64,000 nucleotides of DNA, taken from contig CALIVT010000018.1 of NCBI GenBank assembly GCA_938048185.1, positions 62,001-126,000 on the forward strand. Direction: 5' to 3'. The notes beneath the pieces were generated by a model. The model had not been told where the DNA came from and did not search any database. It saw only the letters and a list, made by a program, of their open reading frames with translations. Source of the stretch: an uncultured Arenicella sp. GTDB lineage: Bacteria > Pseudomonadota > Gammaproteobacteria > Arenicellales > Arenicellaceae. The first letter of the stretch is position 1. Every line of letters begins with the position of its first letter. Below, in pieces: positions 1 to 64,000 of the stretch. A program made the position numbers and the translations under genes.

Positions 1-1
1 G

Positions 2-262
2 GGTGACGAGCTGCAATCACGTTACTCTAAACTTAACAAAGGCGGCCAAGACTTGGTTGAAGACTTAGTCAGCCGTGGCGAAAAAGTTCAAGACGAAGCT
101 GAAACCCGTTTGAAAGAAGGTCGCGCGACTGTCGAAGAGCAAATCGAAGTTGCTAAAGAGCGTCTAGTTGGTTTGACGTCAGTGGTAGACATTCCTGCTC
201 GCTTGCAAGACTTGTCAAACAAGCTAGAGTCGCTGAGTAAAGATTTAAAAAAATCAGCGTAA
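2..262 (+). CDS. phasin family protein (PHA granule-associated), C-terminal part, cut by window start
   Basis: The reading frame is open from base 2 to the stop at 262, so the gene begins before the window and only the last 86 residues are seen. The fragment is a charged amphipathic helix protein without membrane segments or signal peptide. It aligns by eye with the C-terminal half of the PhaF-like protein at 1356-2084: both share an LV.RG segment (DLVSRGEKVQ here, DLVQRGQSIQ there) and a V/SDIPxRL segment before the end. This makes it a paralogous phasin, probably PhaI-like, coating polyhydroxyalkanoate granules. It is followed by a strong terminator and then by PHA-related genes in the same direction. 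The N terminus, and whether it carries a Lys-rich tail, cannot be seen. Confidence 0.75.
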   Translation, partial: GDELQSRYSKLNKGGQDLVEDLVSRGEKVQDEAETRLKEGRATVEEQIEVAKERLVGLTSVVDIPARLQDLSNKLESLSKDLKKSA

Positions 263-290
263 TCTAGGCTAATTTAACGCAGGCTCCGAA

Positions 291-323
291 AAGGCTTCCT
301 AGATTGCTAGGAGGCCTTTTTTT
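291..323 (+). terminator. Rho-independent terminator after the partial phasin gene
   Basis: A 12-bp stem (291-302 with 307-318, one G-T wobble) with an ATTG loop is followed by a run of T. It ends the upstream phasin transcript, so the TetR gene at 361 probably has its own promoter in the short gap 324-360. Confidence 0.85.
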
Positions 324-360
324 ATGGCGTTCTTCTCTAAAGTCTTGATACACTGACAGC

Positions 361-933
361 ATGGCAAAAATGAGCACACGTGATTTGATCCTAGACGTGG
401 CGTTGGTTCTTTTGAACGAGCGCGGCGAAAGCAGTGTTAGTAGTGTTGATTTGGCTAATGAGATGAATATTAGCCCAGGTAATCTGTATTATCACTTCAA
501 AGGCAAAGAGCAAGTGGTGGAAGAGCTATACGCTCAATTTCATGCACGTGTATTGATCGCCTTACAGGAAATTACCAAACAGGCACGTGGCGACACTAAA
601 GAAACCTTAGCGAGTCTTACGGTTGTTTCAGACATTCTCCAGCAATTTAAATTTATCAGCCAAGATTTACGAGGCTTGCATGAGCGCTATCCTAGTTTGC
701 GCGACTCGATGCGCAAGCTGCTCGGGTTTCTCGACCAAACCATTACCGGCCTAGTTTGCTTAGTCATGGATAAATCAAAGGTCACCGATTCCAGCAATGC
801 GTCAAAGTTATTAGCGGGCAATTTGCTGTATACGCTTATCAACTTCGGTGCTTATAAAAACCTTCTTCCTGAGCAGACTGACCCAGCTTCAATCGAAGAA
901 CATCTATACCTACATTTTCTACCCTTTTTGTGA
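361..933 (+). CDS. phaD: TetR/AcrR-family regulator, PhaD-like
   Basis: A 190-residue one-domain regulator. Residues about 8-55 form the TetR helix-turn-helix, ending in the typical ISPGNLYYHFKGKE recognition-helix region, and the rest is an all-helical ligand domain. The sequence SPGNLYYHF followed by FxxQDLxxL in the second domain resembles PhaD of Pseudomonas, the activator of PHA cluster genes. It sits between two phasin-type genes and 9 bp before a PHA-system gene, which supports the assignment. Start: ATG 361 has no clear Shine-Dalgarno; ATG 370 is an alternative in frame. By family knowledge it would bind an acyl-CoA-like effector; targets are inferred to be the neighbouring granule genes. 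A general TetR repressor cannot be excluded. Confidence 0.65.
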   Translation: MAKMSTRDLILDVALVLLNERGESSVSSVDLANEMNISPGNLYYHFKGKEQVVEELYAQFHARVLIALQEITKQARGDTKETLASLTVVSDILQQFKFISQDLRGLHERYPSLRDSMRKLLGFLDQTITGLVCLVMDKSKVTDSSNASKLLAGNLLYTLINFGAYKNLLPEQTDPASIEEHLYLHFLPFL

Positions 934-942
934 GAACCCAAT

Positions 943-1227
943 ATGAGTAACCTTCGTGTTTGTCGTGAGTTAGACGTGGATGAATCAGAGTGCCAGGCGC
1001 TTGCCGTGGAGTTGTTAGATAAACTGGTCAACAAGTTTGGTGGCAAGTACCAAGCCGACGGCAGTAACTACCGCTATAAGCACACTGCCGGTGTTAACGC
1101 TTTGGTTGAACCCAAAGCCGGTGAGCTCACGGTTGACGTGAAGCTTGGTATGATGACGCGCGCATTAGCGCCGCAGTTAGAGAAAGAAATGAACCGGGTG
1201 TTAGACGACCACCTAAACGGTGCGTAG
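943..1227 (+). CDS. polyhydroxyalkanoic acid system family protein
   Basis: A 94-residue acidic/basic protein with no signal peptide. It fits the small PHA-granule-region family (PHA_gran_rgn) by length and by its pattern: an N-terminal alternation of helix (SECQALAVELLDKLVNKFGGKY), then strands with YRYKHTAGVNA and VDVKLGMMTRALAPQLEKEM at the end. Members are encoded beside PHA synthase or phasin genes and their biochemical role is not established. The gene starts 9 bp after the TetR stop and is probably co-transcribed with it. The gap to the next gene (1228-1355) is large enough for a separate promoter for the PhaF-like gene. Confidence 0.75.
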   Translation: MSNLRVCRELDVDESECQALAVELLDKLVNKFGGKYQADGSNYRYKHTAGVNALVEPKAGELTVDVKLGMMTRALAPQLEKEMNRVLDDHLNGA

Positions 1228-1355
1228 CGAGCGCTAATACATTAGAACGCTCATTCTAATTAGGGCGAGGATTCTATTGTGTGCTGTTAGTCTAGCCTCA
1301 GTTAGAAGTTTTTATTAATCTTATTAATAACGATCTTAATCGATAGGAAAGCATT

Positions 1356-2084
1356 ATGGCCGACGAGAAAAATACGGTTGAACAACCAGCTCCAGCAAAA
1401 AAGGTAGCCAAAAAGGCGACTAAAAAAGTTAGCAAGAAGGCAACAAAAAAAGTGGCTAAAAAAGCGGCGAAAAAGGTGAGTAAAAAAGTCGTCAAGAAAA
1501 CGACTGCCAAGAAAGGCGCCGTAAAAGCTGCAAAGAAAACGACCAAAAAAACCGCGCCGAAAGCCGCTAAAAAAGTAGCGAAGAAGGCGGGTAAAAAGGT
1601 TACTAAGGTAGCTAAAAAGGTTTCTTCAACTAAAAAGAAAGCGAAATCAAAGGCCAAGGCACAAGCGTCCAAGGTTGAAAACCGCATTGACCAGCTGCAA
1701 GCTATGTTGCAAGAAAATCTTGCTGGTTTAAGCGGTGATAAAGCAGAAGCAATGGCTAAAAATATTTGGCTTGCTGGTTTAGGTGCTTATTCACGGACCT
1801 ACGAAGAGCTCTCAGAGCGTTACGAAGACGTGCAAGACAAATATGAAGAGATAAATGCTGAAGGCCAAAAAGTATTTGCTGACTTGGTTCAGCGTGGCCA
1901 ATCAATCCAGGGCGATCTTGATTCGGTAGTAAGCAAGGGCAAGGAAACTCTTGAAGACCGCGTTGAGGAAATTAAATCACGCTTTGGTGGTGGTTTGTCT
2001 TCATTTAGTGATATCCCCGAGCGCTTACGTGAAGCCGCAGAACGCGTCGAGGAAATTAGCAAGAAACTGCGTAAGAAAAAATAG
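1356..2084 (+). CDS. phaF: PhaF-like phasin with N-terminal histone H1-like Lys/Ala tail
   Basis: A 242-residue protein in two parts. Residues about 13-104 are a low-complexity Lys/Ala tail built from KKVAKK/ATKK-type repeats like histone H1. Residues about 108-242 are a helical phasin domain containing IWLAGLGAYSR (137-147) and the DLVQRGQ segment. In Pseudomonas PhaF the phasin domain comes first and the DNA-binding repeats last; here the order is reversed. By analogy it coats PHA granules and ties them to the nucleoid. The start ATG 1356 is preceded by AGGAAA at 1345-1350. A bidirectional terminator follows at 2114. No PHA synthase lies in the window. Confidence 0.8.
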   Translation: MADEKNTVEQPAPAKKVAKKATKKVSKKATKKVAKKAAKKVSKKVVKKTTAKKGAVKAAKKTTKKTAPKAAKKVAKKAGKKVTKVAKKVSSTKKKAKSKAKAQASKVENRIDQLQAMLQENLAGLSGDKAEAMAKNIWLAGLGAYSRTYEELSERYEDVQDKYEEINAEGQKVFADLVQRGQSIQGDLDSVVSKGKETLEDRVEEIKSRFGGGLSSFSDIPERLREAAERVEEISKKLRKKK

Positions 2085-2113
2085 CGTTGTCGGCGGGTTT
2101 AAACTGTCATTAT

Positions 2114-2148
2114 AAAAAAGCGCTTCGAATTATTCGAAGCGCTTTTTT
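2114..2148. terminator. bidirectional terminator between phaF-like and the convergent secreted-protein gene
   Basis: A perfect 16-bp inverted repeat (2114-2129 and 2133-2148) with a three-base loop, A-rich on the left and T-rich on the right, so it can stop transcripts from both sides. Confidence 0.9.
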
Positions 2149-2239
2149 GCATTAAGATTGCTTATTATTACAGGCCTCGGCCAGAACAATAGGCTTTATT
2201 TAAACAACATCTCGCCTTGCGACGAGATGCTTTTGTCGG

Positions 2240-3457
2240 CTAGTAACCGTAACTATCCACGCCGGTGAGTTGGCCGCGAAGCTCCCCAGCAGGGTTGCGC
2301 TCTGTGTGAATGTTTACGTAGACACGGCCTTCTTGTATCGCTGCTATTAAGGCGTCAAGTGGTTGACCTAACAATGGTCCAACTAAGTCGGAACCTTCCA
2401 AGTCAGCTTTTAGGCGACGTAAACGTCCTTGAGAAAAATCGCTATCGCTTAGCAGGTTCGCGACCACTGGGCCGTTTTCGCCCGCTGCGCCCAAGTGCAG
2501 GTGTGCCATAGTGATTTCGGCTGTGCGAGGTAAACGCGCAATTGCGGCGAGAAGGTTTAACTTAGACCCATCGTCAATCAGGCTAGCTTGCGTTAGGCCA
2601 ATTGCTCGTGTGCGAACCACAGGAACTTCATTTTTGCCAAGTAAGAAGGTGCTGAATAGTAAATTTTCAGTGATTGCAGGTGCCGCACTAAACTTGAATT
2701 TAAGGAACGAATACCCGGCTTGTGAGAAGTCACCTTCGCGAAAGCGAGGGTCATCTAATATTCCACCGCTTCCTTGTGGTAGAAAACCGGTGATACCGTT
2801 TATATCCGAACCAAGCGTGCCAATATTACCACCTTCATCAGTACCGGTATTTGGCGCAGCTTGACCGAAAAATGCCGTATTGCCAGGTATTTCGTCGTTC
2901 ACCTCGGTGCCAGCGTCAAGCGCTTCATTGCCAGCGACGAAAAAGTTCTCGGCGATAAATTCGCCTGCTTCATTGAACAATGGGTGAGCGAGTGGGCTGC
3001 CATTTGAAATACAGAAGTCGTTGCTCGGCAATACCATCGATGCATAGCTAAAATAACGGGTATTCGGATCGTCTGAGTCGACGATAAAGCTAAATGATGT
3101 CATCTCGCCAGGCGCAATTGGGCCGTTCGGCCCAGGGATTGTCGCTTGCTGACCAGATGGTTGAAGCGTCGTGAAGTCGGACGAAATTGCTGCGGTACTT
3201 CCGTCTTCGCAAATCGACTCAAGCGCGTTTGAGCCCGCAATTGGGCGCGAGTTAGCGGGTGTATTGCCGTTGTAGGTGTCGAACGCGACACCATCATGCA
3301 AGCCTACCCAGACAGGTGTAGTGAAAGTCGCTTGCATGGGCGCTACATTTTCAATTTGCACAGTAATTCGCGTAGGTTCAGCGTAAGCGCTGGTGCTTAC
3401 TAAGCTTGCGGCAAGAATGCACAACGCGTGGCGTTTGAAATTCGTTTTTGGGTTCAT
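2240..3457 (-). CDS. secreted Spondin_N and CHRD domain protein
   Basis: A 405-residue exported protein. Residues 1-26 are a signal peptide ending in STSAYA. Residues about 30-260 read as a spondin N-terminal domain (ITVQIENVAPM at its start, WVGLHDG, a long beta-rich stretch and FLKFKF). Residues about 265-400 are a CHRD domain, recognisable by NEVPVV, ITMAHLHLGAAGENGPVV and the terminal YVNIHTERNPAGELRGQL. Both domains are known from extracellular proteins; bacterial members are often annotated only by domain, and a ligand or substrate is unknown. The gene is convergent with the PHA genes and 135 bp upstream of it on the same strand lies an outer-membrane barrel gene, so the pair may work at the cell surface. 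Confidence 0.8.
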   Translation of the reverse strand: MNPKTNFKRHALCILAASLVSTSAYAEPTRITVQIENVAPMQATFTTPVWVGLHDGVAFDTYNGNTPANSRPIAGSNALESICEDGSTAAISSDFTTLQPSGQQATIPGPNGPIAPGEMTSFSFIVDSDDPNTRYFSYASMVLPSNDFCISNGSPLAHPLFNEAGEFIAENFFVAGNEALDAGTEVNDEIPGNTAFFGQAAPNTGTDEGGNIGTLGSDINGITGFLPQGSGGILDDPRFREGDFSQAGYSFLKFKFSAAPAITENLLFSTFLLGKNEVPVVRTRAIGLTQASLIDDGSKLNLLAAIARLPRTAEITMAHLHLGAAGENGPVVANLLSDSDFSQGRLRRLKADLEGSDLVGPLLGQPLDALIAAIQEGRVYVNIHTERNPAGELRGQLTGVDSYGY

Positions 3458-3592
3458 TTTTGTTTCTCTTTGTGGATTAGTAGGTTAGATATTTAAAGTT
3501 GCATCGACGCCGTGAGGTACAGATTTGATTGGCGTCGATGCGGGTGAATTTCTCGAAGGCTACATAGGGAATTGGCCTCAAAGATGTTTCTT

Positions 3593-4318
3593 TTAGAATC
3601 GGAAGTTGATACCGACGTTTAGCGAATCGAAGTCGAAGTCGCCCGATTGAGTCGTGGTTGCTAAACCACCTGGGCCTCCACCTCTTCTGGCAAACTCGAC
3701 GTCGTCGACATCGGTGTTGGTGTATTCTAAAAATACGCCGAACGCGTCACTGAACTGATATTCGACGCCGGCACGAAGCTCTATCGCGGTTGCGCTATCA
3801 CTGCCAGTGGCGAAAGGTGGTTGTGTGCCCGGTGTGGTGCCGACTGACATGCCATATAAGGCCTCGACGCTAAGGTCTGATTGACCAACGCCTAAACCTA
3901 AATAGGGCCTGATTTTGCCAAGGTTGAATTGGTACTTGACGCGCGCCAGAATTGTTTCGACCTCTAGCTCGCCACTTGCTCTGCCGTCGCTGGCTAGAAA
4001 GACGTTGTTCATGAAACGCAATTCTTCAAGATCGTGGTCGCTACTTGAGTAGCTCAGTTCTGCGCTTAAGACGTTGCCGTTGTCTTGTGTGAGCAATGCG
4101 CGTCCGACGGTCAAGCCAAACCCTGTTGACTCGTCGGTATCTAGCCCGATGCGTCGTGTGGTATCAGCTACTTGCTGGGTACTTTCAGTGTTTACACTGC
4201 TTAGGTCTGCTTGGTTAGCACTCAAGCCCACATACCACGGCTTATCCGCAGCGTGGCTAACAGTTGTGAATGCGCAGCTTGCTAAGCTAATGGCAAGTAT
4301 CGTGTATTTGATTTTCAT
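3593..4318 (-). CDS. outer-membrane beta-barrel protein
   Basis: A 241-residue protein with a signal peptide (cleavage near SHAA, residues 20-24) and a periodic beta-strand pattern typical of small eight-stranded barrels (OmpA-like or OMP_b-brl fold). The C-terminal strand ends in NVGINFRF with a terminal Phe, the usual BAM recognition signature. Phrases such as VKYQFNLGKIRPYLGLGVG and LRAGVEYQFSDAFGVFLEYTNTD are characteristic of this class. It is divergent from the ECF sigma operon across a 283-bp gap that carries a large inverted repeat. Its transport or adhesion role cannot be read from the sequence. Confidence 0.8.
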   Translation of the reverse strand: MKIKYTILAISLASCAFTTVSHAADKPWYVGLSANQADLSSVNTESTQQVADTTRRIGLDTDESTGFGLTVGRALLTQDNGNVLSAELSYSSSDHDLEELRFMNNVFLASDGRASGELEVETILARVKYQFNLGKIRPYLGLGVGQSDLSVEALYGMSVGTTPGTQPPFATGSDSATAIELRAGVEYQFSDAFGVFLEYTNTDVDDVEFARRGGGPGGLATTTQSGDFDFDSLNVGINFRF

Positions 4319-4461
4319 GATTTCCTCGATGAATTATTAACGGTTACGAGTAGGGCGCTTGCTAACTAGTGTTACTCAGGCCCTACTTAAATTTGTTACA
4401 GTCGACGCACGGTTTATTCGTTGTTGAGGCGGCTGACTTGATCGTAGGTGTCGCTTCATTT

Positions 4462-4502
4462 CAAAAAGGTTCAAATAAAATAAAAAAAATTGAACCTTTT
4501 TG
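4462..4502. promoter_or_regulatory. 13-bp perfect inverted repeat in the divergent barrel / ECF sigma region
   Basis: Arms CAAAAAGGTTCAA (4462-4474) and its exact complement (4490-4502) flank a 15-base A-rich spacer. It lies about 145 bp from the barrel gene start and 100 bp from the sigma gene start. It could be an operator for either gene or an RNA hairpin in a leader. It is too far from any stop codon to be an ordinary terminator. Confidence 0.5.
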
Positions 4503-4601
4503 ATAAATGTTGTTACCAATCCTACGTATAGACAACCTTTGGAACTAAAGTACGGCCAAATTATTGGCCTTGAGAATTTTTTTCTATGAAAAAGAATGTA
4601 G

Positions 4602-5180
4602 ATGAATATGGGTAGCGCTCTGGAGTCTTTAGACGATCAAGAGTTGCTTACACGAATAGCCGCTAAGCGAGATAAGCTTGCGTTGGCGGAATTGTATGAG
4701 CGATACAGGCATAACTTGGGTGGCTTTGTACGACGGCGGGTCTACCAAACCAAATTGGTAGATGAAATTTATAATGATGTAATGTTAACGGTTTGGGAAA
4801 ACGCCAGCAGTTTTAGAGGTGAGTCAAAAGTCTCTACGTGGATATTTGGTATCGCCAACCGTGTGTGTATGTCGAATACTCGAAAAGAGACGAAGCATAC
4901 CCAAAACATCAGCGACCAGGGATTTGACGAGATGCAACTACCGCCAATTGAGACAGAACAAGAGGCAGAGATAATTGATCGACTGCGCGTCGCCACGTCG
5001 AAGTTAGGCGATAACCATCGTGAGGTTATCGAGCTGACCTATTATCATGGGCATAGCTTGAATGAAATCGCCGAAATTACTGACTGCCCAGTAAACACTG
5101 TGAAGACGCGTTTGTTTCACGCGCGTCAAAAGTTAAAAAATATTTTAGAGATACAGAATAATGCAATCGTTAGCGTGTAA
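4602..5180 (+). CDS. RNA polymerase sigma factor, ECF (sigma-70) family
   Basis: A 192-residue ECF sigma. Residues about 18-85 are region 2 (LAELYERYRHNLGGFVRRRV, then DEIYNDVMLTVWENASSFRGESKVSTWIFGIA) and residues about 125-180 are region 4 with the HTH at HGHSLNEIAEITDCPVNTVKTRLFHARQKL. There is no region 3 and no extra C-terminal domain. The next gene, 45 bp downstream, encodes a membrane protein of the anti-sigma type, and a subtilase gene overlaps that, so the three form one operon. The promoter it recognises is unknown. A GGAAC motif at 4541-4545 upstream could belong to an autoregulated ECF promoter, but no convincing -10 element was seen. Confidence 0.9.
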   Translation: MNMGSALESLDDQELLTRIAAKRDKLALAELYERYRHNLGGFVRRRVYQTKLVDEIYNDVMLTVWENASSFRGESKVSTWIFGIANRVCMSNTRKETKHTQNISDQGFDEMQLPPIETEQEAEIIDRLRVATSKLGDNHREVIELTYYHGHSLNEIAEITDCPVNTVKTRLFHARQKLKNILEIQNNAIVSV

Positions 5181-5225
5181 GCAAAACTTGCACTCTATAA
5201 TGATTATCAATAGTTGGGTAACAAT

Positions 5226-5906
5226 ATGAATAATTCAAACGATAAGTCGGAACTCTTACGAGAGATTGCCATTTTTGACTACGTGGCCGGCAATCAAAGT
5301 GAGTCGGTAATGCGTAACTTTGAGAAAATGCTTGAGCAAGATGCGTCGTTGCGTGAAGCGGTTGATCAAGAAGCACGGTTACGTCGGGCAATGCATGAAG
5401 CTGGAAAGAACGAGCCTGTGTCGATGTCTAATTTCCAAGCGCTTTTAAATGTGATTGATGAGAATGAAATGCAGACCGCTGGGGGGGGCAAGAGTGATCG
5501 GCAGTCCGCGACGGCTAAATCGTCGATATCTAGGTATATATCGAGTTATTATGCCTCAGTTGCAAGTGTCGCTGCGTGCGCTGCTCTGTTCGGCACCTTT
5601 TACTTCAATTTTGCCACGCCTGATTTCGAAACTTTGTCAGACATACCGGCGTCAGAGCAAATAGACTTTACCGAATTGGCCGGCCAAATGCGGTTGGCGA
5701 AAATGACATTTTCGAACGATATGTCGCAAGACCAAATAGACGAACTTTTACTTACTTACAGTTTGACTAGTTTTGAAGCTGGCGCGCCATCAGAGCAGCG
5801 GTACGTCGTCGCCGAGGTTTCGATATCGGAAAATGAGTTAACTAGGTTGCGCAACGATGCTCGTATTTTAAGCGTTGAGTTATTTACACCCCATGAACAG
5901 GAATAA
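5226..5906 (+). CDS. predicted membrane anti-sigma factor
   Basis: A 226-residue protein with a cytoplasmic N-terminal half (residues 1-100), one membrane segment around residues 104-130 (SYYASVASVAACAALFGTFYF) and a periplasmic C-terminal half. This topology and its place directly after an ECF sigma gene are those of an anti-sigma factor. The zinc-binding HxxxCxxC motif of ZAS anti-sigmas is absent, so it would be a non-zinc type. The periplasmic part could be the target of proteolysis. A TTG at 5214 extends the frame by four residues, but ATG 5226 is a better start. Its last 14 bases overlap the start of the subtilase gene, which suggests translational coupling. Function is inferred from context. 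Confidence 0.7.
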   Translation: MNNSNDKSELLREIAIFDYVAGNQSESVMRNFEKMLEQDASLREAVDQEARLRRAMHEAGKNEPVSMSNFQALLNVIDENEMQTAGGGKSDRQSATAKSSISRYISSYYASVASVAACAALFGTFYFNFATPDFETLSDIPASEQIDFTELAGQMRLAKMTFSNDMSQDQIDELLLTYSLTSFEAGAPSEQRYVVAEVSISENELTRLRNDARILSVELFTPHEQE

Positions 5907-7110
5907 GCGAATGCGATTTTTCATCTTTCTTATCGGGTTGCTCCCCATTTTAGCCTCTTCTCAGGGTGTTGAGGCAAATTCAAATGCGCCGTCATTGGTG
6001 AAAACTGAAGAGTGGGTTTTAGTGTTAGAAGACCCCAGACCGGCACGTTTGCAGGGTTGGGCCAGAGGTGCTTATGGCAACACTGGTGGCGACTATCGCG
6101 GCTCACTAGAGCTAACACGTTTTGGCAAGAAAGTCGCTGCCAAATACGATTTGGATCTGCGCGACCAATGGTTTATTCCCACCTTGGGTGTGTATTGTTT
6201 GGTGGTGCGGTTTAATAACAATCAAGATGAAACCATATCTCAATTAAATAAAGACAAATCGGTTCAGTGGCTACAGCCGTCAAATGAATTCGAACTGCTT
6301 TCCGCTAAGAGTCAGACGCACAGGTCCGATGTTAGCGATACCAATAAGCGAGGGACTGAGGCGCAGCGACGCACTGCGGATGGCTCTGGGGTTGCCATTG
6401 GTATCATCGATTCTGCTGTGGATGACTCGCATCAAGATTTAATGGGGGTTATAAATCAAGCCGGAGACTATGTCGCGAGTGCTAAGAAAACCGGGTCAGG
6501 CGAATCGCACGGCACGGCCATTGCAGGCGTTATAATAGGTAATCGCGATACAAAACTCGGGGTGGCTGGGGTTGCGCCGGCCGCGACTCTTTACGCGTAT
6601 CGTGGGTGTTGGGAGGCCAAAGAAACTGATAAAACGAATTGTAATACCTTGTCACTCGCACGTGCTTTAGATGCAGTTGCACGCAGTAAGGTAGATATTT
6701 TAAATCTTAGTTTATCGGGCCCTAAAGACGCATTGCTAGACCGTCTATTGGCGCGTGTTATTGAAGGTGGTACCTTGGTCGTAACCGCGTTTGACCCAGA
6801 TCGGCAAAGCGCTCAACGGTTTCCGACTGAGCGAGAGGGTGTGATCGTTGTGAGGGCTCAGGGTTTAGATGAGGCTCACACTGCTTTTTTTACGGCGCCG
6901 GGTGCTAGAGTCGTCCCGGTGCCTGGCAACCGCTATGACTTTATGCGTGGTCACTCAGTGGCCACAGCCTACACCACTGGGCTGTTAGCTCTGCGTAAAC
7001 AAAGGTTGGATTCAAGTCGCGTTAGTAAGCGCGATAAGGTTGATTGGCGAAATATTTCCAGCAGCTCATTAGCCCGAGATTTAATGAACGAAGTTTTGCG
7101 GGAGTCTTGA
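5893..7110 (+). CDS. S8 subtilisin-like serine protease, exported, with altered oxyanion-hole region
   Basis: Numbered from ATG 5893 (405 residues). A signal peptide or anchor lies at about 7-28. Residues 35-150 form a pre-domain, and the subtilase domain follows with Asp173 (IIDSAVDDSH), His206 (ESHGTAIAG) and Ser355 (GHSVATA in place of the usual GTSMATP). The segment that normally reads AAGN, giving the oxyanion-hole Asn, reads TAFD near residue 301, so Asn appears replaced by Asp. The gene overlaps the anti-sigma gene by 14 bp. A working idea is that it acts in the periplasm in the same stress pathway, perhaps on the anti-sigma, but this is inference. ATG 5911 would also leave a signal peptide. 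Confidence 0.8.
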   Translation: MNRNKRMRFFIFLIGLLPILASSQGVEANSNAPSLVKTEEWVLVLEDPRPARLQGWARGAYGNTGGDYRGSLELTRFGKKVAAKYDLDLRDQWFIPTLGVYCLVVRFNNNQDETISQLNKDKSVQWLQPSNEFELLSAKSQTHRSDVSDTNKRGTEAQRRTADGSGVAIGIIDSAVDDSHQDLMGVINQAGDYVASAKKTGSGESHGTAIAGVIIGNRDTKLGVAGVAPAATLYAYRGCWEAKETDKTNCNTLSLARALDAVARSKVDILNLSLSGPKDALLDRLLARVIEGGTLVVTAFDPDRQSAQRFPTEREGVIVVRAQGLDEAHTAFFTAPGARVVPVPGNRYDFMRGHSVATAYTTGLLALRKQRLDSSRVSKRDKVDWRNISSSSLARDLMNEVLRES

Positions 7111-7211
7111 GCAAGCCGCTTGGCTATTGAGCAACGCTTTTTTTAGACATGTTTTTAGACATGGCTGAGCGACGTTTTCTAGGTATAGTTGAGCAACGTA
7201 AGTACAGGCGG

Positions 7212-7940
7212 TCAGTACAGGCGATAGCGCAGATTAAATATAAGTTCAGGCTCGTCTATATCAAACGGTAGCACCCTACGTTGCTTCGAGTCGGTGTAGA
7301 TCACGCCGATTTCGCCCGTCCAGCGCGCGCGCGTATAGCTCAATGCCGCGCGGGCGTTAATTAAGGCGTTTACAGGAGCACCACTCTCAAACGCATTCAC
7401 TCCGCCTGACAAATTTAAACTAACGCGTTCCGATAGCACCAGCTTAGTAGTCGCGTTTAGGGCAAAAGAATCAAACGAGCGGCGTAACCATTTGTTCGAA
7501 TAAGTAGCTGTAAAACGGCTCGTCTTACTCGGGTGCCAACTCAGAGATAAATCGGTAAAGTCCCACTTACGACCGAGACCTCGCGAATATTCATGACGAG
7601 TCGTCCGTATCGATAACGCGTTACCGTCATTGAGTGGGGTAAAGAACCCTGCATAGAAGTCACAGCCTTTATCCAACGCACGAGCCACATCCACGCTGGA
7701 CACATAACAATCAACGCCTGCAAAGCTACCTTTGTCGAAGGTCCAATCAGCATTCAAAGAGACCGCGAGCGAATCGTCAGTTAGGTTTGCCCCGCCTAAG
7801 AATTTGCTGTTCTCCACGCTTGCGATCAGTTGTGTCGTGGCGCCACTCGCGAATTGGCTACCGGCGCTTGCGATCATAATCGCAAGTTTTAAAAGCAGGG
7901 TATCGTGTATTGAGTTTCTCAAGGGCCGGATAGTTTTCAA
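7212..7940 (-). CDS. predicted outer-membrane barrel or porin-like protein, unknown family
   Basis: A 242-residue protein with a long basic N-terminal region and a hydrophobic segment that reads as a signal peptide (cleavage near QFASGA, about residue 34). The rest alternates short amphipathic strands (FTDLSLSWHPSKTSRFTATYSNKWLRRSF, VSLNLSGGVNAFES) and ends in LIFNLRYRLY with an aromatic last residue, so a barrel is likely. Two cysteines in the middle (VDCYVSS and DKGCDFY) could form a disulfide. It resembles TorF-type putative porins only loosely. It is convergent with the ECF/anti-sigma/subtilase operon. Confidence 0.55.
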   Translation of the reverse strand: MKTIRPLRNSIHDTLLLKLAIMIASAGSQFASGATTQLIASVENSKFLGGANLTDDSLAVSLNADWTFDKGSFAGVDCYVSSVDVARALDKGCDFYAGFFTPLNDGNALSIRTTRHEYSRGLGRKWDFTDLSLSWHPSKTSRFTATYSNKWLRRSFDSFALNATTKLVLSERVSLNLSGGVNAFESGAPVNALINARAALSYTRARWTGEIGVIYTDSKQRRVLPFDIDEPELIFNLRYRLY

Positions 7941-8054
7941 ACCTGGTTTAAGCGCGCAGGCGATTGCGCAGCAAGTACACCGTATTTTACATTAAACTAA
8001 GGGCAGCACCACTTTAGAATTTCTCTGTGGATATCTTGACCCTTGTTGGGCACC

Positions 8055-9563
8055 CTAAGCCTTCTTGGAAATACTGCCTTCGACCAGCGTTAAGGTTTCT
8101 GCTTTCTTTCGCTTAGGGTGAGCGGCCCGGCGGCCGCCGTTAATGACGCTTTCATCCAACTCGTCGATCAGTCGGTTTAAGGTGCGGCTAATATGGGTTT
8201 GAATGCGAATGCGTTCAATTGCAGGCCACGTCGAGCGTTCGCCCTCGTTCAATAACTCCATGACCTCCTCGGTGTTGCGCGCCGCTAATACCTGGGTGGG
8301 GCTAAGAAAGCGCTTGGGCGGTAAAATATTGATATCGCCAGTATAGGTTTGCGAAACCAGCGAAATATAGCCGCTGATAAGCTTGCGCATGTATGAGTCT
8401 TCCTTGAATGGTTTTTGCATTAAGTGTGATGCCGCTAAACCCCAATCTTTCATGGTTTTTAGCGCCGTGCCACTCACCGTTGACAATACCGTATTCTTAC
8501 GTTTTTCGACGCTCAAGAATGGCAACACGAGCGGATTGGTTTGGCTGACAATAAAGTGATTAACACCATATAGACGCGACAAGCGTTTCATCGGCAGGTC
8601 GTCACTCAAAGAACCATCAACCCACTTACGCGAAGGTAAATAGGGTACGCGCTCACCTTTAACATTGCGCGCCGCGAGCGAGACTGGTGGAAAGACCCCT
8701 GGGATACAGCAACTTGCTAAAACCGCTTCGCGTAGCATCACGTTTGGCGATGTGATGGCATTGAGTAAACGCGACCGTTGGTGACGTTCATTCGGAGTGA
8801 TTGAAATATTAATCTTCAAGCCAGATATCTGATAAGCCTCTTCAAAGGTTACATCTGGAATGATGCGTTCAATGATCTTTACCAAATCGTTTTTACGTAG
8901 GTTGCGCTTTTTGCCGGGTGCAAGGTTGCGAACAATTGCTTTTATATCATCTTCGAATTGAAGAAATTCGGGGCTAAACACTTCGCCAATATCTTCGCGT
9001 CGGCGCGAACCCGCGACCGCTGCAATTAAAGCGCCACCACTAGAACCTGATATTACGTCGGGAACCAGGTCTTGTTCCCACAACGACTTGAGTACGCCGA
9101 CATGAAAGAACAAGAATGTTCCCGAACCGCTAAACATCAATGCGGACTGACCAAAGCATAAGTGCGCACGGTGAAAGAAGTCGATTTTCTCACGCAAACT
9201 CACGCCCTTTACTCGAGGTTTGGCGAGGTGCTCGAGTGCCGACGACACCTCTGAAACGTAATCAACCACTAGTTGCTTAGTACCAAACTTAGCTTTTTGG
9301 TAAAGCGCCGAGGTGCCCATGCCGCCAAGATTACCGTGAATTCCCTCGTTGAGGGTAAATAGTAAGCCATGGTTGTCATTGGTTCGACGCATAATTTGCA
9401 AGGCATCTAGGCGACGACGGATGGCCGCGTAATCGTAGCGACGGCTCTTCTCGGACTGTTTCCAACCTTGTAAGCCATTACGCTCGTCGTAGGCTTGAGC
9501 CGCAGCTTGCCATTCGTCGTAGGTTTCGGCCTCGGCCATTTTGCGTTCTAGAGCTTTTGACAT
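8055..9563 (-). CDS. patatin-like phospholipase / acyl hydrolase with DUF3336 domain
   Basis: A 502-residue cytoplasmic protein. Residues 1-120 match the DUF3336 region found ahead of patatin domains in TGL-type lipases (EAETYDEWQAAAQAYDERNG at the start). The patatin domain follows, with the GSGTFLFFHVGVL glycine loop, the nucleophile elbow GSSGG and the catalytic Asp in WVDGSLSDDLP. These give the Ser-Asp dyad of patatins, which hydrolyse ester bonds of phospholipids or neutral lipids. No signal peptide is present. The C terminus is basic (HPKRKKAETL), perhaps for membrane contact. It stands alone, 181 bp downstream of the ParA gene's start side. Lipid storage turnover would suit a PHA/alkane-using organism, but that is speculation. 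Confidence 0.85.
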   Translation of the reverse strand: MSKALERKMAEAETYDEWQAAAQAYDERNGLQGWKQSEKSRRYDYAAIRRRLDALQIMRRTNDNHGLLFTLNEGIHGNLGGMGTSALYQKAKFGTKQLVVDYVSEVSSALEHLAKPRVKGVSLREKIDFFHRAHLCFGQSALMFSGSGTFLFFHVGVLKSLWEQDLVPDVISGSSGGALIAAVAGSRRREDIGEVFSPEFLQFEDDIKAIVRNLAPGKKRNLRKNDLVKIIERIIPDVTFEEAYQISGLKINISITPNERHQRSRLLNAITSPNVMLREAVLASCCIPGVFPPVSLAARNVKGERVPYLPSRKWVDGSLSDDLPMKRLSRLYGVNHFIVSQTNPLVLPFLSVEKRKNTVLSTVSGTALKTMKDWGLAASHLMQKPFKEDSYMRKLISGYISLVSQTYTGDINILPPKRFLSPTQVLAARNTEEVMELLNEGERSTWPAIERIRIQTHISRTLNRLIDELDESVINGGRRAAHPKRKKAETLTLVEGSISKKA

Positions 9564-9744
9564 AATACTTTTAACGAGTTTGTTCTCGTCCCGACTCGGT
9601 CAAAAGCGTTGATTCTTATGAGTTTGTACGGGGCGAGAATAAAGTTAGACAAGCTCACATCTGAGCGTGTTCTATGTTGTTTTTATTTCGGAAACGATGC
9701 AACTAACAGCGGCTATGTTTCACATTTGATTACCGTCTAGCGGT

Positions 9745-10527
9745 TTATTTTTTCTTGCTTCTTTTTCGGCTTAAGGCTCGATAAAGTTCGACGAACTCGA
9801 GCGTTACTTTGTGTTTGGGGTCTAAGAAAATCAGTGGCGTATGCGAGGCGTGCGATTCTTTTACTTTTACCGAGGATGAAATAAATGGTTTGAGTACCTT
9901 GAATTTCGCATCTGTGAGCTCATCAACCGCTTGCTGTGGCAGTTTAGCGCGCGCCTGAAATTGGTTTACCACGACTCCTTCTATTTCAAGGCTAGGGTTG
10001 TGGTCTTCAACAATCTCTTCTAGCTCGTCCATCAGGTCGACCATTGCGTCACGGGCGAAGACATCGCAATCGTAAGGCAATACGCAGCGATCAGCGGCGA
10101 TCAGCGCAGACAGCGTAAAAAAGTTCAGCGCCGGTGGAGTATCAATATAAACTTCGTCGAAGTCTTCGTGTAAGTTATTGAGAAAGTCACGGAACTTGTA
10201 AATTTTATGTTTAGCTTCAAGCTTCGCTTCTAAATCGATCAGCGAGTAGCTTGCTGAGATTAGAGATAGGTTTTCAAAGCGTGTTTTGCGAATATAGTCT
10301 TCGGAGGTGAAGTCTCGATAATTTCGAGTAATCGTTGATTCCATGAACTCAGCAATACCGACCACATTATCTTTGCCATCGTGGCCTAAATAGCTGGTGG
10401 TATTGGCTTGGGGGTCAAGGTCAACAACCAAGACATTTTTGCCTCGGCTGGCGGCAACGGCGGCTAAGTTGCAGGTAATCGTGGACTTACCTACGCCGCC
10501 TTTTCGATTAAATACGACTCTTTTCAT
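9745..10527 (-). CDS. ParA-family ATPase (MinD/ParA superfamily), orphan
   Basis: A 260-residue deviant Walker ATPase. The deviant P-loop KGGVGKST is at residues 9-16 with the signature lysine, followed by LVVDLDPQANTT (Walker A' region) and EVYIDTPPALN (Walker B). These define the ParA family, which forms ATP-dependent dimers on DNA and positions chromosomes, plasmids or protein complexes. There is no parB, parS-like repeat or chemotaxis gene beside it, so the cargo is unknown. ATG 10527 was preferred over a GTG at 10533. The C terminus is highly basic (YRALSRKRSKKK), which may add DNA contact. Confidence 0.85.
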   Translation of the reverse strand: MKRVVFNRKGGVGKSTITCNLAAVAASRGKNVLVVDLDPQANTTSYLGHDGKDNVVGIAEFMESTITRNYRDFTSEDYIRKTRFENLSLISASYSLIDLEAKLEAKHKIYKFRDFLNNLHEDFDEVYIDTPPALNFFTLSALIAADRCVLPYDCDVFARDAMVDLMDELEEIVEDHNPSLEIEGVVVNQFQARAKLPQQAVDELTDAKFKVLKPFISSSVKVKESHASHTPLIFLDPKHKVTLEFVELYRALSRKRSKKK

Positions 10528-10657
10528 GCACACATTCTAACTCAGATTCTCGTTGCGGGAGTCACAAAGCCGACAATCTGCCTAGAAAATAGAACCTCGA
10601 TTCTAAAGTCGACGCTCTAGGGCGGCATTTTCTAGCTAGATGTCAGGCAAGGCTCGG

Positions 10658-11758
10658 CTAAACCAACTGCATTAGCATTGACTTGTTAAACGGCGTTAAG
10701 TCTGATGCTTTTTGTGCTTTCACTTTGTTTGCCCAATCTGGGTTAGCAATCAAGGCTCGGCCAACGGCAACTAGATCAAACTCCTCAGCGTCTAAGCGTT
10801 GTATCAAATTGTCTAAACTGGCTATTTCTGCGTCCTTGAAGGCTTTATCGCCGGCTTCTGGTAGAAAGTCCGCGTTTAGGCCGACGCTGCCGACGGTTAC
10901 GCATGGTTTGCCAGTTAGCTTTTTAGTCCAACCCGCTAAGTTTAGGTCACTGTTACCGAACTCGGGTTCCCAAAAGCGGCGCGTAGAGCAATGGAAGATA
11001 TCGACGCCTGCGTTGACCAAAAAGCGTAGAAATTCAGCCAGTTGTTCGGGGTTCTCAGCGAGTTTGGCGCTGTAGTCCTGTTGTTTCCACTGCGAGAACC
11101 GGAAGATAATCGGGAAGTCGGGGCTAACTTTAGCGCGAATGCCTTTTACAATCTCGCAGGCGAAGCGTGTCCGGTTCTCTAAACTACCACCGTAGTGGTC
11201 GTCGCGGTGGTTTGTTCCTGCCCAGAAAAATTGATCAAGCAGATAGCCGTGAGCTCCATGAATTTCAATTGCGTCCATGCCAATTTTTTCGGCATCGACT
11301 GCTGCCTGTACAAAGCTCTCAATGGCTTCATCGATGTCGTCTTGGGTCATCGCGTGACCGGTGACTTTACCGGGAAAGGCCATGCCTGATGGGCTATAGC
11401 CGGGCAAATCGCCGCCCGGTTCGACGCCGGGTTTGCGAATGCCGCCGACGTGCCATAACTGCGGTGCTATCTTACCGCCCTCGGCGTGTACCGCCGCGAC
11501 TACGTTGCGCCAACCTTCTAAAGCCTCGGGGCCAGCGAACATAGGCACATCGGGGTAGCCGCTCGCCGCCTTGTGGCCGACACAGGTGCCTTCGGTAATG
11601 ATTAAGCCAACCCCGCCGGCGGCGCGGCGGCGATAATATTCAACTACCTTCTCATTCGGCACGTTGCCCGGTGACATGCTGCGAGTCATTGGCGCCATTA
11701 GGACCCGATTACTGAGAGTGAGGTTGCCGAGTGAGAACGGCGAAAATAAATCGGTCAT
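10658..11758 (-). CDS. NADH:flavin oxidoreductase, Old Yellow Enzyme family
   Basis: A 366-residue FMN-dependent ene-reductase of (beta/alpha)8 fold. Visible family marks are the start LFSPFSLGNLTLSNRVLMAPMTR, GLIITEGT, QLWHVG, the substrate-binding pair in AIEIHGAHGYLLDQF, and FDLVAVGRALIANPDW near the end. OYEs reduce activated C=C bonds or nitro compounds with NAD(P)H. The length and HGAHGYL place it with XenB/NemA or OPR-like members. The downstream end of the phosphotransferase gene lies only 26 bp before its start on the same strand, so both are probably co-transcribed. The physiological substrate is unknown. Confidence 0.9.
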   Translation of the reverse strand: MTDLFSPFSLGNLTLSNRVLMAPMTRSMSPGNVPNEKVVEYYRRRAAGGVGLIITEGTCVGHKAASGYPDVPMFAGPEALEGWRNVVAAVHAEGGKIAPQLWHVGGIRKPGVEPGGDLPGYSPSGMAFPGKVTGHAMTQDDIDEAIESFVQAAVDAEKIGMDAIEIHGAHGYLLDQFFWAGTNHRDDHYGGSLENRTRFACEIVKGIRAKVSPDFPIIFRFSQWKQQDYSAKLAENPEQLAEFLRFLVNAGVDIFHCSTRRFWEPEFGNSDLNLAGWTKKLTGKPCVTVGSVGLNADFLPEAGDKAFKDAEIASLDNLIQRLDAEEFDLVAVGRALIANPDWANKVKAQKASDLTPFNKSMLMQLV

Positions 11759-11784
11759 AAAATTCCTGTGAGTTGATCTTCGTC

Positions 11785-12822
11785 TTAATTCTTTGAACTG
11801 TTAGTCTTGGTGAGGTCTATTGCGATATTTGCAAGGGGTTCAATCAGACTTTCGTAATCGCTGGCTTTGTCGCTCGAGGCATTACCTAGCTGTCCGCGTT
11901 TCACCACACCCTGACAGATTGACGCTAGGCGAAACATGCTAAAGGCGAGGTAAAAATGCCAATTAGGGATGCTGGCGATTCCCATACGTTGGCAATACAT
12001 GTCGATATATTCTTGCTCAGTCGGGATGCCCAGTTGGACCAAGTCGCAGCCTGCTAAACCCGGTAGGCCTTTGCTGCGTGGCATATAATACTGCATGCAT
12101 TGATACGCCAGGTCGGCAAATGGATGGCCGATTGTCGACAGCTCCCAGTCTAGTACTGCGATCACCTCGTCACGCGCTTGGTGAAACATCAGGTTGTCTA
12201 AACGGAAATCGCCGTGGGTGATCGAATAGCGACCGTCATCGTCGGGTAGGTTGTTCGGCAACCACTCAATAAGTGTCTCCATGGCAGAAATTACCTGCGT
12301 TTCGGCGGCTCGGTATTGTTTGGTCCAGGTGTGTATTTGCCGTGCGAAGTAATTGCCTTTCTTGCCGTAGTCACTCAAACCTACTTGGTCTATGTCTACT
12401 TTGTGCAGTTCGGTGAGCACGCGATTCATTTCGTGATAAATAGCCGTGCGCTGCTTTTTTGATACACCTGGCAGGCTTGGGTCCCAAAGTACTCGCCCCT
12501 GCATATACTCCATCACATAAAACATACTGCCAATAACCGAGTCGTCGTCGCATAAGTGCAATGCTTGCGCGACCGGCAGGGGTGTTGAGTAAAGTGCTGA
12601 CAACACCGTAAATTCGCGATCAACTGCGTGTGCCCCTGGCAGTAGTTTGCCAGGAGGCTTGCGGCGCAAAACGTATTGTCGATTTGCGGCGGTCAGCAGA
12701 TACGTTGGGTTAGATTGACCTCCACTAAACTTCTCGGCGCTGAGCGGGCCGTTAAAGCCGTTAAGATGCTGGGCGAGATATGCTCGCAGTTTGTCGGTGT
12801 CTAGGTTAAAAGAGTCAGTCAT
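11785..12822 (-). CDS. phosphotransferase family protein, ACAD10/APH type
   Basis: A 345-residue kinase-fold protein of the aminoglycoside-phosphotransferase superfamily. The N-lobe has GGQSNPTYLL and YVLRRKPPGKLLPGAHAVDREF, the signature of the ACAD10/11-type kinases encoded with acyl-CoA dehydrogenases. The catalytic loop is ITHGDFRLDNLMFH and the metal-binding DWE is in AVLDWELSTIGHPFADLAY. Human ACAD10/11 kinase domains phosphorylate 4-hydroxyacyl-CoAs, so a role in oxidising hydroxylated or odd fatty acyl chains is plausible, especially with alkB 1.2 kb away. Antibiotic resistance is unlikely. It heads a two-gene unit with the OYE gene. Confidence 0.85.
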   Translation of the reverse strand: MTDSFNLDTDKLRAYLAQHLNGFNGPLSAEKFSGGQSNPTYLLTAANRQYVLRRKPPGKLLPGAHAVDREFTVLSALYSTPLPVAQALHLCDDDSVIGSMFYVMEYMQGRVLWDPSLPGVSKKQRTAIYHEMNRVLTELHKVDIDQVGLSDYGKKGNYFARQIHTWTKQYRAAETQVISAMETLIEWLPNNLPDDDGRYSITHGDFRLDNLMFHQARDEVIAVLDWELSTIGHPFADLAYQCMQYYMPRSKGLPGLAGCDLVQLGIPTEQEYIDMYCQRMGIASIPNWHFYLAFSMFRLASICQGVVKRGQLGNASSDKASDYESLIEPLANIAIDLTKTNSSKN

Positions 12823-12921
12823 TTATCGGTGGCCTGTCGTCTATTAGTCATTAGCACTCGCGTAATCGAGTGCTGAGTTTGGTTAAACAGATACGGAGCT
12901 GCGGTGATGGGGTTAGTTTAC

Positions 12922-13953
12922 TCACTGGGTTATTGAACGTTGTCGTCGCCAAGTCGCAGGCGGCATATCAAACCATGTTTTAAAGGCGCGTACAAAATTC
13001 GCGGTCTCCTGATACGCGAGTAGCGCAGCAATGTCGGCGATGCTGTAATGCGTTGTGCTAAGTAAACGTCTTGCATAGTCTTGGCGACAAGCTTCGAGTA
13101 ATGATTTGTAACTTTGTTCTTGTTGCTCGAGTTTACGGGCAAAAGTCCGAGGCGAGCAATGATTGTCGCGAGCAAGTTGGGTGAGCCTGGGTAGCTCACC
13201 GGCCTTCGTTCGCCCAGATATGCGAGCCTCAAAAAAGCGACTAAAGGCCAAGGTGGTCATTTCGGCCGTGTCTTTTTGATCGGTGAGCGAAAACTTCAGT
13301 TCGCGACATTTCTGTAAGTTTGTGTTGAAGCTTTCTGGGTCAGATAACGGCGAGGATATTCGACACCACGAAGCCGGTATGCTTAACGAATTGGATTCAG
13401 CGTCGAATTCGCAGCTAACTCCTAAATATGCTTGCAGTCTATCAGCGTAGCTAGGCTTGGGGTAGGCGAAGCGGACCACCGCATTATCGCCCAACGGGTG
13501 CGCCATTATCGCCTCAATCAAACGTTGTGTGACGAACAAGTCGGCTTCTATTAACCAGCGGCCAATCAGAGGATTACCCGTTTGGTCAATCGTCACGAAT
13601 TCCATGCGATTGCCGTCGTGACGCAATTCGCAGCGATACGTCGATGAACGAATAACGGTGTAGTCGACCAACACCTGCATTGCGGTATGTAAGTCTGGCG
13701 CACTTAATACTGCAAATCCGAGTGGCCCATGACTCGCGATCGAAATTTTGTCGCCGAATTCCAGTATCCACGAATCTAAGCCTTGCTCAGCGGCAATGGA
13801 AAAAACCGTGTGGATATCGTCGCCGCGAATGAAGTCATCAGCCAAAACGCGTTCAAAACGCTCACCAAATGCCTCACTAAGCTGCGCTAATAGAGCGGTA
13901 TTGCCTCGGAGAAGCTTTAAATATGTGGTTGCAAGATAGAGGTTGGAGGGCAC
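12922..13953 (-). CDS. AraC-family transcriptional regulator divergent from alkB
   Basis: A 343-residue regulator. Residues about 15-200 are the Arabinose_bd-like N-terminal domain of OruR/ArgR-type AraC proteins (LGFAVLSAPDLHTAMQVLVDY). Residues about 245-340 carry the double HTH, with CSPRTFARKL and the second motif YSIADIAALLAYQETANFVRAFKTWF. It is transcribed away from alkB across a 103-bp gap. In Acinetobacter the alkane sensor AlkR is an AraC/XylS protein beside an alkane hydroxylase gene, so regulation of alkB by alkanes is likely but inferred. Confidence 0.85.
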   Translation of the reverse strand: MPSNLYLATTYLKLLRGNTALLAQLSEAFGERFERVLADDFIRGDDIHTVFSIAAEQGLDSWILEFGDKISIASHGPLGFAVLSAPDLHTAMQVLVDYTVIRSSTYRCELRHDGNRMEFVTIDQTGNPLIGRWLIEADLFVTQRLIEAIMAHPLGDNAVVRFAYPKPSYADRLQAYLGVSCEFDAESNSLSIPASWCRISSPLSDPESFNTNLQKCRELKFSLTDQKDTAEMTTLAFSRFFEARISGRTKAGELPRLTQLARDNHCSPRTFARKLEQQEQSYKSLLEACRQDYARRLLSTTHYSIADIAALLAYQETANFVRAFKTWFDMPPATWRRQRSITQ

Positions 13954-14056
13954 TGTTTGAGTTTATATGGCATTTAATGATAAGTATATTGTCAATTGAT
14001 GAAACCCACCGACGTCGCACTTTGACGTAAAGTAGGGTCATAAATTGGAGATATGT
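13954..14056. promoter_or_regulatory. divergent promoter region for the AraC regulator and alkB
   Basis: A 103-bp gap that must hold both promoters. A GACGT element occurs twice near alkB (14011-14015 and 14024-14028), which could be direct half-sites for the AraC protein. The alkB ribosome-binding site GGAG is at 14047-14050. No operator was established. Confidence 0.4.
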
Positions 14057-15250
14057 ATGCAAACTTACGCCTTAGATCACGCCGAAAAGGGTCTGATTCA
14101 ATATACAGATAGAAAACGTTGGTATTGGTTAATGGCTGTTTTTTGGTCGCTCTTCCCGGTGCTGATGATAGCCACCTACGCGATGACTGAGAACGCCTGG
14201 TTATTAATAGTGCCATTAGAGATTGCGTTTATCTTGATTCCGATACTGGACTATTTTATTGGAACGGACACTCATAATCCGCCTGAGGAGTTGGTACCGC
14301 AATTAGACGCTGACCCGTATTATAAGCGCTTACTGATGCTGGCAATTCCGGCGCACTTCATCACGGTAATCGCAGCTGCATGGCTAGTGGGCACATACGA
14401 TTTGGGCATCGGTATTGTTATCGGTTTTTCGATCATAATTGGAATCTACAGTGGACTGAGCATTAATACCGCGCATGAAATAGGGCATAAGAACACTAAG
14501 CTCGAGCGTTTGCTATCGCGCATTGCATTAGCAGTGACGGGCTATGGGCATTTTTGTAGTGATCACAATTTGGGCCATCATCGCGATGTGGCCACGCCCG
14601 AAGACCCCGCCAGTTCGCGCATGGGCGAGTCTATATACCGCTTTACCGTGCGTGAGATACCGGGTGCGGCGCGGCGTGGGTGGGCGGCCGAGGCTAAGCG
14701 TTTAACTAGACAAGGTAAGGCGTTCTGGAGTGTCGACAACCACGTTTTGCAGTCGTACGCGCTAACCATCCTTTATCAAGGCGGGCTGATTTTACTATTG
14801 GGTTGGCCCGTGTTGCTGTTCTTTGTGTTGCACAACACGATGGCTTGGTTTCAGCTAACCAGTGCAAATTATATTGAACACTATGGTTTGCTGCGAGCTA
14901 AGAAGGAAAATGGCAAGTATGAGCGCTGCCAGCCTCATCACTCATGGAACGCGAACCATCTGGTTAGTAATCTACTATTGTTTCAATTGGAACGGCATTC
15001 AGATCATCATGCGAACCCGTCGCGGCCGTATCAAAGCCTGCGCAGTTTTGACGATTTACCGGAGCTGCCAAGTGGCTATTTTGGAATGTATATATTGGCT
15101 TACTTTCCGCCGCTTTGGTTTAAGTTTATGGATAAGACCTTGATGGCAATCCCGCACATCAACGGTGATTTGAACAAGGTAAATATTGACCCTAAAAATG
15201 AGGCAAAAATCCGCGCTAAATGGGGCCGCCCGATTGTCGCCGAGGCCTAG
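14057..15250 (+). CDS. alkB: alkane 1-monooxygenase (membrane di-iron hydroxylase)
   Basis: A 397-residue integral membrane hydroxylase. Hydrophobic segments occur near residues 22-60, 83-125 and 235-265. The histidine boxes of AlkB are present in order: HEIGHK, HNLGHHRDVATPED, NYIEHYGLLR and LERHSDHHANPSRPYQSL. They bind the di-iron centre that hydroxylates the terminal carbon of medium-chain alkanes with electrons from rubredoxin. No rubredoxin gene is adjacent. ATG 14057 follows GGAG at 14047-14050 and is preferred over an in-frame TTG at 14045. The gene is single and ends in a shared terminator. Confidence 0.95.
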   Translation: MQTYALDHAEKGLIQYTDRKRWYWLMAVFWSLFPVLMIATYAMTENAWLLIVPLEIAFILIPILDYFIGTDTHNPPEELVPQLDADPYYKRLLMLAIPAHFITVIAAAWLVGTYDLGIGIVIGFSIIIGIYSGLSINTAHEIGHKNTKLERLLSRIALAVTGYGHFCSDHNLGHHRDVATPEDPASSRMGESIYRFTVREIPGAARRGWAAEAKRLTRQGKAFWSVDNHVLQSYALTILYQGGLILLLGWPVLLFFVLHNTMAWFQLTSANYIEHYGLLRAKKENGKYERCQPHHSWNANHLVSNLLLFQLERHSDHHANPSRPYQSLRSFDDLPELPSGYFGMYILAYFPPLWFKFMDKTLMAIPHINGDLNKVNIDPKNEAKIRAKWGRPIVAEA

Positions 15251-15293
15251 CCACTTGCAAATTTTGAGGCTGATTTAGTATCAATCAGACAGC

Positions 15294-15320
15294 AAAAAGG
15301 CCTCGATCCGAGGCCTTTTT
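15294..15320. terminator. bidirectional terminator between alkB and the CsgG-family gene
   Basis: A perfect 12-bp inverted repeat (15294-15305 and 15309-15320) with a three-base loop, five A before and five T after, serving both convergent genes. Confidence 0.9.
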
Positions 15321-15342
15321 ACTTGATAACTATCGCAGGGCT

Positions 15343-16050
15343 TTAATCTAGAGAAATTCCCTTGCTCAGGCCTTTACGGCGCTTTTCTTCTTTCGCTTCG
15401 TATTTTTTCAAGCACTTACCTTTCTTTACCATAGAGCATTCTAGGTAACCTGATATTTCCGCAACAACTGCGCGAATAGCTTTGCCTGCCGGAGTTTTCT
15501 TTTCGTTGGCGAGTGCACCACCGAAACCTCCGCGGCGTAAACCGACGCTCACGCCCAAGCCGCCAGAACGCGCTTCAACCGTGCGGGTGTCAACGATTTC
15601 GCCAGTCGTTGAATCGACTACTCGCAGATCTACCGCAATATAGGTTTTCTTGCTTTTTCCACCTAGCGAAACGCCTTTAAAGGATACGCCGCCGCCAGTG
15701 TTATTTACGTTTTGCTCAAACGAGCTAACCGTCGCAGTAACCAAGTACTGGGCGCCAACCATTTTGCCCATGCGTGCGGCTGAGCTACCGCTAACGCGCC
15801 CCGAACCAGCCAAGTCTTGCTCACTGAGCACCGAGGCTAATTTTTGGCGTTCAATCATCCGGAATTTCTTGCCGCTAGCGAGTTCGTTGGTCAACATGCC
15901 GCTTAATTCGCGACCCACGTTAGTGCTCCACCAATAAGCTGACGTTGAGTTGCGAAAATCCAATACCGCCATGGTTGGCTTTTCGGCATACGCAGCGTGA
16001 GAGAAAAGACTTGCAAGTAGTACCAAGCTAACAACTTTAAATAATTTCAT
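15343..16050 (-). CDS. CsgG/HfaB-family exported protein
   Basis: A 235-residue protein with a signal peptide (cleavage near AAYA, residues 19-22). Residues about 25-200 match the CsgG fold: MAVLDFRNST, GRELSGMLTNELASGKKFRMIERQKL, MGKMVGAQYLVTATVSSFEQN and AVDLRVVDSTTGEIVDTRTVEA. CsgG of curli systems is an outer-membrane lipoprotein pore, but no lipobox cysteine is seen here, so this is a periplasmic CsgG-like member. The C terminus is Lys/Arg-rich. There are no csg genes nearby and no partner is apparent. Such proteins often accompany surface or stress functions of unknown mechanism. Confidence 0.75.
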   Translation of the reverse strand: MKLFKVVSLVLLASLFSHAAYAEKPTMAVLDFRNSTSAYWWSTNVGRELSGMLTNELASGKKFRMIERQKLASVLSEQDLAGSGRVSGSSAARMGKMVGAQYLVTATVSSFEQNVNNTGGGVSFKGVSLGGKSKKTYIAVDLRVVDSTTGEIVDTRTVEARSGGLGVSVGLRRGGFGGALANEKKTPAGKAIRAVVAEISGYLECSMVKKGKCLKKYEAKEEKRRKGLSKGISLD

Positions 16051-16178
16051 ATTCTTTGATTCCCATCAGAGTTTTCAAATAAGAGGCGTAGTTTAGCAAG
16101 TCGAGCTGGGCTTTTGTATCCCCTAAATGGCATAGTTTTTAGGCTGAGACATTTATAGAACACGCTAAATAGCCAATT

Positions 16179-16907
16179 TCAAGGCTTTTTCTCTCCACGT
16201 AGCGTCTTTTGCGTGGCGCTTAGAATGCCGCGTAAAATACTGAGTTCAGTGACATCTAATTCAGCACGAGTATAAAGTTGGCGTAAGCGTTGCAATGTTT
16301 CGCCTTGGTGAGGGCGCAGAAACGAAACCTCTTTTAATACGGTTTCAAGGTGTTGATAAAAATACTCGACTTGCTCCGACGTTGGGAGCTCTTTGGCTTT
16401 CGACGGACCGCCCGCCCGCGCACCTGCGGCTTTATAGATCTCGTAACTCAGCGTTTGTACTGCGGCTGCCATGTTCAGCGAGTTATAGTCGGGGTTCGCC
16501 GGAATAGTCACGCGGTATTTTGCATATTGGATATCGTCGTTGTGTAGGCCCATGCGCTCGGGGCCAAACAAAAGTGCGACGGGCGCCGTTTTCGCGGCAT
16601 CAACTAGCAGCTCAGCCGCCGCTTGTGGGCCCAATTCTGGCAAATCATAGCCTCTTGGTCGTGCTGTGCTAGCGACGACTGCAGTGCAGTCTTTTATAGC
16701 CTCTGCAAGTGAGCCTGTTACGGTCGCACATTCGAGAAGATCGCTGGCGCCTGCGGCCATTTTAGTTGCATCGTCAGCCGGGTAGTTTTTCGGCGAAACC
16801 AAGCATAAATCGCTTAGGCCCATCGTCTTTATCGAGCGTGCGGCCGAGCCTATATTGCCGGGGTGAAAGGTGCGCACGAGTACGATGCGGATATTTTCTA
16901 AGCTCAT
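16179..16907 (-). CDS. trmJ: tRNA (cytidine/uridine-32-2'-O)-methyltransferase TrmJ
   Basis: A 242-residue SPOUT methyltransferase of the TrmH superfamily. Motif 1 is HPGNIGSAARSIKTMG, motif 2 is LLFGPERMGL and motif 3 is YNSLNMAAAVQ, which form the knotted SAM site. The C-terminal extension (about residues 165-242) is TrmJ-specific and ends in an RxxLTELDVTELSILRGIL-like stretch. The enzyme 2'-O-methylates position 32 of the tRNA anticodon loop. Enteric trmJ often sits beside suhB and iscR; here it lies just downstream of hexR on the same strand (47-bp gap). Confidence 0.9.
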   Translation of the reverse strand: MSLENIRIVLVRTFHPGNIGSAARSIKTMGLSDLCLVSPKNYPADDATKMAAGASDLLECATVTGSLAEAIKDCTAVVASTARPRGYDLPELGPQAAAELLVDAAKTAPVALLFGPERMGLHNDDIQYAKYRVTIPANPDYNSLNMAAAVQTLSYEIYKAAGARAGGPSKAKELPTSEQVEYFYQHLETVLKEVSFLRPHQGETLQRLRQLYTRAELDVTELSILRGILSATQKTLRGEKKP

Positions 16908-16954
16908 AATCTCTAAGCCGGTAACAGGGTTGTCTAGTTAGAAAGTAAAAAAGC

Positions 16955-17812
16955 TTAGTAGCGGTCAGTGCGGGTGGCCGCGAGGTTCTTTTTGATTGCT
17001 TTGATATTGTCTTCTACGGCCTCGCCAAGTTTAAGCGCGACCGAGGTTGCGAGCATATCGACCACCGCTAAGTGGATGATACGCGAGGTCATCGGCGTGA
17101 AGAGGTCAGTGTCCTCTGCGGTTACCGCATTCAATACAAAGTCGCATTGGTCTGAAAGCAAAGAGCCTTGTGCGGTAATACCGATGATTGTTGCGCCGGA
17201 TTGGCGTGCTAGCTCAGCGTTAACGATCATCGCGTCTGTGCGCCCGGTGTAGGAGATGAACACGGCGACATCCTCTTTGTCGAGCATCGAGCACATCATG
17301 CGTTGATTAATAAAGTCGGTGTGAGCAATGACGGGCATGCCAAAACGGAAGAATTTATGTTGTGCGTCGAGCGCCACTGAGCTCGAGGCGCCCATGCCAA
17401 AAAAATTAACTGTTTTGCAAGTGGTGATGGCGTTGGCCGCCGCATCGAGTGATTCGGAGTGAATGCTGTTGCCTAGTGATTGAATACTGCCTTGGATCGC
17501 GTTTAGAATCTTGCTGATCACCATGCTGGTGTCATCATCGCGCTCTAAATTATCAACGAATAAACGGCCATTGGACGATATTTCTTGCGCCAGGCGAAGT
17601 TTAAAATCGGGATAACCATCGCAGCCCATTTTGTGGCAGAAGCGATTTACTGTTGGTTCACTGACCTCGGCTTGAGTCGCCAGCGAGGCAATCGACTTAT
17701 GGATAACCGCACCGGGTTGATCACGAATGATGGCCGCAAGCTTTTTATCTGATTTACTCAGCTTCACTTGATCGCTGCTCATCAGTTGCAGTAAGGAGGC
17801 TTGTGCGTGCAT
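16955..17812 (-). CDS. hexR: HexR, RpiR-family repressor of central carbon metabolism
   Basis: A 285-residue regulator with an N-terminal HTH_6 domain (residues about 8-85; SEPTVNRFCHKMGCDGYPDFKLRLAQE is nearly the signature of HexR) and a C-terminal SIS domain (about 125-265; FFGMGASSSVALDAQHKFFRFG). By family knowledge HexR senses 2-keto-3-deoxy-6-phosphogluconate, the substrate of Eda. Divergent from it lies gap, and zwf-pgl-edd-eda and glk follow, the classic HexR regulon. HexR-like 15-bp boxes are present in its own upstream region and ahead of gap and of zwf/glk. Autoregulation is likely. Confidence 0.92.
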   Translation of the reverse strand: MHAQASLLQLMSSDQVKLSKSDKKLAAIIRDQPGAVIHKSIASLATQAEVSEPTVNRFCHKMGCDGYPDFKLRLAQEISSNGRLFVDNLERDDDTSMVISKILNAIQGSIQSLGNSIHSESLDAAANAITTCKTVNFFGMGASSSVALDAQHKFFRFGMPVIAHTDFINQRMMCSMLDKEDVAVFISYTGRTDAMIVNAELARQSGATIIGITAQGSLLSDQCDFVLNAVTAEDTDLFTPMTSRIIHLAVVDMLATSVALKLGEAVEDNIKAIKKNLAATRTDRY

Positions 17813-17854
17813 GTGTTACTCCGTCGGAATCTAAAATTACACTATTTCTATTTT

Positions 17855-17869
17855 TGTAATTTAGTTTCA
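17855..17869. promoter_or_regulatory. candidate HexR box upstream of hexR
   Basis: TGTAATTTAGTTTCA. Read on the other strand it differs at two positions from TGTAATTAAATTACA, the palindrome described for HexR in gammaproteobacteria. It lies 43 bp from the hexR start, as expected for autoregulation. Confidence 0.5.
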
Positions 17870-17992
17870 ATAATAGCTGAATATGTTAGTAAGGCGAATT
17901 AAATTCAGGTTTTTCATAGGCGAGTGGCCAAAAGAGTAGAAGCCAAAGGGGTTTCTGGGATTATCTTATTTATCAGTCAAATATCGATTAAA

Positions 17993-18007
17993 TGTAGCTT
18001 GCTTACA
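17993..18007. promoter_or_regulatory. candidate second HexR box in the hexR-gap region
   Basis: TGTAGCTTGCTTACA has intact outer half-sites TGTA and TACA at the right spacing but a divergent centre. It lies 41 bp, about four helical turns, from the stronger box at 18034-18048. Confidence 0.35.
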
Positions 18008-18033
18008 TTAAATTCGATTTAATTGCATTTGTT

Positions 18034-18048
18034 TGAAATTAAATTACA
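18034..18048. promoter_or_regulatory. candidate HexR box upstream of gap
   Basis: TGAAATTAAATTACA differs by one base from the HexR palindrome TGTAATTAAATTACA. It is 98 bp before the gap start codon, in the promoter zone. Confidence 0.65.
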
Positions 18049-18145
18049 TTTTATGGTAATCTTTAATCCAATAATTTCGTGCTTACAGACCCGCGGTTGG
18101 GCCCTTTGCTGAGCGCGAACTCTCAAAGATTTTGTAGGTGATGAA

Positions 18146-19177
18146 ATGGTTAAAGTAGCTATTAATGGTTTTGGGCGCATCGGTCGTAACGTCCTGCGCG
18201 CGATGTATGAGTACAACACGCATGAGCAGCTTCAGGTTGTCGCTATTAATGATTTAGGCGAAGCCGCGATTAATGCTCACTTGCTGAAATACGATACGGT
18301 GCATGGCGAGTTTGCCAAAGATGTCAGTGTCGATGGCGATTCTTTAGTGGTGGCAGGTGACCGCATCAAAGTATTGTCGGAACGTAACCCCGCCGACTTA
18401 CCGTGGGGCGAAATGGAAATAGACTTAGTACTTGAGTGCACGGGTTTGTTTACCACACGCGAAAGTGCCGGAGCGCACATTGACGCAGGTGCAAAGAAAG
18501 TGCTTGTCTCAGCGCCGGGCAAAAACTTGGATGCAACCGTCGTTTATGGGGTTAATGACGATGTGCTAACCGCCAACGACGTATTGGTATCGAATGCGTC
18601 GTGCACTACTAATTGCTTGGCGCCAATCGCTAAAGCATTGCACGATGAATTTGGTATCGATAAAGGCTTAGCTAATACGGTTCACGCTTACACCAATGAT
18701 CAGCGTTTGAACGATGTGTATCACACGGATTTACGTCGAGCACGTGCAGCGGCTCATTCTATGATCCCATCGAAAACGGGTGCTGCTGCAGCCATTGGTT
18801 TAGTGGTACCAGAGTTGGCCGGTAAGCTTGACGGCTTGTCGGTGCGAGTACCTACGTTAAATGTCTCGTTGTTGGATTTGACAGTAAATGTTGGTCGCGA
18901 AACCAGCGTTGAAGAAGTCAATGCGGTGCTAGAAAAAGCGGCGGAACAGACGAAAGGCGGCGTGTTCAAAATTAATACTTTGCCGCTGGTCTCAAGTGAC
19001 TTTAATCATAACCCCGCGTCGAGTATTGCTGATGTTACGCAAACTCGCGTGTTTGGCGACATGGTCAAAATTTTGGCTTGGTACGACAATGAGTGGGGCT
19101 TCTCAAATCGCATGATTGATACCGCTGCTCGCATGGCCGAGTTGGGCGCAGGTATGGCTCTGTCAAAAGCCAGCTAA
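18146..19177 (+). CDS. gap: type I glyceraldehyde-3-phosphate dehydrogenase
   Basis: A 343-residue NAD-dependent GAPDH. The Rossmann domain starts [16 protein letters not shown]. The active-site loop is [12 protein letters not shown] with catalytic Cys153, and the paired His is in TVHAYTND (His180). An Asp in AINDLG after the second beta strand indicates NAD rather than NADP use. The end [16 protein letters not shown] is typical. It is divergent from hexR with HexR-like boxes between, so it should be induced with the Entner-Doudoroff genes and oxidise the glyceraldehyde-3-phosphate that Eda releases. It is convergent with glk. Confidence 0.95.
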
Positions 19178-19247
19178 TTATTGTTAATAGTTCTACGGGT
19201 CGAGTTGAGTTTTGATCCGTCTAGTTTTCGTGGAATGGACGTGTTGC

Positions 19248-19270
19248 TAGCATGGATGCTATTTTTATTT
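19248..19270 (+). terminator. weak candidate terminator after gap
   Basis: A five-base stem TAGCA/TGCTA (19248-19252, 19257-19261) followed by TTTTTATTTT. The stem is short, so this is only a candidate end of the gap transcript in the 201-bp convergent gap. Confidence 0.35.
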
Positions 19271-19378
19271 TGAATTATGTGCGCCAAGTAGGCTGGGTTT
19301 GACTTCAATATTAAGGTTACACGCAGCCACCAGTGCGCTTGAAGACGGCCAAGTTTGCGGGTGCCTTGCCGAGCCGCT

Positions 19379-20371
19379 TTAGCGAGGCATTTTCGAGCGT
19401 GCGAAAACGCTGGCGCCTAATAACCCAGGGTTTTTGTGAGTGATTAACCAAGTGGGTATGTCTTTCATTAAGTGGCTATGACGTCCCTTGTTTTCAAAGC
19501 CTTTGCGAAACTTACTCTCGGCTAACTGGGTTGGGTAACGTTGGCATATGCCGCCGCCGATGAAAATGCCATCGTCGGCACCTAAGGCCAACGCGATGTC
19601 GCCTGCCACTTGCCCAAGCACCTCGAAAAATAAGTCGAAAGTTTCTTCGCAAATTGGGTCGGTTTTGTTAATGCCGGCAACCGCAATATCCGCTGCGATT
19701 AGACCTGGGTTTTCTTGTCCATGAATTTCACACAGTGCTTCGTGAATATTCACTAGACCTGGGCCTGACAATAGTCGCTCGCGCGAAATGCGGTCGTCAA
19801 ATTTTTGATGTAAGTAATTTAGAATTTCGCCTTGCAATTGATTCTCTGGTGAGAAGCCGGCGTGGCCGCCTTCGGTAACCAACGGAATCAGTTTGCCGTC
19901 ACGACGCAACAGGCCGGACATGCCTAAACCACTGCCTGGGCCTAATGCGCCCAAGGTGTAGTCGTTGTCTGGTAGTCTGGGCCACGCCCCGCCGATATCG
20001 ATAAGGTCATTACCGGCTGCGCTGCTATCATTTAGACCGCTGAGACTGTACGAGATTGCCTCCCAATCGTTTAACAACGAAACTTGTTCGGTTTGATAAC
20101 GTGCAACAAGCGCGTCGCTGTCAATCGACCAATGGTTGTTGGGAAAGCTAACTTTACCGTCTCGGATAGGGCCTGCCACAGCAAGGCTTATTGCGCTGAC
20201 CTGTTGTATGTTGTGTGAACGTAAATAGGTGTCTATCGCATCGATAACGTTTTCGAATTCAACTGCCTCGAGAGTTTGTGCGTGATGAAAAAACTGAGGT
20301 GCGTCGCCGCCCAGCGCAAAGCGCGCGTTGGTGCCGCCGATGTCGGCGATTAAGATAGAAGGCTCGGTCAT
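19379..20371 (-). CDS. glk: glucokinase
   Basis: A 330-residue bacterial glucokinase (ROK-unrelated Glk family). The phosphate-binding start is ILIADIGGTNARFAL. Further marks are SLAVAGPI, the glucose-binding SFPNNHW and LLNDWEA with catalytic Asp, GPGSGLGMSGL, and GIFIGGGICQRYP near the end. It phosphorylates cytoplasmic glucose with ATP, feeding Zwf. It is divergent from zwf across 222 bp containing two HexR-like boxes and convergent with gap. The 5' context suggests control by HexR together with zwf. No sugar transporter is adjacent. Confidence 0.93.
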   Translation of the reverse strand: MTEPSILIADIGGTNARFALGGDAPQFFHHAQTLEAVEFENVIDAIDTYLRSHNIQQVSAISLAVAGPIRDGKVSFPNNHWSIDSDALVARYQTEQVSLLNDWEAISYSLSGLNDSSAAGNDLIDIGGAWPRLPDNDYTLGALGPGSGLGMSGLLRRDGKLIPLVTEGGHAGFSPENQLQGEILNYLHQKFDDRISRERLLSGPGLVNIHEALCEIHGQENPGLIAADIAVAGINKTDPICEETFDLFFEVLGQVAGDIALALGADDGIFIGGGICQRYPTQLAESKFRKGFENKGRHSHLMKDIPTWLITHKNPGLLGASVFARSKMPR

Positions 20372-20466
20372 TGGTATTTATGTTTCGCTGCACTATTGCG
20401 CTATTAGTGTACCCTTGAGAGTACGAGCATCGTTAGTCAGATTGACACACTCAATCGGTCTTGTGA

Positions 20467-20481
20467 TGTAATAAAACAACA
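20467..20481. promoter_or_regulatory. candidate HexR box on the glk side of the glk-zwf region
   Basis: TGTAATAAAACAACA matches the degenerate HexR pattern TGTARTnnnAYTACA except at one position. It is 96 bp upstream of glk and 51 bp, about five helical turns, from the box at 20518. Confidence 0.4.
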
Positions 20482-20517
20482 TTTAATTTGAAATAATCTA
20501 ACATTTTCAATAAAATA

Positions 20518-20532
20518 TGTAAATAAATTACA
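20518..20532. promoter_or_regulatory. HexR box upstream of zwf
   Basis: TGTAAATAAATTACA differs by one base from the HexR palindrome and is embedded in the longer palindrome TATGTAAATAAATTACATA. It lies 62 bp before the zwf start codon. Confidence 0.7.
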
Positions 20533-20593
20533 TAAGTGGGCTGCTTTAATGAATCGTTCAGTTATGGATCACAGATGGGAGTAACGCACTCGA

Positions 20594-22054
20594 ATGCTTA
20601 AAATATGCAACATTGTCATTGTTGGTGGAGAAGGCGACTTAGCGTTTCGCAAGTTGTACCCCGCGCTGTATAGTTTGCATCGCGAAAATTTACTGGCCGA
20701 CTGTACTAAAGTGGTTGGCTTTGGTCGCGGCAACTTCACTGAGGATTCTTTTAAAAAGAATATGCGTAAGTGGGCCGAGGGCAGCGAGTATGTCAAGGAA
20801 GTTGACGATCAAACATGGTCGACGTTTTGCGAACGAGTTATGCATTTCGTGGGCGATGCTACTTCACCAAACGACATACAGCGTTTGCAAGAAGAGATGG
20901 GCCCAGAAGAAATCGTGTTTTACCTCTCAACTCCGCCGTCAATTTTCGCTCCAATTTGTAAAGCGATGGGCGCGGCTGGCGTTGTTACCGAATCTACGCG
21001 CTTGGTGGTTGAAAAGCCCTTAGGCGAATCGTTAGCGTCATTTAATGTGATTAACGACACGCTATTTGAGACCTTCGAAGAGCATCAGATTTATCGTATT
21101 GATCATTACTTGGGTAAGGAAACGGTGCAAAATTTACTGGCCTTGCGGTTTGCCAATATCTTTTTCGAACCGTTGTGGAACCGAACCTATATCGACCATG
21201 TGCAAATCACCGTAGCTGAAAGTGTCGGTGCCGGCGGTCGTTGGAATTATTACAATGAATCTGGCGCCTTGCGAGACATGGTGCAAAACCATCTATTACA
21301 GTTGGTGTGTCTAGTCGCGATGGAGTTTCCGGCACGCAATAAGGCCGATGATATTCGCGACGAGAAGCTCAAAATTATTCGCTGCTTAAAGCCTATCGAT
21401 AGCGCGAGCGTTCAAACTCATACAGTTCGTGGGCAATACGTCGAGGGCTCGGTTAACCATGAATTGGTGCCGGGTTACATGCAGGAAAAAGACGCTCAGG
21501 ATACGTCCACAACCGAGACTTTCGTTGCGATTAAAGCCGAAATTGAAAATAATCGCTGGCAGGGCGTGCCGTTTTATTTGCGCACCGGCAAACGTATGGC
21601 CGAACGCTATTCTGAAATAGTGATTCAATTTAAGCCGGTGATTTTCAAGTTTATCGACGTGGACCCGAACGCGATCAATAACAATCAATTGGTGATTCGT
21701 CTGCAACCAAACGAAGGCATTGAAATGAAAATGATGAACAAGGTGCCGGGTTTAAGTGAAGGCACCAAGTTGCAACACGTTGGTTTAAACCTATCATTTG
21801 AAGAGGCCTTTGAAGATCATCGCAGTCCAAGCGCCTACGAGCGCTTGTTGCTTGATGTCACTCGCGGTGACCAAACCCTATTTATGCGTTCAGATGAGCT
21901 GCGTGGCGCTTGGAGCTGGGTTGATGGAATGATCGATGGCTGGGAGCGAGTCAATCAGGTTCCACAAAAATACAAAGCCGGGTCTACCGGCCCTGACGAC
22001 GCGCTTGGTCTGTTGATTAAAGATGGCCGTCGTTGGCAGGATTTCTCGGGTTAA
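20594..22054 (+). CDS. zwf: glucose-6-phosphate 1-dehydrogenase
   Basis: A 486-residue G6PD, the first step of the oxidative branch and of the ED route (G6P to 6-phosphogluconolactone, NADP/NAD-linked). The coenzyme loop reads VGGEGDLAFRKLYPALY, a variant of the usual GASGDLAxRKL. The active-site motif RIDHYLGKE and LLDVTRGDQTLFMRSDE near the end are intact. A GGGAG at 20577-20581 lies somewhat far (12 bp) from ATG 20594. It leads an operon with pgl (4-bp gap), edd and eda, behind a strong HexR box. Confidence 0.95.
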   Translation: MLKICNIVIVGGEGDLAFRKLYPALYSLHRENLLADCTKVVGFGRGNFTEDSFKKNMRKWAEGSEYVKEVDDQTWSTFCERVMHFVGDATSPNDIQRLQEEMGPEEIVFYLSTPPSIFAPICKAMGAAGVVTESTRLVVEKPLGESLASFNVINDTLFETFEEHQIYRIDHYLGKETVQNLLALRFANIFFEPLWNRTYIDHVQITVAESVGAGGRWNYYNESGALRDMVQNHLLQLVCLVAMEFPARNKADDIRDEKLKIIRCLKPIDSASVQTHTVRGQYVEGSVNHELVPGYMQEKDAQDTSTTETFVAIKAEIENNRWQGVPFYLRTGKRMAERYSEIVIQFKPVIFKFIDVDPNAINNNQLVIRLQPNEGIEMKMMNKVPGLSEGTKLQHVGLNLSFEEAFEDHRSPSAYERLLLDVTRGDQTLFMRSDELRGAWSWVDGMIDGWERVNQVPQKYKAGSTGPDDALGLLIKDGRRWQDFSG

Positions 22055-22057
22055 TTA

Positions 22058-22783
22058 ATGAACGCAAATTACACTTGGCATCAAGGCGCAGACCCAACTA
22101 GCTTAGCTGAAAATTTGGCCGGCGAAGTCGTAATGCGCCTTAACGCCGCTATTGCAGAGAAGGGCTCGGCGGTGCTGGCGCTTTCTGGTGGTTCGACGCC
22201 TAAGCCTTTATTTGAGGCCTTAGTTGACCATGATCTTGACTGGTCAAAGGTCGTCATTACTTTAGTTGATGAACGCTGGGTTGATGAGTCGCATGACCTA
22301 TCAAACGCTGCATTTATGAATGAGTACCTGCTTAAAGATTTGCCTGATAGCGTGCGCTTTGCACCCTTGTACCATATTGCCGAGTCGGTGGGCGCATCGC
22401 TTGACTTCGTGTTGAGTGACTACTGCCAATTAACGGGTTCATCGACAAAGCAGCCGCGCGCATTTGACGTGGTGATTCTAGGCATGGGGGGCGATGGCCA
22501 CACTGCGTCGTTTTTCCCCGACGCTGAGAATATTGCTGATCTGCTAAATGTGGATGCCGCAGAGCCGCTTAAGACATGTCACTCACCAAGTACTCAGGTA
22601 GCGCGCGTTACCTGGAGTTTACCTATGTTATTAAACACGGGTTTTCTCGCACTGCATTTTACTGGCGTTGCCAAACAAGCGGTTTTTGAGCGCGCGGCAA
22701 GCGGCGGAGACGTCACCGAGCTACCGATACGTAGCGCGATGTTTCAAGACCGTATTGCGCTCGACGTGTATTACGCCGACTAA
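22058..22783 (+). CDS. pgl: 6-phosphogluconolactonase (DevB type)
   Basis: A 241-residue lactonase that hydrolyses the product of Zwf. Family marks are VLALSGGSTPKPLFEAL, the VTLVDERWVDESHDLSNA motif and VVILGMGGDGHTASFFPD with the catalytic His/Asp region. The end LALHFTGVAKQAVFERA is also typical. It starts 4 bp after the zwf stop and is surely co-transcribed. Length is normal for the family. Confidence 0.93.
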   Translation: MNANYTWHQGADPTSLAENLAGEVVMRLNAAIAEKGSAVLALSGGSTPKPLFEALVDHDLDWSKVVITLVDERWVDESHDLSNAAFMNEYLLKDLPDSVRFAPLYHIAESVGASLDFVLSDYCQLTGSSTKQPRAFDVVILGMGGDGHTASFFPDAENIADLLNVDAAEPLKTCHSPSTQVARVTWSLPMLLNTGFLALHFTGVAKQAVFERAASGGDVTELPIRSAMFQDRIALDVYYAD

Positions 22784-22881
22784 CTAACCTATTTGCTTAT
22801 TAAGCCGGTCATTTTTCAGCACCTAATGGCCTCTATATCCGTCACTACTTAGATAACCGCTACTATTCAACACAAGTACTT

Positions 22882-24678
22882 ATGAGCATTCAAAAAATCA
22901 CAAACCGGATCATCGAGCGTAGCAAGGCTAGCCGAGCCGAATATCTAGCGATGATTGACGAAATGCGTAATGCGCCGCCCGCACCTGATCGCTTGTCTTG
23001 CAGCAATTGGGCGCATGTGGTCGCGGCAGAATCCGACGCGGATAAAAAAGCGATTCCCGCAGGCCAGGGTGCCAATATCGGTATTGTCACGGCCTACAAC
23101 GACATGTTGTCGGCCCATCAGCCCTTTGCGCAATACCCCAACATAATTAAGCTCACCGCGCGTGATATGGGCGCGACTGCACAAGTTGCGGGCGGCGTTC
23201 CGGCGATGTGCGATGGCGTAACCCAGGGTCAACCTGGCATGGAGATGAGCCTATTTAGTCGCGACGTGATTGCGCTTGCGACAGCGGTTTCGCTCTCGCA
23301 TGATGTTTATGACGGCATCCTGTGTCTGGGGGTGTGCGATAAGATTGTGCCGGGTCTCATTATTGGCGCTCTGCAGTTTGGTCATTTGCCAGCCATGTTT
23401 GTGCCAGCAGGGCCTATGCCGTCGGGTATTCCGAATAAAGAAAAGGCCTTGGCTCGGCAGAAGTTTGCGACGGGAGAAATCGACAAAGCGACACTGCTTG
23501 AAAGTGAATCAGCGTCTTACCACAGTGCGGGAACATGCACATTTTATGGCACGGCTAACACCAACCAAACCTTGATGGAAGCGCTTGGTGTGCAGCTCGC
23601 GGGCACCTCGTTTGTGAACCCAGGTACGCCATTGCGCACCGAGCTCACACGTGAGTCGGTACGTAAACTGCTTGACCAAACAAGCAAGGGCTCCAATTAT
23701 CGTCCATTGGCCGAGGTAATCACTGAGAAATCTATCGTCAACGCCATGGTGATGATGATGACAACCGGTGGCTCGACCAATCTTACGCTGCATTTGGTGG
23801 CTATGGCGGCCGCGGCAGGGGTGCGTATTACGTGGCAAGACATGGATGAGATTTCACGCCTTACACCATTGTTGGCACGCGTCTATCCGAATGGTCAAGC
23901 CGATGTAAATCACTTTGAGCACGCAGGTGGTCTGCCGTATTTGGTTAATCAATTACGGTCTATCGACCTACTCAATGAGGATGTAGTGAATGTAATGGGC
24001 GAAGGCTTAGACGCCTATACTCGCAAGCCGAGTCTGCAAGCAGACAAGTCAATCGCGTGGGGCGATCCGATTATTGACAGTGGCGACGACACCATATTGG
24101 CGACTGCCGCAGCACCGTTTGCACCGGAAGGTGGAATGCGTACAGTACACGGCAATCTAGGTACGGGAGTGGTTAAAATTTCTGCGGTGGATGAGCGGTA
24201 TCAAGTCATCGAGGCACCGTGCAAAATTTTTGAAACGCAAGACGCTCTTAAAGCGGCCTTTGATGCGGGTGAGCTCGACTGTAATCACGTCTCCGTGGTG
24301 CGATTTCAAGGTCCGGCAGCAAACGGCATGCCTGAACTGCATAAGCTAACCCCTTACCTTGGAATTTTGCAAGACCGTGGTTTTAACGTGGCCTTAGTCA
24401 CAGATGGGCGTATGTCAGGCGCTTCCGGTAAGGTTTTGACTGCGATGCATGTTAGCCCGGAAGCTAAAAAAGGCGGCTTATTGGCTTATTTGCAAGAAGG
24501 TGATGTGCTGCGAATCGATTGCCACACCGGCGAACTCGCGTCGTTACTTAGTGAACAGGAATTGTTGAAACGCGAACCCGCGCAACTACCCGATACGCCG
24601 ATGACCCTAGGTCGAGGTTTGTTTGAAAAAATGCGTTCAGTCGTTGGCGAATCAACCGACGGAGCTTCTTTTATTTAA
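22882..24678 (+). CDS. edd: phosphogluconate dehydratase
   Basis: A 598-residue IlvD/Edd enzyme that dehydrates 6-phosphogluconate to KDPG, the first committed ED step. Visible marks are [18 protein letters not shown], the iron-sulfur region with [44 protein letters not shown] and [16 protein letters not shown]. Cysteines in these motifs fit the [4Fe-4S] cluster of Edd. The gap of 98 bp to pgl holds no HexR-like box, so transcription from the zwf promoter is likely. No clear Shine-Dalgarno precedes ATG 22882. Confidence 0.95.
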
Positions 24679-24736
24679 GTCGCTACTCGAAAAGTCCGGA
24701 TAGATTATCAAGAATTAAACCAAGAGCAAAATAACA

Positions 24737-25399
24737 ATGAATTTAGAAAGTAAACTACATGGCCTACGGGCAACCAGCCCTAAGCGTGTCTCTGAGATGT
24801 TGGGCGACCAAAAGGTTGTTCCGGTGGTTGTTATTGAAAACGAAGGCCAGGCTATGGGGCTGGCTCAAGCACTACTTGACGGCGGAATTAACGTCATCGA
24901 AATCACCTTGCGCAACAGCTACGGTGTTACAGCAATTGAGGTGATAAAAAAGAACTTTCCAGAAATGGTGGTCCTTGCCGGAACGGTTAATGTGGCGTCG
25001 CAAATGCTTGCGGTAGTCGAGGCGGGCGTTGATGGCGTAATTAGCCCAGGCATCACCGAAAGCTTGTTGCAAGCTGCACAGCAGCAAGGTGTTGCGTACT
25101 TGCCAGGTGTAGGCACCGCGTCGGAGGTAATGCTTGCACTGGAGTATGGACTAAGCGAATGCAAATTGTTTCCGGCCACCGTAGTCGGTGGTGTCGGTGC
25201 TCTAAAAGCATTTAATGGGCCGTTTTCTGAGGTCCAGTTTTGCCCGACAGGCGGCGTGAGTGTCGATAATTACCAAGACTTCTTAGCCTTGCCAAACGTA
25301 ATGTGCGTAGGCGGCAGTTGGCTTGCGCCAAGTAAATTAGTCGCAGCCGAAGATTGGGCGGCCATTAGTGCCTTGTGCAAAGCGGTAAGCGGTAAATAA
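24737..25399 (+). CDS. eda: 2-keto-3-deoxy-6-phosphogluconate aldolase
   Basis: A 220-residue class I aldolase. The catalytic Glu55 is in INVIEITLRN and the Schiff-base Lys143 in ECKLFPA. The phosphate-binding GGVS is near the end (FCPTGGVSVDNY). It cleaves KDPG to pyruvate and glyceraldehyde-3-phosphate; KDPG is also the HexR effector. It follows edd by 58 bp and closes the zwf-pgl-edd-eda operon. Confidence 0.95.
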   Translation: MNLESKLHGLRATSPKRVSEMLGDQKVVPVVVIENEGQAMGLAQALLDGGINVIEITLRNSYGVTAIEVIKKNFPEMVVLAGTVNVASQMLAVVEAGVDGVISPGITESLLQAAQQQGVAYLPGVGTASEVMLALEYGLSECKLFPATVVGGVGALKAFNGPFSEVQFCPTGGVSVDNYQDFLALPNVMCVGGSWLAPSKLVAAEDWAAISALCKAVSGK

Positions 25400-25507
25400 A
25401 ACCGGAATAAACACGGCGTTTATCTTGCAAAATCCACATAAAGTCCTATTTTAAGACGTATATCGGCGGGGTTAAGACCTCGCCTCTCTTTTACTATGGG
25501 GTCCATT

Positions 25508-26476
25508 ATGGAATTTCTTCGCAAGCCGTGGGTTATCGCACCTGTTGTCATTCTCCTCTTGTTCTTAGCATTGGGCTGGTATTGGAGCGAAGAACCGGAC
25601 GAAATCGCGATTGTTACACCAGTCGAAGGGACATTGCCAACCATCGGCGTAGCCACCACATCGGTGCTGATAAACGCAACTGAAACCTTGTTAAACAAGC
25701 GTGGCGGCTATCTTTCCAACGACGTAACGCCTCCCAGTGTGACGCTGGACAATATTCCTAACTGGGAGTTCGGCGTACTGCAGCAGATCCGCGATTTAGC
25801 CAAAGCCATGCGCAATGACTATAGCCGTTCGCAGACTCAGTCAGAAGCTGATCCAGATTTAGAAGTAGCCGAGCCAAAATTTAACGTTGACAGCACCGCA
25901 TGGTTATTTCCGTCAGCGGAAGGCGAGTATCAAGAAGGTATCGACGCGATGCGTAAATACTTAGACCGCTTGCAAGATAAGTCACAGCAAAATGCCCAAT
26001 TTTATGCTCGAGCAGACAACTTAAACGAATGGCTAAGCCTGGTAGAAAAACGCCTAGGCTCTTTATCTCAACGCTTGAGCAAGGCGCGAGCACAAACTCG
26101 TATTAATACTGACCTCGCAGGCGATAAGAATGCTCGCCAATCGACGGCTTCCGCGTCAGAGGTAGTAGCCGAAACGTCGTGGTTTAAAATTGATGATAAT
26201 TTTTACGAAGCACGTGGCACCTCATGGGCACTTATTCATTTCTTGCGCGCTGCCGAAGTTGATTTTGGACCGGTGCTGCGAGATAAAAATGCAATACCCA
26301 CTTTACGTCAAGTGATCAAAGAACTTGAAGCAACGCAGCAAAATGTCAGCAGTCCAATGATTCTGAACGGCAAAGGCATGGGGATGTTCGCGAATCATTC
26401 CCTCGTAATGAGCTCGTACATTGCACGCGCCAACTCAGCGATTGCTGACTTGCGACGTTTACTTGATGACGGGTAG
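25508..26476 (+). CDS. DUF2333 family membrane-anchored protein
   Basis: About 322 residues from ATG 25508, which follows GGGG at 25498-25501. An ATG at 25496 would add four residues. One N-terminal membrane segment (about residues 6-25, VIAPVVILLLFLALGWYW) is followed by a periplasmic helical domain. The order of conserved phrases (LLNKRGGYLSNDVTPPS, NWEFGVLQQIRDLAKAMRNDYSRSQ, FYARADNLNEWLSLVEKRLGSLSQRLS, WFKIDDNFYEARGTSWALIHFLRA) is that of DUF2333. These proteins are widespread in gammaproteobacteria; their function is unknown. It probably is not part of the ED operon, although it is transcribed in the same direction 108 bp after eda. Confidence 0.8.
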   Translation: MEFLRKPWVIAPVVILLLFLALGWYWSEEPDEIAIVTPVEGTLPTIGVATTSVLINATETLLNKRGGYLSNDVTPPSVTLDNIPNWEFGVLQQIRDLAKAMRNDYSRSQTQSEADPDLEVAEPKFNVDSTAWLFPSAEGEYQEGIDAMRKYLDRLQDKSQQNAQFYARADNLNEWLSLVEKRLGSLSQRLSKARAQTRINTDLAGDKNARQSTASASEVVAETSWFKIDDNFYEARGTSWALIHFLRAAEVDFGPVLRDKNAIPTLRQVIKELEATQQNVSSPMILNGKGMGMFANHSLVMSSYIARANSAIADLRRLLDDG

Positions 26477-26594
26477 GGGCTAAGTACCTGTCCTCGTCGT
26501 TTTGAGCGCAACCGAAAAGCTGCATTTAACGTTCGGGTTGCGCTTGTGACCATAAACTTTATTTGTGTGTAGTTTGCCCCTCGCCCGTGAGGGT

Positions 26595-26628
26595 CTTCAT
26601 TTCTTCCTAGTAGGTAAAAGAAATGAAG
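26595..26628. other. perfect 11-bp inverted repeat in a convergent intergenic region
   Basis: Arms CTTCATTTCTT (26595-26605) and its complement (26618-26628) with a 12-base loop. No T run follows on either strand, so it is not a standard terminator. A second, imperfect repeat sits at 26505-26544. Both may form RNA hairpins at the ends of the convergent DUF2333 and symporter transcripts. Confidence 0.4.
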
Positions 26629-26690
26629 CGCTGACATACCGTGGTCGGTGGTCCTTTTTTTGAGCGCTGGTATTTGAGTTACGCCAACTT

Positions 26691-28190
26691 CTATTTATTT
26701 TCCCAAAAATGCGCGTTTTTAATTCCTAATTTGACCGGGTCAAATGTGTATTTCTTCACCCCAGCTTTACGCTGTGCTTCATAGTCTTTCAAAGCGCGCA
26801 TTGCGGGCCGGCCCATAAAGAAGATGATCAGTATCGCAATGATATTGACCCACGCCATAATGCCTAAGCCTATGTCGCCTAAATCCCATACGATTTTAGC
26901 TTTGATCACCGCACCAAAGAACACCGCGGCAATGAGGACGATTTTTAGTAGCAGTATGGCGCCCGGTATTTTCACTGAACGTCGGATATAAGCGACGTTG
27001 CTTTCTGCAATGTAGTAATACGCCAGCAGTGTGGTGAATGAGAAAAAGAAGAGTGCGATTGCAATAAACGGGTTGCCGATACCGGGCATGACGCTCTCAA
27101 TTGCCATTTGCGTGAAGGCTGGGCCCTCGGCGGAGATATTTGCGGCGATATTTTGAACATGAAAGCCGGCCTCGGCTGAGCCGACATTGAACATGCCGGT
27201 GATCAAAATCATGAAGGCAGTCGCGGTACAGATGAACAGGGTGTCGATATAAATCGAGAACGATTGCACCAAGCCTTGTTGTGCCGGGTGGTCGACTTCG
27301 GCGGCCGCCGCCGCGTGTGGAGCCGTACCTTGACCAGCTTCGTTGGAGTAAACACCGCGCTTAACGCCCAATCCGATCGCTGCGCCTAGCCCCGCCATTG
27401 GGGTAAAAGCATCGTTAAAAATCATGCCGATGATGCGCGGTAGTTGATCGATATTTAGGCCGATAATGGTCAGTGCTGTCAGGATATATGCCAACGCCAT
27501 AAACGGAACAACGACTTGCGCAAAATTTGCGATACGTTTAACACCACCAAAAATAATGAACCCTAGCATGGTAATAATGATTAGACCGGTGATGATCTTA
27601 GTGGAGCTGAAGACACCCATTGATGTAGTAATGTTAGTACCTTCACCAATGGTTTGCGCGACTGCGCCGCCGATCGCGTTAGATTGCACCGTAGGTAGTA
27701 GTAAGCCGCAGGCGATGATGGTGGCGATTGCGAATATCCATGCATACCACCTTTGCCCCATTGCGCGCTCGATGTAGAACGCTGGCCCACCTCGATATTC
27801 ACCCGTTTCTACGTCAGTCTCCTTGTAGATTTGACCTAACGTAGCCTCGATATAGGCAGTGGCTGCGCCGAGAATAGCGACCAACCACATCCAAAATATG
27901 GCTCCCGGACCGCCAAAGCCAATGGCGGTTGCGACGCCGGCGATGTTGCCGGTACCGACTCGGCCAGACAGCGACACGGTTAAGGCTTGGAACGAGGATA
28001 TACCTTGCGCTGAGCTTTTATTGGATTTTAGCAAGCGCACCATCTCAGAAAACAGCCGAATTTGAACGAAGCGCGTTTGCACTGTGTAGAACAAACCTGC
28101 GAGCAGGCAGAGTATGACCAGAACGGGAAAGACCGAAAGGCCCCATGTGCCCCACACTACGTTGTTAATTGCGCCGACGATTGATTCCAT
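26691..28190 (-). CDS. sodium:alanine symporter family (AGCS) transporter
   Basis: A 499-residue integral membrane protein with about ten hydrophobic segments. The AGCS signature GRVGTGNIAGVATAIGFGGPGAIFWMW is at about residues 75-100, with GLGVKRGVYSNEAGQGTAPHAAAAAE further on. AGCS proteins import alanine or glycine with sodium, a common choice in marine bacteria. A region with the near-palindrome TCGGAAATCGCGT/ACGATTCCGA (28273-28295) lies about 80 bp upstream of the start and could be an operator. A TonB-dependent receptor gene lies upstream on the same strand but is separated by a terminator. Confidence 0.93.
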   Translation of the reverse strand: MESIVGAINNVVWGTWGLSVFPVLVILCLLAGLFYTVQTRFVQIRLFSEMVRLLKSNKSSAQGISSFQALTVSLSGRVGTGNIAGVATAIGFGGPGAIFWMWLVAILGAATAYIEATLGQIYKETDVETGEYRGGPAFYIERAMGQRWYAWIFAIATIIACGLLLPTVQSNAIGGAVAQTIGEGTNITTSMGVFSSTKIITGLIIITMLGFIIFGGVKRIANFAQVVVPFMALAYILTALTIIGLNIDQLPRIIGMIFNDAFTPMAGLGAAIGLGVKRGVYSNEAGQGTAPHAAAAAEVDHPAQQGLVQSFSIYIDTLFICTATAFMILITGMFNVGSAEAGFHVQNIAANISAEGPAFTQMAIESVMPGIGNPFIAIALFFFSFTTLLAYYYIAESNVAYIRRSVKIPGAILLLKIVLIAAVFFGAVIKAKIVWDLGDIGLGIMAWVNIIAILIIFFMGRPAMRALKDYEAQRKAGVKKYTFDPVKLGIKNAHFWENK

Positions 28191-28362
28191 AGTTTTATTC
28201 TTAGCGAGTTGTTAGATGAAATGCTGAAATGCGAGCCATAGAGCTCGCGCTTGATACAATTGACTGACTATATCGGAAATCGCGTACGATTCCGACTCAC
28301 TTAACCTTTGAATTACTCAATTGCCAACTCTATTAAGTAAAGAGTCGCGAGAAACGATAGGC

Positions 28363-28395
28363 AAAAAAATAGCCGCAGACACGCTGCGGCTATTT
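28363..28395 (-). terminator. Rho-independent terminator after the TonB-dependent receptor gene
   Basis: A perfect 12-bp stem (28367-28378, 28384-28395) with a five-base loop. On the minus strand it ends in seven T, placed just after the receptor stop codon at 28420. Confidence 0.9.
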
Positions 28396-28419
28396 AATTT
28401 ACTGCATGACTACTAAAGA

Positions 28420-31116
28420 TTAGAAATCATACTTAGCGCGCAAATAGTATTGACCACCAGCGAAACCGAATGGCGCTGTTGCAGGGAAGCGTGAGCCTAC
28501 AATGCCGCGGAATTCGTTTTCGTCAGGGAGGGCGTCAAATAGGTTGGCAACACCAGCGACGACTTCGATCTTGTCGCTAAAGTTATAACCGTATTCAACG
28601 TCAACTGTGATTTCGCTGCTCGCGTCGATCGGCAATGTGCCATCGTCTAAGTGAGCTTCGAAATAATCACTGTGGTAATTCACGCGTGCAAGTGCACGCC
28701 AGTTGTCAGCGTTGTGGCGCAACATTAAGTTGCCCTTCACGTTTGGAAGGTTCTCTTCAAGTTGACGTAGGCGAGTATTACTCAAGTTACCACGACGTGT
28801 TACTTCGGTGTCGGTGTAGTTGAGTGCCAATGACAAGGTTGTAGAGCCACTACCAAGGTCAAGCGGTGTGCTTGCAACAACGTCGATGCCTTGAGTTTTG
28901 GTATCGAAATCGTTAGCGAAGAAACCGAATGACACCAAGTCTTCTGAACCTGCGAAGTCAGCCGAATTTAGTACACCCGCCGCATTCAAAGAATTCAAGA
29001 TTTGACTTGTTTGGGCTCCGTCAGTAATCGCAATGCCGTTGCGCGCAGCAACACCCGTTAACAAACCTCGGAAGTCTTGCTGGTCGGTAATCGCGATACG
29101 ATCGTCCACTTCAATATTGAAATAGTCAACTGTGAAACTGACTGAACCAAGCTCGAAACCCGCACCAATTGAGATATTGGTTGCGTCTTCTGGGCCTAAG
29201 GTAAAACGACCACCTAATTCGTTGTTCACGAACTGACCGGCAGATGAACTCAGTGGCAACGTGCCTTGGTCAACCAAAACACCACCAACGGCTTGCGTAG
29301 TAACGTTAGTTACGTTCGCTTGGCCCGTTGTCGGCGCGTGGAAACCGGTTGAGTAGGTTGCGCGGAAAACAGTTGTATCAGTCGCTCGGAATAAACCGCC
29401 TAACTTGAAGTTAGTGGTGTCGCCAAAGGTATTGAAATCTTCGTAGCGAACCGCTGCTTGCAGGGTCACTGCGTCGGTCACGTCAGCTTCTAAGTCAACG
29501 TAAAGAGCAATATTGTCTTGCGTGTCGTTAGTGCTTTGCGTGAAACCGCCGAAACCATTCGAGCTAGACGAGAAACCTTGGCCCGTGGGGAACGCTGAAG
29601 ACGCTGCTGCTAGCGGACCAATTTCAAAAGACGCTGGGTCTCCGGCTTGAATGTCGAACTCTTCTTCGCGGTATTCAAAACCACCAGCGATATTTAAATC
29701 AGACGCAAAGCCAGAAACTGGAAGCGCGTAATTCAAATCAATGTTGAAGTTCGTGTCCGTTTGCGTGTAGGTGCCCGGGTTAAATGAAGTTGGTGTGTTT
29801 GGGCCTAAGCTTGCGTTAATAGTATTGCGAATAAAGAACGCTGCTTCGTTTTGACCATAGCCAACACTCACGTCATACGCTAAACCATTTGCTAGCTCAC
29901 CGCGAACGCCTAATACCAAGCTGGTGTCTTCTAGATCACCACCAAAGCGTGGCGTGAAGCCACCTGGAAAAAGCTCAACGAATGAAAAGCAGTTCGCGTC
30001 AGCGCTCACTTGGGCCAACACAGTTGGGTCAGGCAATAAGCCACCGCCAGCAGTCAATGGGATACCCGCTGGGCAATCGCCTGCAGTGTCACCAGACAAG
30101 TCACCAACAAGTACAGACGCTACGCCGCCGTCCATCGCCGCGCCAGTGACGGCATTCACTTCTGGGCCAGCAAATACGCCGCCTCGGTTAGTTGGGTTAC
30201 GGAAGAAGAAACCGCCTTCGACATTACGCTCAGCATAGTTACCAAACGCGTAACCTTCAGCGCTTTCACTGATTTTGAACGCTGAGTTCACGAACAATTT
30301 AATATCGTCGTTTACTTCTGGTGCGCCCCAGTATTGTACAACTTCGTCGGTGATGGTGTTCACCGCACGGCTTGCTACGGCAGTGTTCCCCGCTGCGATT
30401 AGTGCCGCTGCGTCATCACGTTGAACAGAACGGAAGGTGCCGTCACTCTCAGCGAATTCAGCTGAAATATTTAAGAAGCCGTCTTCGCCAAGAGCAAAGC
30501 CTTGGTTAAGGCCAATGCGCATATTGTCGCCATCGCCTTCATAAGTAGAGCCCCACTTAACTTCAATTGAACCACCTTCGGCGTCGTCGCGAAGAGTAAA
30601 GTTCATTACGCCAGCGATCGCATCAGCACCGTACTGAGATGATGCACCGTCGCGCAATACTTCGACTTGCTTCAAGCCGATAGTTGGGAAAACGCCGATA
30701 TCAGGGCCGTGTGCTCCGTCTGAGATACCACCGCCTAAGAATGAGATTACCGCTGCACGATGGCGACGTTTGCCGTTAAGCAGGACCAGCGTGTTATCTG
30801 GTGACAAACCACGAAGGTTTGCAGGGCGGACCAATGTGGCCGCATCAGAGATAGGCTGGGTGTTTACTTGATAAGACGGAACAACCGTTCTGATCAGGTC
30901 TGAGATGTCTGTGCCAGCTTGGTCTTTAAGATCATTTGCGCTGATCACATCTACTGGTGCGATTGTGTCCGATGCTGAACGCGCTTCACGTCGAGTACCA
31001 ATGGTTACGATTTCTTCAATCGCTTCTTCTGTCTGTGCAAACGAAGGCGCGGATACGCTGCCCATCGTTGCTAACGCGACCGCAACCGCAATTAACTTAG
31101 GTTGAAAGTTTGTCAT
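28420..31116 (-). CDS. TonB-dependent outer-membrane receptor
   Basis: An 898-residue receptor. Residues 1-27 are a signal peptide (ATMGSVSAPSFAQ). The plug domain covers about residues 50-180 (IAPVDVISANDLKDQAGTD, LRGLSPDNTLVLLNGKRRH, VEVLRDGASSQYGADAIAGVMNF). The remaining 700 residues are a 22-stranded barrel ending in YYLRAKYDF with C-terminal Phe. A DVEYGYNFSDKIEVVAGVANLFD segment near the end is typical of this class. The ligand is unknown. The downstream alanine symporter suggests, weakly, a peptide or amino-acid-linked substrate. Confidence 0.93.
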   Translation of the reverse strand: MTNFQPKLIAVAVALATMGSVSAPSFAQTEEAIEEIVTIGTRREARSASDTIAPVDVISANDLKDQAGTDISDLIRTVVPSYQVNTQPISDAATLVRPANLRGLSPDNTLVLLNGKRRHRAAVISFLGGGISDGAHGPDIGVFPTIGLKQVEVLRDGASSQYGADAIAGVMNFTLRDDAEGGSIEVKWGSTYEGDGDNMRIGLNQGFALGEDGFLNISAEFAESDGTFRSVQRDDAAALIAAGNTAVASRAVNTITDEVVQYWGAPEVNDDIKLFVNSAFKISESAEGYAFGNYAERNVEGGFFFRNPTNRGGVFAGPEVNAVTGAAMDGGVASVLVGDLSGDTAGDCPAGIPLTAGGGLLPDPTVLAQVSADANCFSFVELFPGGFTPRFGGDLEDTSLVLGVRGELANGLAYDVSVGYGQNEAAFFIRNTINASLGPNTPTSFNPGTYTQTDTNFNIDLNYALPVSGFASDLNIAGGFEYREEEFDIQAGDPASFEIGPLAAASSAFPTGQGFSSSSNGFGGFTQSTNDTQDNIALYVDLEADVTDAVTLQAAVRYEDFNTFGDTTNFKLGGLFRATDTTVFRATYSTGFHAPTTGQANVTNVTTQAVGGVLVDQGTLPLSSSAGQFVNNELGGRFTLGPEDATNISIGAGFELGSVSFTVDYFNIEVDDRIAITDQQDFRGLLTGVAARNGIAITDGAQTSQILNSLNAAGVLNSADFAGSEDLVSFGFFANDFDTKTQGIDVVASTPLDLGSGSTTLSLALNYTDTEVTRRGNLSNTRLRQLEENLPNVKGNLMLRHNADNWRALARVNYHSDYFEAHLDDGTLPIDASSEITVDVEYGYNFSDKIEVVAGVANLFDALPDENEFRGIVGSRFPATAPFGFAGGQYYLRAKYDF

Positions 31117-31445
31117 AAGCTTCTCTCCTGTGAACGAACCAAATTCACGTTGACTGTGTAAGGTAATAATTTTTTTTGTGGGGTAGGCGGTGAGTGGCTA
31201 ACTGCAAGTGTTGCAAGAAACCCACACAACGTTGTATAAAAACCACCTGGCGCTAATGCTACGCGCTTTTTGAGAGACCAACAAGCGAAAATGTATGTTG
31301 AAAAGGGACACGCAACGAGGAATTGGCTCGGTTTTTATAAAATCACGTCGCGTGCGCCAAAATAAATGTAAATAATCGCTAGGCCTTGGCTTTAAGCCTT
31401 GGTTATTATGTTTCGCTAATTTAGACAAACCGGCTTGAACCCCGA
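31117..31445. promoter_or_regulatory. 329-bp divergent region between the TonB receptor and the NhaC gene
   Basis: No gene was found here. It must hold promoters for both divergent genes. An A/T-rich stretch with a run of eight T (around 31170) lies on the receptor side. No known operator or riboswitch was recognised. Confidence 0.5.
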
Positions 31446-32924
31446 ATGACCGATCACTCTGTTTCTCCATCGTCCCCGCAATCGAAAATGCCAATGGGCT
31501 TAGCTTTATTGCCGATTATTGTGCTTGTTGTGGCCCTTACTTGGAATGTGCTCTATGTTTATGGTGACGACGCGCTAAGTGGTTCTAGCCAGATGATCAT
31601 TTTATTGGTGACTGGCTTCGCATCAGCCATCGGTATGTGGCGAGGTGTGCGTTGGGCGACGCAACAAGCCAGCGTGGTATCAACCATCGGTAATGCCATG
31701 CCATCGATACTAATCTTATTGTTGGTAGGCTCTTTGGCGAGCATTTGGTTGCTTTGCGGTACGGTTCCCGTGTTGGTTTACTACGGTGTCAAATTATTAA
31801 ACCCCACAATTTTTCTGGTGGCGTGCTGTATTGCCTGCGCACTGACCTCCGTTGTTAGCGGCAGTTCGTGGTCTACCGCCGCAACCATTGGTGTGGCGAT
31901 GGTCGGTGTTGGCCGGGCGCTTGGCATTCCTGATGGTTTAATCGGCGGGGCGATTATTTCCGGCTCGTACTTTGGCGATAAAATATCGCCGCTGTCAGAC
32001 ACAACAAATCTGGCCGCAGCGGTGACTGAAACACCTTTATTCGATCACATTCGCTATTTGTTAATGACCACCGGCCCGTCAATGATTATCAGTTTGATTC
32101 TGTTTACGATCATCGGCTTAAACCTCGAGACCTCGTCTAGCGCGGTTGACGTAACCACGGTGCTCAATGCCATCGATCAGCGCTTCAATGTTACCTTGTG
32201 GTTACTATTACCACCTGCAATCACACTCGGGTTGATCATAAAGAAGGTTGAGGCAATTCCGGCACTTTTTGTTGGTGTTATCGTCGGTGCTATTTGCGCC
32301 CTGATATTTCAGCAAGAATTACTCGCCGAGATAATACAAACCGATGAGTCTTTTCCCTTATATAGATTGGTCATGGGCACGTTGTTCGCCGGTGTTGAGA
32401 TTCAAACATCTAACCCACAATTGAATGACTTGTTTAGTTCCGGCGGTATGTACGGGATGCTAGGCACGGTTTGGCTGATTTTAGCGGCAATGTCTTTTGG
32501 CGGCGTCATGGAAGCCTCTGGAATGCTAGAGCGCATCATGGATTCGGTGAGACGTTTGGCGAAAGGCTTTTTCAGCTTGGTCGCATGCACCACCGGCACT
32601 TGCTTAGTGACTAACGTTAGCACGTCAGATCAGTACATCGCCGTCGCGTTACCGGGGCGCATGTACGCTGGATTGTATAAAGAAAAAGGCTATGCCTCGG
32701 AAAACCTGAGTCGTACCTTAGAAGACACAGGCACGGTGACCTCCGTATTGGTGCCTTGGAACACGTGTGGCGCCTATCATGCGGCGGTGCTCGGTATTGC
32801 GACGCCGACCTATTTTTTCTTTTGTTTCTTTAATCTGCTAAGTCCGTTTATGACGCTACTGTTTGCGTGGTTCATGATTAAGATCAAACGTATCGACGGC
32901 CAGCCAATACCCGCCAAAGCGTAA
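31446..32924 (+). CDS. Na+/H+ antiporter, NhaC family
   Basis: A 492-residue membrane protein with about eleven hydrophobic segments. NhaC-family marks include SGSSWSTAATIGVAMVGVGRALGIP, GAIISGSYFGDKISPLSDTTNLAAA with the polar residues of the ion site, and TGTCLVTNVSTSDQYIAVALPGRMY and LVPWNTCGAYHAAVLGI. Members exchange sodium and protons or carry organic acids with sodium. The gene stands alone, divergent from a TonB-dependent receptor, and is followed by a short tandem repeat. Confidence 0.85.
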   Translation: MTDHSVSPSSPQSKMPMGLALLPIIVLVVALTWNVLYVYGDDALSGSSQMIILLVTGFASAIGMWRGVRWATQQASVVSTIGNAMPSILILLLVGSLASIWLLCGTVPVLVYYGVKLLNPTIFLVACCIACALTSVVSGSSWSTAATIGVAMVGVGRALGIPDGLIGGAIISGSYFGDKISPLSDTTNLAAAVTETPLFDHIRYLLMTTGPSMIISLILFTIIGLNLETSSSAVDVTTVLNAIDQRFNVTLWLLLPPAITLGLIIKKVEAIPALFVGVIVGAICALIFQQELLAEIIQTDESFPLYRLVMGTLFAGVEIQTSNPQLNDLFSSGGMYGMLGTVWLILAAMSFGGVMEASGMLERIMDSVRRLAKGFFSLVACTTGTCLVTNVSTSDQYIAVALPGRMYAGLYKEKGYASENLSRTLEDTGTVTSVLVPWNTCGAYHAAVLGIATPTYFFFCFFNLLSPFMTLLFAWFMIKIKRIDGQPIPAKA

Positions 32925-33000
32925 GCCACTTGCTGGCGGCTAATCTCCGCCTACTAGTTAGTCGCGACAATAAGGGGCAGAGGATAATGGCGTTCGTTGA

Positions 33001-33095
33001 TAAAGCCATTAGCGGGTTGATAAAGCCATTAGCGAGTTGAAAAAGCCATTAGCGAGTTGAAAAAGCCATTAGCGAGTTGAAAAAGCCATTAGCTC
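33001..33095. repeat. 20-bp tandem repeat, nearly five copies
   Basis: Unit AAAAGCCATTAGCGAGTTGA in a head-to-tail array: two slightly variant copies, two identical copies and a partial copy. A degenerate piece (CGTTCGTTGA, 32991-33000) precedes it. It lies between two convergent genes. There are no spacers, so it is not CRISPR, and 20 bp is not a multiple of three, so it is not protein-coding. Confidence 0.9.
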
Positions 33096-33151
33096 AATAG
33101 AGTCGTAAACGTGTGTGAACGCGTGCACCATGGGTTCCTATCTGACCGACG

Positions 33152-33868
33152 TTAGCGCATAAAGTGTTCTAGGTCGCCCTTACAGAACAGAGGCCCGTCA
33201 AACTCTGCGAAGTCTTGATCTCTTGGGTAACTATAGTAGTTGGCTGTACCGTACTGCGGTTTCGTCGATACTTCTTGAGCGTCGTCCAAGTGTTGCACGG
33301 CGTTCGCAATGTTATTACAGCCATCTTGGTAAATATTCAGTACGTTCCAAAAATACGATTTATCAAATCGGGTGGGTGTTCGCGATTGCGCAATAATGGG
33401 GCCGGTGTCAATCTGCGCGTTTTCAATTCTGTGCAGGCTAGTGCCAATCTCGGGCTCTGCATTCTTCATTGCCCAAAAGGTTGCCATCACGCCTTGGTAG
33501 TTGGGTAGTAAGCCCGAGTGCAAATTAATAACGCCGTATTTAGCACAGCTAATCACATTCACGTGCAAAATCGACATATGCCGAATGCTGATTACCAGGT
33601 CCGGCTTGGTTTGCTCAAAGTGCTGAAAATCGTTGCCATTAATATCATTTAGTCGCTTGGCACCGAACTGTATAAACACAGAGTTTAGCGACGCAAGCTG
33701 AACTTTTTCGAACACGCCTAAATCAACTAACGGCCTTGGTAATGGCGTCAGACGGCTGGGTTTATCCGTATAGAAAACACGTAATCGATGCGCGCCGAGT
33801 TTTGGGCCAAGCAGGCTTAAGGCATACGCTGACGCGGGATCACGATTGAGCAGTAAGGTGATGTTCAT
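33152..33868 (-). CDS. formyltransferase-fold protein
   Basis: A 238-residue protein with the N-terminal formyl transferase fold of Fmt, ArnA and PurN. The catalytic region reads INLHSGLLPNYQGVMATFWAM, with the N-x-H pair, and ENAQIDTGPIIAQ supplies the conserved Asp. The C-terminal tRNA-binding domain of Fmt is missing, so methionyl-tRNA is not the likely substrate. N10-formyl-tetrahydrofolate is the expected donor; the acceptor is unknown. It is the last gene of the metXW operon, 19 bp after the YehS-like gene. Confidence 0.7.
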   Translation of the reverse strand: MNITLLLNRDPASAYALSLLGPKLGAHRLRVFYTDKPSRLTPLPRPLVDLGVFEKVQLASLNSVFIQFGAKRLNDINGNDFQHFEQTKPDLVISIRHMSILHVNVISCAKYGVINLHSGLLPNYQGVMATFWAMKNAEPEIGTSLHRIENAQIDTGPIIAQSRTPTRFDKSYFWNVLNIYQDGCNNIANAVQHLDDAQEVSTKPQYGTANYYSYPRDQDFAEFDGPLFCKGDLEHFMR

Positions 33869-33887
33869 CGATAGCCTAAACGCAATG

Positions 33888-34382
33888 CTAGGCTTTTACG
33901 GATTCGCCTCGAAGCTGCACGGTAAGGCCTTTGATGAAGTTACGTAATACTTGATTCCCACACGCGCGATAGTGTTTGTGACTTGGGCTGCGAAATAGGG
34001 CACCCAGCTCACTCTTTGAGAGGCTGGTGCCACCTTGTTCAAGCGTATTTAACATGTCTTGTTCTTGAAACGTCATAGCAATGCGCAGCTTTTTCAAGAT
34101 GTCGTTTTTGCTCAGGCGAAAATCGTCTGGCTTGCTTGCGGGCGCGGGCGCGGGTTCACGCAAGCCGCGTTTTAAGACGATTAAGCCATCTAAGAATGCC
34201 GCAAGTTCAGCATCGAGACACTCGACAAAATCGTCGTCGTCATCCTTAGCGAGACGCTTTAAAAACTGGGCTTGGTTCATGTCGCGCGTTGACCCAGGGT
34301 CTAAGTTAAAAAGCGCGACCGCGTCTTTATTTGAAAAATCAAATGCGAATCGTAAGCGACGAAGTATGTCATTGTTGTTCAT
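33888..34382 (-). CDS. DUF1456 (YehS-like) protein
   Basis: A 164-residue protein made of two copies of the same about 65-residue module: NNNDILRRLRFAFDFSNKDAVALF at the start and KNDILKKLRIAMTFQEQDMLNTLEQGG after residue 85. Each ends in an FLDGLIVLKRG or FIKGLTVQLRG helix. This is the duplicated DUF1456 layout of E. coli YehS, whose function is unknown. An acidic patch DDDDD lies between them. ATG 34382 was chosen because the YehS alignment starts there and because it lies 4 bp after the metW stop. Confidence 0.8.
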   Translation of the reverse strand: MNNNDILRRLRFAFDFSNKDAVALFNLDPGSTRDMNQAQFLKRLAKDDDDDFVECLDAELAAFLDGLIVLKRGLREPAPAPASKPDDFRLSKNDILKKLRIAMTFQEQDMLNTLEQGGTSLSKSELGALFRSPSHKHYRACGNQVLRNFIKGLTVQLRGESVKA

Positions 34383-34386
34383 TTTT

Positions 34387-35010
34387 CTACCTTTTACTAA
34401 AGCGGCACAGTGCGATTTCGCCAAATAGGTTCGGCATTGTTTTAAGGCCTAAGCTTTGCGCGCCGTCGGCTTTGACCGCGATTGATGACTCGATTTTAAA
34501 ACCGAGTTGTTCACACAGCGCGTGAAAATCTTTAAGCGTGCACAGGTGTATGTTTGGAGTGTTGTACCACTTAAAGGGCAGTTGTTTACTCACCGGCATG
34601 CGCCCGCCAAAGGCAATTTGCCAACGGTTACGCCAATGCGCAAAATTCGGAAAGGTCACGATACCCTCTTTGCCCACGCGCATCATCTCTTCGAGCAAGC
34701 GTCTTGGTTGACGCATTGCCTGCAGTGTAAGGCTAAGAATGACGGTATCAAACGAATTTGAATCGAAATGTCCTAAACCTTGATCTAGATTGGTTTGGAT
34801 AACGTTGATGTCATTGTCGATGCACTGGTCAATCATCTCTGGGCTAAGTTCAACGCCATAACCGCTGACGTTTTTACTGTCTTGTAAGTGCTTTAATAGC
34901 GAGCCATTGCCACAGCCCAAATCGATTACTCGGCTATTGGGTTCAACCCAATCGGCAATAATCTGAAAATCATGACGAGACAGATTAGAACTTCGAATTG
35001 ATTCAATCAT
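34387..35010 (-). CDS. metW: methionine biosynthesis protein MetW
   Basis: A 207-residue class I methyltransferase-fold protein. It shows the SAM motif [15 protein letters not shown], then [14 protein letters not shown] and [15 protein letters not shown], and the MetW-specific [16 protein letters not shown] and [19 protein letters not shown]. MetW is encoded with MetX in proteobacteria and is needed for full homoserine acylation activity. It overlaps the metX stop by four bases (ATGA), so translation is coupled. Confidence 0.93.
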
Positions 35011-36176
35011 TCGCGCGCTCCTGTTGCCGATTTATCGAGCCTTCTGGCAACTCGGTTTAAATACGCGCGCAGTACGCGAGTGTAGTCGTCGATTTCGAGC
35101 AAGAATGAATCGTGGCCTTGCGGACAAGCGACCTCGGTATAGCTAACGTTGAGTTTATTGCTTTGCAGGGCCCGCACTATCTCTCTTGATCGTTCCGGCG
35201 CAAAGCGCCAGTCGCTGGTGAAGGATGCGACAAAAAAATCGGCTGTTGCGGGGCTCAAAGCCGTCGTTAAGTCGTTTCCCGTTTCGGCGGCTGGGTCAAA
35301 GTAATCGAGCGCCTTAGTCATTAGTAAATAGGTATTCGCGTCAAAGCGATTAACAAAGGCGTCGCCTTGATAGCGTAGATAACTTTCTACCTCAAATTCG
35401 GGGGTGAATTCGTAATCAAATTTCGCTTTTTTACGTAAATTACGACCAAATTTCTGCCCCATCATGTCTTCTGAAAGGTAGGTGATGTGTGCCACCATGC
35501 GTGCGACCCGCATGCCTCGGGACGGCGAGGTTTCATGTTGGTAGTAATTACCATCACAAAAATCAGGGTCGGTACGAATCGCTTGTCGCGCAACATCGTT
35601 AAAGCCAATGTTTTGGGCATTCAGCTTGGCCGCCGCCGCAATCAATACGCAGTGCCGAACGCGTTGCGGGTAAGAAATGCTCCATTGCATCGCTTGCATG
35701 CCGCCAAGGCTGCCACCCACCACGGCCGCCCATTGCGTGATGCCCAGATAGTCACTTAATTGAGCTTGAGTATGCACCCAGTCTTTAACCGTCACAATCG
35801 GGAAGTCGGTGCCGAATGGTTTGCCTGACTCCGGGTTAATCGAGCTAGGCCCTGTACTGCCGCTGCAACCACCGATGTTGTTGCTACAGACCACAAAGAA
35901 TTTGTTGGTGTCGATCGGCTTGCCTGGGCCGATCATGTTGTCCCACCAGCCGGTACTTTTACCTGAGTCATCGTAGTAACCGGCTGCGTGATGATCGCCG
36001 GTTAGCGCGTGACAAACTAAGATTGCGTTGCTGTGTTGCGCGTTTAGGTCGCCGTAGGTTTCGTAAGCCAGCGTATAGCCGTTAAGTTGCCCATCACTTT
36101 CGAGCCGCAGTGTCTCATCGAAGCTGACTGACTTGGGTTCAACCAAGCCTAAGGACTGACCTGCCGTGTCTGACAT
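35007..36176 (-). CDS. metX: homoserine O-acyltransferase MetX
   Basis: A 389-residue alpha/beta hydrolase-fold enzyme that acylates homoserine, the first step of methionine synthesis. The nucleophile elbow is [15 protein letters not shown] and the catalytic His is in [27 protein letters not shown] and [14 protein letters not shown] are typical. Pseudomonas-type members use succinyl-CoA despite the MetX fold; the acyl donor cannot be decided here. ATG 36176 lies one base after the yggT stop; the frame could extend 10 residues further. It is followed by metW with overlap. Confidence 0.93.
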
Positions 36177-36177
36177 G

Positions 36178-36744
36178 TTAGATGGCCAAACCGTAGATTG
36201 GCGCAATCAACAAGCGTTGCGAAAAACGCAAAAATAAGATTACAACGATGGGTGAAAAATCGAGCCCGCCCATGGGCGGAATTAGCCGTCGAGCAGGCGC
36301 TAATATCGGCTCGCTTAACGATCGCGCGACGCTTAAGATTGGATGGTAGCTATGTGGGTTGATCCAACTGGCGATAATACCAATTAAGATTGCGCCCAGA
36401 AATACATAAATACTGGCGTCGAGTACTTTCGCTACCGCGTAACTCAATAGTTTTAATGTCGACACAGACCCTAAGCCACCGGCAATGAAGACTAGGCACG
36501 TAATTTGCGCGAAGGCCACAAGCACCGCCAGTACCACGGTGGTGGTATCAATTAGCCCAATACTCGGAATAATCTTGCGCATTGGTATGATGATTGGGTT
36601 GGTGACTTTGATAATAAATTGCCCAAGCTCATTACGAAAATCAGCTCTTACCCATTGCATCCAAAACCGGATAAGCACGATGTAAAGTGCGAACCCAAAG
36701 AGCGCGTCTATTAGAAAGCTGGTGGCGTTTTGAAAATATGGCAT
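36178..36744 (-). CDS. yggT: YggT family membrane protein
   Basis: A 188-residue protein with two tandem YggT repeats, each with paired membrane helices: [44 protein letters not shown] and the matching half ending in [26 protein letters not shown]. YggT homologues (CCB3-like) have roles in membrane assembly or osmotic response that are poorly defined. It sits between proC and metX, the same order as in Pseudomonas. Confidence 0.9.
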
Positions 36745-36783
36745 GTTGGTTATCTAACTCTGGGTTACGCTTTTTTTAAGGGT

Positions 36784-37602
36784 TTACGCTAATTCTTTCG
36801 CGAGTTCTTCCGAGCGTCGCTTCGCTGCGTCAAAGGCTTGTTGCACTAGCCCTTTAAGATCGTTTTGGTTAAATGAATGCAGGGCTTTCTCCGTAGTGCC
36901 GTTAGGCGAGGTTACATTGTCAATCAGGGTTTGCAGCGAAATGTCACTAGACGCAACAAGCTGCGCTGCACCGGCTGCGGTTTGTACTGCCAGCGTTTTA
37001 GCGGTTTCAGCGCTTAAACCGGCTTTTTGCCCGGCTTCGATTAGGCCTTGCAGAAACAGCATGAAATAGGCCGGGCCGCTGCCCGATAAAGCGGTGATGC
37101 TGTCGATATCTTCTTCGCGTTCAACCCAAGCTGATTTACCCACCGCGTTGACTAAGTCAGTGGTTGTTTGGCGCTGCACATCACTTACGCGCGCATTTGC
37201 ATATAGGCCACTCGCGCCCATCCCGATCAACGCAGGGGTGTTGGGCATTACCCTGACTACGGCATATTCTCCATCAAGCCAGCGTTCGATAGAGTCAACT
37301 GTAATGCCAGCCACCACTGAAACGACTAAGGGATGTTTTGCCGCGAAAGCGCTCGCGTCAGGCGTTAATACGCTCTCTAGCACTTGGGGCTTGACGGCAA
37401 TGACCACGATTTCGGATGCTCGTATTAGCTCGTCATTGCTGGCGGCCACGTTGATACCGAACGTCTCGCGGAGCGCGAGTGCTTTTTCGTGGTTGGGCTC
37501 GAACACGTACAGGTTTGAGGGCGCTACGCTACCCTGTTTGATTAGACCGCCGATCAAGCTGGAAGCCATATTGCCACCACCGATAAAACCTATTGTTTGC
37601 AT
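36784..37602 (-). CDS. proC: pyrroline-5-carboxylate reductase
   Basis: A 272-residue NAD(P)H-dependent reductase, the last step of proline synthesis. The Rossmann start is IGFIGGGNMASSLIGGLIKQG; further motifs are VVIAVKPQVLESVL, VRVMPNTPALIGMGASGLYA and ALSGSGPAYFMLFLQGLIEAGQKAGLS. The end VTSPNGTTEKALHSFNQNDL is also typical. It lies between yggS and yggT on the minus strand. Confidence 0.95.
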   Translation of the reverse strand: MQTIGFIGGGNMASSLIGGLIKQGSVAPSNLYVFEPNHEKALALRETFGINVAASNDELIRASEIVVIAVKPQVLESVLTPDASAFAAKHPLVVSVVAGITVDSIERWLDGEYAVVRVMPNTPALIGMGASGLYANARVSDVQRQTTTDLVNAVGKSAWVEREEDIDSITALSGSGPAYFMLFLQGLIEAGQKAGLSAETAKTLAVQTAAGAAQLVASSDISLQTLIDNVTSPNGTTEKALHSFNQNDLKGLVQQAFDAAKRRSEELAKELA

Positions 37603-37663
37603 TAAGTTAAGCGTACCGAAAGATTAAAAATGCTGCCCTTGAATTGTAACGTGTTATTGAGCG

Positions 37664-38356
37664 TTAGTCTCTAGGGCCGAACAAGTCGGTACCGACGCGA
37701 ACCATTGTGCTGCCTTCATGAATGGCGGCTTCTAAGTCACCCGACATGCCCATAGACAATTGGTCAAGGTGTAAGCCATAACGTTGGTTTGTTTGTTGTA
37801 ATAGTTCGTTGGCTTGCGCGAATACTCGTCGTTGTTCGCCAAACGAGTCGCGCGCCTTAGGAATCATCATAAAGCCGCGTAAGTTTGCGCCGTCTAAGGC
37901 AGCGATTTGATCTGCCAGCTGTGCGGCTTCTTTGATTGCTACCCCAGCTTTCGAGTGTTCTTCATCTGGGTTTAGTTGAATCAATAAGTTGATAGGCTCG
38001 GCGTGTTGATGTTGTTGCGCGAGTCGAGCCGCGATTTTTAACCGATCAATTCCGTGCACCCAAGTAAAGCATTGGGCAATGGGCTTGGTCTTATTTGACT
38101 GGATCTGACCAATGAAGTGCCAGTCCGCGTGTCGCTCGTTAAGCTGAGCCTGTTTCTCGATAGATTCCTGAAGATAGTTCTCGCCAAGGGCGGTCAAACC
38201 AGCATCGATGAAGTCACTTATAAGGGCCGGGCTTTGTTTTTTGCTAGCGCCAATTAATGTCACCGCGTTTTGGCTACGATTGCAGTTCTCGCAAGCCCGC
38301 GCTATTCGGGCGCTTACCAAACTTAACTTTTGTGACGCGTAATCAGGATTACTCAT
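37664..38356 (-). CDS. yggS: YggS family PLP homeostasis protein
   Basis: A 230-residue protein of the alanine-racemase-like TIM-barrel fold. The PLP lysine is in LIGASKKQSPALI, and GENYLQESIEKQ, WHFIGQIQSNKTKPI, HGIDRLKIAARL and LSMGMSGDLEAAIHEGSTMVRVGTDLFG are family marks. YggS binds PLP without known catalysis and balances free vitamin B6. The ATG 38356 start was chosen over an upstream in-frame ATG because the family begins just after it. The gene is divergent from pilT across 101 bp. Confidence 0.92.
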   Translation of the reverse strand: MSNPDYASQKLSLVSARIARACENCNRSQNAVTLIGASKKQSPALISDFIDAGLTALGENYLQESIEKQAQLNERHADWHFIGQIQSNKTKPIAQCFTWVHGIDRLKIAARLAQQHQHAEPINLLIQLNPDEEHSKAGVAIKEAAQLADQIAALDGANLRGFMMIPKARDSFGEQRRVFAQANELLQQTNQRYGLHLDQLSMGMSGDLEAAIHEGSTMVRVGTDLFGPRD

Positions 38357-38457
38357 TGCGACTTTTGTGGTTATACTTAAAAAAACCAAATAGTAGCCCA
38401 TATTGGTAGTTCGCACAGCAGGCTACTGATAATAAGCAGATAGTCCCCGGAGAAGGT

Positions 38458-39495
38458 ATGGATATTGCAGAATTACTCGCATTTGCACAGAAAAACAAAG
38501 CATCAGATTTACACATCTCGGCTGGTCTACCACCGATGATTCGAGTCGACGGCGAAATGAAACGCATCAATTTGCCAACCTTGGATGATGAAACGGTATT
38601 GAAGATGATCTTCGATATTATGAATGACCAGCAACGCAAAACCTATGAAGAGAATTTGGAAGTGGATTTTTCGTTCGAAATTCCCAATGTCGCCCGTTTC
38701 CGGGTGAATGCCTTTAATCAAGACCGAGGGCCCGCCGCAGTATTTCGTACTATTCCATCGGTAGTGTTGAGCTTAGAGGATTTAGATGCACCGCTTATTT
38801 TTGGCGAGTTGGTCAACAAGCCTCGTGGTTTAATTTTGGTTACTGGCCCGACCGGCTCAGGTAAATCTACTACTCTCGCGGCAATGGTTGACCATATTAA
38901 TGAGAATAAACGCGAACATATTTTGACGGTCGAAGACCCTATCGAATTTGTTCACCAGAGCAAGAAATGTCTAATTAATCAGCGTGAGTTACATAAAAAC
39001 ACGCACAGTTTTGAAAACGCCTTGAAGTCGGCGTTGCGCGAAGACCCCGATGTGATCTTGGTGGGCGAGCTGCGTGATCTAGAGACCATTCGCTTGGCAA
39101 TGACCGCGGCCGAAACCGGTCACTTAGTATTGGCTACGCTGCACACCAGTTCTGCACCTAAGACCATTGACCGTATTGTCGATGTATTTCCGGCGGAAGA
39201 AAAATCAATGGTGCGTTCTATGTTGTCCGAGTCAATCCAAGCCGTTATCTCGCAAACGCTTCTTAAACGAGTCGGTGGTGGACGAGTCGCCGCGCATGAA
39301 ATCATGGTCGGTACCAACGCGATTCGAAACTTGATTCGAGAAGACAAAATTGCGCAAATGTATTCTATGATTCAAACCGGTCAGCATGACGGTATGCAAA
39401 CTCTTGATCAGTGCCTCGAGAAGTTGTTGCGCGATCGTTTAATAACGCCGGCTGACGCCCGTCGCCGCGCGGTTGACAAGAGCAAATTCATGTAG
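38458..39495 (+). CDS. pilT: type IV pilus retraction ATPase PilT
   Basis: A 345-residue hexameric ATPase. The N-terminal PAS-like domain has ASDLHISAGLPPMIRVDG. The Walker A is TGPTGSGKSTT, the Asp box is LTVEDPIEF, the Walker B is DPDVILVGELRDLETI and the His box is GHLVLATLHTSSA. It retracts type IV pili for twitching and DNA uptake. GGAGAAGGT precedes ATG 38458. PilU follows after 54 bp. Only the motor is present here; the pilus assembly genes are elsewhere. Confidence 0.96.
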   Translation: MDIAELLAFAQKNKASDLHISAGLPPMIRVDGEMKRINLPTLDDETVLKMIFDIMNDQQRKTYEENLEVDFSFEIPNVARFRVNAFNQDRGPAAVFRTIPSVVLSLEDLDAPLIFGELVNKPRGLILVTGPTGSGKSTTLAAMVDHINENKREHILTVEDPIEFVHQSKKCLINQRELHKNTHSFENALKSALREDPDVILVGELRDLETIRLAMTAAETGHLVLATLHTSSAPKTIDRIVDVFPAEEKSMVRSMLSESIQAVISQTLLKRVGGGRVAAHEIMVGTNAIRNLIREDKIAQMYSMIQTGQHDGMQTLDQCLEKLLRDRLITPADARRRAVDKSKFM

Positions 39496-39549
39496 ACTTT
39501 GAATCAATCCCTACGTCAAAGCACTCCGAAATAAATAGGAATTTGAATA

Positions 39550-40680
39550 ATGTATAAAATGGCCGATTTGTTGCGCGCGATGATGGTAAAGAACGCGTCC
39601 GATATGTTCATTACCGCCAACGCCACGCCCAGTTTTAAAGTGGACGGCAAGATTTACCCGATTGCCGGTAACCCATTAGACCGAAAAGAATCGCAAGAGC
39701 TGTGTTACTCCATCATGAACGAGGAGCAACGCAGAATTTTCGAGAGCGAGAAGGAATGTAACTTCGCGATTCACCCCAAGCAAATTGGGCGCTTCAGGGT
39801 CAACGTATTTATTCAACAAGACAGCGTAGGCATGGTGCTGCGTGCCATTAAAACCAACATCCCGACAACCGAAGAGCTGCAAATTCCGGAAGTCTTGAAA
39901 AAGATGATCATGAAAAAGCGCGGTTTGCTGATCTTTGTTGGCGGAACGGGCACGGGTAAGAGTACGTCGATGGCGGCGCTAGTGGACTATCGTAATCGTA
40001 ATTCGCAGGACCATATAATTACCATTGAAGACCCGATTGAATATTTGCACACGCATAAAAAATCGATTGTTACCCAGCGCGAAGTTGGGGTAGATACCAA
40101 CTCGTTTGAAATCGCCCTGATCAATGCCATGCGTCAGGCACCTGATGTGATTCAAATTGGCGAAATTCGTACTCGCGAAACGATGGATGCCGCGATTGTG
40201 TTCTCCGAGACGGGGCATTTATGCATTGCGACGTTACACGCAAATAACGCCTATCAGGCCCTAGACCGAATTTTTAACTTCTTTCCAGCGGATCGGCGTG
40301 ATCAGCTATCGATGGACTTGTCCTTGAACTTGTATGGGCTGGTATCTCAGCGATTGCTGCCGGTAAAAGACAAAGAAGGCCGAGTTCCCGCGGTGGAAAT
40401 TTTGATCAATAGCCCGATGATTTCAGACATGATCAAAGACCACAGGATTGACGAAATTCGCAGTGCAATGGCGAAGTCAGTTGAATGGGGAATGCAGACC
40501 TTTGATCAAGCATTGTTTGACTTGCACGAACGCGATTTAATTACCTACGAGGACGCGATTAAAAACGCTGAATCCGAGAATGATCTGCGTCTCGCAATCA
40601 AGCTCAAAGGTAAGGACGCAGCGAAAACTGAGTTTGGTGAAACCTTGGCTGACGTCGGCTTTGAGGATGAAGAATTCTAG
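39550..40680 (+). CDS. pilU: type IV pilus retraction accessory ATPase PilU
   Basis: A 376-residue paralogue of PilT. Its Walker A is VGGTGTGKSTS; the Asp box is TIEDPIEYLH, the Walker B is APDVIQIGEIRTRETM and the His box is GHLCIATLHANNAY. The acidic C-terminal extension ending in ADVGFEDEEF is usual for PilU. PilU supports PilT-dependent retraction under load. The gene follows pilT and ends the conserved block before the A+T-rich island. Confidence 0.95.
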   Translation: MYKMADLLRAMMVKNASDMFITANATPSFKVDGKIYPIAGNPLDRKESQELCYSIMNEEQRRIFESEKECNFAIHPKQIGRFRVNVFIQQDSVGMVLRAIKTNIPTTEELQIPEVLKKMIMKKRGLLIFVGGTGTGKSTSMAALVDYRNRNSQDHIITIEDPIEYLHTHKKSIVTQREVGVDTNSFEIALINAMRQAPDVIQIGEIRTRETMDAAIVFSETGHLCIATLHANNAYQALDRIFNFFPADRRDQLSMDLSLNLYGLVSQRLLPVKDKEGRVPAVEILINSPMISDMIKDHRIDEIRSAMAKSVEWGMQTFDQALFDLHERDLITYEDAIKNAESENDLRLAIKLKGKDAAKTEFGETLADVGFEDEEF

Positions 40681-41176
40681 CGTTAGAGTTAGAAAGTCAT
40701 TGAGGCAATGAGCTGGGGGTTAGACGTCTAGATTAAATCTGACGATAACCTCATGAGTAGGTTTCAACCAGACCAGGCAGTCTGCTGATTTACCCGAAAT
40801 GGACGTTCGCTACCATGCTCAAAAATATAATGCCCGCTGTAAAAAGACAATGTTACATCCAGCTTGTGGAAAAAATTTATCTTCAAGTATTTTTGACCTG
40901 ATTGTTCTTTTTATACAAACAACTAATATCAGCCTACCCTTAACTGCCGTTATCCATTCGAGATCACAATGAAAAATAGATGATTAGTCATATTATTTGG
41001 GCGATTGGATATTAAGAACGCATAGACTTTGTTGTCAAATAACTTATTGGCGCTTTGCACATTAAGTGTAGAGATTGTAATCAATAATTTTTGTGCTTTG
41101 GATGAAAATAAGAAGCACATTAACAGCACACATCACTTGAGTTGACTTCGATTGTCTACTTAAGTTCGAGGTTTAA
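40681..41176. other. 496-bp gap at the left edge of the A+T-rich island
   Basis: No gene or RNA gene was recognised here. The composition becomes visibly A+T-rich past about 40840. It must hold the promoter for the 1200-residue protein gene. No inverted repeats, attachment-like duplications or transposase remnants were seen, so how the island was acquired is not shown. Confidence 0.6.
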
Positions 41177-44100
41177 GTGTTTAAATACAGTATTTTAGTT
41201 GCCATGTTATTGCTTGGTCCGATTGATCTAGGCGCTGCCGAGCAGCGCTACAGTAATTATGTAGGCGGTAACTCTTATCAAAAAAACTCAACGCAGTTTT
41301 TAACGTTCATCGATGAACGTTTTTTTTCGTATGAAGGCGATGAGAAAAAGTTGGATGTAAAAAAAATACGTAATGTGCAGCACATGCTTAGGACCAAGCA
41401 TAGGCAACTTTTAGATTCGTTTAAACAATCGGTTAAAATTGAGTTTATTAATAGGCATCAATATTCAGATAAAAAATCAGACAAACGGGCCGCAAATCGA
41501 ACGGGTAAGGCTGCTCGCGTAAACCTCCCTTTCACTGTCTTAGATGAGCGACTTGAATACTTAATTCAGAATCAAAATACGTTAACACCCAATCAAATAG
41601 AGGATGAAATTTCAACGTTGATGGTCTATTACCAGGCCGTCGAAAGTTATGATGATGAAAACCTCTACCAGCGAGCATTGGAATCTGTGAAGAGCTTATT
41701 GCCGCCTTGGTATGATATTCCTAAACTGAATCCGCCAGAGAAGGAGGCTCTTAACCTATTAGAAAATGATCAGTTTTTATCCACTGATCAATTGGTAGAA
41801 AAGCACAGGCAAAAAAAGGACTTTTCCTTATTAGACCCTCCAAATAGCGCGTTTTGGAATAATAATAACATTGAAGCGTTTGATCCAAACTCAGAAGAGT
41901 TTCTTGGCGAACGTTTTTTCCCACAAGCTGATGCGGTGATGGTTTATGACCGAATGGGAACGGGGCAGATTAAAATTAAAGCTGATTTTTATCCTGCTGA
42001 AACAAAAAATGTCTGTGCTACAGATTTGGACAACGGAAATGTAACTCTGCGCCTCGGTCAAGAAAATCAAAACCAGCTCATTGCTACCCAATTAGCGCGA
42101 GCGGTTGGCTATCCCTCAATTCCACATGTTTATCGTCCGCAAGTGAAGATGTATCTTTGTGACACGACTTTTGAAGCTTTTGTGGCTCAGTGGAAAGCAC
42201 TTCATGATACGAATCAAGGCAACTTTTTAAGCTACGGCGAATACCTTGAGGCTGAGCACGCTGTGTTGTTAAGGGGTGTGGCCCTAGAGTCCTATCCAGG
42301 TGATAAAAAGGATCGATATAGAAAGGTAGGGCCGTTTAATATTGAATCAATGAACTTAGGCCAACGTCGAGAATGGCGTGCATGGCTGGCGATGAATGCC
42401 CTCATTGGTTTGTTAGATGTTCGAGAGCTTAATTTTAGAATGGATATGTACAAGCCAGAGGGGAGCGGACAAGCTTGGCAGCCTCTCCTATACTTTAATG
42501 ACTTAGGGCGATCTTTAGGCTATCACTTAATTCGAACGCACGGCAACGCATCAGACTTTACTGGCAACTTAGCGAAGGACAAAGGTTCTTATGTTCGCCT
42601 ACACTGGGACCATTACCGAATTGAGCATGACCATTTTGACAGTACCACCGCCGCTGATGTCAAGTGGATGATTAGAAGGCTTGCGCGCCTATCAGATCAA
42701 CAAATCAACGACATAATAGATAATTCTGGTCACGTTCCAGCCGTGGCGGATCTATATAAAACGAATTTAAAGCTAAGAATTAAAAGCATGATCGATGCCT
42801 TCGATTTGTCAAACGAAGTGCAAACAGATCATAAAATTTTAAATTATCAAGAACTGTCGGATAAGTACCCGGGCTATGTATCTAAAAAAGGTAAATTGCT
42901 TGCCGCACTGGAAACAGAATCTCAATCGACAAGGCCGCTTGGGTATACCGCGAGCATCAATGAAATTTTATCGCTGGGTTTTGCAACACTCCTTCAAGCG
43001 CCGCTGTATGATTTGAGGCCGATTGCAGAATTGGACGATTTCTCTAAAGCGACAAACTTAAATTTCTCTGGTGACACGTTTGATCTAGGCTTAGGAGTTC
43101 GAGTCAGCTCTCAAAGACGCCTGTCAATCAACGAGGAGAAAACCGCGTATGAAAAGCGTTATTTGGTCGAAGATACGGCTTTCATTTCGATACCCTTAGG
43201 GTTGTTAGATCGAGATGTAACATCATCGAGAGGCTTTTTTAGTGGCCGTTTGCCATTGGGCGTACAGTATGTGTACGAATACAAGTACTATCATAGTCAT
43301 GACACGGTGGCTGAGGCAGCAAACACCCATTTTTTTAAGCGGCTAATGCCGTGGAAACTGCAAAGTATAAAAGATGATTTTTCCGCGGGTGAAGCCATCT
43401 ACAGCCGGACATCTTTTCAATGGACCGCAGGGAGCTTTCAACTTAGAACCGCCAGTGACAATGTCCGTTTTGAGCTCACACCGCTAGGTTTTTCTCAAAC
43501 GTTAAATGCAGACGAGTTTTATGCGTATAAAGAATCCCGCGATTTAGTGGAAGTTGTAAAAACAAATGGGACGTCCAGTGAGTGGAGATCTGGTGTTGAC
43601 CTAACCGGTTTGTGGTCTATCGCAGCTCTCCATTCAAATTCAAAAGAAAATAAAAATTATTCATATTTTAGATTTGATTTCTCTTCAGATGGAAATAGAG
43701 AAAAATTGGAAGAAGCTTTAACTGCCATTTTGCAAAAAAATGATTTTAATTTAGCTAGAGAATTCTCGGCAACATACGATTTGCTGCATAAAGTTAACAA
43801 AAGAGAGACAAGGTTATGTTTTCTGGCTTGGTGCCGTCAAAATAATAACCAAGACGGGGTGTTTGCAATTAAAGAGTATGCCAACGCCTGGCAGCAGGAT
43901 AATGGAGACAAAGATACGGAATTTTCTAAGCACACACTTCATCCGAAAAAAGAGCGCATTGTCATTCAAGGTCAGAGAATCAAGTCCAGCGATCGACAAT
44001 TAGCTAGGATATGGAATGAAGAAATAAGTTTGGGCGGTGCAGAGACAATCGCAAATTTTTTCTTGGGCTTAAGAGATGAAGCGTATTCGCAAAGGATAAA

Positions 44101-44779
44101 AATGGAGTCTGTTTACAATCCGAAAAAGCAAAAAGTCACAGGCATCGATGTAAGGGTGCAGCTAATAAAGACAGACAACTGGATGAAAGAAAACGAGTTT
44201 GAAAAGCTTAAAACTTTCTATGGAAACCGAGCTGATTATGAAAATAGAGAAGAGGCACGCGAGTATTTTGATTTTGAATACCCTAAAAATTTAAAAGCAT
44301 TATCGCCTGTTGCCTCTCAAATGACGTTGCAGCTTAAGATGCCAGGAGTAGTTCGACTTATTTCAGAACTCAGAAAAAACACGGAGCTCTGTAAAGAGCT
44401 TTGCCAACGGCGTTTAGACAGTCTTGGACGCTACGATTTGGAAAGCTTGGAAGGGGCTCAACGATTTAATAAAAAGTTCTTGCTGTTATTAGACGGCGTT
44501 TTGGGCAAAAAAATGCGCAAAATGGGCCGTATAAAAAGTCTGCTAGAAGACGATCAGTACTGGTTGATTGCCAGAATTACAAACCCTCTTCGCTATACAA
44601 CCCCGGTGTCTTTAGATGACGTTAATATTTCGCTTTTTGCTCCGGAGCAAGGTAAGTATCTTGGCCCAAGTTATTTAGAAAAATTCAGATACGAGCACAG
44701 TGTTGAGCCAATTCTATCTCGAGAACAAGTGGTTCCAGAGCAGATCAGTAGATCTCGCGGTCTGTTCGCTGATTTCTAA
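41177..44779 (+). CDS. large exported protein of unknown family with a kinase-like core
   Basis: A 1200-residue protein. Residues 1-21 read as a signal peptide (SILVAMLLLGPIDLGAA). Residues 50-220 are helical and charged. Residues 245-460 hold a set of motifs in the order of a protein-kinase-like fold: IKIKADF (Lys266/268), a helix NQLIATQLARAVGYPSIPH (299-317), LLDVRELNF with Asp414 and Asn419, and YFNDLGRSLG with Asp442. This resembles CotH or HipA-type kinases only in outline. Residues 600-1200 contain beta-rich stretches and match nothing I recognise. No lipobox is seen. The start follows a TAAGTTCGAGG stretch. The product would act in the periplasm or outside. It converges with a DUF4956 gene, a family often found with CotH proteins. 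Confidence 0.6.
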   Translation: MFKYSILVAMLLLGPIDLGAAEQRYSNYVGGNSYQKNSTQFLTFIDERFFSYEGDEKKLDVKKIRNVQHMLRTKHRQLLDSFKQSVKIEFINRHQYSDKKSDKRAANRTGKAARVNLPFTVLDERLEYLIQNQNTLTPNQIEDEISTLMVYYQAVESYDDENLYQRALESVKSLLPPWYDIPKLNPPEKEALNLLENDQFLSTDQLVEKHRQKKDFSLLDPPNSAFWNNNNIEAFDPNSEEFLGERFFPQADAVMVYDRMGTGQIKIKADFYPAETKNVCATDLDNGNVTLRLGQENQNQLIATQLARAVGYPSIPHVYRPQVKMYLCDTTFEAFVAQWKALHDTNQGNFLSYGEYLEAEHAVLLRGVALESYPGDKKDRYRKVGPFNIESMNLGQRREWRAWLAMNALIGLLDVRELNFRMDMYKPEGSGQAWQPLLYFNDLGRSLGYHLIRTHGNASDFTGNLAKDKGSYVRLHWDHYRIEHDHFDSTTAADVKWMIRRLARLSDQQINDIIDNSGHVPAVADLYKTNLKLRIKSMIDAFDLSNEVQTDHKILNYQELSDKYPGYVSKKGKLLAALETESQSTRPLGYTASINEILSLGFATLLQAPLYDLRPIAELDDFSKATNLNFSGDTFDLGLGVRVSSQRRLSINEEKTAYEKRYLVEDTAFISIPLGLLDRDVTSSRGFFSGRLPLGVQYVYEYKYYHSHDTVAEAANTHFFKRLMPWKLQSIKDDFSAGEAIYSRTSFQWTAGSFQLRTASDNVRFELTPLGFSQTLNADEFYAYKESRDLVEVVKTNGTSSEWRSGVDLTGLWSIAALHSNSKENKNYSYFRFDFSSDGNREKLEEALTAILQKNDFNLAREFSATYDLLHKVNKRETRLCFLAWCRQNNNQDGVFAIKEYANAWQQDNGDKDTEFSKHTLHPKKERIVIQGQRIKSSDRQLARIWNEEISLGGAETIANFFLGLRDEAYSQRIKMESVYNPKKQKVTGIDVRVQLIKTDNWMKENEFEKLKTFYGNRADYENREEAREYFDFEYPKNLKALSPVASQMTLQLKMPGVVRLISELRKNTELCKELCQRRLDSLGRYDLESLEGAQRFNKKFLLLLDGVLGKKMRKMGRIKSLLEDDQYWLIARITNPLRYTTPVSLDDVNISLFAPEQGKYLGPSYLEKFRYEHSVEPILSREQVVPEQISRSRGLFADF

Positions 44780-44790
44780 TTTGGTCAAAC

Positions 44791-44829
44791 AAAAAGATGC
44801 ATTTAGGTTTCTTTAATGTGTCTTTTTTT
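44791..44829 (+). terminator. terminator after the 1200-residue protein gene
   Basis: A 13-bp stem with two G-T wobbles (44791-44803 and 44815-44827), an 11-base loop and a T run to 44829, just 12 bp after the stop codon. Confidence 0.6.
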
Positions 44830-44856
44830 CAATCCCGTTTTCTAAGCCACAGTACA

Positions 44857-45441
44857 TTACTTACTGTGTTCGCACTTATGCCGTATGCGAATCTTCGTAG
44901 TGCCATTTGAAAAATCGATGGACTCAATATTCAAGTACGTTATATCAAAGCCCGTGCGTTGTTTTAGATCAGCGAGCAGAACAGCCCGATTTTCTAGTCC
45001 GATATTTTCAATTTTTTCATACTTAATCGTTGTTTCTTGAGTGACCGGGAGTAAAAAACGAACCTCTAAGGTATAAGCGAAGATGCATATAACGGCATTG
45101 ATTATAGAGAGCCCGAATAGGCTAATTGGGCCAACAGCGGTGATTAACGCGATTGAAATTACCAGAAATAGGTAGGTCATTTCTTTGATGGTTATCGACT
45201 CGGTTCGATACCTTAACATCGAAAAAACCGCGAACAGTCCGAACGCGAACCCCATTGAAATATCGGCCGAATGCAAGAGGTACGTTACCATAAACACACC
45301 GGCACCGAACATCATGAACGAGACGGCATAGGGTCGGTTTCTTGAGTGTTGGAAGTAACAGCCTCTTACTAACACAATTATAAAAATTGTATTAACAATG
45401 AAGCGCGCAAGAAAATTTAATTCCATCGTTAAGTCAGACAC
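44857..45441 (-). CDS. DUF4956 family membrane protein
   Basis: A 194-residue protein with four hydrophobic segments (residues about 8-25, 40-56, 60-73 and 85-125) and a C-terminal soluble domain. The pattern FGAGVFMVTYLLHSADISMGFAFGLFAVFSMLRYRTESITIKEMTYLFLVISIA is characteristic of DUF4956. The end ADLKQRTGFDITYLNIESIDF is the conserved tail. DUF4956 genes often stand beside VTC-type polyphosphate polymerase and CotH-type genes, but no VTC gene is in this window. The GTG start at 45441 has AGGTAGGAAC before it; ATG 45426 is poorer. Its function is unknown. Confidence 0.8.
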   Translation of the reverse strand: MSDLTMELNFLARFIVNTIFIIVLVRGCYFQHSRNRPYAVSFMMFGAGVFMVTYLLHSADISMGFAFGLFAVFSMLRYRTESITIKEMTYLFLVISIALITAVGPISLFGLSIINAVICIFAYTLEVRFLLPVTQETTIKYEKIENIGLENRAVLLADLKQRTGFDITYLNIESIDFSNGTTKIRIRHKCEHSK

Positions 45442-45801
45442 GTTCCTACCTTTTTGCTAATTTCTTTGAGTGGCGTTGAAGAAATTTTTTTCAAAATAAC
45501 TCTTTATAAATCCAAGATTAATTCACCCAGTAATTTACCATGCGTGAGAATATATGCACTTTTCTGTAGGCTAATTCTTAGTGTTTTTTGTTCGTTTGTG
45601 AATTTGATCCGAATGAACAGTCAACTATTTGGGCTGTACGCTGAAGGACGCGACAATTTTTCGTTAAATTACCGATCGCCCATAAACCGCCGTTTAAAAA
45701 AACGACAAAGGACTGGCCTATAATTCACTAAATTTAGTTGAACTACAATCTAGGCCCATGTAGCTTCGGTCTAGGGTTTTATATTAAATAGTAGTATCAA
45801 G
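45442..45801. promoter_or_regulatory. 360-bp divergent region between the DUF4956 and metallophosphoesterase genes
   Basis: A+T-rich and without a convincing gene. An 89-codon open frame at 45454-45723 lacks a start signal and homology and is not accepted. Promoters for both divergent genes must lie here. A few short A/T runs (such as TTAAATTACC) were seen, but no operator. Confidence 0.5.
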
Positions 45802-46998
45802 ATGATCAACCGAAGACGGCTATTGTTAGGTGGCGCACTCGTATCCACTCTAGGAGTATATTCACATCAACGAGGGATTCGTTACCCTTGGCTCTCATTT
45901 GAACATAGCGCACTAGCTGCTACAGTTTTATCGTCTGATCAACTAGACCTTGATCTTCGAGATGCTATTGCTGTTGATAGTCAAACTATAAGAGCCACAG
46001 CGCCTGAGCCTAGTATTCTCATTGGGAGACTAGAGGGTTCGGCCTCCGTTAAGGTTCTAAATCTTGCAAACAATGCAATACTCAAAATAGATGCAAGCGC
46101 ATCGGCTGACATTGAAGAGGAGGTTGATGGCACAGCTCGAATAGTACATATAAAAAGGGCAAGTCAAGGCACCGCGCTTAAATGGTCTCTTCCAGTTACC
46201 GACGGCTTCGAATTTGCCGTGATGGGCGACACTGGCGGCGGCCCAGAACTCGCTTGGACCCTTAAACGTGCGCATGAGTTAGGGGCGCAGTTCTTACTGC
46301 ACCTTGGTGATTTTAACTATAATCAAGGTGAGTATGATTCGGGGATTGAACAGTTCAATAACGCCAAGCTACCGTGTTACGTCGCAATTGGAAATCACGA
46401 ATTTCACGACGGTGGTTTGATATACGACAAATTCCTCTCGCAGATCGGCCCAATGAATCAGGTCTTTGAGTTGGCTGGGACACGATTTATTAACATCGAC
46501 ACAGCCGTTGATTTTTTGCCCGCGTACTCGGGCCATCGAGGCGCGTTGTTTAATTCTTTAATGAAGGCAGAGCCCTTTAATGGTGAGCAAATAATATTCA
46601 CTCATCGGCCCCTTCAAGATCCAAAACCCCATGATGATCATGAAATTCATGGTCTCGGAGAAGTTGACTGGCTAGTAAGACAAAGTCATAAACTTGGTGT
46701 TAGCACTTTCTTATGCGGTCATGTTCACCACAGTGCCGAGCTCGAATACCAAGGTTTACGGCAAATTACCGTCGGTGAAGGCTTAGGTTATGAAGACTTA
46801 GTATTGCAAAAACCCGTCGCAAAAATAATGATGGCCTCAGTTGAACCACACAAAAAGTTAGTTCATCGGTGGGTCGATCTCAATATGCCGTGGTCTGAGC
46901 ACCAAAACCCCATCCATTTAAGGCAGCTAAAATCCGGGAATTTGCAGAGACAATTGGAATGGTTCATGCAACTACAGAAAAACATGAAAACTGCTTAA
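45802..46998 (+). CDS. Tat-exported calcineurin-like metallophosphoesterase
   Basis: A 398-residue protein with a Tat-type signal (NRRRLLLGGALVSTLGVYS at residues 3-21, double Arg). Residues 22-135 are an unassigned N-terminal domain. The phosphoesterase domain has all the metal motifs: MGDTG (Asp143), LGDFNYN (Asp170), GNHEF (198-200), FTHRP (His268) and CGHVHH (306-310). These bind a di-metal centre that hydrolyses phosphoesters or polyphosphate chains; the substrate is unknown. Its layout recalls purple acid phosphatases. It is transcribed away from DUF4956 and ends near pyrB. Confidence 0.85.
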   Translation: MINRRRLLLGGALVSTLGVYSHQRGIRYPWLSFEHSALAATVLSSDQLDLDLRDAIAVDSQTIRATAPEPSILIGRLEGSASVKVLNLANNAILKIDASASADIEEEVDGTARIVHIKRASQGTALKWSLPVTDGFEFAVMGDTGGGPELAWTLKRAHELGAQFLLHLGDFNYNQGEYDSGIEQFNNAKLPCYVAIGNHEFHDGGLIYDKFLSQIGPMNQVFELAGTRFINIDTAVDFLPAYSGHRGALFNSLMKAEPFNGEQIIFTHRPLQDPKPHDDHEIHGLGEVDWLVRQSHKLGVSTFLCGHVHHSAELEYQGLRQITVGEGLGYEDLVLQKPVAKIMMASVEPHKKLVHRWVDLNMPWSEHQNPIHLRQLKSGNLQRQLEWFMQLQKNMKTA

Positions 46999-47069
46999 GT
47001 AATTTGTAATCGGGCACGGGCACGGCTACAAAAAAAAGCGGTTAAAATAGTCTGGGGCGAGTCGGAACA

Positions 47070-47987
47070 TTAGGCCTTGCCCAGTAGCATTGCCAGTAAC
47101 GCCATGCGTACTGGCACACCGTAGCTTGCTTGTTCGAAATAGACTGCGTTAGGTAGATCATCTACCTCTGTGCAAATTTCGTCTATGCGCGGCAGTGGAT
47201 CTAGAATTAAACAACCGCTGTTCTCGACATCTGCTTTGGTGAGGCGATATTTTTGCCGATTCTTTTCAAATAACGCGCGATTTTCAAAGCGCTCTTCTTG
47301 CAGGCGGTTTACATACGCAACGTCGTAGCCATCGTGTAAGTTTACGTCGCTGGTGACTGTGCATTGTGCGCCTAAGTCCTCAAGTTCCTTGATCAGTGAG
47401 GCACTTGGTTCTAATTCGCCCGGGCCGGTAAACGTAAATCGATTGCCCTGATATTGCGCCAATAAACGCGACAAGGAATGAATGCTGCGCGATTGTAATG
47501 AGTCAAAGCCGAAGACAATATCTAGGTCACTAAGCCGTCCCTTTTTTTTGTGGATGGTGTAAGCATCGATCAGCGCTTGCGTTGGATGTTCATTGCCGCC
47601 ATCACCGGCATTAATAAACGGCACTTTACTGGTGTTGGCCGCGATATCCGCGCTGCCAGGCATTGCGTGACGCATAACGATGATGTCGGAGTAACTTTCG
47701 ACCATGCGAATTAAATCTTCGAGGCTCTCACCTTTTTCAAACGAGGTGCTGGCCGCATTTTGCGCAAACACCATACCGGCTTTTAGACGCTGTGCGGCGC
47801 TTTGAAAACTCATCATGGTTCTTGAGCTAGGCTCAAAAAAGAGTAGGGCGACGACCTTGTCATCTAATAATTCGATTCGGCCTTTGGCTTCGATGCTCGC
47901 CGCCATGTCATCGATAACAGCAAACAGCTGCTCGATTATTTTGGGCGTCAGTTGTTTAGACGAGGTCAGTGACTTGAATGGGAGCAT
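47070..47987 (-). CDS. pyrB: aspartate carbamoyltransferase catalytic subunit
   Basis: A 305-residue transcarbamoylase for pyrimidine synthesis. The carbamoyl-phosphate motif is FEPSSRTMMSF, a variant of STRT. IVMRHAMPGSADIA and EHPTQALIDAY hold the key Arg, His and Gln, and DPLPRIDEI replaces the usual HPLPR, with the Pro-Leu-Pro kept. The length and sequence look more like E. coli PyrB than like the longer Pseudomonas enzyme. No pyrI or pyrR is adjacent. It marks the right edge of the A+T-rich island. Confidence 0.9.
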   Translation of the reverse strand: MLPFKSLTSSKQLTPKIIEQLFAVIDDMAASIEAKGRIELLDDKVVALLFFEPSSRTMMSFQSAAQRLKAGMVFAQNAASTSFEKGESLEDLIRMVESYSDIIVMRHAMPGSADIAANTSKVPFINAGDGGNEHPTQALIDAYTIHKKKGRLSDLDIVFGFDSLQSRSIHSLSRLLAQYQGNRFTFTGPGELEPSASLIKELEDLGAQCTVTSDVNLHDGYDVAYVNRLQEERFENRALFEKNRQKYRLTKADVENSGCLILDPLPRIDEICTEVDDLPNAVYFEQASYGVPVRMALLAMLLGKA

Positions 47988-48132
47988 GGTCTTTTCCTAA
48001 AGCACGAATTCGGCGAAGAATACCATATTTAATCTCAGGTAAGACGTGCAAAAGAACCACGCCAAGCACGTTTATTAGTCAGTGGTTAGGTTGTACCGAA
48101 GTGCGTTCCGCCCGCGTGTTTTCAGCCTTTTT

Positions 48133-48576
48133 TCACTCGGGCAGAGAATTAAAGTAGGTTTCTAATATTAAACAGGCGGCGACTTGGTCGCGTAGTTCAG
48201 TTTTACGTTTTTGACTCAAGCCTTGTTGCGACAACGTTTGATTGGCGGCGGAAGAAGTTAGCCGTTCGTCGATATCGATAATCGGCAGCTTATGCCAGCG
48301 TTGAATGTGGCTTTTAAATCGATTAATCGCTTTGTTTAAATGTGGGTCGTCGCTATTGGGGTTGCCGACCACAATGACGTCCGGTTGCCATTCTTTAATC
48401 AGAGCATCGACGCCCGCCCAGTCGTGGCGACCGTTAGTTACAACAATTGCGCCGGCTGGTGTTGCGCGTTTTGTCACGCTCACACCGCTGGCGGCGCCGG
48501 TACGCTTTAAGCCGATATCAAAGGCTAGAAATAGACTCGCGTCGTCGATTACTTGTTGCTGGGTCTTGCTGCTCAC
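48133..48576 (-). CDS. ruvX: Holliday junction resolvase RuvX (YqgF)
   Basis: A 147-residue RNase H-fold nuclease. It shows FLAFDIGLKRTGAASG, WQPDVIVVGNPNSDD and IDIDERLTSSAANQTL, with the acidic residues of the family, and the C-terminal DQVAACLILETYF. YqgF homologues process 16S rRNA 5' ends or resolve junctions. It lies between pyrB and tonB as in Pseudomonas. The intergenic gap to pyrB (145 bp) holds no gene. Confidence 0.9.
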   Translation of the reverse strand: MSSKTQQQVIDDASLFLAFDIGLKRTGAASGVSVTKRATPAGAIVVTNGRHDWAGVDALIKEWQPDVIVVGNPNSDDPHLNKAINRFKSHIQRWHKLPIIDIDERLTSSAANQTLSQQGLSQKRKTELRDQVAACLILETYFNSLPE

Positions 48577-48600
48577 AGGCCTAATTTAACGTTCTTCGGT

Positions 48601-49503
48601 TTAACGATCTATTGTCGCTGAACTACTGTCAAAGCTATTATTCGGCAAGAAGTGGATTGTTCTTGTAATGACCAAAATATCAGTTTCCCTAAAAAAATCT
48701 TCGTCCGGGAACGCCGCAAATGGAGAGGCATCCCGAATAATTCTCATTGCCGCGTCGTTTAACAATTTGTGCTTAGACGGTTTTAAAACCTTAATTGCGT
48801 TTATCGTGCCGTTGCGATTGATCTCTACGGTAAGAATTAGGGTGCCTTGAAGCTTTTTAGCCTTTATTTGTATTGGGTAATTTGCGTTACCGACTTGTTC
48901 AACCCTTTTTTTCCAGGCGTCGAGGTATTCGGCCGCGCCGTTGGCTTTGGTGGTGGGTGATAAGAATTCCTTTTTTGGTCGCTTGTTGTATTCGAGCTGT
49001 GCCTGACTCAGTTTCGCAAGCAGGCGCTCGCGCTCGAGCTGCCTGGCGTTCGTATTGAACCGATCTTTACCGCGCGTTTCGTCCTGGTTTTCTAGCTCGG
49101 TGGGGTCTGGTGCAATCCTCTGTAAGCTAACGTCGCTGGTCGTGGCGGTAATGTACTGATCCGGGGTTAGCGTAGTTTGGCGCTGTTGCTCGGCAACGCG
49201 TTCTACTGATTGCACTGGCGAGGGCGTGACCGCTTTCCACGGGATAGGTGACTCGGCTTCCAGATCGTCTTCGCCACCGCCGGCGTTATCTGAACTCGAG
49301 ACTCGGGTAGCTTCGTCTGACTTCTCGTTGTTCGACGAATTAAGTAACACCACATCTAAGGTGTTATCAGTACTGGCCTGCGAACCAATTTCGGGCAGCT
49401 TGAAGCTGACCAATAAAATCAACGCCATATGCATCAATAAAGAGAAGAACGCAGTAACGCTTAGCAGGTCTCTATTCTTTTCTAAAATGGACGCACTACT
49501 CAT
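48601..49503 (-). CDS. tonB: energy transducer TonB
   Basis: A 300-residue protein with one N-terminal membrane segment (VTAFFSLLMHMALILLVSFKLPEIG), a long polar periplasmic linker with Gln/Arg-rich helix and a C-terminal TonB domain from about residue 195 (YPIQIKAKKLQGTLILTVEINRNGTINAIKVLKPS and RIIRDASPFAAFP). TonB passes energy from ExbBD to receptors such as the one at 28420. No exbBD genes are adjacent. It starts 8 bp after the gshB stop on the same strand. Confidence 0.88.
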   Translation of the reverse strand: MSSASILEKNRDLLSVTAFFSLLMHMALILLVSFKLPEIGSQASTDNTLDVVLLNSSNNEKSDEATRVSSSDNAGGGEDDLEAESPIPWKAVTPSPVQSVERVAEQQRQTTLTPDQYITATTSDVSLQRIAPDPTELENQDETRGKDRFNTNARQLERERLLAKLSQAQLEYNKRPKKEFLSPTTKANGAAEYLDAWKKRVEQVGNANYPIQIKAKKLQGTLILTVEINRNGTINAIKVLKPSKHKLLNDAAMRIIRDASPFAAFPDEDFFRETDILVITRTIHFLPNNSFDSSSATIDR

Positions 49504-49511
49504 ATTCAGTA

Positions 49512-50456
49512 TTACGCAGAGAGTTTGGTTTCAATAGCGCGCAACAGGTCCAGTGCAATATTAGTGCCGTACTCGTCGTTTATTTCTTTTATACAGGTGG
49601 GGCTAGTGACATTAATCTCGGTTAAGCGGTCACCGATCACGTCTAATCCAGCGAAGAGGATGTTGCGCTTCACCAGCTCGGGGCCTACAACGTTAGCGAT
49701 GGCTCTGTCGCTGTCGCTTAATTCCTGCGCAACACCGCGGCCGCCGGCGGCTAAATTACCGCGGGTCTCTCCTTTAGTGGGTAAGCGTGCTAAGACATAG
49801 GGGATCGGTTCGCCGTTGACCATCAAAATACGTTTGTCGCCTTGAGTGATTTCCGGCAGGTAGCGCTGAGCCATGGCATAGCTAGTGCCATGATGCGTTA
49901 ACGTTTCAATGATGACATTGATGTTGGGCGACCCGGCTTGCACCCGGAAGATAGACGCGCCACCCATGCCGTCAAGCGGTTTTACGATAATGTCTTGGTG
50001 CTCGGCTAAGAACGCCTTAAAGTCGGCTGCCTCGCGGGTAATGATGGTTTCAGGGCACACCTGGGGGAACCATGCGCAATACGCTTTCTCATTGCAATCA
50101 CGCAAAGAGGCGGGTGAATTTACCACCAACGCGCCTTGTTGCTCGGCGAGTTCTAAAATATAGGTTGAATAAACAAATTCCATATCAAACGGAGGGTCTT
50201 TGCGCATCAAGATAGCGTCGAGTTCACCCAGTTCGATTTTTCGTGGTTCGGCTAAGTCAAACCAATGCTCCGCGTTTTGATGTGCGGTCAGCGCGCGCGC
50301 GCGTCCAATTGCTCGACCGTTAATGATGGACAAATCATTCATCTCGAAATAGTCCACATCCCAACCAAGTTGTTGAGCTTGCCAGATCATTTCAAACGTG
50401 CTGTCTTTCTTAATATTAATGGACTCAATTGGGTCCATGATTACGCCAATTTTCAT
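49512..50456 (-). CDS. gshB: glutathione synthetase
   Basis: A 314-residue ATP-grasp enzyme that joins glycine to gamma-glutamylcysteine. The start is KIGVIMDPIESINIKKDSTFEM. The ATP-grasp loop is VKPLDGMGGASIFRV, and RLPTKGETRGNLAAGGRG and DVIGDRLTEINVTSPTCIKEI are family motifs. It is the first gene of the minus-strand group gshB-tonB-ruvX-pyrB, the same order as around gshB in Pseudomonas. Confidence 0.95.
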   Translation of the reverse strand: MKIGVIMDPIESINIKKDSTFEMIWQAQQLGWDVDYFEMNDLSIINGRAIGRARALTAHQNAEHWFDLAEPRKIELGELDAILMRKDPPFDMEFVYSTYILELAEQQGALVVNSPASLRDCNEKAYCAWFPQVCPETIITREAADFKAFLAEHQDIIVKPLDGMGGASIFRVQAGSPNINVIIETLTHHGTSYAMAQRYLPEITQGDKRILMVNGEPIPYVLARLPTKGETRGNLAAGGRGVAQELSDSDRAIANVVGPELVKRNILFAGLDVIGDRLTEINVTSPTCIKEINDEYGTNIALDLLRAIETKLSA

Positions 50457-50706
50457 GATTATTTTCTAACTCACTTTGCCGCGATCGCACGCCAATATTA
50501 AGCGCTTCTTTTTGATCGACTTGGTTATGGTTTTTCTATTACGTTCTAAACCCAATATGTTACCGCGAATAGCGCTCAATAACACTTTAAACTGGCTCCT
50601 GTAACAACTTGGCACACTGCGCTGGGCGAGTCTGGGTTATCTACACCAGCTTGAGTTATAGTATTGGTCGCTACGTAGAATAAGATACGTGTTAGAAGCC
50701 ACAATA

Positions 50707-51258
50707 ATGATTTATGTCGAAACTGAACGCCTGCGACTACGCCAGTGGCAAGCGAGTGATTATCCCAAGTTCGCTGCTTTAAACGCTGATAGACGGGTCA
50801 TGGCGTATTTCCCAAGCCCGCTGTCAGCAAAAGACAGTGATGCGTTAATCGTAAGATGCCATCAGCACATAGGCCAGTATGGTTGGGGGTATTGGGCAGC
50901 CGAACGGCGTGATACCTCCGAGTTCATTGGTTTTATCGGGCTTACATCTATTGCCAATGGTTTACCGTTTGCGCCCTGCATTGATATCGGCTGGCGGTTG
51001 GCGTATCCGCATTGGGGCCAAGGTTTTGCAACCGAGGGCGCGCGTGCTGCATTAGAATATGCATTTGCTCAGGTTGGTCTGCGCGAGGTGGTGTCAATGA
51101 CGGCTGTGGTTAATCACGCTTCTGAACATGTGATGAAAAAACTGGGTATGCATAAAACCGAAGAAATCTTTGATCATCCTCACGTTGACGTTGGGCACGT
51201 TTTGCGGCCGCATGTTTTGTATCGGTTGCACCGCGATCAATGGCTTGCGAATCAATAG
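50707..51258 (+). CDS. GNAT-family N-acetyltransferase (RimJ/RimL type)
   Basis: A 183-residue acetyltransferase. The start is MIYVETERLRLRQWQASDYPKF and the acetyl-CoA loop is PHWGQGFATEGARAALEYAF. VSMTAVVNHASEHVMKKLGMHKTE is the usual end of the domain. Such proteins acetylate ribosomal proteins or small molecules; the target is unknown. ATG 50707 fits the family start better than an upstream TTG at 50689. It is followed 9 bp later by the M20-like gene. Confidence 0.9.
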   Translation: MIYVETERLRLRQWQASDYPKFAALNADRRVMAYFPSPLSAKDSDALIVRCHQHIGQYGWGYWAAERRDTSEFIGFIGLTSIANGLPFAPCIDIGWRLAYPHWGQGFATEGARAALEYAFAQVGLREVVSMTAVVNHASEHVMKKLGMHKTEEIFDHPHVDVGHVLRPHVLYRLHRDQWLANQ

Positions 51259-51267
51259 TTATCACCC

Positions 51268-52395
51268 ATGCGACGTAGCCGAGCGATATTGAACCACCGC
51301 ACAGCGAGGCATGTTCGCGTGCGTGCTGACAATAAGTGGTTATGGGTGATCTTAGTATGTTTGTTTGGCGCCATGCCGATTCCGGTAACGGCGTTAAACT
51401 GGGTTGATAATTTAAGCCCGGAAGCGGTCGCAAATATTGTGCAACTGAACGAGCGGCGCGCATTTGACGACTTTAACCAATTTGTCTACCGGCTGTATTC
51501 GAGCCGGAAGGTCTCACTGACACCCGCGCAGCGCGCAGTGCTCGGTAAATTTTTAACCAATCAAGCGGTTGACCCGCAAAGCCGTTTTATCATTCACCGG
51601 CTACTGGGAATTTATGCGCGGCTAAAATACGCCGGTGAAGCCCGACGTTTATTGCACAAGACAATGGTGTTGCCGGTGTATCAAGGTGACGGTTTAGAGC
51701 GCAAAAGCGCTAATTATAAAAAGCTCGAAACGCTAATTGTCGAAACCGCGACCGAATTTAGATTAAAAGTACGTACGTTGAGCGATAACTCCATCGAAAT
51801 TAGCCTTAACGCTAGAGGGCGGTTTGAAGGAGAGTTGCTGTCATTGGAGACGAGCTTTGATGTCCCCCCAGTAGCGAATGAGCCGTGGCGGATACCTGAG
51901 CTGAATCGAGAAGTTAAGCGATTGGCGTTAACTCAGCTTGGTGATCGCTGGTACGGGCACGGCCTACACAAGAAAAGTGCGCTGATAATGAGCTTGTTTG
52001 CGTTGCGAGTTATTAAAGAGGAGAAACTTAAACTGCATAACCGGCTTAGCGTCTCAGTTTACAACCATACGCGCGCAGAACCGATAGAACCTAAACCGTA
52101 TCGCTTGGCGCTCGAGCAGAATTGCGCCGACTCTGGTCAAGAAACCGCAGCGCTTTCCGAGCGCAGTCGCTGGGTCGGCGTACTTGATCGGCTGCTAACT
52201 CAATACTCGTCTACTGGCTCTGGTTCGCAACGACGTTTGACTGCTGGTGGCGCAAATTGCACAGAGCTTCGATTATCGAAAAGTACTAGCGAATTTGAGT
52301 CTAAAGACATAGACGGTTTCTTGAGTGATTTTCAGTTAGTCACCGAGGCATTGCTTCGTTTGGGGCAAATGAAAGGTCTGAATCGGCTTAAGTGA
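51268..52395 (+). CDS. exported protein resembling a degenerate M20 peptidase
   Basis: A 375-residue protein with a signal or anchor segment at residues about 24-43 (WLWVILVCLFGAMPIPVTAL). Residues 80-165 are helical. From 165 the run FRLKVRTLSDNSIEISLNARG, then ETSFDVPP (194-201) and YGHGLHKKSALIMSLFALRVIKEEKLK (229-255), follows the order of M20 peptidase motifs (HxDVVP, then GRGxxDDKG). The metal-binding His and Asp are missing and no Glu-Glu motif follows, so it looks like a non-catalytic relative. It follows the GNAT gene by 9 bp. This is an inference from pattern; the protein could instead be unrelated. Confidence 0.5.
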   Translation: MRRSRAILNHRTARHVRVRADNKWLWVILVCLFGAMPIPVTALNWVDNLSPEAVANIVQLNERRAFDDFNQFVYRLYSSRKVSLTPAQRAVLGKFLTNQAVDPQSRFIIHRLLGIYARLKYAGEARRLLHKTMVLPVYQGDGLERKSANYKKLETLIVETATEFRLKVRTLSDNSIEISLNARGRFEGELLSLETSFDVPPVANEPWRIPELNREVKRLALTQLGDRWYGHGLHKKSALIMSLFALRVIKEEKLKLHNRLSVSVYNHTRAEPIEPKPYRLALEQNCADSGQETAALSERSRWVGVLDRLLTQYSSTGSGSQRRLTAGGANCTELRLSKSTSEFESKDIDGFLSDFQLVTEALLRLGQMKGLNRLK

Positions 52396-52483
52396 TGGTG
52401 CACGCAGCTTTTATGTACTGTTAATGATTATTGTCGTAAGTTTGCTATTATATCGACCTTACATCGAGACCTTAACGTAACTA

Positions 52484-52756
52484 ATGATGATTAAAATCAC
52501 GAACGCATTGCCTAAACTAACCGTGCTGATTCTTCTTGCCGGATTGATGACCGCCTGCGGGCCAAAAAGGGTAGGGCCTGAGGAGGCCGTGGTAGCCAAT
52601 ACTAAAGACATTACTCGGCCGCCCTCTGTGACAAAAGATCGCGCCCCCAGTGAAACTGAGAGTAACCCCGACGAAACTATTTCATACGACGAATGGCGTC
52701 GACGCCGCGAGGCACAGCAAATCGAAACTGAAGATGTAACCAGCCCAGATCTATAG
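52484..52756 (+). CDS. small predicted lipoprotein
   Basis: A 90-residue protein with a signal peptide and lipobox LMTAC (Cys at about residue 25), then a mostly polar, Glu/Thr/Pro-rich tail with one YDEWRRRREAQQ helix. It is expected at the inner or outer membrane. Nothing in it points to a function. It is followed by a 393-bp gap with a terminator 180 bp downstream. Confidence 0.7.
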   Translation: MMIKITNALPKLTVLILLAGLMTACGPKRVGPEEAVVANTKDITRPPSVTKDRAPSETESNPDETISYDEWRRRREAQQIETEDVTSPDL

Positions 52757-53149
52757 TGTTTCATTGCTTGATCCCCAGCGCTTTATAGAAGCGCCCTATT
52801 AACACTCACGTACTAAAAGTGCTTTGGCTTAGCTAACAGCTCGAGCACGACAGACTATGCAATGGACTTGCGCAGTTTGCGGGTGCCACAGTTTAAGTAT
52901 TTGCATCAAATCCGTTAGATTGGCCAACCTTGCTTGGCCTTTTTTGAGCGCGAACACACATCATCATGCTTCGTTGTGCGCTGTCTACGCGCAAAGCGAC
53001 ACCGTTGTAATATAGCTGTAATGTCTTGTGGTCAGAATACGCTCGTCCTAACAGTTTGGGCATGAATACGGTATTTGGCGACCTACCTCATCTTTATTTG
53101 AAGGTTGGACTTAACTACCAGACTCACTAAACATTTGAGGTTTGAGTAA
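52757..53149. other. 393-bp gap after the lipoprotein gene; possible long 3' UTR or small RNA
   Basis: No open frame or known RNA was recognised. The first 189 bases end in a terminator at 52922-52945, which is far from the lipoprotein stop. That could reflect a separate short transcript with its own promoter. The rest (52946-53149) must hold the promoter of the porin gene. Confidence 0.35.
52922..52945 (+). terminator. Rho-independent terminator in the lipoprotein-porin gap
   Basis: A stem GGCCAA/TTGGCC (52922-52927, 52934-52939) with a six-base loop is followed by six T. Confidence 0.75.
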
Positions 53150-54223
53150 ATGAAAACTAAATTAATGGCGGCTTTTATCGCTGCGACTGCTATCGCTGCG
53201 ACTGCAATGGTGTCTAGCAGTGCAAATGCTGAAGTAAAAGTGTCAACCAAGGGTGGCTTGAAAGTAGAAAGCGGCGACTATAAATTCGAATTCGGTGGTC
53301 GTATTCAATATGATTACAATCGCTCAGAGAAAAACGGTGAAGTCGATGAAGATGATTTCGATCTACGTCGCGGTCGTGTTTATGTTAAAGGTAATGTCTC
53401 TAAAGACTGGCACTACAAAGTCAATTTCAATGTGGATGGCAGTGGCGCTGAGGATTTATACCTTCGCTATACAGGCTGGGGCAAAGCTGCGGTGGTCACC
53501 ATCGGTAATCAGCATCAAGCGTTTACCTTAGAGCAATTAATTTCGTCAAAAGACGTGAGTATTTCAGAACGTTCAGGCATTACCGAACGTTATCTAATTG
53601 GGCGTCGTGAAGGTGTCCAGTTGCAAGGTGACATTGACCGCTTACACTACGCCGTTGGTTTCTTTACTGAAGAAGGTAGAGACGAAGATAATGGTTTCGC
53701 GGGTCGTATCGCTTATGCACCGTACAAAACGGACGCCGGCGTTATTCATCTCGGCGCATCGTATAAAAACACCGAAGAGCAAGATGCGCTTGGTCTTGAG
53801 TTTGGCGCAGTTACGGGGCCCCTGCATTTTCAAGCAGAGTATTTTGACGCAGATGAGGTCAGCAGTGTTGAAGATGATGTGACAGGCACAATTAGCGAAT
53901 TCGAAAACGGCATAGATGGCTTTTACGTGCAAGCAGGTTACTTTCTAACCGGCGAAACTCGTGGTTATAAAAAAGGCACTTTTGTCCGACCAACGCCATC
54001 AAGTAAATCAGGCGCTTGGGAGCTAGTTGCCCGCTACAGTGATGGCGACGGTGATTTTGGCGATGTTGAACTTGGCAGAACTGATGCGAGCGTTACCGCC
54101 CTAGGTGTCAACTATTACTTGAGTAAGAATGTTCGCATTAACGCAAGCTACATGGACGGAAGCAGCAATATAAGTGACGATGACGGCAACGAATTCCGTG
54201 TCCGCTTTCAAATCACGTTCTAG
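53150..54223 (+). CDS. OprO/OprP-type porin
   Basis: A 357-residue outer-membrane porin. The signal peptide ends near SSANA (residue 27). The mature protein starts in the phosphate-selective porin style: FEFGGRIQYDYN, DFDLRRGRVYVKGNVSKDWHYKVNFNVDGSG and VTIGNQHQAFTLEQLISSKD. It ends EFRVRFQITF with terminal Phe. OprP-type porins take up phosphate or polyphosphate; other members carry other anions, so selectivity is not certain. No phosphate-box element was identified. A strong terminator follows at 54242. Confidence 0.85.
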   Translation: MKTKLMAAFIAATAIAATAMVSSSANAEVKVSTKGGLKVESGDYKFEFGGRIQYDYNRSEKNGEVDEDDFDLRRGRVYVKGNVSKDWHYKVNFNVDGSGAEDLYLRYTGWGKAAVVTIGNQHQAFTLEQLISSKDVSISERSGITERYLIGRREGVQLQGDIDRLHYAVGFFTEEGRDEDNGFAGRIAYAPYKTDAGVIHLGASYKNTEEQDALGLEFGAVTGPLHFQAEYFDADEVSSVEDDVTGTISEFENGIDGFYVQAGYFLTGETRGYKKGTFVRPTPSSKSGAWELVARYSDGDGDFGDVELGRTDASVTALGVNYYLSKNVRINASYMDGSSNISDDDGNEFRVRFQITF

Positions 54224-54241
54224 TTAGACCCACTGCTCGAG

Positions 54242-54271
54242 AAGCCCCGCAAGATTGCGGGGCTTTTTTTT
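54242..54271 (+). terminator. Rho-independent terminator after the porin gene
   Basis: A perfect 10-bp G+C-rich stem (54242-54251, 54256-54265) with loop AGAT and a run of eight T (54264-54271). Confidence 0.93.
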
Positions 54272-54421
54272 GCCTACAATATCTCGTCAAGCTTGAGGGT
54301 GGAGCTAAATTAGCGCAAAGTTGCTGGTGAAAATGTCTTCACATAAGATTGAGTCTTCGTAATTCAGAATCTTGAGCCTATAAATTAATGTGAATAGTTT
54401 GCTCGTCGAGAGAGTGATTTT

Positions 54422-55141
54422 ATGACCAATTTGAGAAAGAGCAGGCTCTTGAGCGTTGTATTGGTGCTGATTTTTACCCAGCAAAGCCATGCCAGTAATG
54501 TGGGCGGTGTCTTTGGTCCTGGCGTTAGGGCCGGCGACCAGTCGCTGCAATATCGCGGGGCCTACGATCCAGACAACAATGATTTTGTGCAACGGCTTCA
54601 CTATCAACAATCGTTGAATGATAACGTTCGACTGCGTGGCGTATTGCAAGCACGCAAGACCGAGAATTCGGACGTCGATTTTGACTTCTTTCAAGGTGAG
54701 CTGCAGTGGCAGCTCGAGGGTAGCGACACGTGGCAACATGCGGTTAGAGTTGATGCGCGGATAAGAGATCAAGGCCGAGTAGGTAGCGTCGGAGTCAATT
54801 GGGCCAACCAGTTTAAGCTCTCACCAAGACTTGATGCGCGTGCGATTGTCTTGGGCTTGGTTGAAATTGGTGATGCTGCGAGGTCTGGCGTGTTTCTACA
54901 AACGCGCGCGAGTGTAAGCCATAAACTAAACGATAGGCTTAGGTTGAGTGCCGAACTTTTCAGTGACTACGGTTCGAGCTCGGACTTTAAGAGCTTTGAC
55001 GAGCAAACTCACCAAGTCGGCCCAGCGCTTAGTGGCAAGATAGAAAACGGATGGAGCTTTTTTTCCGGCGTGCTGCTAGGCGCAAATAGCGCCAGCCCTG
55101 ACACCAGCTTACGGTTTTGGCTAACCAAGACCTTTCGGTAG
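54422..55141 (+). CDS. exported beta-barrel-like protein, unknown function
   Basis: A 239-residue protein with a signal peptide (SVVLVLIFTQQSHA, cleavage near residue 24). The rest is a run of short amphipathic strands with polar turns (QSLQYRGAYDPDNNDFVQRLHYQQSL, LRGVLQARKTENSDVDFDFFQGELQWQL), ending in LRFWLTKTFR. A small outer-membrane barrel is plausible, although the last residue is Arg, not the usual aromatic. No family was recognised. It stands alone between the porin and ybiT, with a 241-bp gap before ybiT that shows nothing else. Confidence 0.55.
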   Translation: MTNLRKSRLLSVVLVLIFTQQSHASNVGGVFGPGVRAGDQSLQYRGAYDPDNNDFVQRLHYQQSLNDNVRLRGVLQARKTENSDVDFDFFQGELQWQLEGSDTWQHAVRVDARIRDQGRVGSVGVNWANQFKLSPRLDARAIVLGLVEIGDAARSGVFLQTRASVSHKLNDRLRLSAELFSDYGSSSDFKSFDEQTHQVGPALSGKIENGWSFFSGVLLGANSASPDTSLRFWLTKTFR

Positions 55142-55382
55142 CGCAAATGCCGTTTGCCTAGCTAATGGTCGCGCAGCTCGCACAAAAAATAGACGTGACC
55201 GCCGAGCTAAAAGTAAATGGCTAGCTTAGTCGTTTAACACCCGACCATGAAGCGAGACACCTAAGCGGATAGGGACGCAGTCGATTGCCCATAATTACTG
55301 CTACTTTCGTACTCAGTGCTTTTGCTCTTGGCAATACAAATAAGTACACTACGCCGATTATTTCACCATCTATTTTTAAGCC

Positions 55383-56978
55383 ATGATTTCCACTGCAAAT
55401 ATCACCATGCAATTCGGCGATAAGCCACTATTTGAAGACATCTCGGTCAATTTCGGAGATGGCAACCGCTATGGCCTAATCGGCGCAAACGGCAGCGGTA
55501 AGTCGACCTTCATGAAAATTTTGGATGGCACCTTGGACCCAACGAATGGCAGCGTATCGATTACGCCAGGTGAGCGCATCGGCAAACTAAGCCAAGACCA
55601 GTTTGCTTACGAAGAGTTCAACGTAGTCGACACTGTGATCATGGGCTACAAAGAGCTGTGGGACGTAAAACAAGAGCGCGACCGTATTTATGCTTTGCCT
55701 GAAATGAGCGAGGAAGAGGGCATGCGAGTGGGTGACCTAGAGATGGAGTTCGCCGAGATGGACGGTTATACCGCTGAGTCACGCGCGGGCGAATTATTAA
55801 TGGGGGTTGGCATTCCAATTGAACAACACTCGGGGCCAATGAGCAAAGTCGCGCCGGGTTGGAAGCTGCGAGTTTTATTAGCGCAAGCCTTGTTCTCAGA
55901 CCCCGATATCTTGTTTCTTGACGAGCCCACTAATAATCTAGACATTCACACCATTCGTTGGTTAGAAAAAGTATTGCAGGAACGCCGCAGCACCATGATT
56001 ATCATTTCGCATGACCGTCACTTTTTAAACTCGGTATGCACTCACATGGCTGATTTGGATTATGGCGATATTAAGCTGTTCCCAGGCAATTACGATGAAT
56101 ACATGACGGCCGCGACGATGGTGCGCGAACGTATGCAATCTGAAAACGCCAAGAAAAAAGCGCAAATAGCGGAGCTAAAAGAATTTGTTAGTCGCTTCTC
56201 AGCGAATGCCTCGAAAGCCAAGCAGGCAACCTCGCGCGCCAAGCAAATTGATAAAATTCAACTCGATGAAATAAAACCATCAAGCCGAGTAAACCCATTT
56301 ATTCGCTTCAAACAAGATAAAAAGTTATTTCGTAACGCGATAGAAGTTGAAGATTTATGCATGAGTTATGAAGAGCCTCTCTTTCAAAACCAAACATTTA
56401 ATATTGAGGTAGGCTCGCGCATCGCGGTGATTGGGCAAAACGGCGTTGGTAAAACTACCTTATTACGTAATATGTTAGACGAAGTACCGGTTACCAGCGG
56501 CACCATAAAATGGTCTGAAAATGTAGAGATTGGCTATTATGCGCAAGACCACGCGGATGATTTTGAAACCGATTTGAATGTCTATGATTGGATGTATCAA
56601 TGGCGAAAACAAGAAGAAGACGAGCAGTTTGTACGTGGTGTTTTGGGGCAAATGTTGTTTTCAAAAGACGACATTAAGAAGCCTGTTAACGTACTGTCGG
56701 GTGGCGAAAAAGGCCGCATGTTGTTCGGTAAAATAATGATGCAACGACCCAACGTTATTATCATGGATGAGCCGACAAATCACTTAGATATGGAGTCTAT
56801 TGAATCGCTTAATCTTGCCTTGGCAAACTACGATGGAACACTGATTTTCGTGAGTCATGATCGCGAATTTGTAAGCAGTTTAGCGACCGAAATATTCGAA
56901 ATTAGCGATAGGAAAATCGAGCGCTTTACTGGCACTTACGACGAATACCTACGCTATAAAGATGCGCAAGCAGCCTAG
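55383..56978 (+). CDS. ybiT: ABC-F family ATPase YbiT
   Basis: A 531-residue protein with two ABC domains and no membrane part. The first Walker A is GANGSGKST and the second is GQNGVGKTT. The first signature is replaced by [15 protein letters not shown], a known trait of YbiT, and the second is [10 protein letters not shown]. Both Walker B motifs ([11 protein letters not shown] and [11 protein letters not shown]) are intact. The sequence follows E. coli YbiT nearly throughout (for example [30 protein letters not shown]). ABC-F proteins act on the ribosome during translation; YbiT's exact task is not established. Confidence 0.95.
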
Positions 56979-57024
56979 TGATAAACGGCTAACAACCTGC
57001 ACTAGAAGCGACAAACCTTAGAAT

Positions 57025-57846
57025 ATGAAAGCCTTCGAGATCGGCACCAAGAAGACCATTGTTTTCTATTTGCACGGATTGCGTGGGCACGCTCACGCAC
57101 AAAAATCTGTGCTTAGACACATGTGCAAAAGCCTTAACGTGTCTTTGGTGTCACTGGAACTACCAGGTCACGGCGAAGATTCGTTTTCCGAACATTGTAT
57201 GGTGCCTGAGTATCGGCGGATTGTTAGCCTGATTACGGAGGAAGTAGCGCGTCGCGCGGGCGAGTCTGAGCAAGTTATTCTAATGGGTTATTCCTTTGGT
57301 GGAACCCTTATGACGCTTGCCGCGGACGCTTTAGATCGTGACCCGAAGTTCGCGCCTAAGGTTGCTGGTTTAGTGGGTATTAGTACCGCATTTGATGTCG
57401 GCCACAATGTGCCGCGATGGCAACTTGGTTTGGCGAACGCAATCGCGCCGACATCGCGATTTTTGTTTCGCCATATTCCCAAGTGGAGCCGCTATATTAC
57501 GATTCGTGAGATGAATATTTCATTGATCTCGGCGGAAGCAAATGTGCAAGTTTCGATCGAGCATGATGAGCTCGTCTATAAAGGGCGCATACCATTGAAT
57601 ACTTCTGCTCAAGTGTACAAGACAGGAATAGCGGCTAAGAAGCGACTTAATAACTTGTCGATGCCAGTGGTATTAGTTCACTCGCGTGATGACGCCATTG
57701 CACTAGCCCCCAAACAAGCTGAGCTAGCGCCCCACATAAAATTGCATCTATTTAATAATTTACGCCACAATTGCATAGACGGTATTTCACGCGAAGCGTT
57801 TAAATCACGTCGAACGATCATGCAGTTCATTGTTGAAAAACTATGA
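57025..57846 (+). CDS. alpha/beta hydrolase
   Basis: A 273-residue hydrolase with no signal peptide. The fold starts IVFYLHGLRGHAHAQK; the nucleophile elbow is LMGYSFGGTLM, and the acid and His are read in VHSRDDAIALAP and LRHNCIDGIS. It could be a lysophospholipase or carboxylesterase. It starts 46 bp after ybiT and ends 46 bp before the M48 gene, so these three may be one transcript. The substrate is unknown. Confidence 0.85.
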   Translation: MKAFEIGTKKTIVFYLHGLRGHAHAQKSVLRHMCKSLNVSLVSLELPGHGEDSFSEHCMVPEYRRIVSLITEEVARRAGESEQVILMGYSFGGTLMTLAADALDRDPKFAPKVAGLVGISTAFDVGHNVPRWQLGLANAIAPTSRFLFRHIPKWSRYITIREMNISLISAEANVQVSIEHDELVYKGRIPLNTSAQVYKTGIAAKKRLNNLSMPVVLVHSRDDAIALAPKQAELAPHIKLHLFNNLRHNCIDGISREAFKSRRTIMQFIVEKL

Positions 57847-57892
57847 TGTGGTAGGCTTATATACCCAATCTCATAAAAACGATACTTAGATT

Positions 57893-59089
57893 ATGCAAGC
57901 AGCCGATATTCGCTGTGCCAATGATTTGGCTCTCTATCAAAAACTAAGCCAGCACCGCGATGTAACGCGAGTCAATGAGCAAATTGCTCGGCACGAGGCC
58001 GAAGGCCCAACGGGTATCCGTCGAAATTTGCTGGCCACCTCAGTTAGACTCACGCCAGGCATGGCACCGGATATAGCCAGGATGGCCGACGAATGTATTG
58101 AGAAGCTTGGCGTAAAGTTGCCCCTAGAGCTATACGTTTACTCCAGCCCGCAATTTAACGCCGCGTGTTTTAAGCCTGAAGACGAGCGCCTATACGTGAT
58201 GTTTTCGTCAAGTTTACTTGAGGGTTTCAATTCTCAAGAATTGAAATTTGTCATGGGGCACGAGCTGGGTCATCACGTCTATGACCACCACGCGATTCCA
58301 ATCGGCTACTTACTAAGAGGCCAACAGCGCCCGGACCCACAATTAGCGTTAGAGCTATTTGCGTGGTCGCGCTACGCCGAAATTTCCGCCGACCGTGCAG
58401 GCGCACATTGCGCGAAGGATATGAATGCGGTTGCCTCCGCGTTGTTCAAGTTGTCGTCGGGCTTAACGTCCAAGGTTGTCGAGTTTAGTTTAGACGACTT
58501 CGTTGCTCAGGTTGATGATATGCAAACCGGCGATCGCGAACCCGGTCAAGGCGCGCCGCAAAGTGATTGGTTTTCAACACACCCGTTCAGCCCACTGCGC
58601 GTAAAAGCGCTTAAGTTATTTGAGCAATCGGAACTCTATGGTGGTGCTGAATCTAAGGCTGACTTAGAAGTCGGGGTGCAAGCGGTGCTTAGTTTGATGG
58701 AGCCAAGTTACCTAGAGGCGAAAACGGATACGGCCGAAGCAATGCGACGTTTACTGTTTGCAGGCCTGATCGCGGTCGCCGATGCGCAGAGCGGTATTTC
58801 TCCCGAGGAGCTAGAAGTGTTTAGCAAATTTTTTGGTAAATACGCGTTCAGCGATAAGCTCGATATAGAAAAAATAAAACTAACGATCGAGCACCGGGTT
58901 AAGGAAGTAAAAGAAAAAGCCTCACAAACCCAAGCAATGCAGGTGTTACACGACATGTGCTTGATGGCCAACGCCGATGGTAAGGCAGACTCTAGCGAGC
59001 GACAAGTGCTTGAACAAGTGGCCAATGGCTTGGACGTGCCGACCGCGTTTATTTGCCAAACTTTAGACGCAAACTGCGAGTTGGATTAA
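57893..59089 (+). CDS. M48 metallopeptidase with C-terminal TerB-like domain
   Basis: A 398-residue protein with no signal peptide or membrane helix, unlike HtpX or Ste24. The M48 domain has MGHELGHHVYDHH (HELGH at 123-127) and the third zinc ligand in AEISADRAGA (Glu163), with WFSTHPFSPLRVKAL typical of M48. From about residue 275 the sequence becomes helical, with LLFAGLIAVADAQSGISPEELEVFSKFF and MANADGKADSSERQVLEQV, two acidic motifs like those of TerB/DjlA proteins that may bind metal. A cytoplasmic peptidase with a stress-linked TerB tail is the best reading; its substrate is unknown. Confidence 0.8.
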   Translation: MQAADIRCANDLALYQKLSQHRDVTRVNEQIARHEAEGPTGIRRNLLATSVRLTPGMAPDIARMADECIEKLGVKLPLELYVYSSPQFNAACFKPEDERLYVMFSSSLLEGFNSQELKFVMGHELGHHVYDHHAIPIGYLLRGQQRPDPQLALELFAWSRYAEISADRAGAHCAKDMNAVASALFKLSSGLTSKVVEFSLDDFVAQVDDMQTGDREPGQGAPQSDWFSTHPFSPLRVKALKLFEQSELYGGAESKADLEVGVQAVLSLMEPSYLEAKTDTAEAMRRLLFAGLIAVADAQSGISPEELEVFSKFFGKYAFSDKLDIEKIKLTIEHRVKEVKEKASQTQAMQVLHDMCLMANADGKADSSERQVLEQVANGLDVPTAFICQTLDANCELD

Positions 59090-59295
59090 ACCGAAGGTAT
59101 TGATTTTAGAAACAGCCCTCAGACTAAAGAACCCTAAGGGCTGACTGCTAATTGGTTTTGTGACCTTAGACTAAAACCAAATAAGCAAATACCTTTATAT
59201 TATTTTTGCTTAGCTTCCGCCGAAACTATACTCACGTCGATAACTAGACAGCTGACAACTCGTCAGGCCTGATTTTTTTAAGTGAGTAGAGTTAC

Positions 59296-59958
59296 ATGAG
59301 TTTGGAATTAGTAGACACGCCAGCCACCTTTCATCGCGCGGCTGATTTGATCGCCCTGAATGCGCAGTTCAAGAGCAGCAAGCCCAGTGAAATAATGAAG
59401 TTTACTGTTGAGCACGCCAGCAACCCTGTCATCTTCACTAACTTTCGACCGTTAGCGGTGGCATTTCTGCACTTGGTCACGCAGCCCTTGAAAGACATAC
59501 CGGTGATTTGGGTTGATCATGGCTTCAATACGCCTGAGACCTATCGTCATATCGAGCGCGTGGTCGAGCGCTTAAATCTGAACTTACAAGTCTATTCACC
59601 CAAAATGTCAGCTGCGCATTACACCGCTGTTTACGGTGAGATTCCACCTTTGGACACGCCTGAGCACGACCGTTTCTCGGAAATTGTTAAGCTTGAGCCA
59701 TTCAACCGCGCTATGTCCGAGCTGCAACCCGATGTTTGGCTAAACGGCATTCGGCACGACCAAAATTCGCATCGTAAGAACTTAGACGTCTTCACCTTCG
59801 GCAGTCACGGCACGGTGCGCGTCGCGCCCATGTTTCACCTTAACGAGCTAGACGTAGAAGAATATATTTACGACCGCGACCTGCCCGACAATAGCGACTA
59901 CTTCGACCCCACCAAAGGTGAAGAGCACCGTGAATGCGGTTTGATGATGCAGACGTAG
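59296..59958 (+). CDS. divergent phosphoadenylylsulfate reductase (CysH) family protein
   Basis: A 220-residue protein related to CysH. It keeps IPVIWVDHGFNTPETYRHIERVVERLNLNLQVYSP, VKLEPFNRAMSEL and LNGIRHDQNSHRKNL, and ends in EHRECGLMMQT with the catalytic-type Cys in ECG. The nucleotide loop that reads SSFGxQAAV in CysH is altered to TNFRPLAVAFLHL, and the segment before ECG is shortened. The extra Cys pair of APS reductases is absent, which suggests a PAPS-type or a non-reductase role. No cysI or cysJ is nearby. Activity on PAPS is doubtful. Confidence 0.7.
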   Translation: MSLELVDTPATFHRAADLIALNAQFKSSKPSEIMKFTVEHASNPVIFTNFRPLAVAFLHLVTQPLKDIPVIWVDHGFNTPETYRHIERVVERLNLNLQVYSPKMSAAHYTAVYGEIPPLDTPEHDRFSEIVKLEPFNRAMSELQPDVWLNGIRHDQNSHRKNLDVFTFGSHGTVRVAPMFHLNELDVEEYIYDRDLPDNSDYFDPTKGEEHRECGLMMQT

Positions 59959-59964
59959 ATTGTT

Positions 59965-60114
59965 TTACTTTTGTTCCCCCGTATTGTTGTGGCAATGACG
60001 GTCGACAAACGCGTCTAATGCTCTGACTGGGTTTTCTTCATCGATATAGTCTTCGATACGTTCTGGAAACAACGTCGCCTGAGTACGTGGCTCGGCTTCG
60101 ACAAAGCGGGACAT
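59965..60114 (-). pseudogene. N-terminal remnant of an IS1182-family transposase
   Basis: A 49-codon frame with an intact start and AGGAG ribosome-binding site at 60122-60126 (minus strand). Its start MSRFVEAEPRTQATLFPERI and the following DYIDEENPVRALDAFVD are the typical opening of IS1182 transposases. Full-length members have several hundred residues; here the frame diverges after VDR and stops. A TATACT-like -10 lies just upstream. It marks a former insertion sequence at the edge of the BlaI operon. Confidence 0.8.
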
Positions 60115-60154
60115 GGTTTATCTCCTATCGAAAAGAAACCAGTATAATATTAAT

Positions 60155-60176
60155 CGCGTTTTACACAGCCTCTGCC
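60155..60176. mobile_element. candidate terminal end of the degraded IS1182-type element
   Basis: On the minus strand the sequence GGCAGAGGCTGTGTAAAACG, upstream of the remnant transposase, resembles the ends of IS1182-family elements as I remember them. The matching end on the other side of the remnant was not found with confidence. Confidence 0.35.
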
Positions 60177-60224
60177 CTAAACGGACATTCGAGAATATTT
60201 GTTAGGATTGGCCCTAATTTTAAT

Positions 60225-61700
60225 TTAGTTAACACGTTCTAAAAGCTCTCGAATTTTGTTTTCGATAGGACGAGAGCCGTTACTGTAGTTTGACAAAACA
60301 ATTGATATGTAGCCTTGGTCGAGATAAATGTCCATATTTGAACTGATACCTACGAAGCCACCATTGTGACCAATAATTCGATTATTTGCGTGCCTACGCA
60401 CGCCAAATCCATAACCATAGTTTGGTGAGTGTAAATCCGGCTTGGGAGAGTAAATTTTCTCGGTATACTCTCTATCTAATAGTTTGAATTCGGTTAGCGC
60501 CAGTGCGAAACGATGAAGGTCTTCAACGGTCGAAAAACCACCACCAGCTGGGCCACCCTTGAGGACACTTTTGTAGAGGTTATTACTCCAGCCGGAATCG
60601 TTATCAGGATTAGGTGAATAGCCGATTGCCAAATTCGGGACAGGTTGATCCATTTCATAGCTATCTGAATTGATCATACCGGCAGGCTTATAGATATGAT
60701 CACGAATATAACTGAAGTAATCTTGGCCACTTACCTTTTCTATGACAACACCAAGCATAAACATACCCGTATTGCTGTAAGCGTTATCACTACCCGGTTC
60801 AAAACGAAGAATTTCATCGACGATAAGTGGTTTGTAATCATCTAAACTTCGATAAAGGTTTTTAGATGTTGTCATATATGTCTGATTAAAATAACTGCCT
60901 AATCCAGATGAATGGGTGAGAAGATGTCTAATTTCAATCTTTTCGCTCATCTCTTTGGCGAACCAGCTTTCGTCTGCAAATTTACTGAGTTTGTCATTTA
61001 ATGAAAGCTTACCTTGCTCGACGAGTTGCATAATTGCAACTGACGTGAACATTTTATTCATGGAGCCAAGATTAAATTTTGTTTCTATATTGTTAGGCGC
61101 ATTAAAGCGCTTGCTCGCCATTCCATATGCAGCTTTGTACAACACCTTACCGTCCTTAGCTAACAGCACGCTACCTGAAAATACGTCTTTGTCAGCCATG
61201 CGTTGCAGATAGCTATCTAGTTCTGAAGTTGCTTCTTTAGGAGTGAGTGCGCTCAGTTCTGGCAGATTGCTTGGAGGAGCTGCGACCTTTAAATCCAAAC
61301 CATTGATTTTATGTGGTTTCTCGGGCGAGACGTTAATGGTGAATGCATGCCAGAGTTCGGTTCTTGTAGTTTTCAGTATGACAACCAACTCAGTTTTCGA
61401 TCTAGGTTCCTCGAAATTACGCACTGAATGAAATACGTGATCACCATGGCGCTGATTGGTATTAAGCACCAAACTTATATGCTGTTCCATGGGGGCAGCA
61501 TCAAGAAGCTCAGAGGCGTAGTATTCTTTAATAAATGATTCTACTTGCTCGGCGTCACCAGAATTCCATATTTGGAGGAACGGTTCCAAGTGTTTAGTCG
61601 CCGGCTTATTAGGCAACTCTGACGAATCGGTAAAATTACTTTGAGCGAAACAAGGTAACCCCCAACAAAGAAACAACAAACTGTATACAAATTTTTTCAT
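60225..61700 (-). CDS. serine hydrolase, class C beta-lactamase-like fold, exported
   Basis: A 491-residue protein. Residues 1-20 are a signal peptide (FLCWGLPCFAQ). Residues 30-145 are an N-terminal domain of unknown type. From residue 160 the beta-lactamase/transpeptidase fold carries SMNK (Ser213, Lys216), YSN (308-310) and HNGG (445-448). The last motif replaces the KTG of true class C beta-lactamases, so an esterase or D-aminopeptidase is more likely. ATG 61700 has AGGAG before it. It is the last gene of an operon with M56 and BlaI-like genes, so its expression is probably inducible. Confidence 0.85.
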   Translation of the reverse strand: MKKFVYSLLFLCWGLPCFAQSNFTDSSELPNKPATKHLEPFLQIWNSGDAEQVESFIKEYYASELLDAAPMEQHISLVLNTNQRHGDHVFHSVRNFEEPRSKTELVVILKTTRTELWHAFTINVSPEKPHKINGLDLKVAAPPSNLPELSALTPKEATSELDSYLQRMADKDVFSGSVLLAKDGKVLYKAAYGMASKRFNAPNNIETKFNLGSMNKMFTSVAIMQLVEQGKLSLNDKLSKFADESWFAKEMSEKIEIRHLLTHSSGLGSYFNQTYMTTSKNLYRSLDDYKPLIVDEILRFEPGSDNAYSNTGMFMLGVVIEKVSGQDYFSYIRDHIYKPAGMINSDSYEMDQPVPNLAIGYSPNPDNDSGWSNNLYKSVLKGGPAGGGFSTVEDLHRFALALTEFKLLDREYTEKIYSPKPDLHSPNYGYGFGVRRHANNRIIGHNGGFVGISSNMDIYLDQGYISIVLSNYSNGSRPIENKIRELLERVN

Positions 61701-61812
61701 GATTCTCCTCATCTTCAGTAATTATTGCTTCTTAATGCTGACACTAAAAATATATCGCTCAACAAAAAATGAAATAGTATTTTCATCCACGATCCATTGA
61801 AAATTCAAAAAC

Positions 61813-63441
61813 TTAGTCACCTTGGTAAATCTTTTGTAAGTTGACAATTTGATCGAGTGCTTGCTCTCGCTGTTTCTTGATCAACATTTTGCTTTCCATA
61901 AGCTCTAGTTTTGTTTGTTCAAGTGATTCTATCGCCATTTGAACGTTTGGATCATCAGGGCTGTCTGACCTTCTGGCTTGTTCCAATGTAGTATTGATAT
62001 ACTTTTCAGTGAGTCCACCCTGTAACCCTGGATTGAACGCTAATTCAGTTTTCAACCTTCTCATCTGATATTCGCCATATTGATCATAGATTCCTGTAAC
62101 ACTTTCGAATTTAGTTTTTAATGTGTCTAAATCCTTATAAGCCTTTATACGGATGGATACATTATCTGTATTGAAAATTTCATCTAAGTTATTAGGGCTT
62201 CTGGTGCGCTCACTTCTTTCTAGCAAGTCTTGTATTTCAGCGAGTTCGTCTTCCCTTAAATCACGACGTAGGTTGCCTTCCATAGCAAATTGCTCGCCAT
62301 TTTCGATTCTAAATGTTTTTCCATTAGATTTAATAACGATCTTTTTTTCACCATCATAATCAATGCTGAGTATGCCAATACTGCTAATAACTTTGTTGGC
62401 TCTTAATCGCTCATCTACTTCCTTATTAGGTGGCGCTATGTCAATGATTCCAATGAATCCTTCCATTGTTTCTTTCTCAGGAATTACCTCGTTAGCGATT
62501 GCATAAAGCGACGTTATTGAAAGTACACCCACTATCGCTGACGCAAGTATGACTAATTTTGATTTTTTGTGTTTACTTTTGATGTTCATAATTCGTTCCT
62601 CAAGTTGATCAAACATTTTCCAAGAACACAGTAGACTGACCGACTGAGTGGCGGAGACTGTCGACAATAATGCATGGCCATACGCTTGTTGACGCGGCTC
62701 ATCGTGATTTTTTAAAACCAAGCTGTCACAAAGGATCTCTTGATCGTGACGGTACAAATATCTTGCAACATATAACAACGGGTTAAACCAATTCAGGCAA
62801 ACCGTAAGGTCCCATACTAGGTTTAACCAAAGGTGGCCCTGACGAATATGCTGCTCTTCGTGCTCCAAGACTAGCGTCCTTTGGTCAGGGTTTAATTGAT
62901 TATATAAAGCCTTGGGGAAGTATATTTTAGGCTTAAAGAAGCCATACACCGCCGGCGAGCAACCTTCTATATCAATGCCGACTATCGGATATCGATTTTC
63001 AAATTCGGTGTTAATTGAAACCTTTGAACTAATAAGTTGTGCCCTTAAAGAACGATGCTGTTGCAATAGCCTCAAAACCAATAACAGGCACCCAATCAAC
63101 CATAGATAAGCGAATATTGGCAAGAGCTCTATCGAGCTCGAGTTTACTAATTCTAAGCTTTCAAATTCATAATTGAATGCGGGAGGAGCAAGGTTTGAAA
63201 TGGTCGGACTCAATACCACTTGAACAGTATTGATTTGCTCAACAATCACAACTTGTTTTTCGTCTGGAATGCTAGTTGCAATAGCACCTAACAATGGTAC
63301 AAGTGGTAATAAAGCCCAGAGCCAATACACGTTATAGACCTTAGTTACTTTTTTTAGTAACCAACGCAGTGCCAGAATGCTGGCTAGTAATAAACTGAGT
63401 CCAAGGTTAAAGCTTAATACTGATTCGAATATATTACTCAT
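61813..63441 (-). CDS. M56-family peptidase, BlaR1/MecR1-like sensor
   Basis: A 542-residue membrane protein. Hydrophobic segments are at about 12-30, 37-58, 106-126 and 295-316. The zinc motif is HEEQH at 194-198, with the third ligand region LYRHDQEILCD (Glu235), as in BlaR1. Unlike BlaR1, the C-terminal part (about 320-542) is not a penicillin-binding domain but a polar domain with KTFRIENGEQFAMEG and coiled-coil-like helices at the end, so the signal sensed is probably not a beta-lactam. It overlaps the BlaI-like stop codon (TAATG) and would cleave that repressor on activation. Confidence 0.85.
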   Translation of the reverse strand: MSNIFESVLSFNLGLSLLLASILALRWLLKKVTKVYNVYWLWALLPLVPLLGAIATSIPDEKQVVIVEQINTVQVVLSPTISNLAPPAFNYEFESLELVNSSSIELLPIFAYLWLIGCLLLVLRLLQQHRSLRAQLISSKVSINTEFENRYPIVGIDIEGCSPAVYGFFKPKIYFPKALYNQLNPDQRTLVLEHEEQHIRQGHLWLNLVWDLTVCLNWFNPLLYVARYLYRHDQEILCDSLVLKNHDEPRQQAYGHALLSTVSATQSVSLLCSWKMFDQLEERIMNIKSKHKKSKLVILASAIVGVLSITSLYAIANEVIPEKETMEGFIGIIDIAPPNKEVDERLRANKVISSIGILSIDYDGEKKIVIKSNGKTFRIENGEQFAMEGNLRRDLREDELAEIQDLLERSERTRSPNNLDEIFNTDNVSIRIKAYKDLDTLKTKFESVTGIYDQYGEYQMRRLKTELAFNPGLQGGLTEKYINTTLEQARRSDSPDDPNVQMAIESLEQTKLELMESKMLIKKQREQALDQIVNLQKIYQGD

Positions 63442-63815
63442 TAGTTCTTTTCATCCAATAAGTTCTTTAGATAATCTAGTTCAGCTTGTGAGAGCTGTTT
63501 GTTATCCACAAACGTGGCTAATAACGCCTTAATGTCACCTTGAAATACGCGATTGAGAAAGCCGCTGCTTTCTTCGCTAAGAATGTCTTCTTTAGCAACC
63601 GCTGGTGAATAAAAATATCGACGACCTTCTTTTTTGAAGGACACGATATTCTTTTTAACCAGTCGGTTTAAAAATGTTTTTACTGTTTTTTCATTCCAGC
63701 CAGAATCAGTAAGGCGTTCTACTACTTCTTGGCTACTTAAAGGCGACTCCTGCCACAGAATCTCCAATACAATTCTTTCTGAGTCACTCACTCTATTAAT
63801 CATGTTGTGTACCAT
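63441..63815 (-). CDS. BlaI/MecI-family transcriptional repressor
   Basis: A 124-residue repressor. Residues about 8-75 form the winged helix (VSDSERIVLEILWQESPLSSQEVVERL, KTVKTFLNRLVKKNIVSFKKEGRRYFYSP), and the C-terminal helices serve dimerisation. BlaI proteins bind dyad operators as dimers and are cleaved when the M56 partner is activated. Two perfect palindromes sit 11-51 bp upstream. The start may be ATG 63815 or ATG 63803; neither has a clear Shine-Dalgarno. Confidence 0.88.
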   Translation of the reverse strand: MVHNMINRVSDSERIVLEILWQESPLSSQEVVERLTDSGWNEKTVKTFLNRLVKKNIVSFKKEGRRYFYSPAVAKEDILSEESSGFLNRVFQGDIKALLATFVDNKQLSQAELDYLKNLLDEKN

Positions 63816-63826
63816 TTTTTATTATA

Positions 63827-63842
63827 GATTACACCTGTAATC
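63827..63842. promoter_or_regulatory. BlaI-type operator 1
   Basis: GATTACACCTGTAATC, a palindrome with TTAC/GTAA half-sites, 11 bp upstream of the repressor's first ATG. It would overlap the promoter or early transcript. Confidence 0.7.
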
Positions 63843-63850
63843 ATAAATTA

Positions 63851-63866
63851 GATTACGCGCGTAATC
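63851..63866. promoter_or_regulatory. BlaI-type operator 2
   Basis: GATTACGCGCGTAATC, a perfect 16-bp palindrome sharing the same GATTAC/GTAATC arms with operator 1. Centres of the two sites are 24 bp apart. Confidence 0.7.
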
Positions 63867-63930
63867 AATTGAGGTCAACCACTTTATCTAATTGTTTCGT
63901 TGATTAGGTGATGTTCTAGATTAATGAAAA

Positions 63931-63977
63931 GATAAAGGGTCAGGTCTAGAAAGATAAAGGATAAAGGGGTCAGGTCT
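63931..63977. repeat. two copies of a GATAAAGG-GGTCAGGTCT motif at the window edge
   Basis: GATAAAGGGTCAGGTCT (63931-63947) is repeated with an insertion at 63953-63977 (GATAAAGG, then ATAAAGGGGTCAGGTCT). I recall AAAGGGGTCAGGTCTTG-like stretches near REP-associated transposase genes, but this is not verified and the element, if any, lies beyond the window. Confidence 0.45.
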
Positions 63978-64000
63978 TGCCTTTTGCCTTTCGAGATATA

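Follow-up and report, generated by a model that had tools for sequence, protein, structure and literature searches.

Introduction

The genes encoding DUF4956, VTC and CotH proteins make up a gene group that has already been published, and published descriptions of the DUF4956 protein give it an MgtC-like domain in the membrane and an ACT domain in the cytoplasm (PMC7112168, PMC12345266). In Streptococcus intermedius, Pel-dependent aggregation falls when the genes for DUF4956 (SIR_1592) and CotH (SIR_1594) are deleted (PMC12345266). CotH is a protein kinase of the PKL fold, and the source of its ATP outside the cytoplasm is an unanswered question (PMC7821199). How proteins become phosphorylated outside the cytoplasm is an open problem, ATP being scarce there. 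A tractable case is offered by a compact module in which a putative kinase and a phosphatase, both exported, are combined with a membrane protein that usually comes with a polyphosphate polymerase.

In the current study, we describe such a set in a 64,000-nucleotide stretch (the window) of the 3.1-Mb genome of an uncultured Arenicella sp. (G000). It resembles the CotH/VTC/DUF4956 genes of Gram-positive pel loci (S. intermedius SIR_1592-1594) in combining a DUF4956 membrane protein with a large exported protein, here named Big, that we predict to be of kinase type; VTC is present in a sister genome (G003) and persists as a relic in the window. It differs in that Big does not match CotH in sequence, VTC has been deleted in the window, and a Tat-exported, purple-acid-phosphatase (PAP)-like metallophosphoesterase (MPE) has been added; moreover, it lacks pel genes, is divergently oriented, and moves as a cassette. 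The initial annotation, which called the set undescribed, was therefore too strong on this point. The window set is best read as a variant of the published kind, with Big in the place of CotH, a phosphatase added, and the polyphosphate polymerase lost. Our preferred account, to which we assign a probability of roughly 0.4, is that the block derives from that kind and serves as a transferable phosphate module of the envelope.

Organization and composition of the locus

The open reading frames of Big, DUF4956 and MPE are real and constitute the whole gene content of the pilU-pyrB interval in the window (Table 1). Since the DUF4956 gene is transcribed opposite to Big and MPE, the three genes are not one operon.

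Table 1. Features of the pilU-pyrB interval (positions are those of the window)
Feature	Position	Strand	Description
pilU	39550-40680		Left neighbour of the three-gene block
Inserted stretch	40681..47069	.	pilU stop to pyrB stop, ~6.4 kb; pilU and pyrB adjacent in 11 other Arenicella
Big	41177..44779	+	1200 aa; N-terminal signal peptide (hydrophobic 1-22); six cysteines
Predicted kinase-fold domain of Big	41849..42856	+	Residues 225-560; HipA/PI4KII/CtkA-like; candidate catalytic D414 and N419, candidate metal-binding D442
DUF4956 inner-membrane protein	44857..45441	-	194 aa; ~4 TM helices and a cytoplasmic tail (hydropathy)
VTC-type polyphosphate polymerase relic, 5' end	45453..45581	-	Codons 2-44; other ~225 codons deleted
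MPE	45802..46998	+	398 aa; purple-acid-phosphatase-like metallophosphoesterase; PF00149 (Metallophos) E 2e-8
pyrB	47070-47987		Right neighbour of the three-gene block

Both the low-GC character of the interval and its insertion between pilU and pyrB, as claimed in the initial annotation, were confirmed. The GC contents of Big (41.4%), DUF4956 (41.2%) and the less A+T-rich MPE (45.5%) lie below those of the flanking genes (46.8-52.9%), GC3 is 0.40-0.48 in the block against 0.50-0.57 in its flanks, and the lowest-GC 5.8-kb stretch of the whole window starts at ~40.4 kb. Big has a GC content of 40-41% in relatives as well, so that its low GC is not peculiar to the window genome. The distance from pilU to the downstream pyrB is no more than 1.5 kb in 11 other Arenicella genomes, where the block is missing (gap in relatives roughly 30-150 bp, versus ~6.4 kb here), from which it follows that the block is an insertion in the window. 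The same spot is occupied by a solo MPE relative together with other genes in three further genomes (G002, G012 and G013), and is thus a variable one; these solo relatives lie downstream of pilU at L061:2253-3536, L062:3541-4548 and L064:3005-4237, respectively. No integrase or transposase ORF, tRNA or significant terminal repeats were found at the block. A classical genomic island or a phage origin was rejected on these grounds, phage genes being absent as well.

Movement of the block among Arenicella genomes

Four closely related Arenicella genomes (G000, G003, G007 and G010; pilU 94-95% identical) carry Big, DUF4956 and MPE in identical order and orientation, distributed over three chromosomal sites. 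In G007 (L008) they lie between a membrane hydrolase gene and a homocysteine methyltransferase gene, which adjoin each other in the empty site of G008; the left flank in G010 (L007) matches that of G007, and the G010 contig stops within MPE; G003 carries the block at the third site. Empty sites in relatives are thereby known for two of the three sites. The recurrence of the same genes in the same arrangement at different sites shows that the block moves as a unit among sister genomes, and does so without a recombinase, tRNA or terminal repeats. The idea that the three genes travel together accordingly holds within Arenicella, although searches beyond that genus did not recover the exact trio. 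All three genes are under purifying selection (dN 0.12-0.13 and dS 0.9-1.6 between G000 and G007), and the resulting dN/dS of about 0.07-0.13 indicates that they are functional. At the end of the G010 contig, beside the start of MPE, lies a tandem repeat (AATAAAGAGCCTTCAGCC; L007:13450-13623), which perhaps caused the contig break.

Big, a predicted exported kinase-type protein

Big is present in 4 of the 18 Arenicella genomes searched. Beyond the genus, searches of plasmids, phages, viral contigs, a 369-genome sample of the class and a 398-genome sample of the phylum returned marginal hits at chance level. No sequence match was obtained in Pfam, NCBIfam or PDB, and comparisons directed at kinases (Pfam, hmmsearch against PDB, and hhalign or profile-profile comparison with CotH, CotH-like and HipA sets) were uniformly null, column-shuffled controls equalling the profile-profile scores of Big against the CotH, CotH-like and HipA alignments. 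Likewise, no match to the CotH kinase family (PF08757) was found in G000.

The best conserved part of the mature protein is residues 230-545, with 89% identity between G000 and G007 as against 76-79% in the rest. An AF2 model of residues 225-560 was weak (pLDDT 45, pTM 0.41), and that of full-length Big, built with four close relatives, was unusable (pLDDT 29). Foldseek gave no match below E 0.001 for the domain model. With VIA-align, the top 14 rows were all CtkA, PI4KII, HipA or Fam20C (Z 6.8 to 3.5), the first being CtkA, which the output describes as a kinase of Helicobacter pylori; the tool itself notes that Z values below 8 can arise by chance, and the rows below rank 14, in which unrelated proteins appear from Z 3.3 down, were ignored. 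D414, N419 and D442 are invariant across the four close relatives, and the catalytic loop of Escherichia coli HipA (LIGATDGHAKNF, D309/N314) aligns with LIGLLDVRELNF of Big (D414/N419) in both pairwise and profile comparisons, neither score being significant. In Smith-Waterman comparison with E. coli HipA, 16 of 3000 shuffles reached the score of Big and unrelated ORFs scored similarly, which makes the similarity a lead only. We consider it more likely than not that residues 225-560 adopt a kinase-like fold; the remaining 640 C-terminal residues have no assignable fold.

Among described kinases, HipA and CtkA are the solved structures that come nearest to the predicted domain (Z up to 6.8), and the candidate D-x4-N loop falls in the same register; Big differs in having a signal peptide, no HipB-like antitoxin partner and no significant sequence similarity. 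With CotH kinases (PF08757) it shares export, a position beside DUF4956 and VTC, and a predicted fold of the PKL type, but it has no Pfam CotH match, its structural matches are nearer to HipA and CtkA, and it extends to 1200 aa with a 640-aa C-terminal part.

MPE, an exported metallophosphoesterase

MPE shows all five metal-ligand motifs of the purple acid phosphatase and calcineurin-like metallophosphoesterases (PF00149; GDxG, GDxxY, GNH(E/D), H and GHxH), here GDTGG, GDFNY, GNHEF, FTHR and GHVHH, which are conserved in its paralogues, and its Pfam match is above the cut-off; it departs from that family as an Arenicella-type paralogue. A twin-arginine Tat signal (MINRRRLLLGG; MINRRRLLLGGALVSTLG) was identified by inspection. 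Together with the signal peptide of Big and the ~4 TM helices of DUF4956, this agrees with the earlier prediction that two products are exported and the third is a membrane protein. G000 holds two further copies of MPE (58% and 44% identical), one of a type found genus-wide and the other of a type spread over the order. Since solo paralogues occur in the genus away from DUF4956, MPE need not be dedicated to the block.

Loss of the VTC gene

In G003, an intact VTC-domain protein of 268 aa (PF09359, E 4e-27) is encoded between MPE and DUF4956, and none was found in G000, G007 or G010. The window retains a relic that matches the intact G003 protein at 51% over 43 aa (tblastn, E 3e-10) and its DNA at 73% over 133 bp, is broken by an in-frame stop, and runs directly into the DUF4956 start; G007 and G010 retain VTC traces at the same position. 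The relic-matching stretch appears to be coding sequence and not a leader, because the motif F..SLKEL ahead of RVDSKF, which forms part of it, also occurs in the VTC protein of G212 (L098), a gammaproteobacterium outside Arenicella. The ancestral block was MPE, VTC, DUF4956 and Big, and the VTC gene has been deleted in three of the four block genomes. The intact gene in G003 and the relic in the window connect the block with the CotH/VTC/DUF4956 gene group of the literature, Big taking the CotH position.

Neighbourhoods of DUF4956 in other genomes

The DUF4956 protein of the window matches PF16316 (E 6e-48, 163 bits versus a cut-off of 30.6), and the family is rare in the class-wide sample (13 of 369 genomes). 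We examined 13 gammaproteobacterial DUF4956 genomes other than Arenicella, including two of the same order (G029 and G036). VTC lies on the same contig within ~6 kb of DUF4956 in 10 of these 13, and a CotH match is found there in 7. A porin adjoins both of the closest DUF4956 relatives found, namely a phosphate-selective OprO/P porin in G212 and a probable porin on a Pseudoalteromonas replicon. VTC, DUF4956, the OprO/P porin and a two-component system stand in a row in G212 (L098:2287-7438). In G261, the order is VTC, a PiT phosphate transporter, an HlyD-type protein and DUF4956; this one-strand cluster (L106:1358-7545) also encodes a 406-aa protein that is TolC-like by eye, and looks like a cluster for polyphosphate synthesis and export. 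On Deinococcus and alphaproteobacterial plasmids, DUF4956 and VTC are accompanied by CotH, acid phosphatase, PiT or phytase-like proteins; a HAD acid phosphatase and a phn transporter are likewise among the neighbours of DUF4956 relatives.

Such neighbours lend themselves to a second explanation, phosphate scavenging, in which MPE would free periplasmic phosphate from organic or polymeric sources, DUF4956 would regulate or mediate its uptake or storage, and Big would be a binding or scaffold protein. The OprO/P and probable porins, PiT, HAD acid phosphatase, phn transporter and phytase-like proteins beside DUF4956 all fit this explanation, the porin, phytase-like protein or acid phosphatase of other genomes being cast in an MPE-like role, as do the PAP-like motifs of MPE and the absence of a kinase sequence match for Big. 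Nevertheless, the third partner in the commonest DUF4956 neighbourhoods is a CotH-type kinase, the structural matches of Big are kinase-like (albeit from a weak model), and the window set includes no phosphate transporter or porin; we regard scavenging as unlikely.

A third explanation, modelled on what has been proposed for the streptococcal Pel-linked CotH/VTC/DUF4956 genes, is that the block controls an exopolysaccharide or adhesive surface layer through phosphorylation. The reduced aggregation of the S. intermedius DUF4956 and CotH mutants (PMC12345266) argues in its favor, and both exported products, Big and MPE, would act outside the membrane; against this, at the sites examined, polysaccharide synthesis genes were seen neither within the island nor next to it, and we hold this explanation to be improbable.

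A proposed envelope phosphate module

In the module that we prefer, exported Big would act as an atypical phosphotransferase, with a HipA/CotH-like fold, on an envelope or surface target, and MPE, exported in folded form via Tat, would remove phosphate or trim phosphoesters. DUF4956, with its MgtC-like helices in the inner membrane, may connect the module with phosphate in the cytoplasm; in the ancestral block, it may also have connected it with polyphosphate produced by the VTC enzyme. Phosphorylation by Big is a prediction from a low-confidence model, and the catalytic activity, substrate and phosphate donor of the protein, like the role of DUF4956, are inferred. Because VTC was deleted while the other genes were kept under selection, the putative kinase, the phosphatase and the membrane protein would work without it in G000, G007 and G010; the loss also weakens any role for polyphosphate in the window genome. 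The initial suggestion of phosphorylation and dephosphorylation at the envelope, or of polyphosphate handling, consequently stands as far as the class of phosphate chemistry is concerned, given the former VTC gene and the VTC, CotH kinase, phosphate porin, PiT and exported phosphatase neighbours of DUF4956 relatives, whereas phosphorylation itself is predicted.

In favor of the module are the occurrence of the trio at three sites, the VTC gene of G003 with its relic in the window, the VTC and CotH neighbours of DUF4956 in other gammaproteobacteria, a second trio with like roles (see below), the kinase-type structural matches of Big, and the published findings on S. intermedius and CotH. Several points count against the module: Big has no kinase sequence match and a poor model, MPE has solo paralogues, and DUF4956 is transcribed opposite to its partners. 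That the set is instead a vestigial remnant of a polyphosphate module minus its key enzyme, with its genes together through linkage only, would suit the VTC deletion and the relic but is highly improbable, given that Big, DUF4956 and MPE are intact under strong purifying selection and have kept their order through transfers to different sites.

A non-homologous trio was found in five other Arenicella genomes and in G274, a member of another family; its members are a CotH-like exported protein of 360 aa, a PPP-type phosphatase that is also exported, and a DUF4956 protein of larger size. In the Arenicella loci, the phosphatase and DUF4956 genes share a strand and either overlap or abut. Two unrelated sets, this one and that of the window type, thus unite an exported kinase-type protein, an exported phosphatase and DUF4956 without VTC. 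That unrelated proteins fill the same roles in other genomes provides a functional handle on DUF4956, a family that few of the papers searched mention. A wider proposal, and an unlikely one, is that Big founds a previously undescribed family of exported kinases of very large size, that the kinase slot beside DUF4956 can be filled by unrelated kinases (CotH, CotH-like and HipA-like) paired with an exported phosphatase, and that DUF4956 modules would serve reversible phosphorylation outside the cytoplasm in general, with exported polyphosphate as their ancestral supply in place of ATP.

As a separate observation, the exported PPP-type phosphatase of G274 (L107:2530-4344, minus strand), encoded next to the CotH-like and DUF4956 genes, carries a C-terminal extension of ~250 aa. 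Profile comparison with the CotH sets was null; by eye the extension contains kinase-like motifs, suggestive of a possible phosphatase-kinase fusion.
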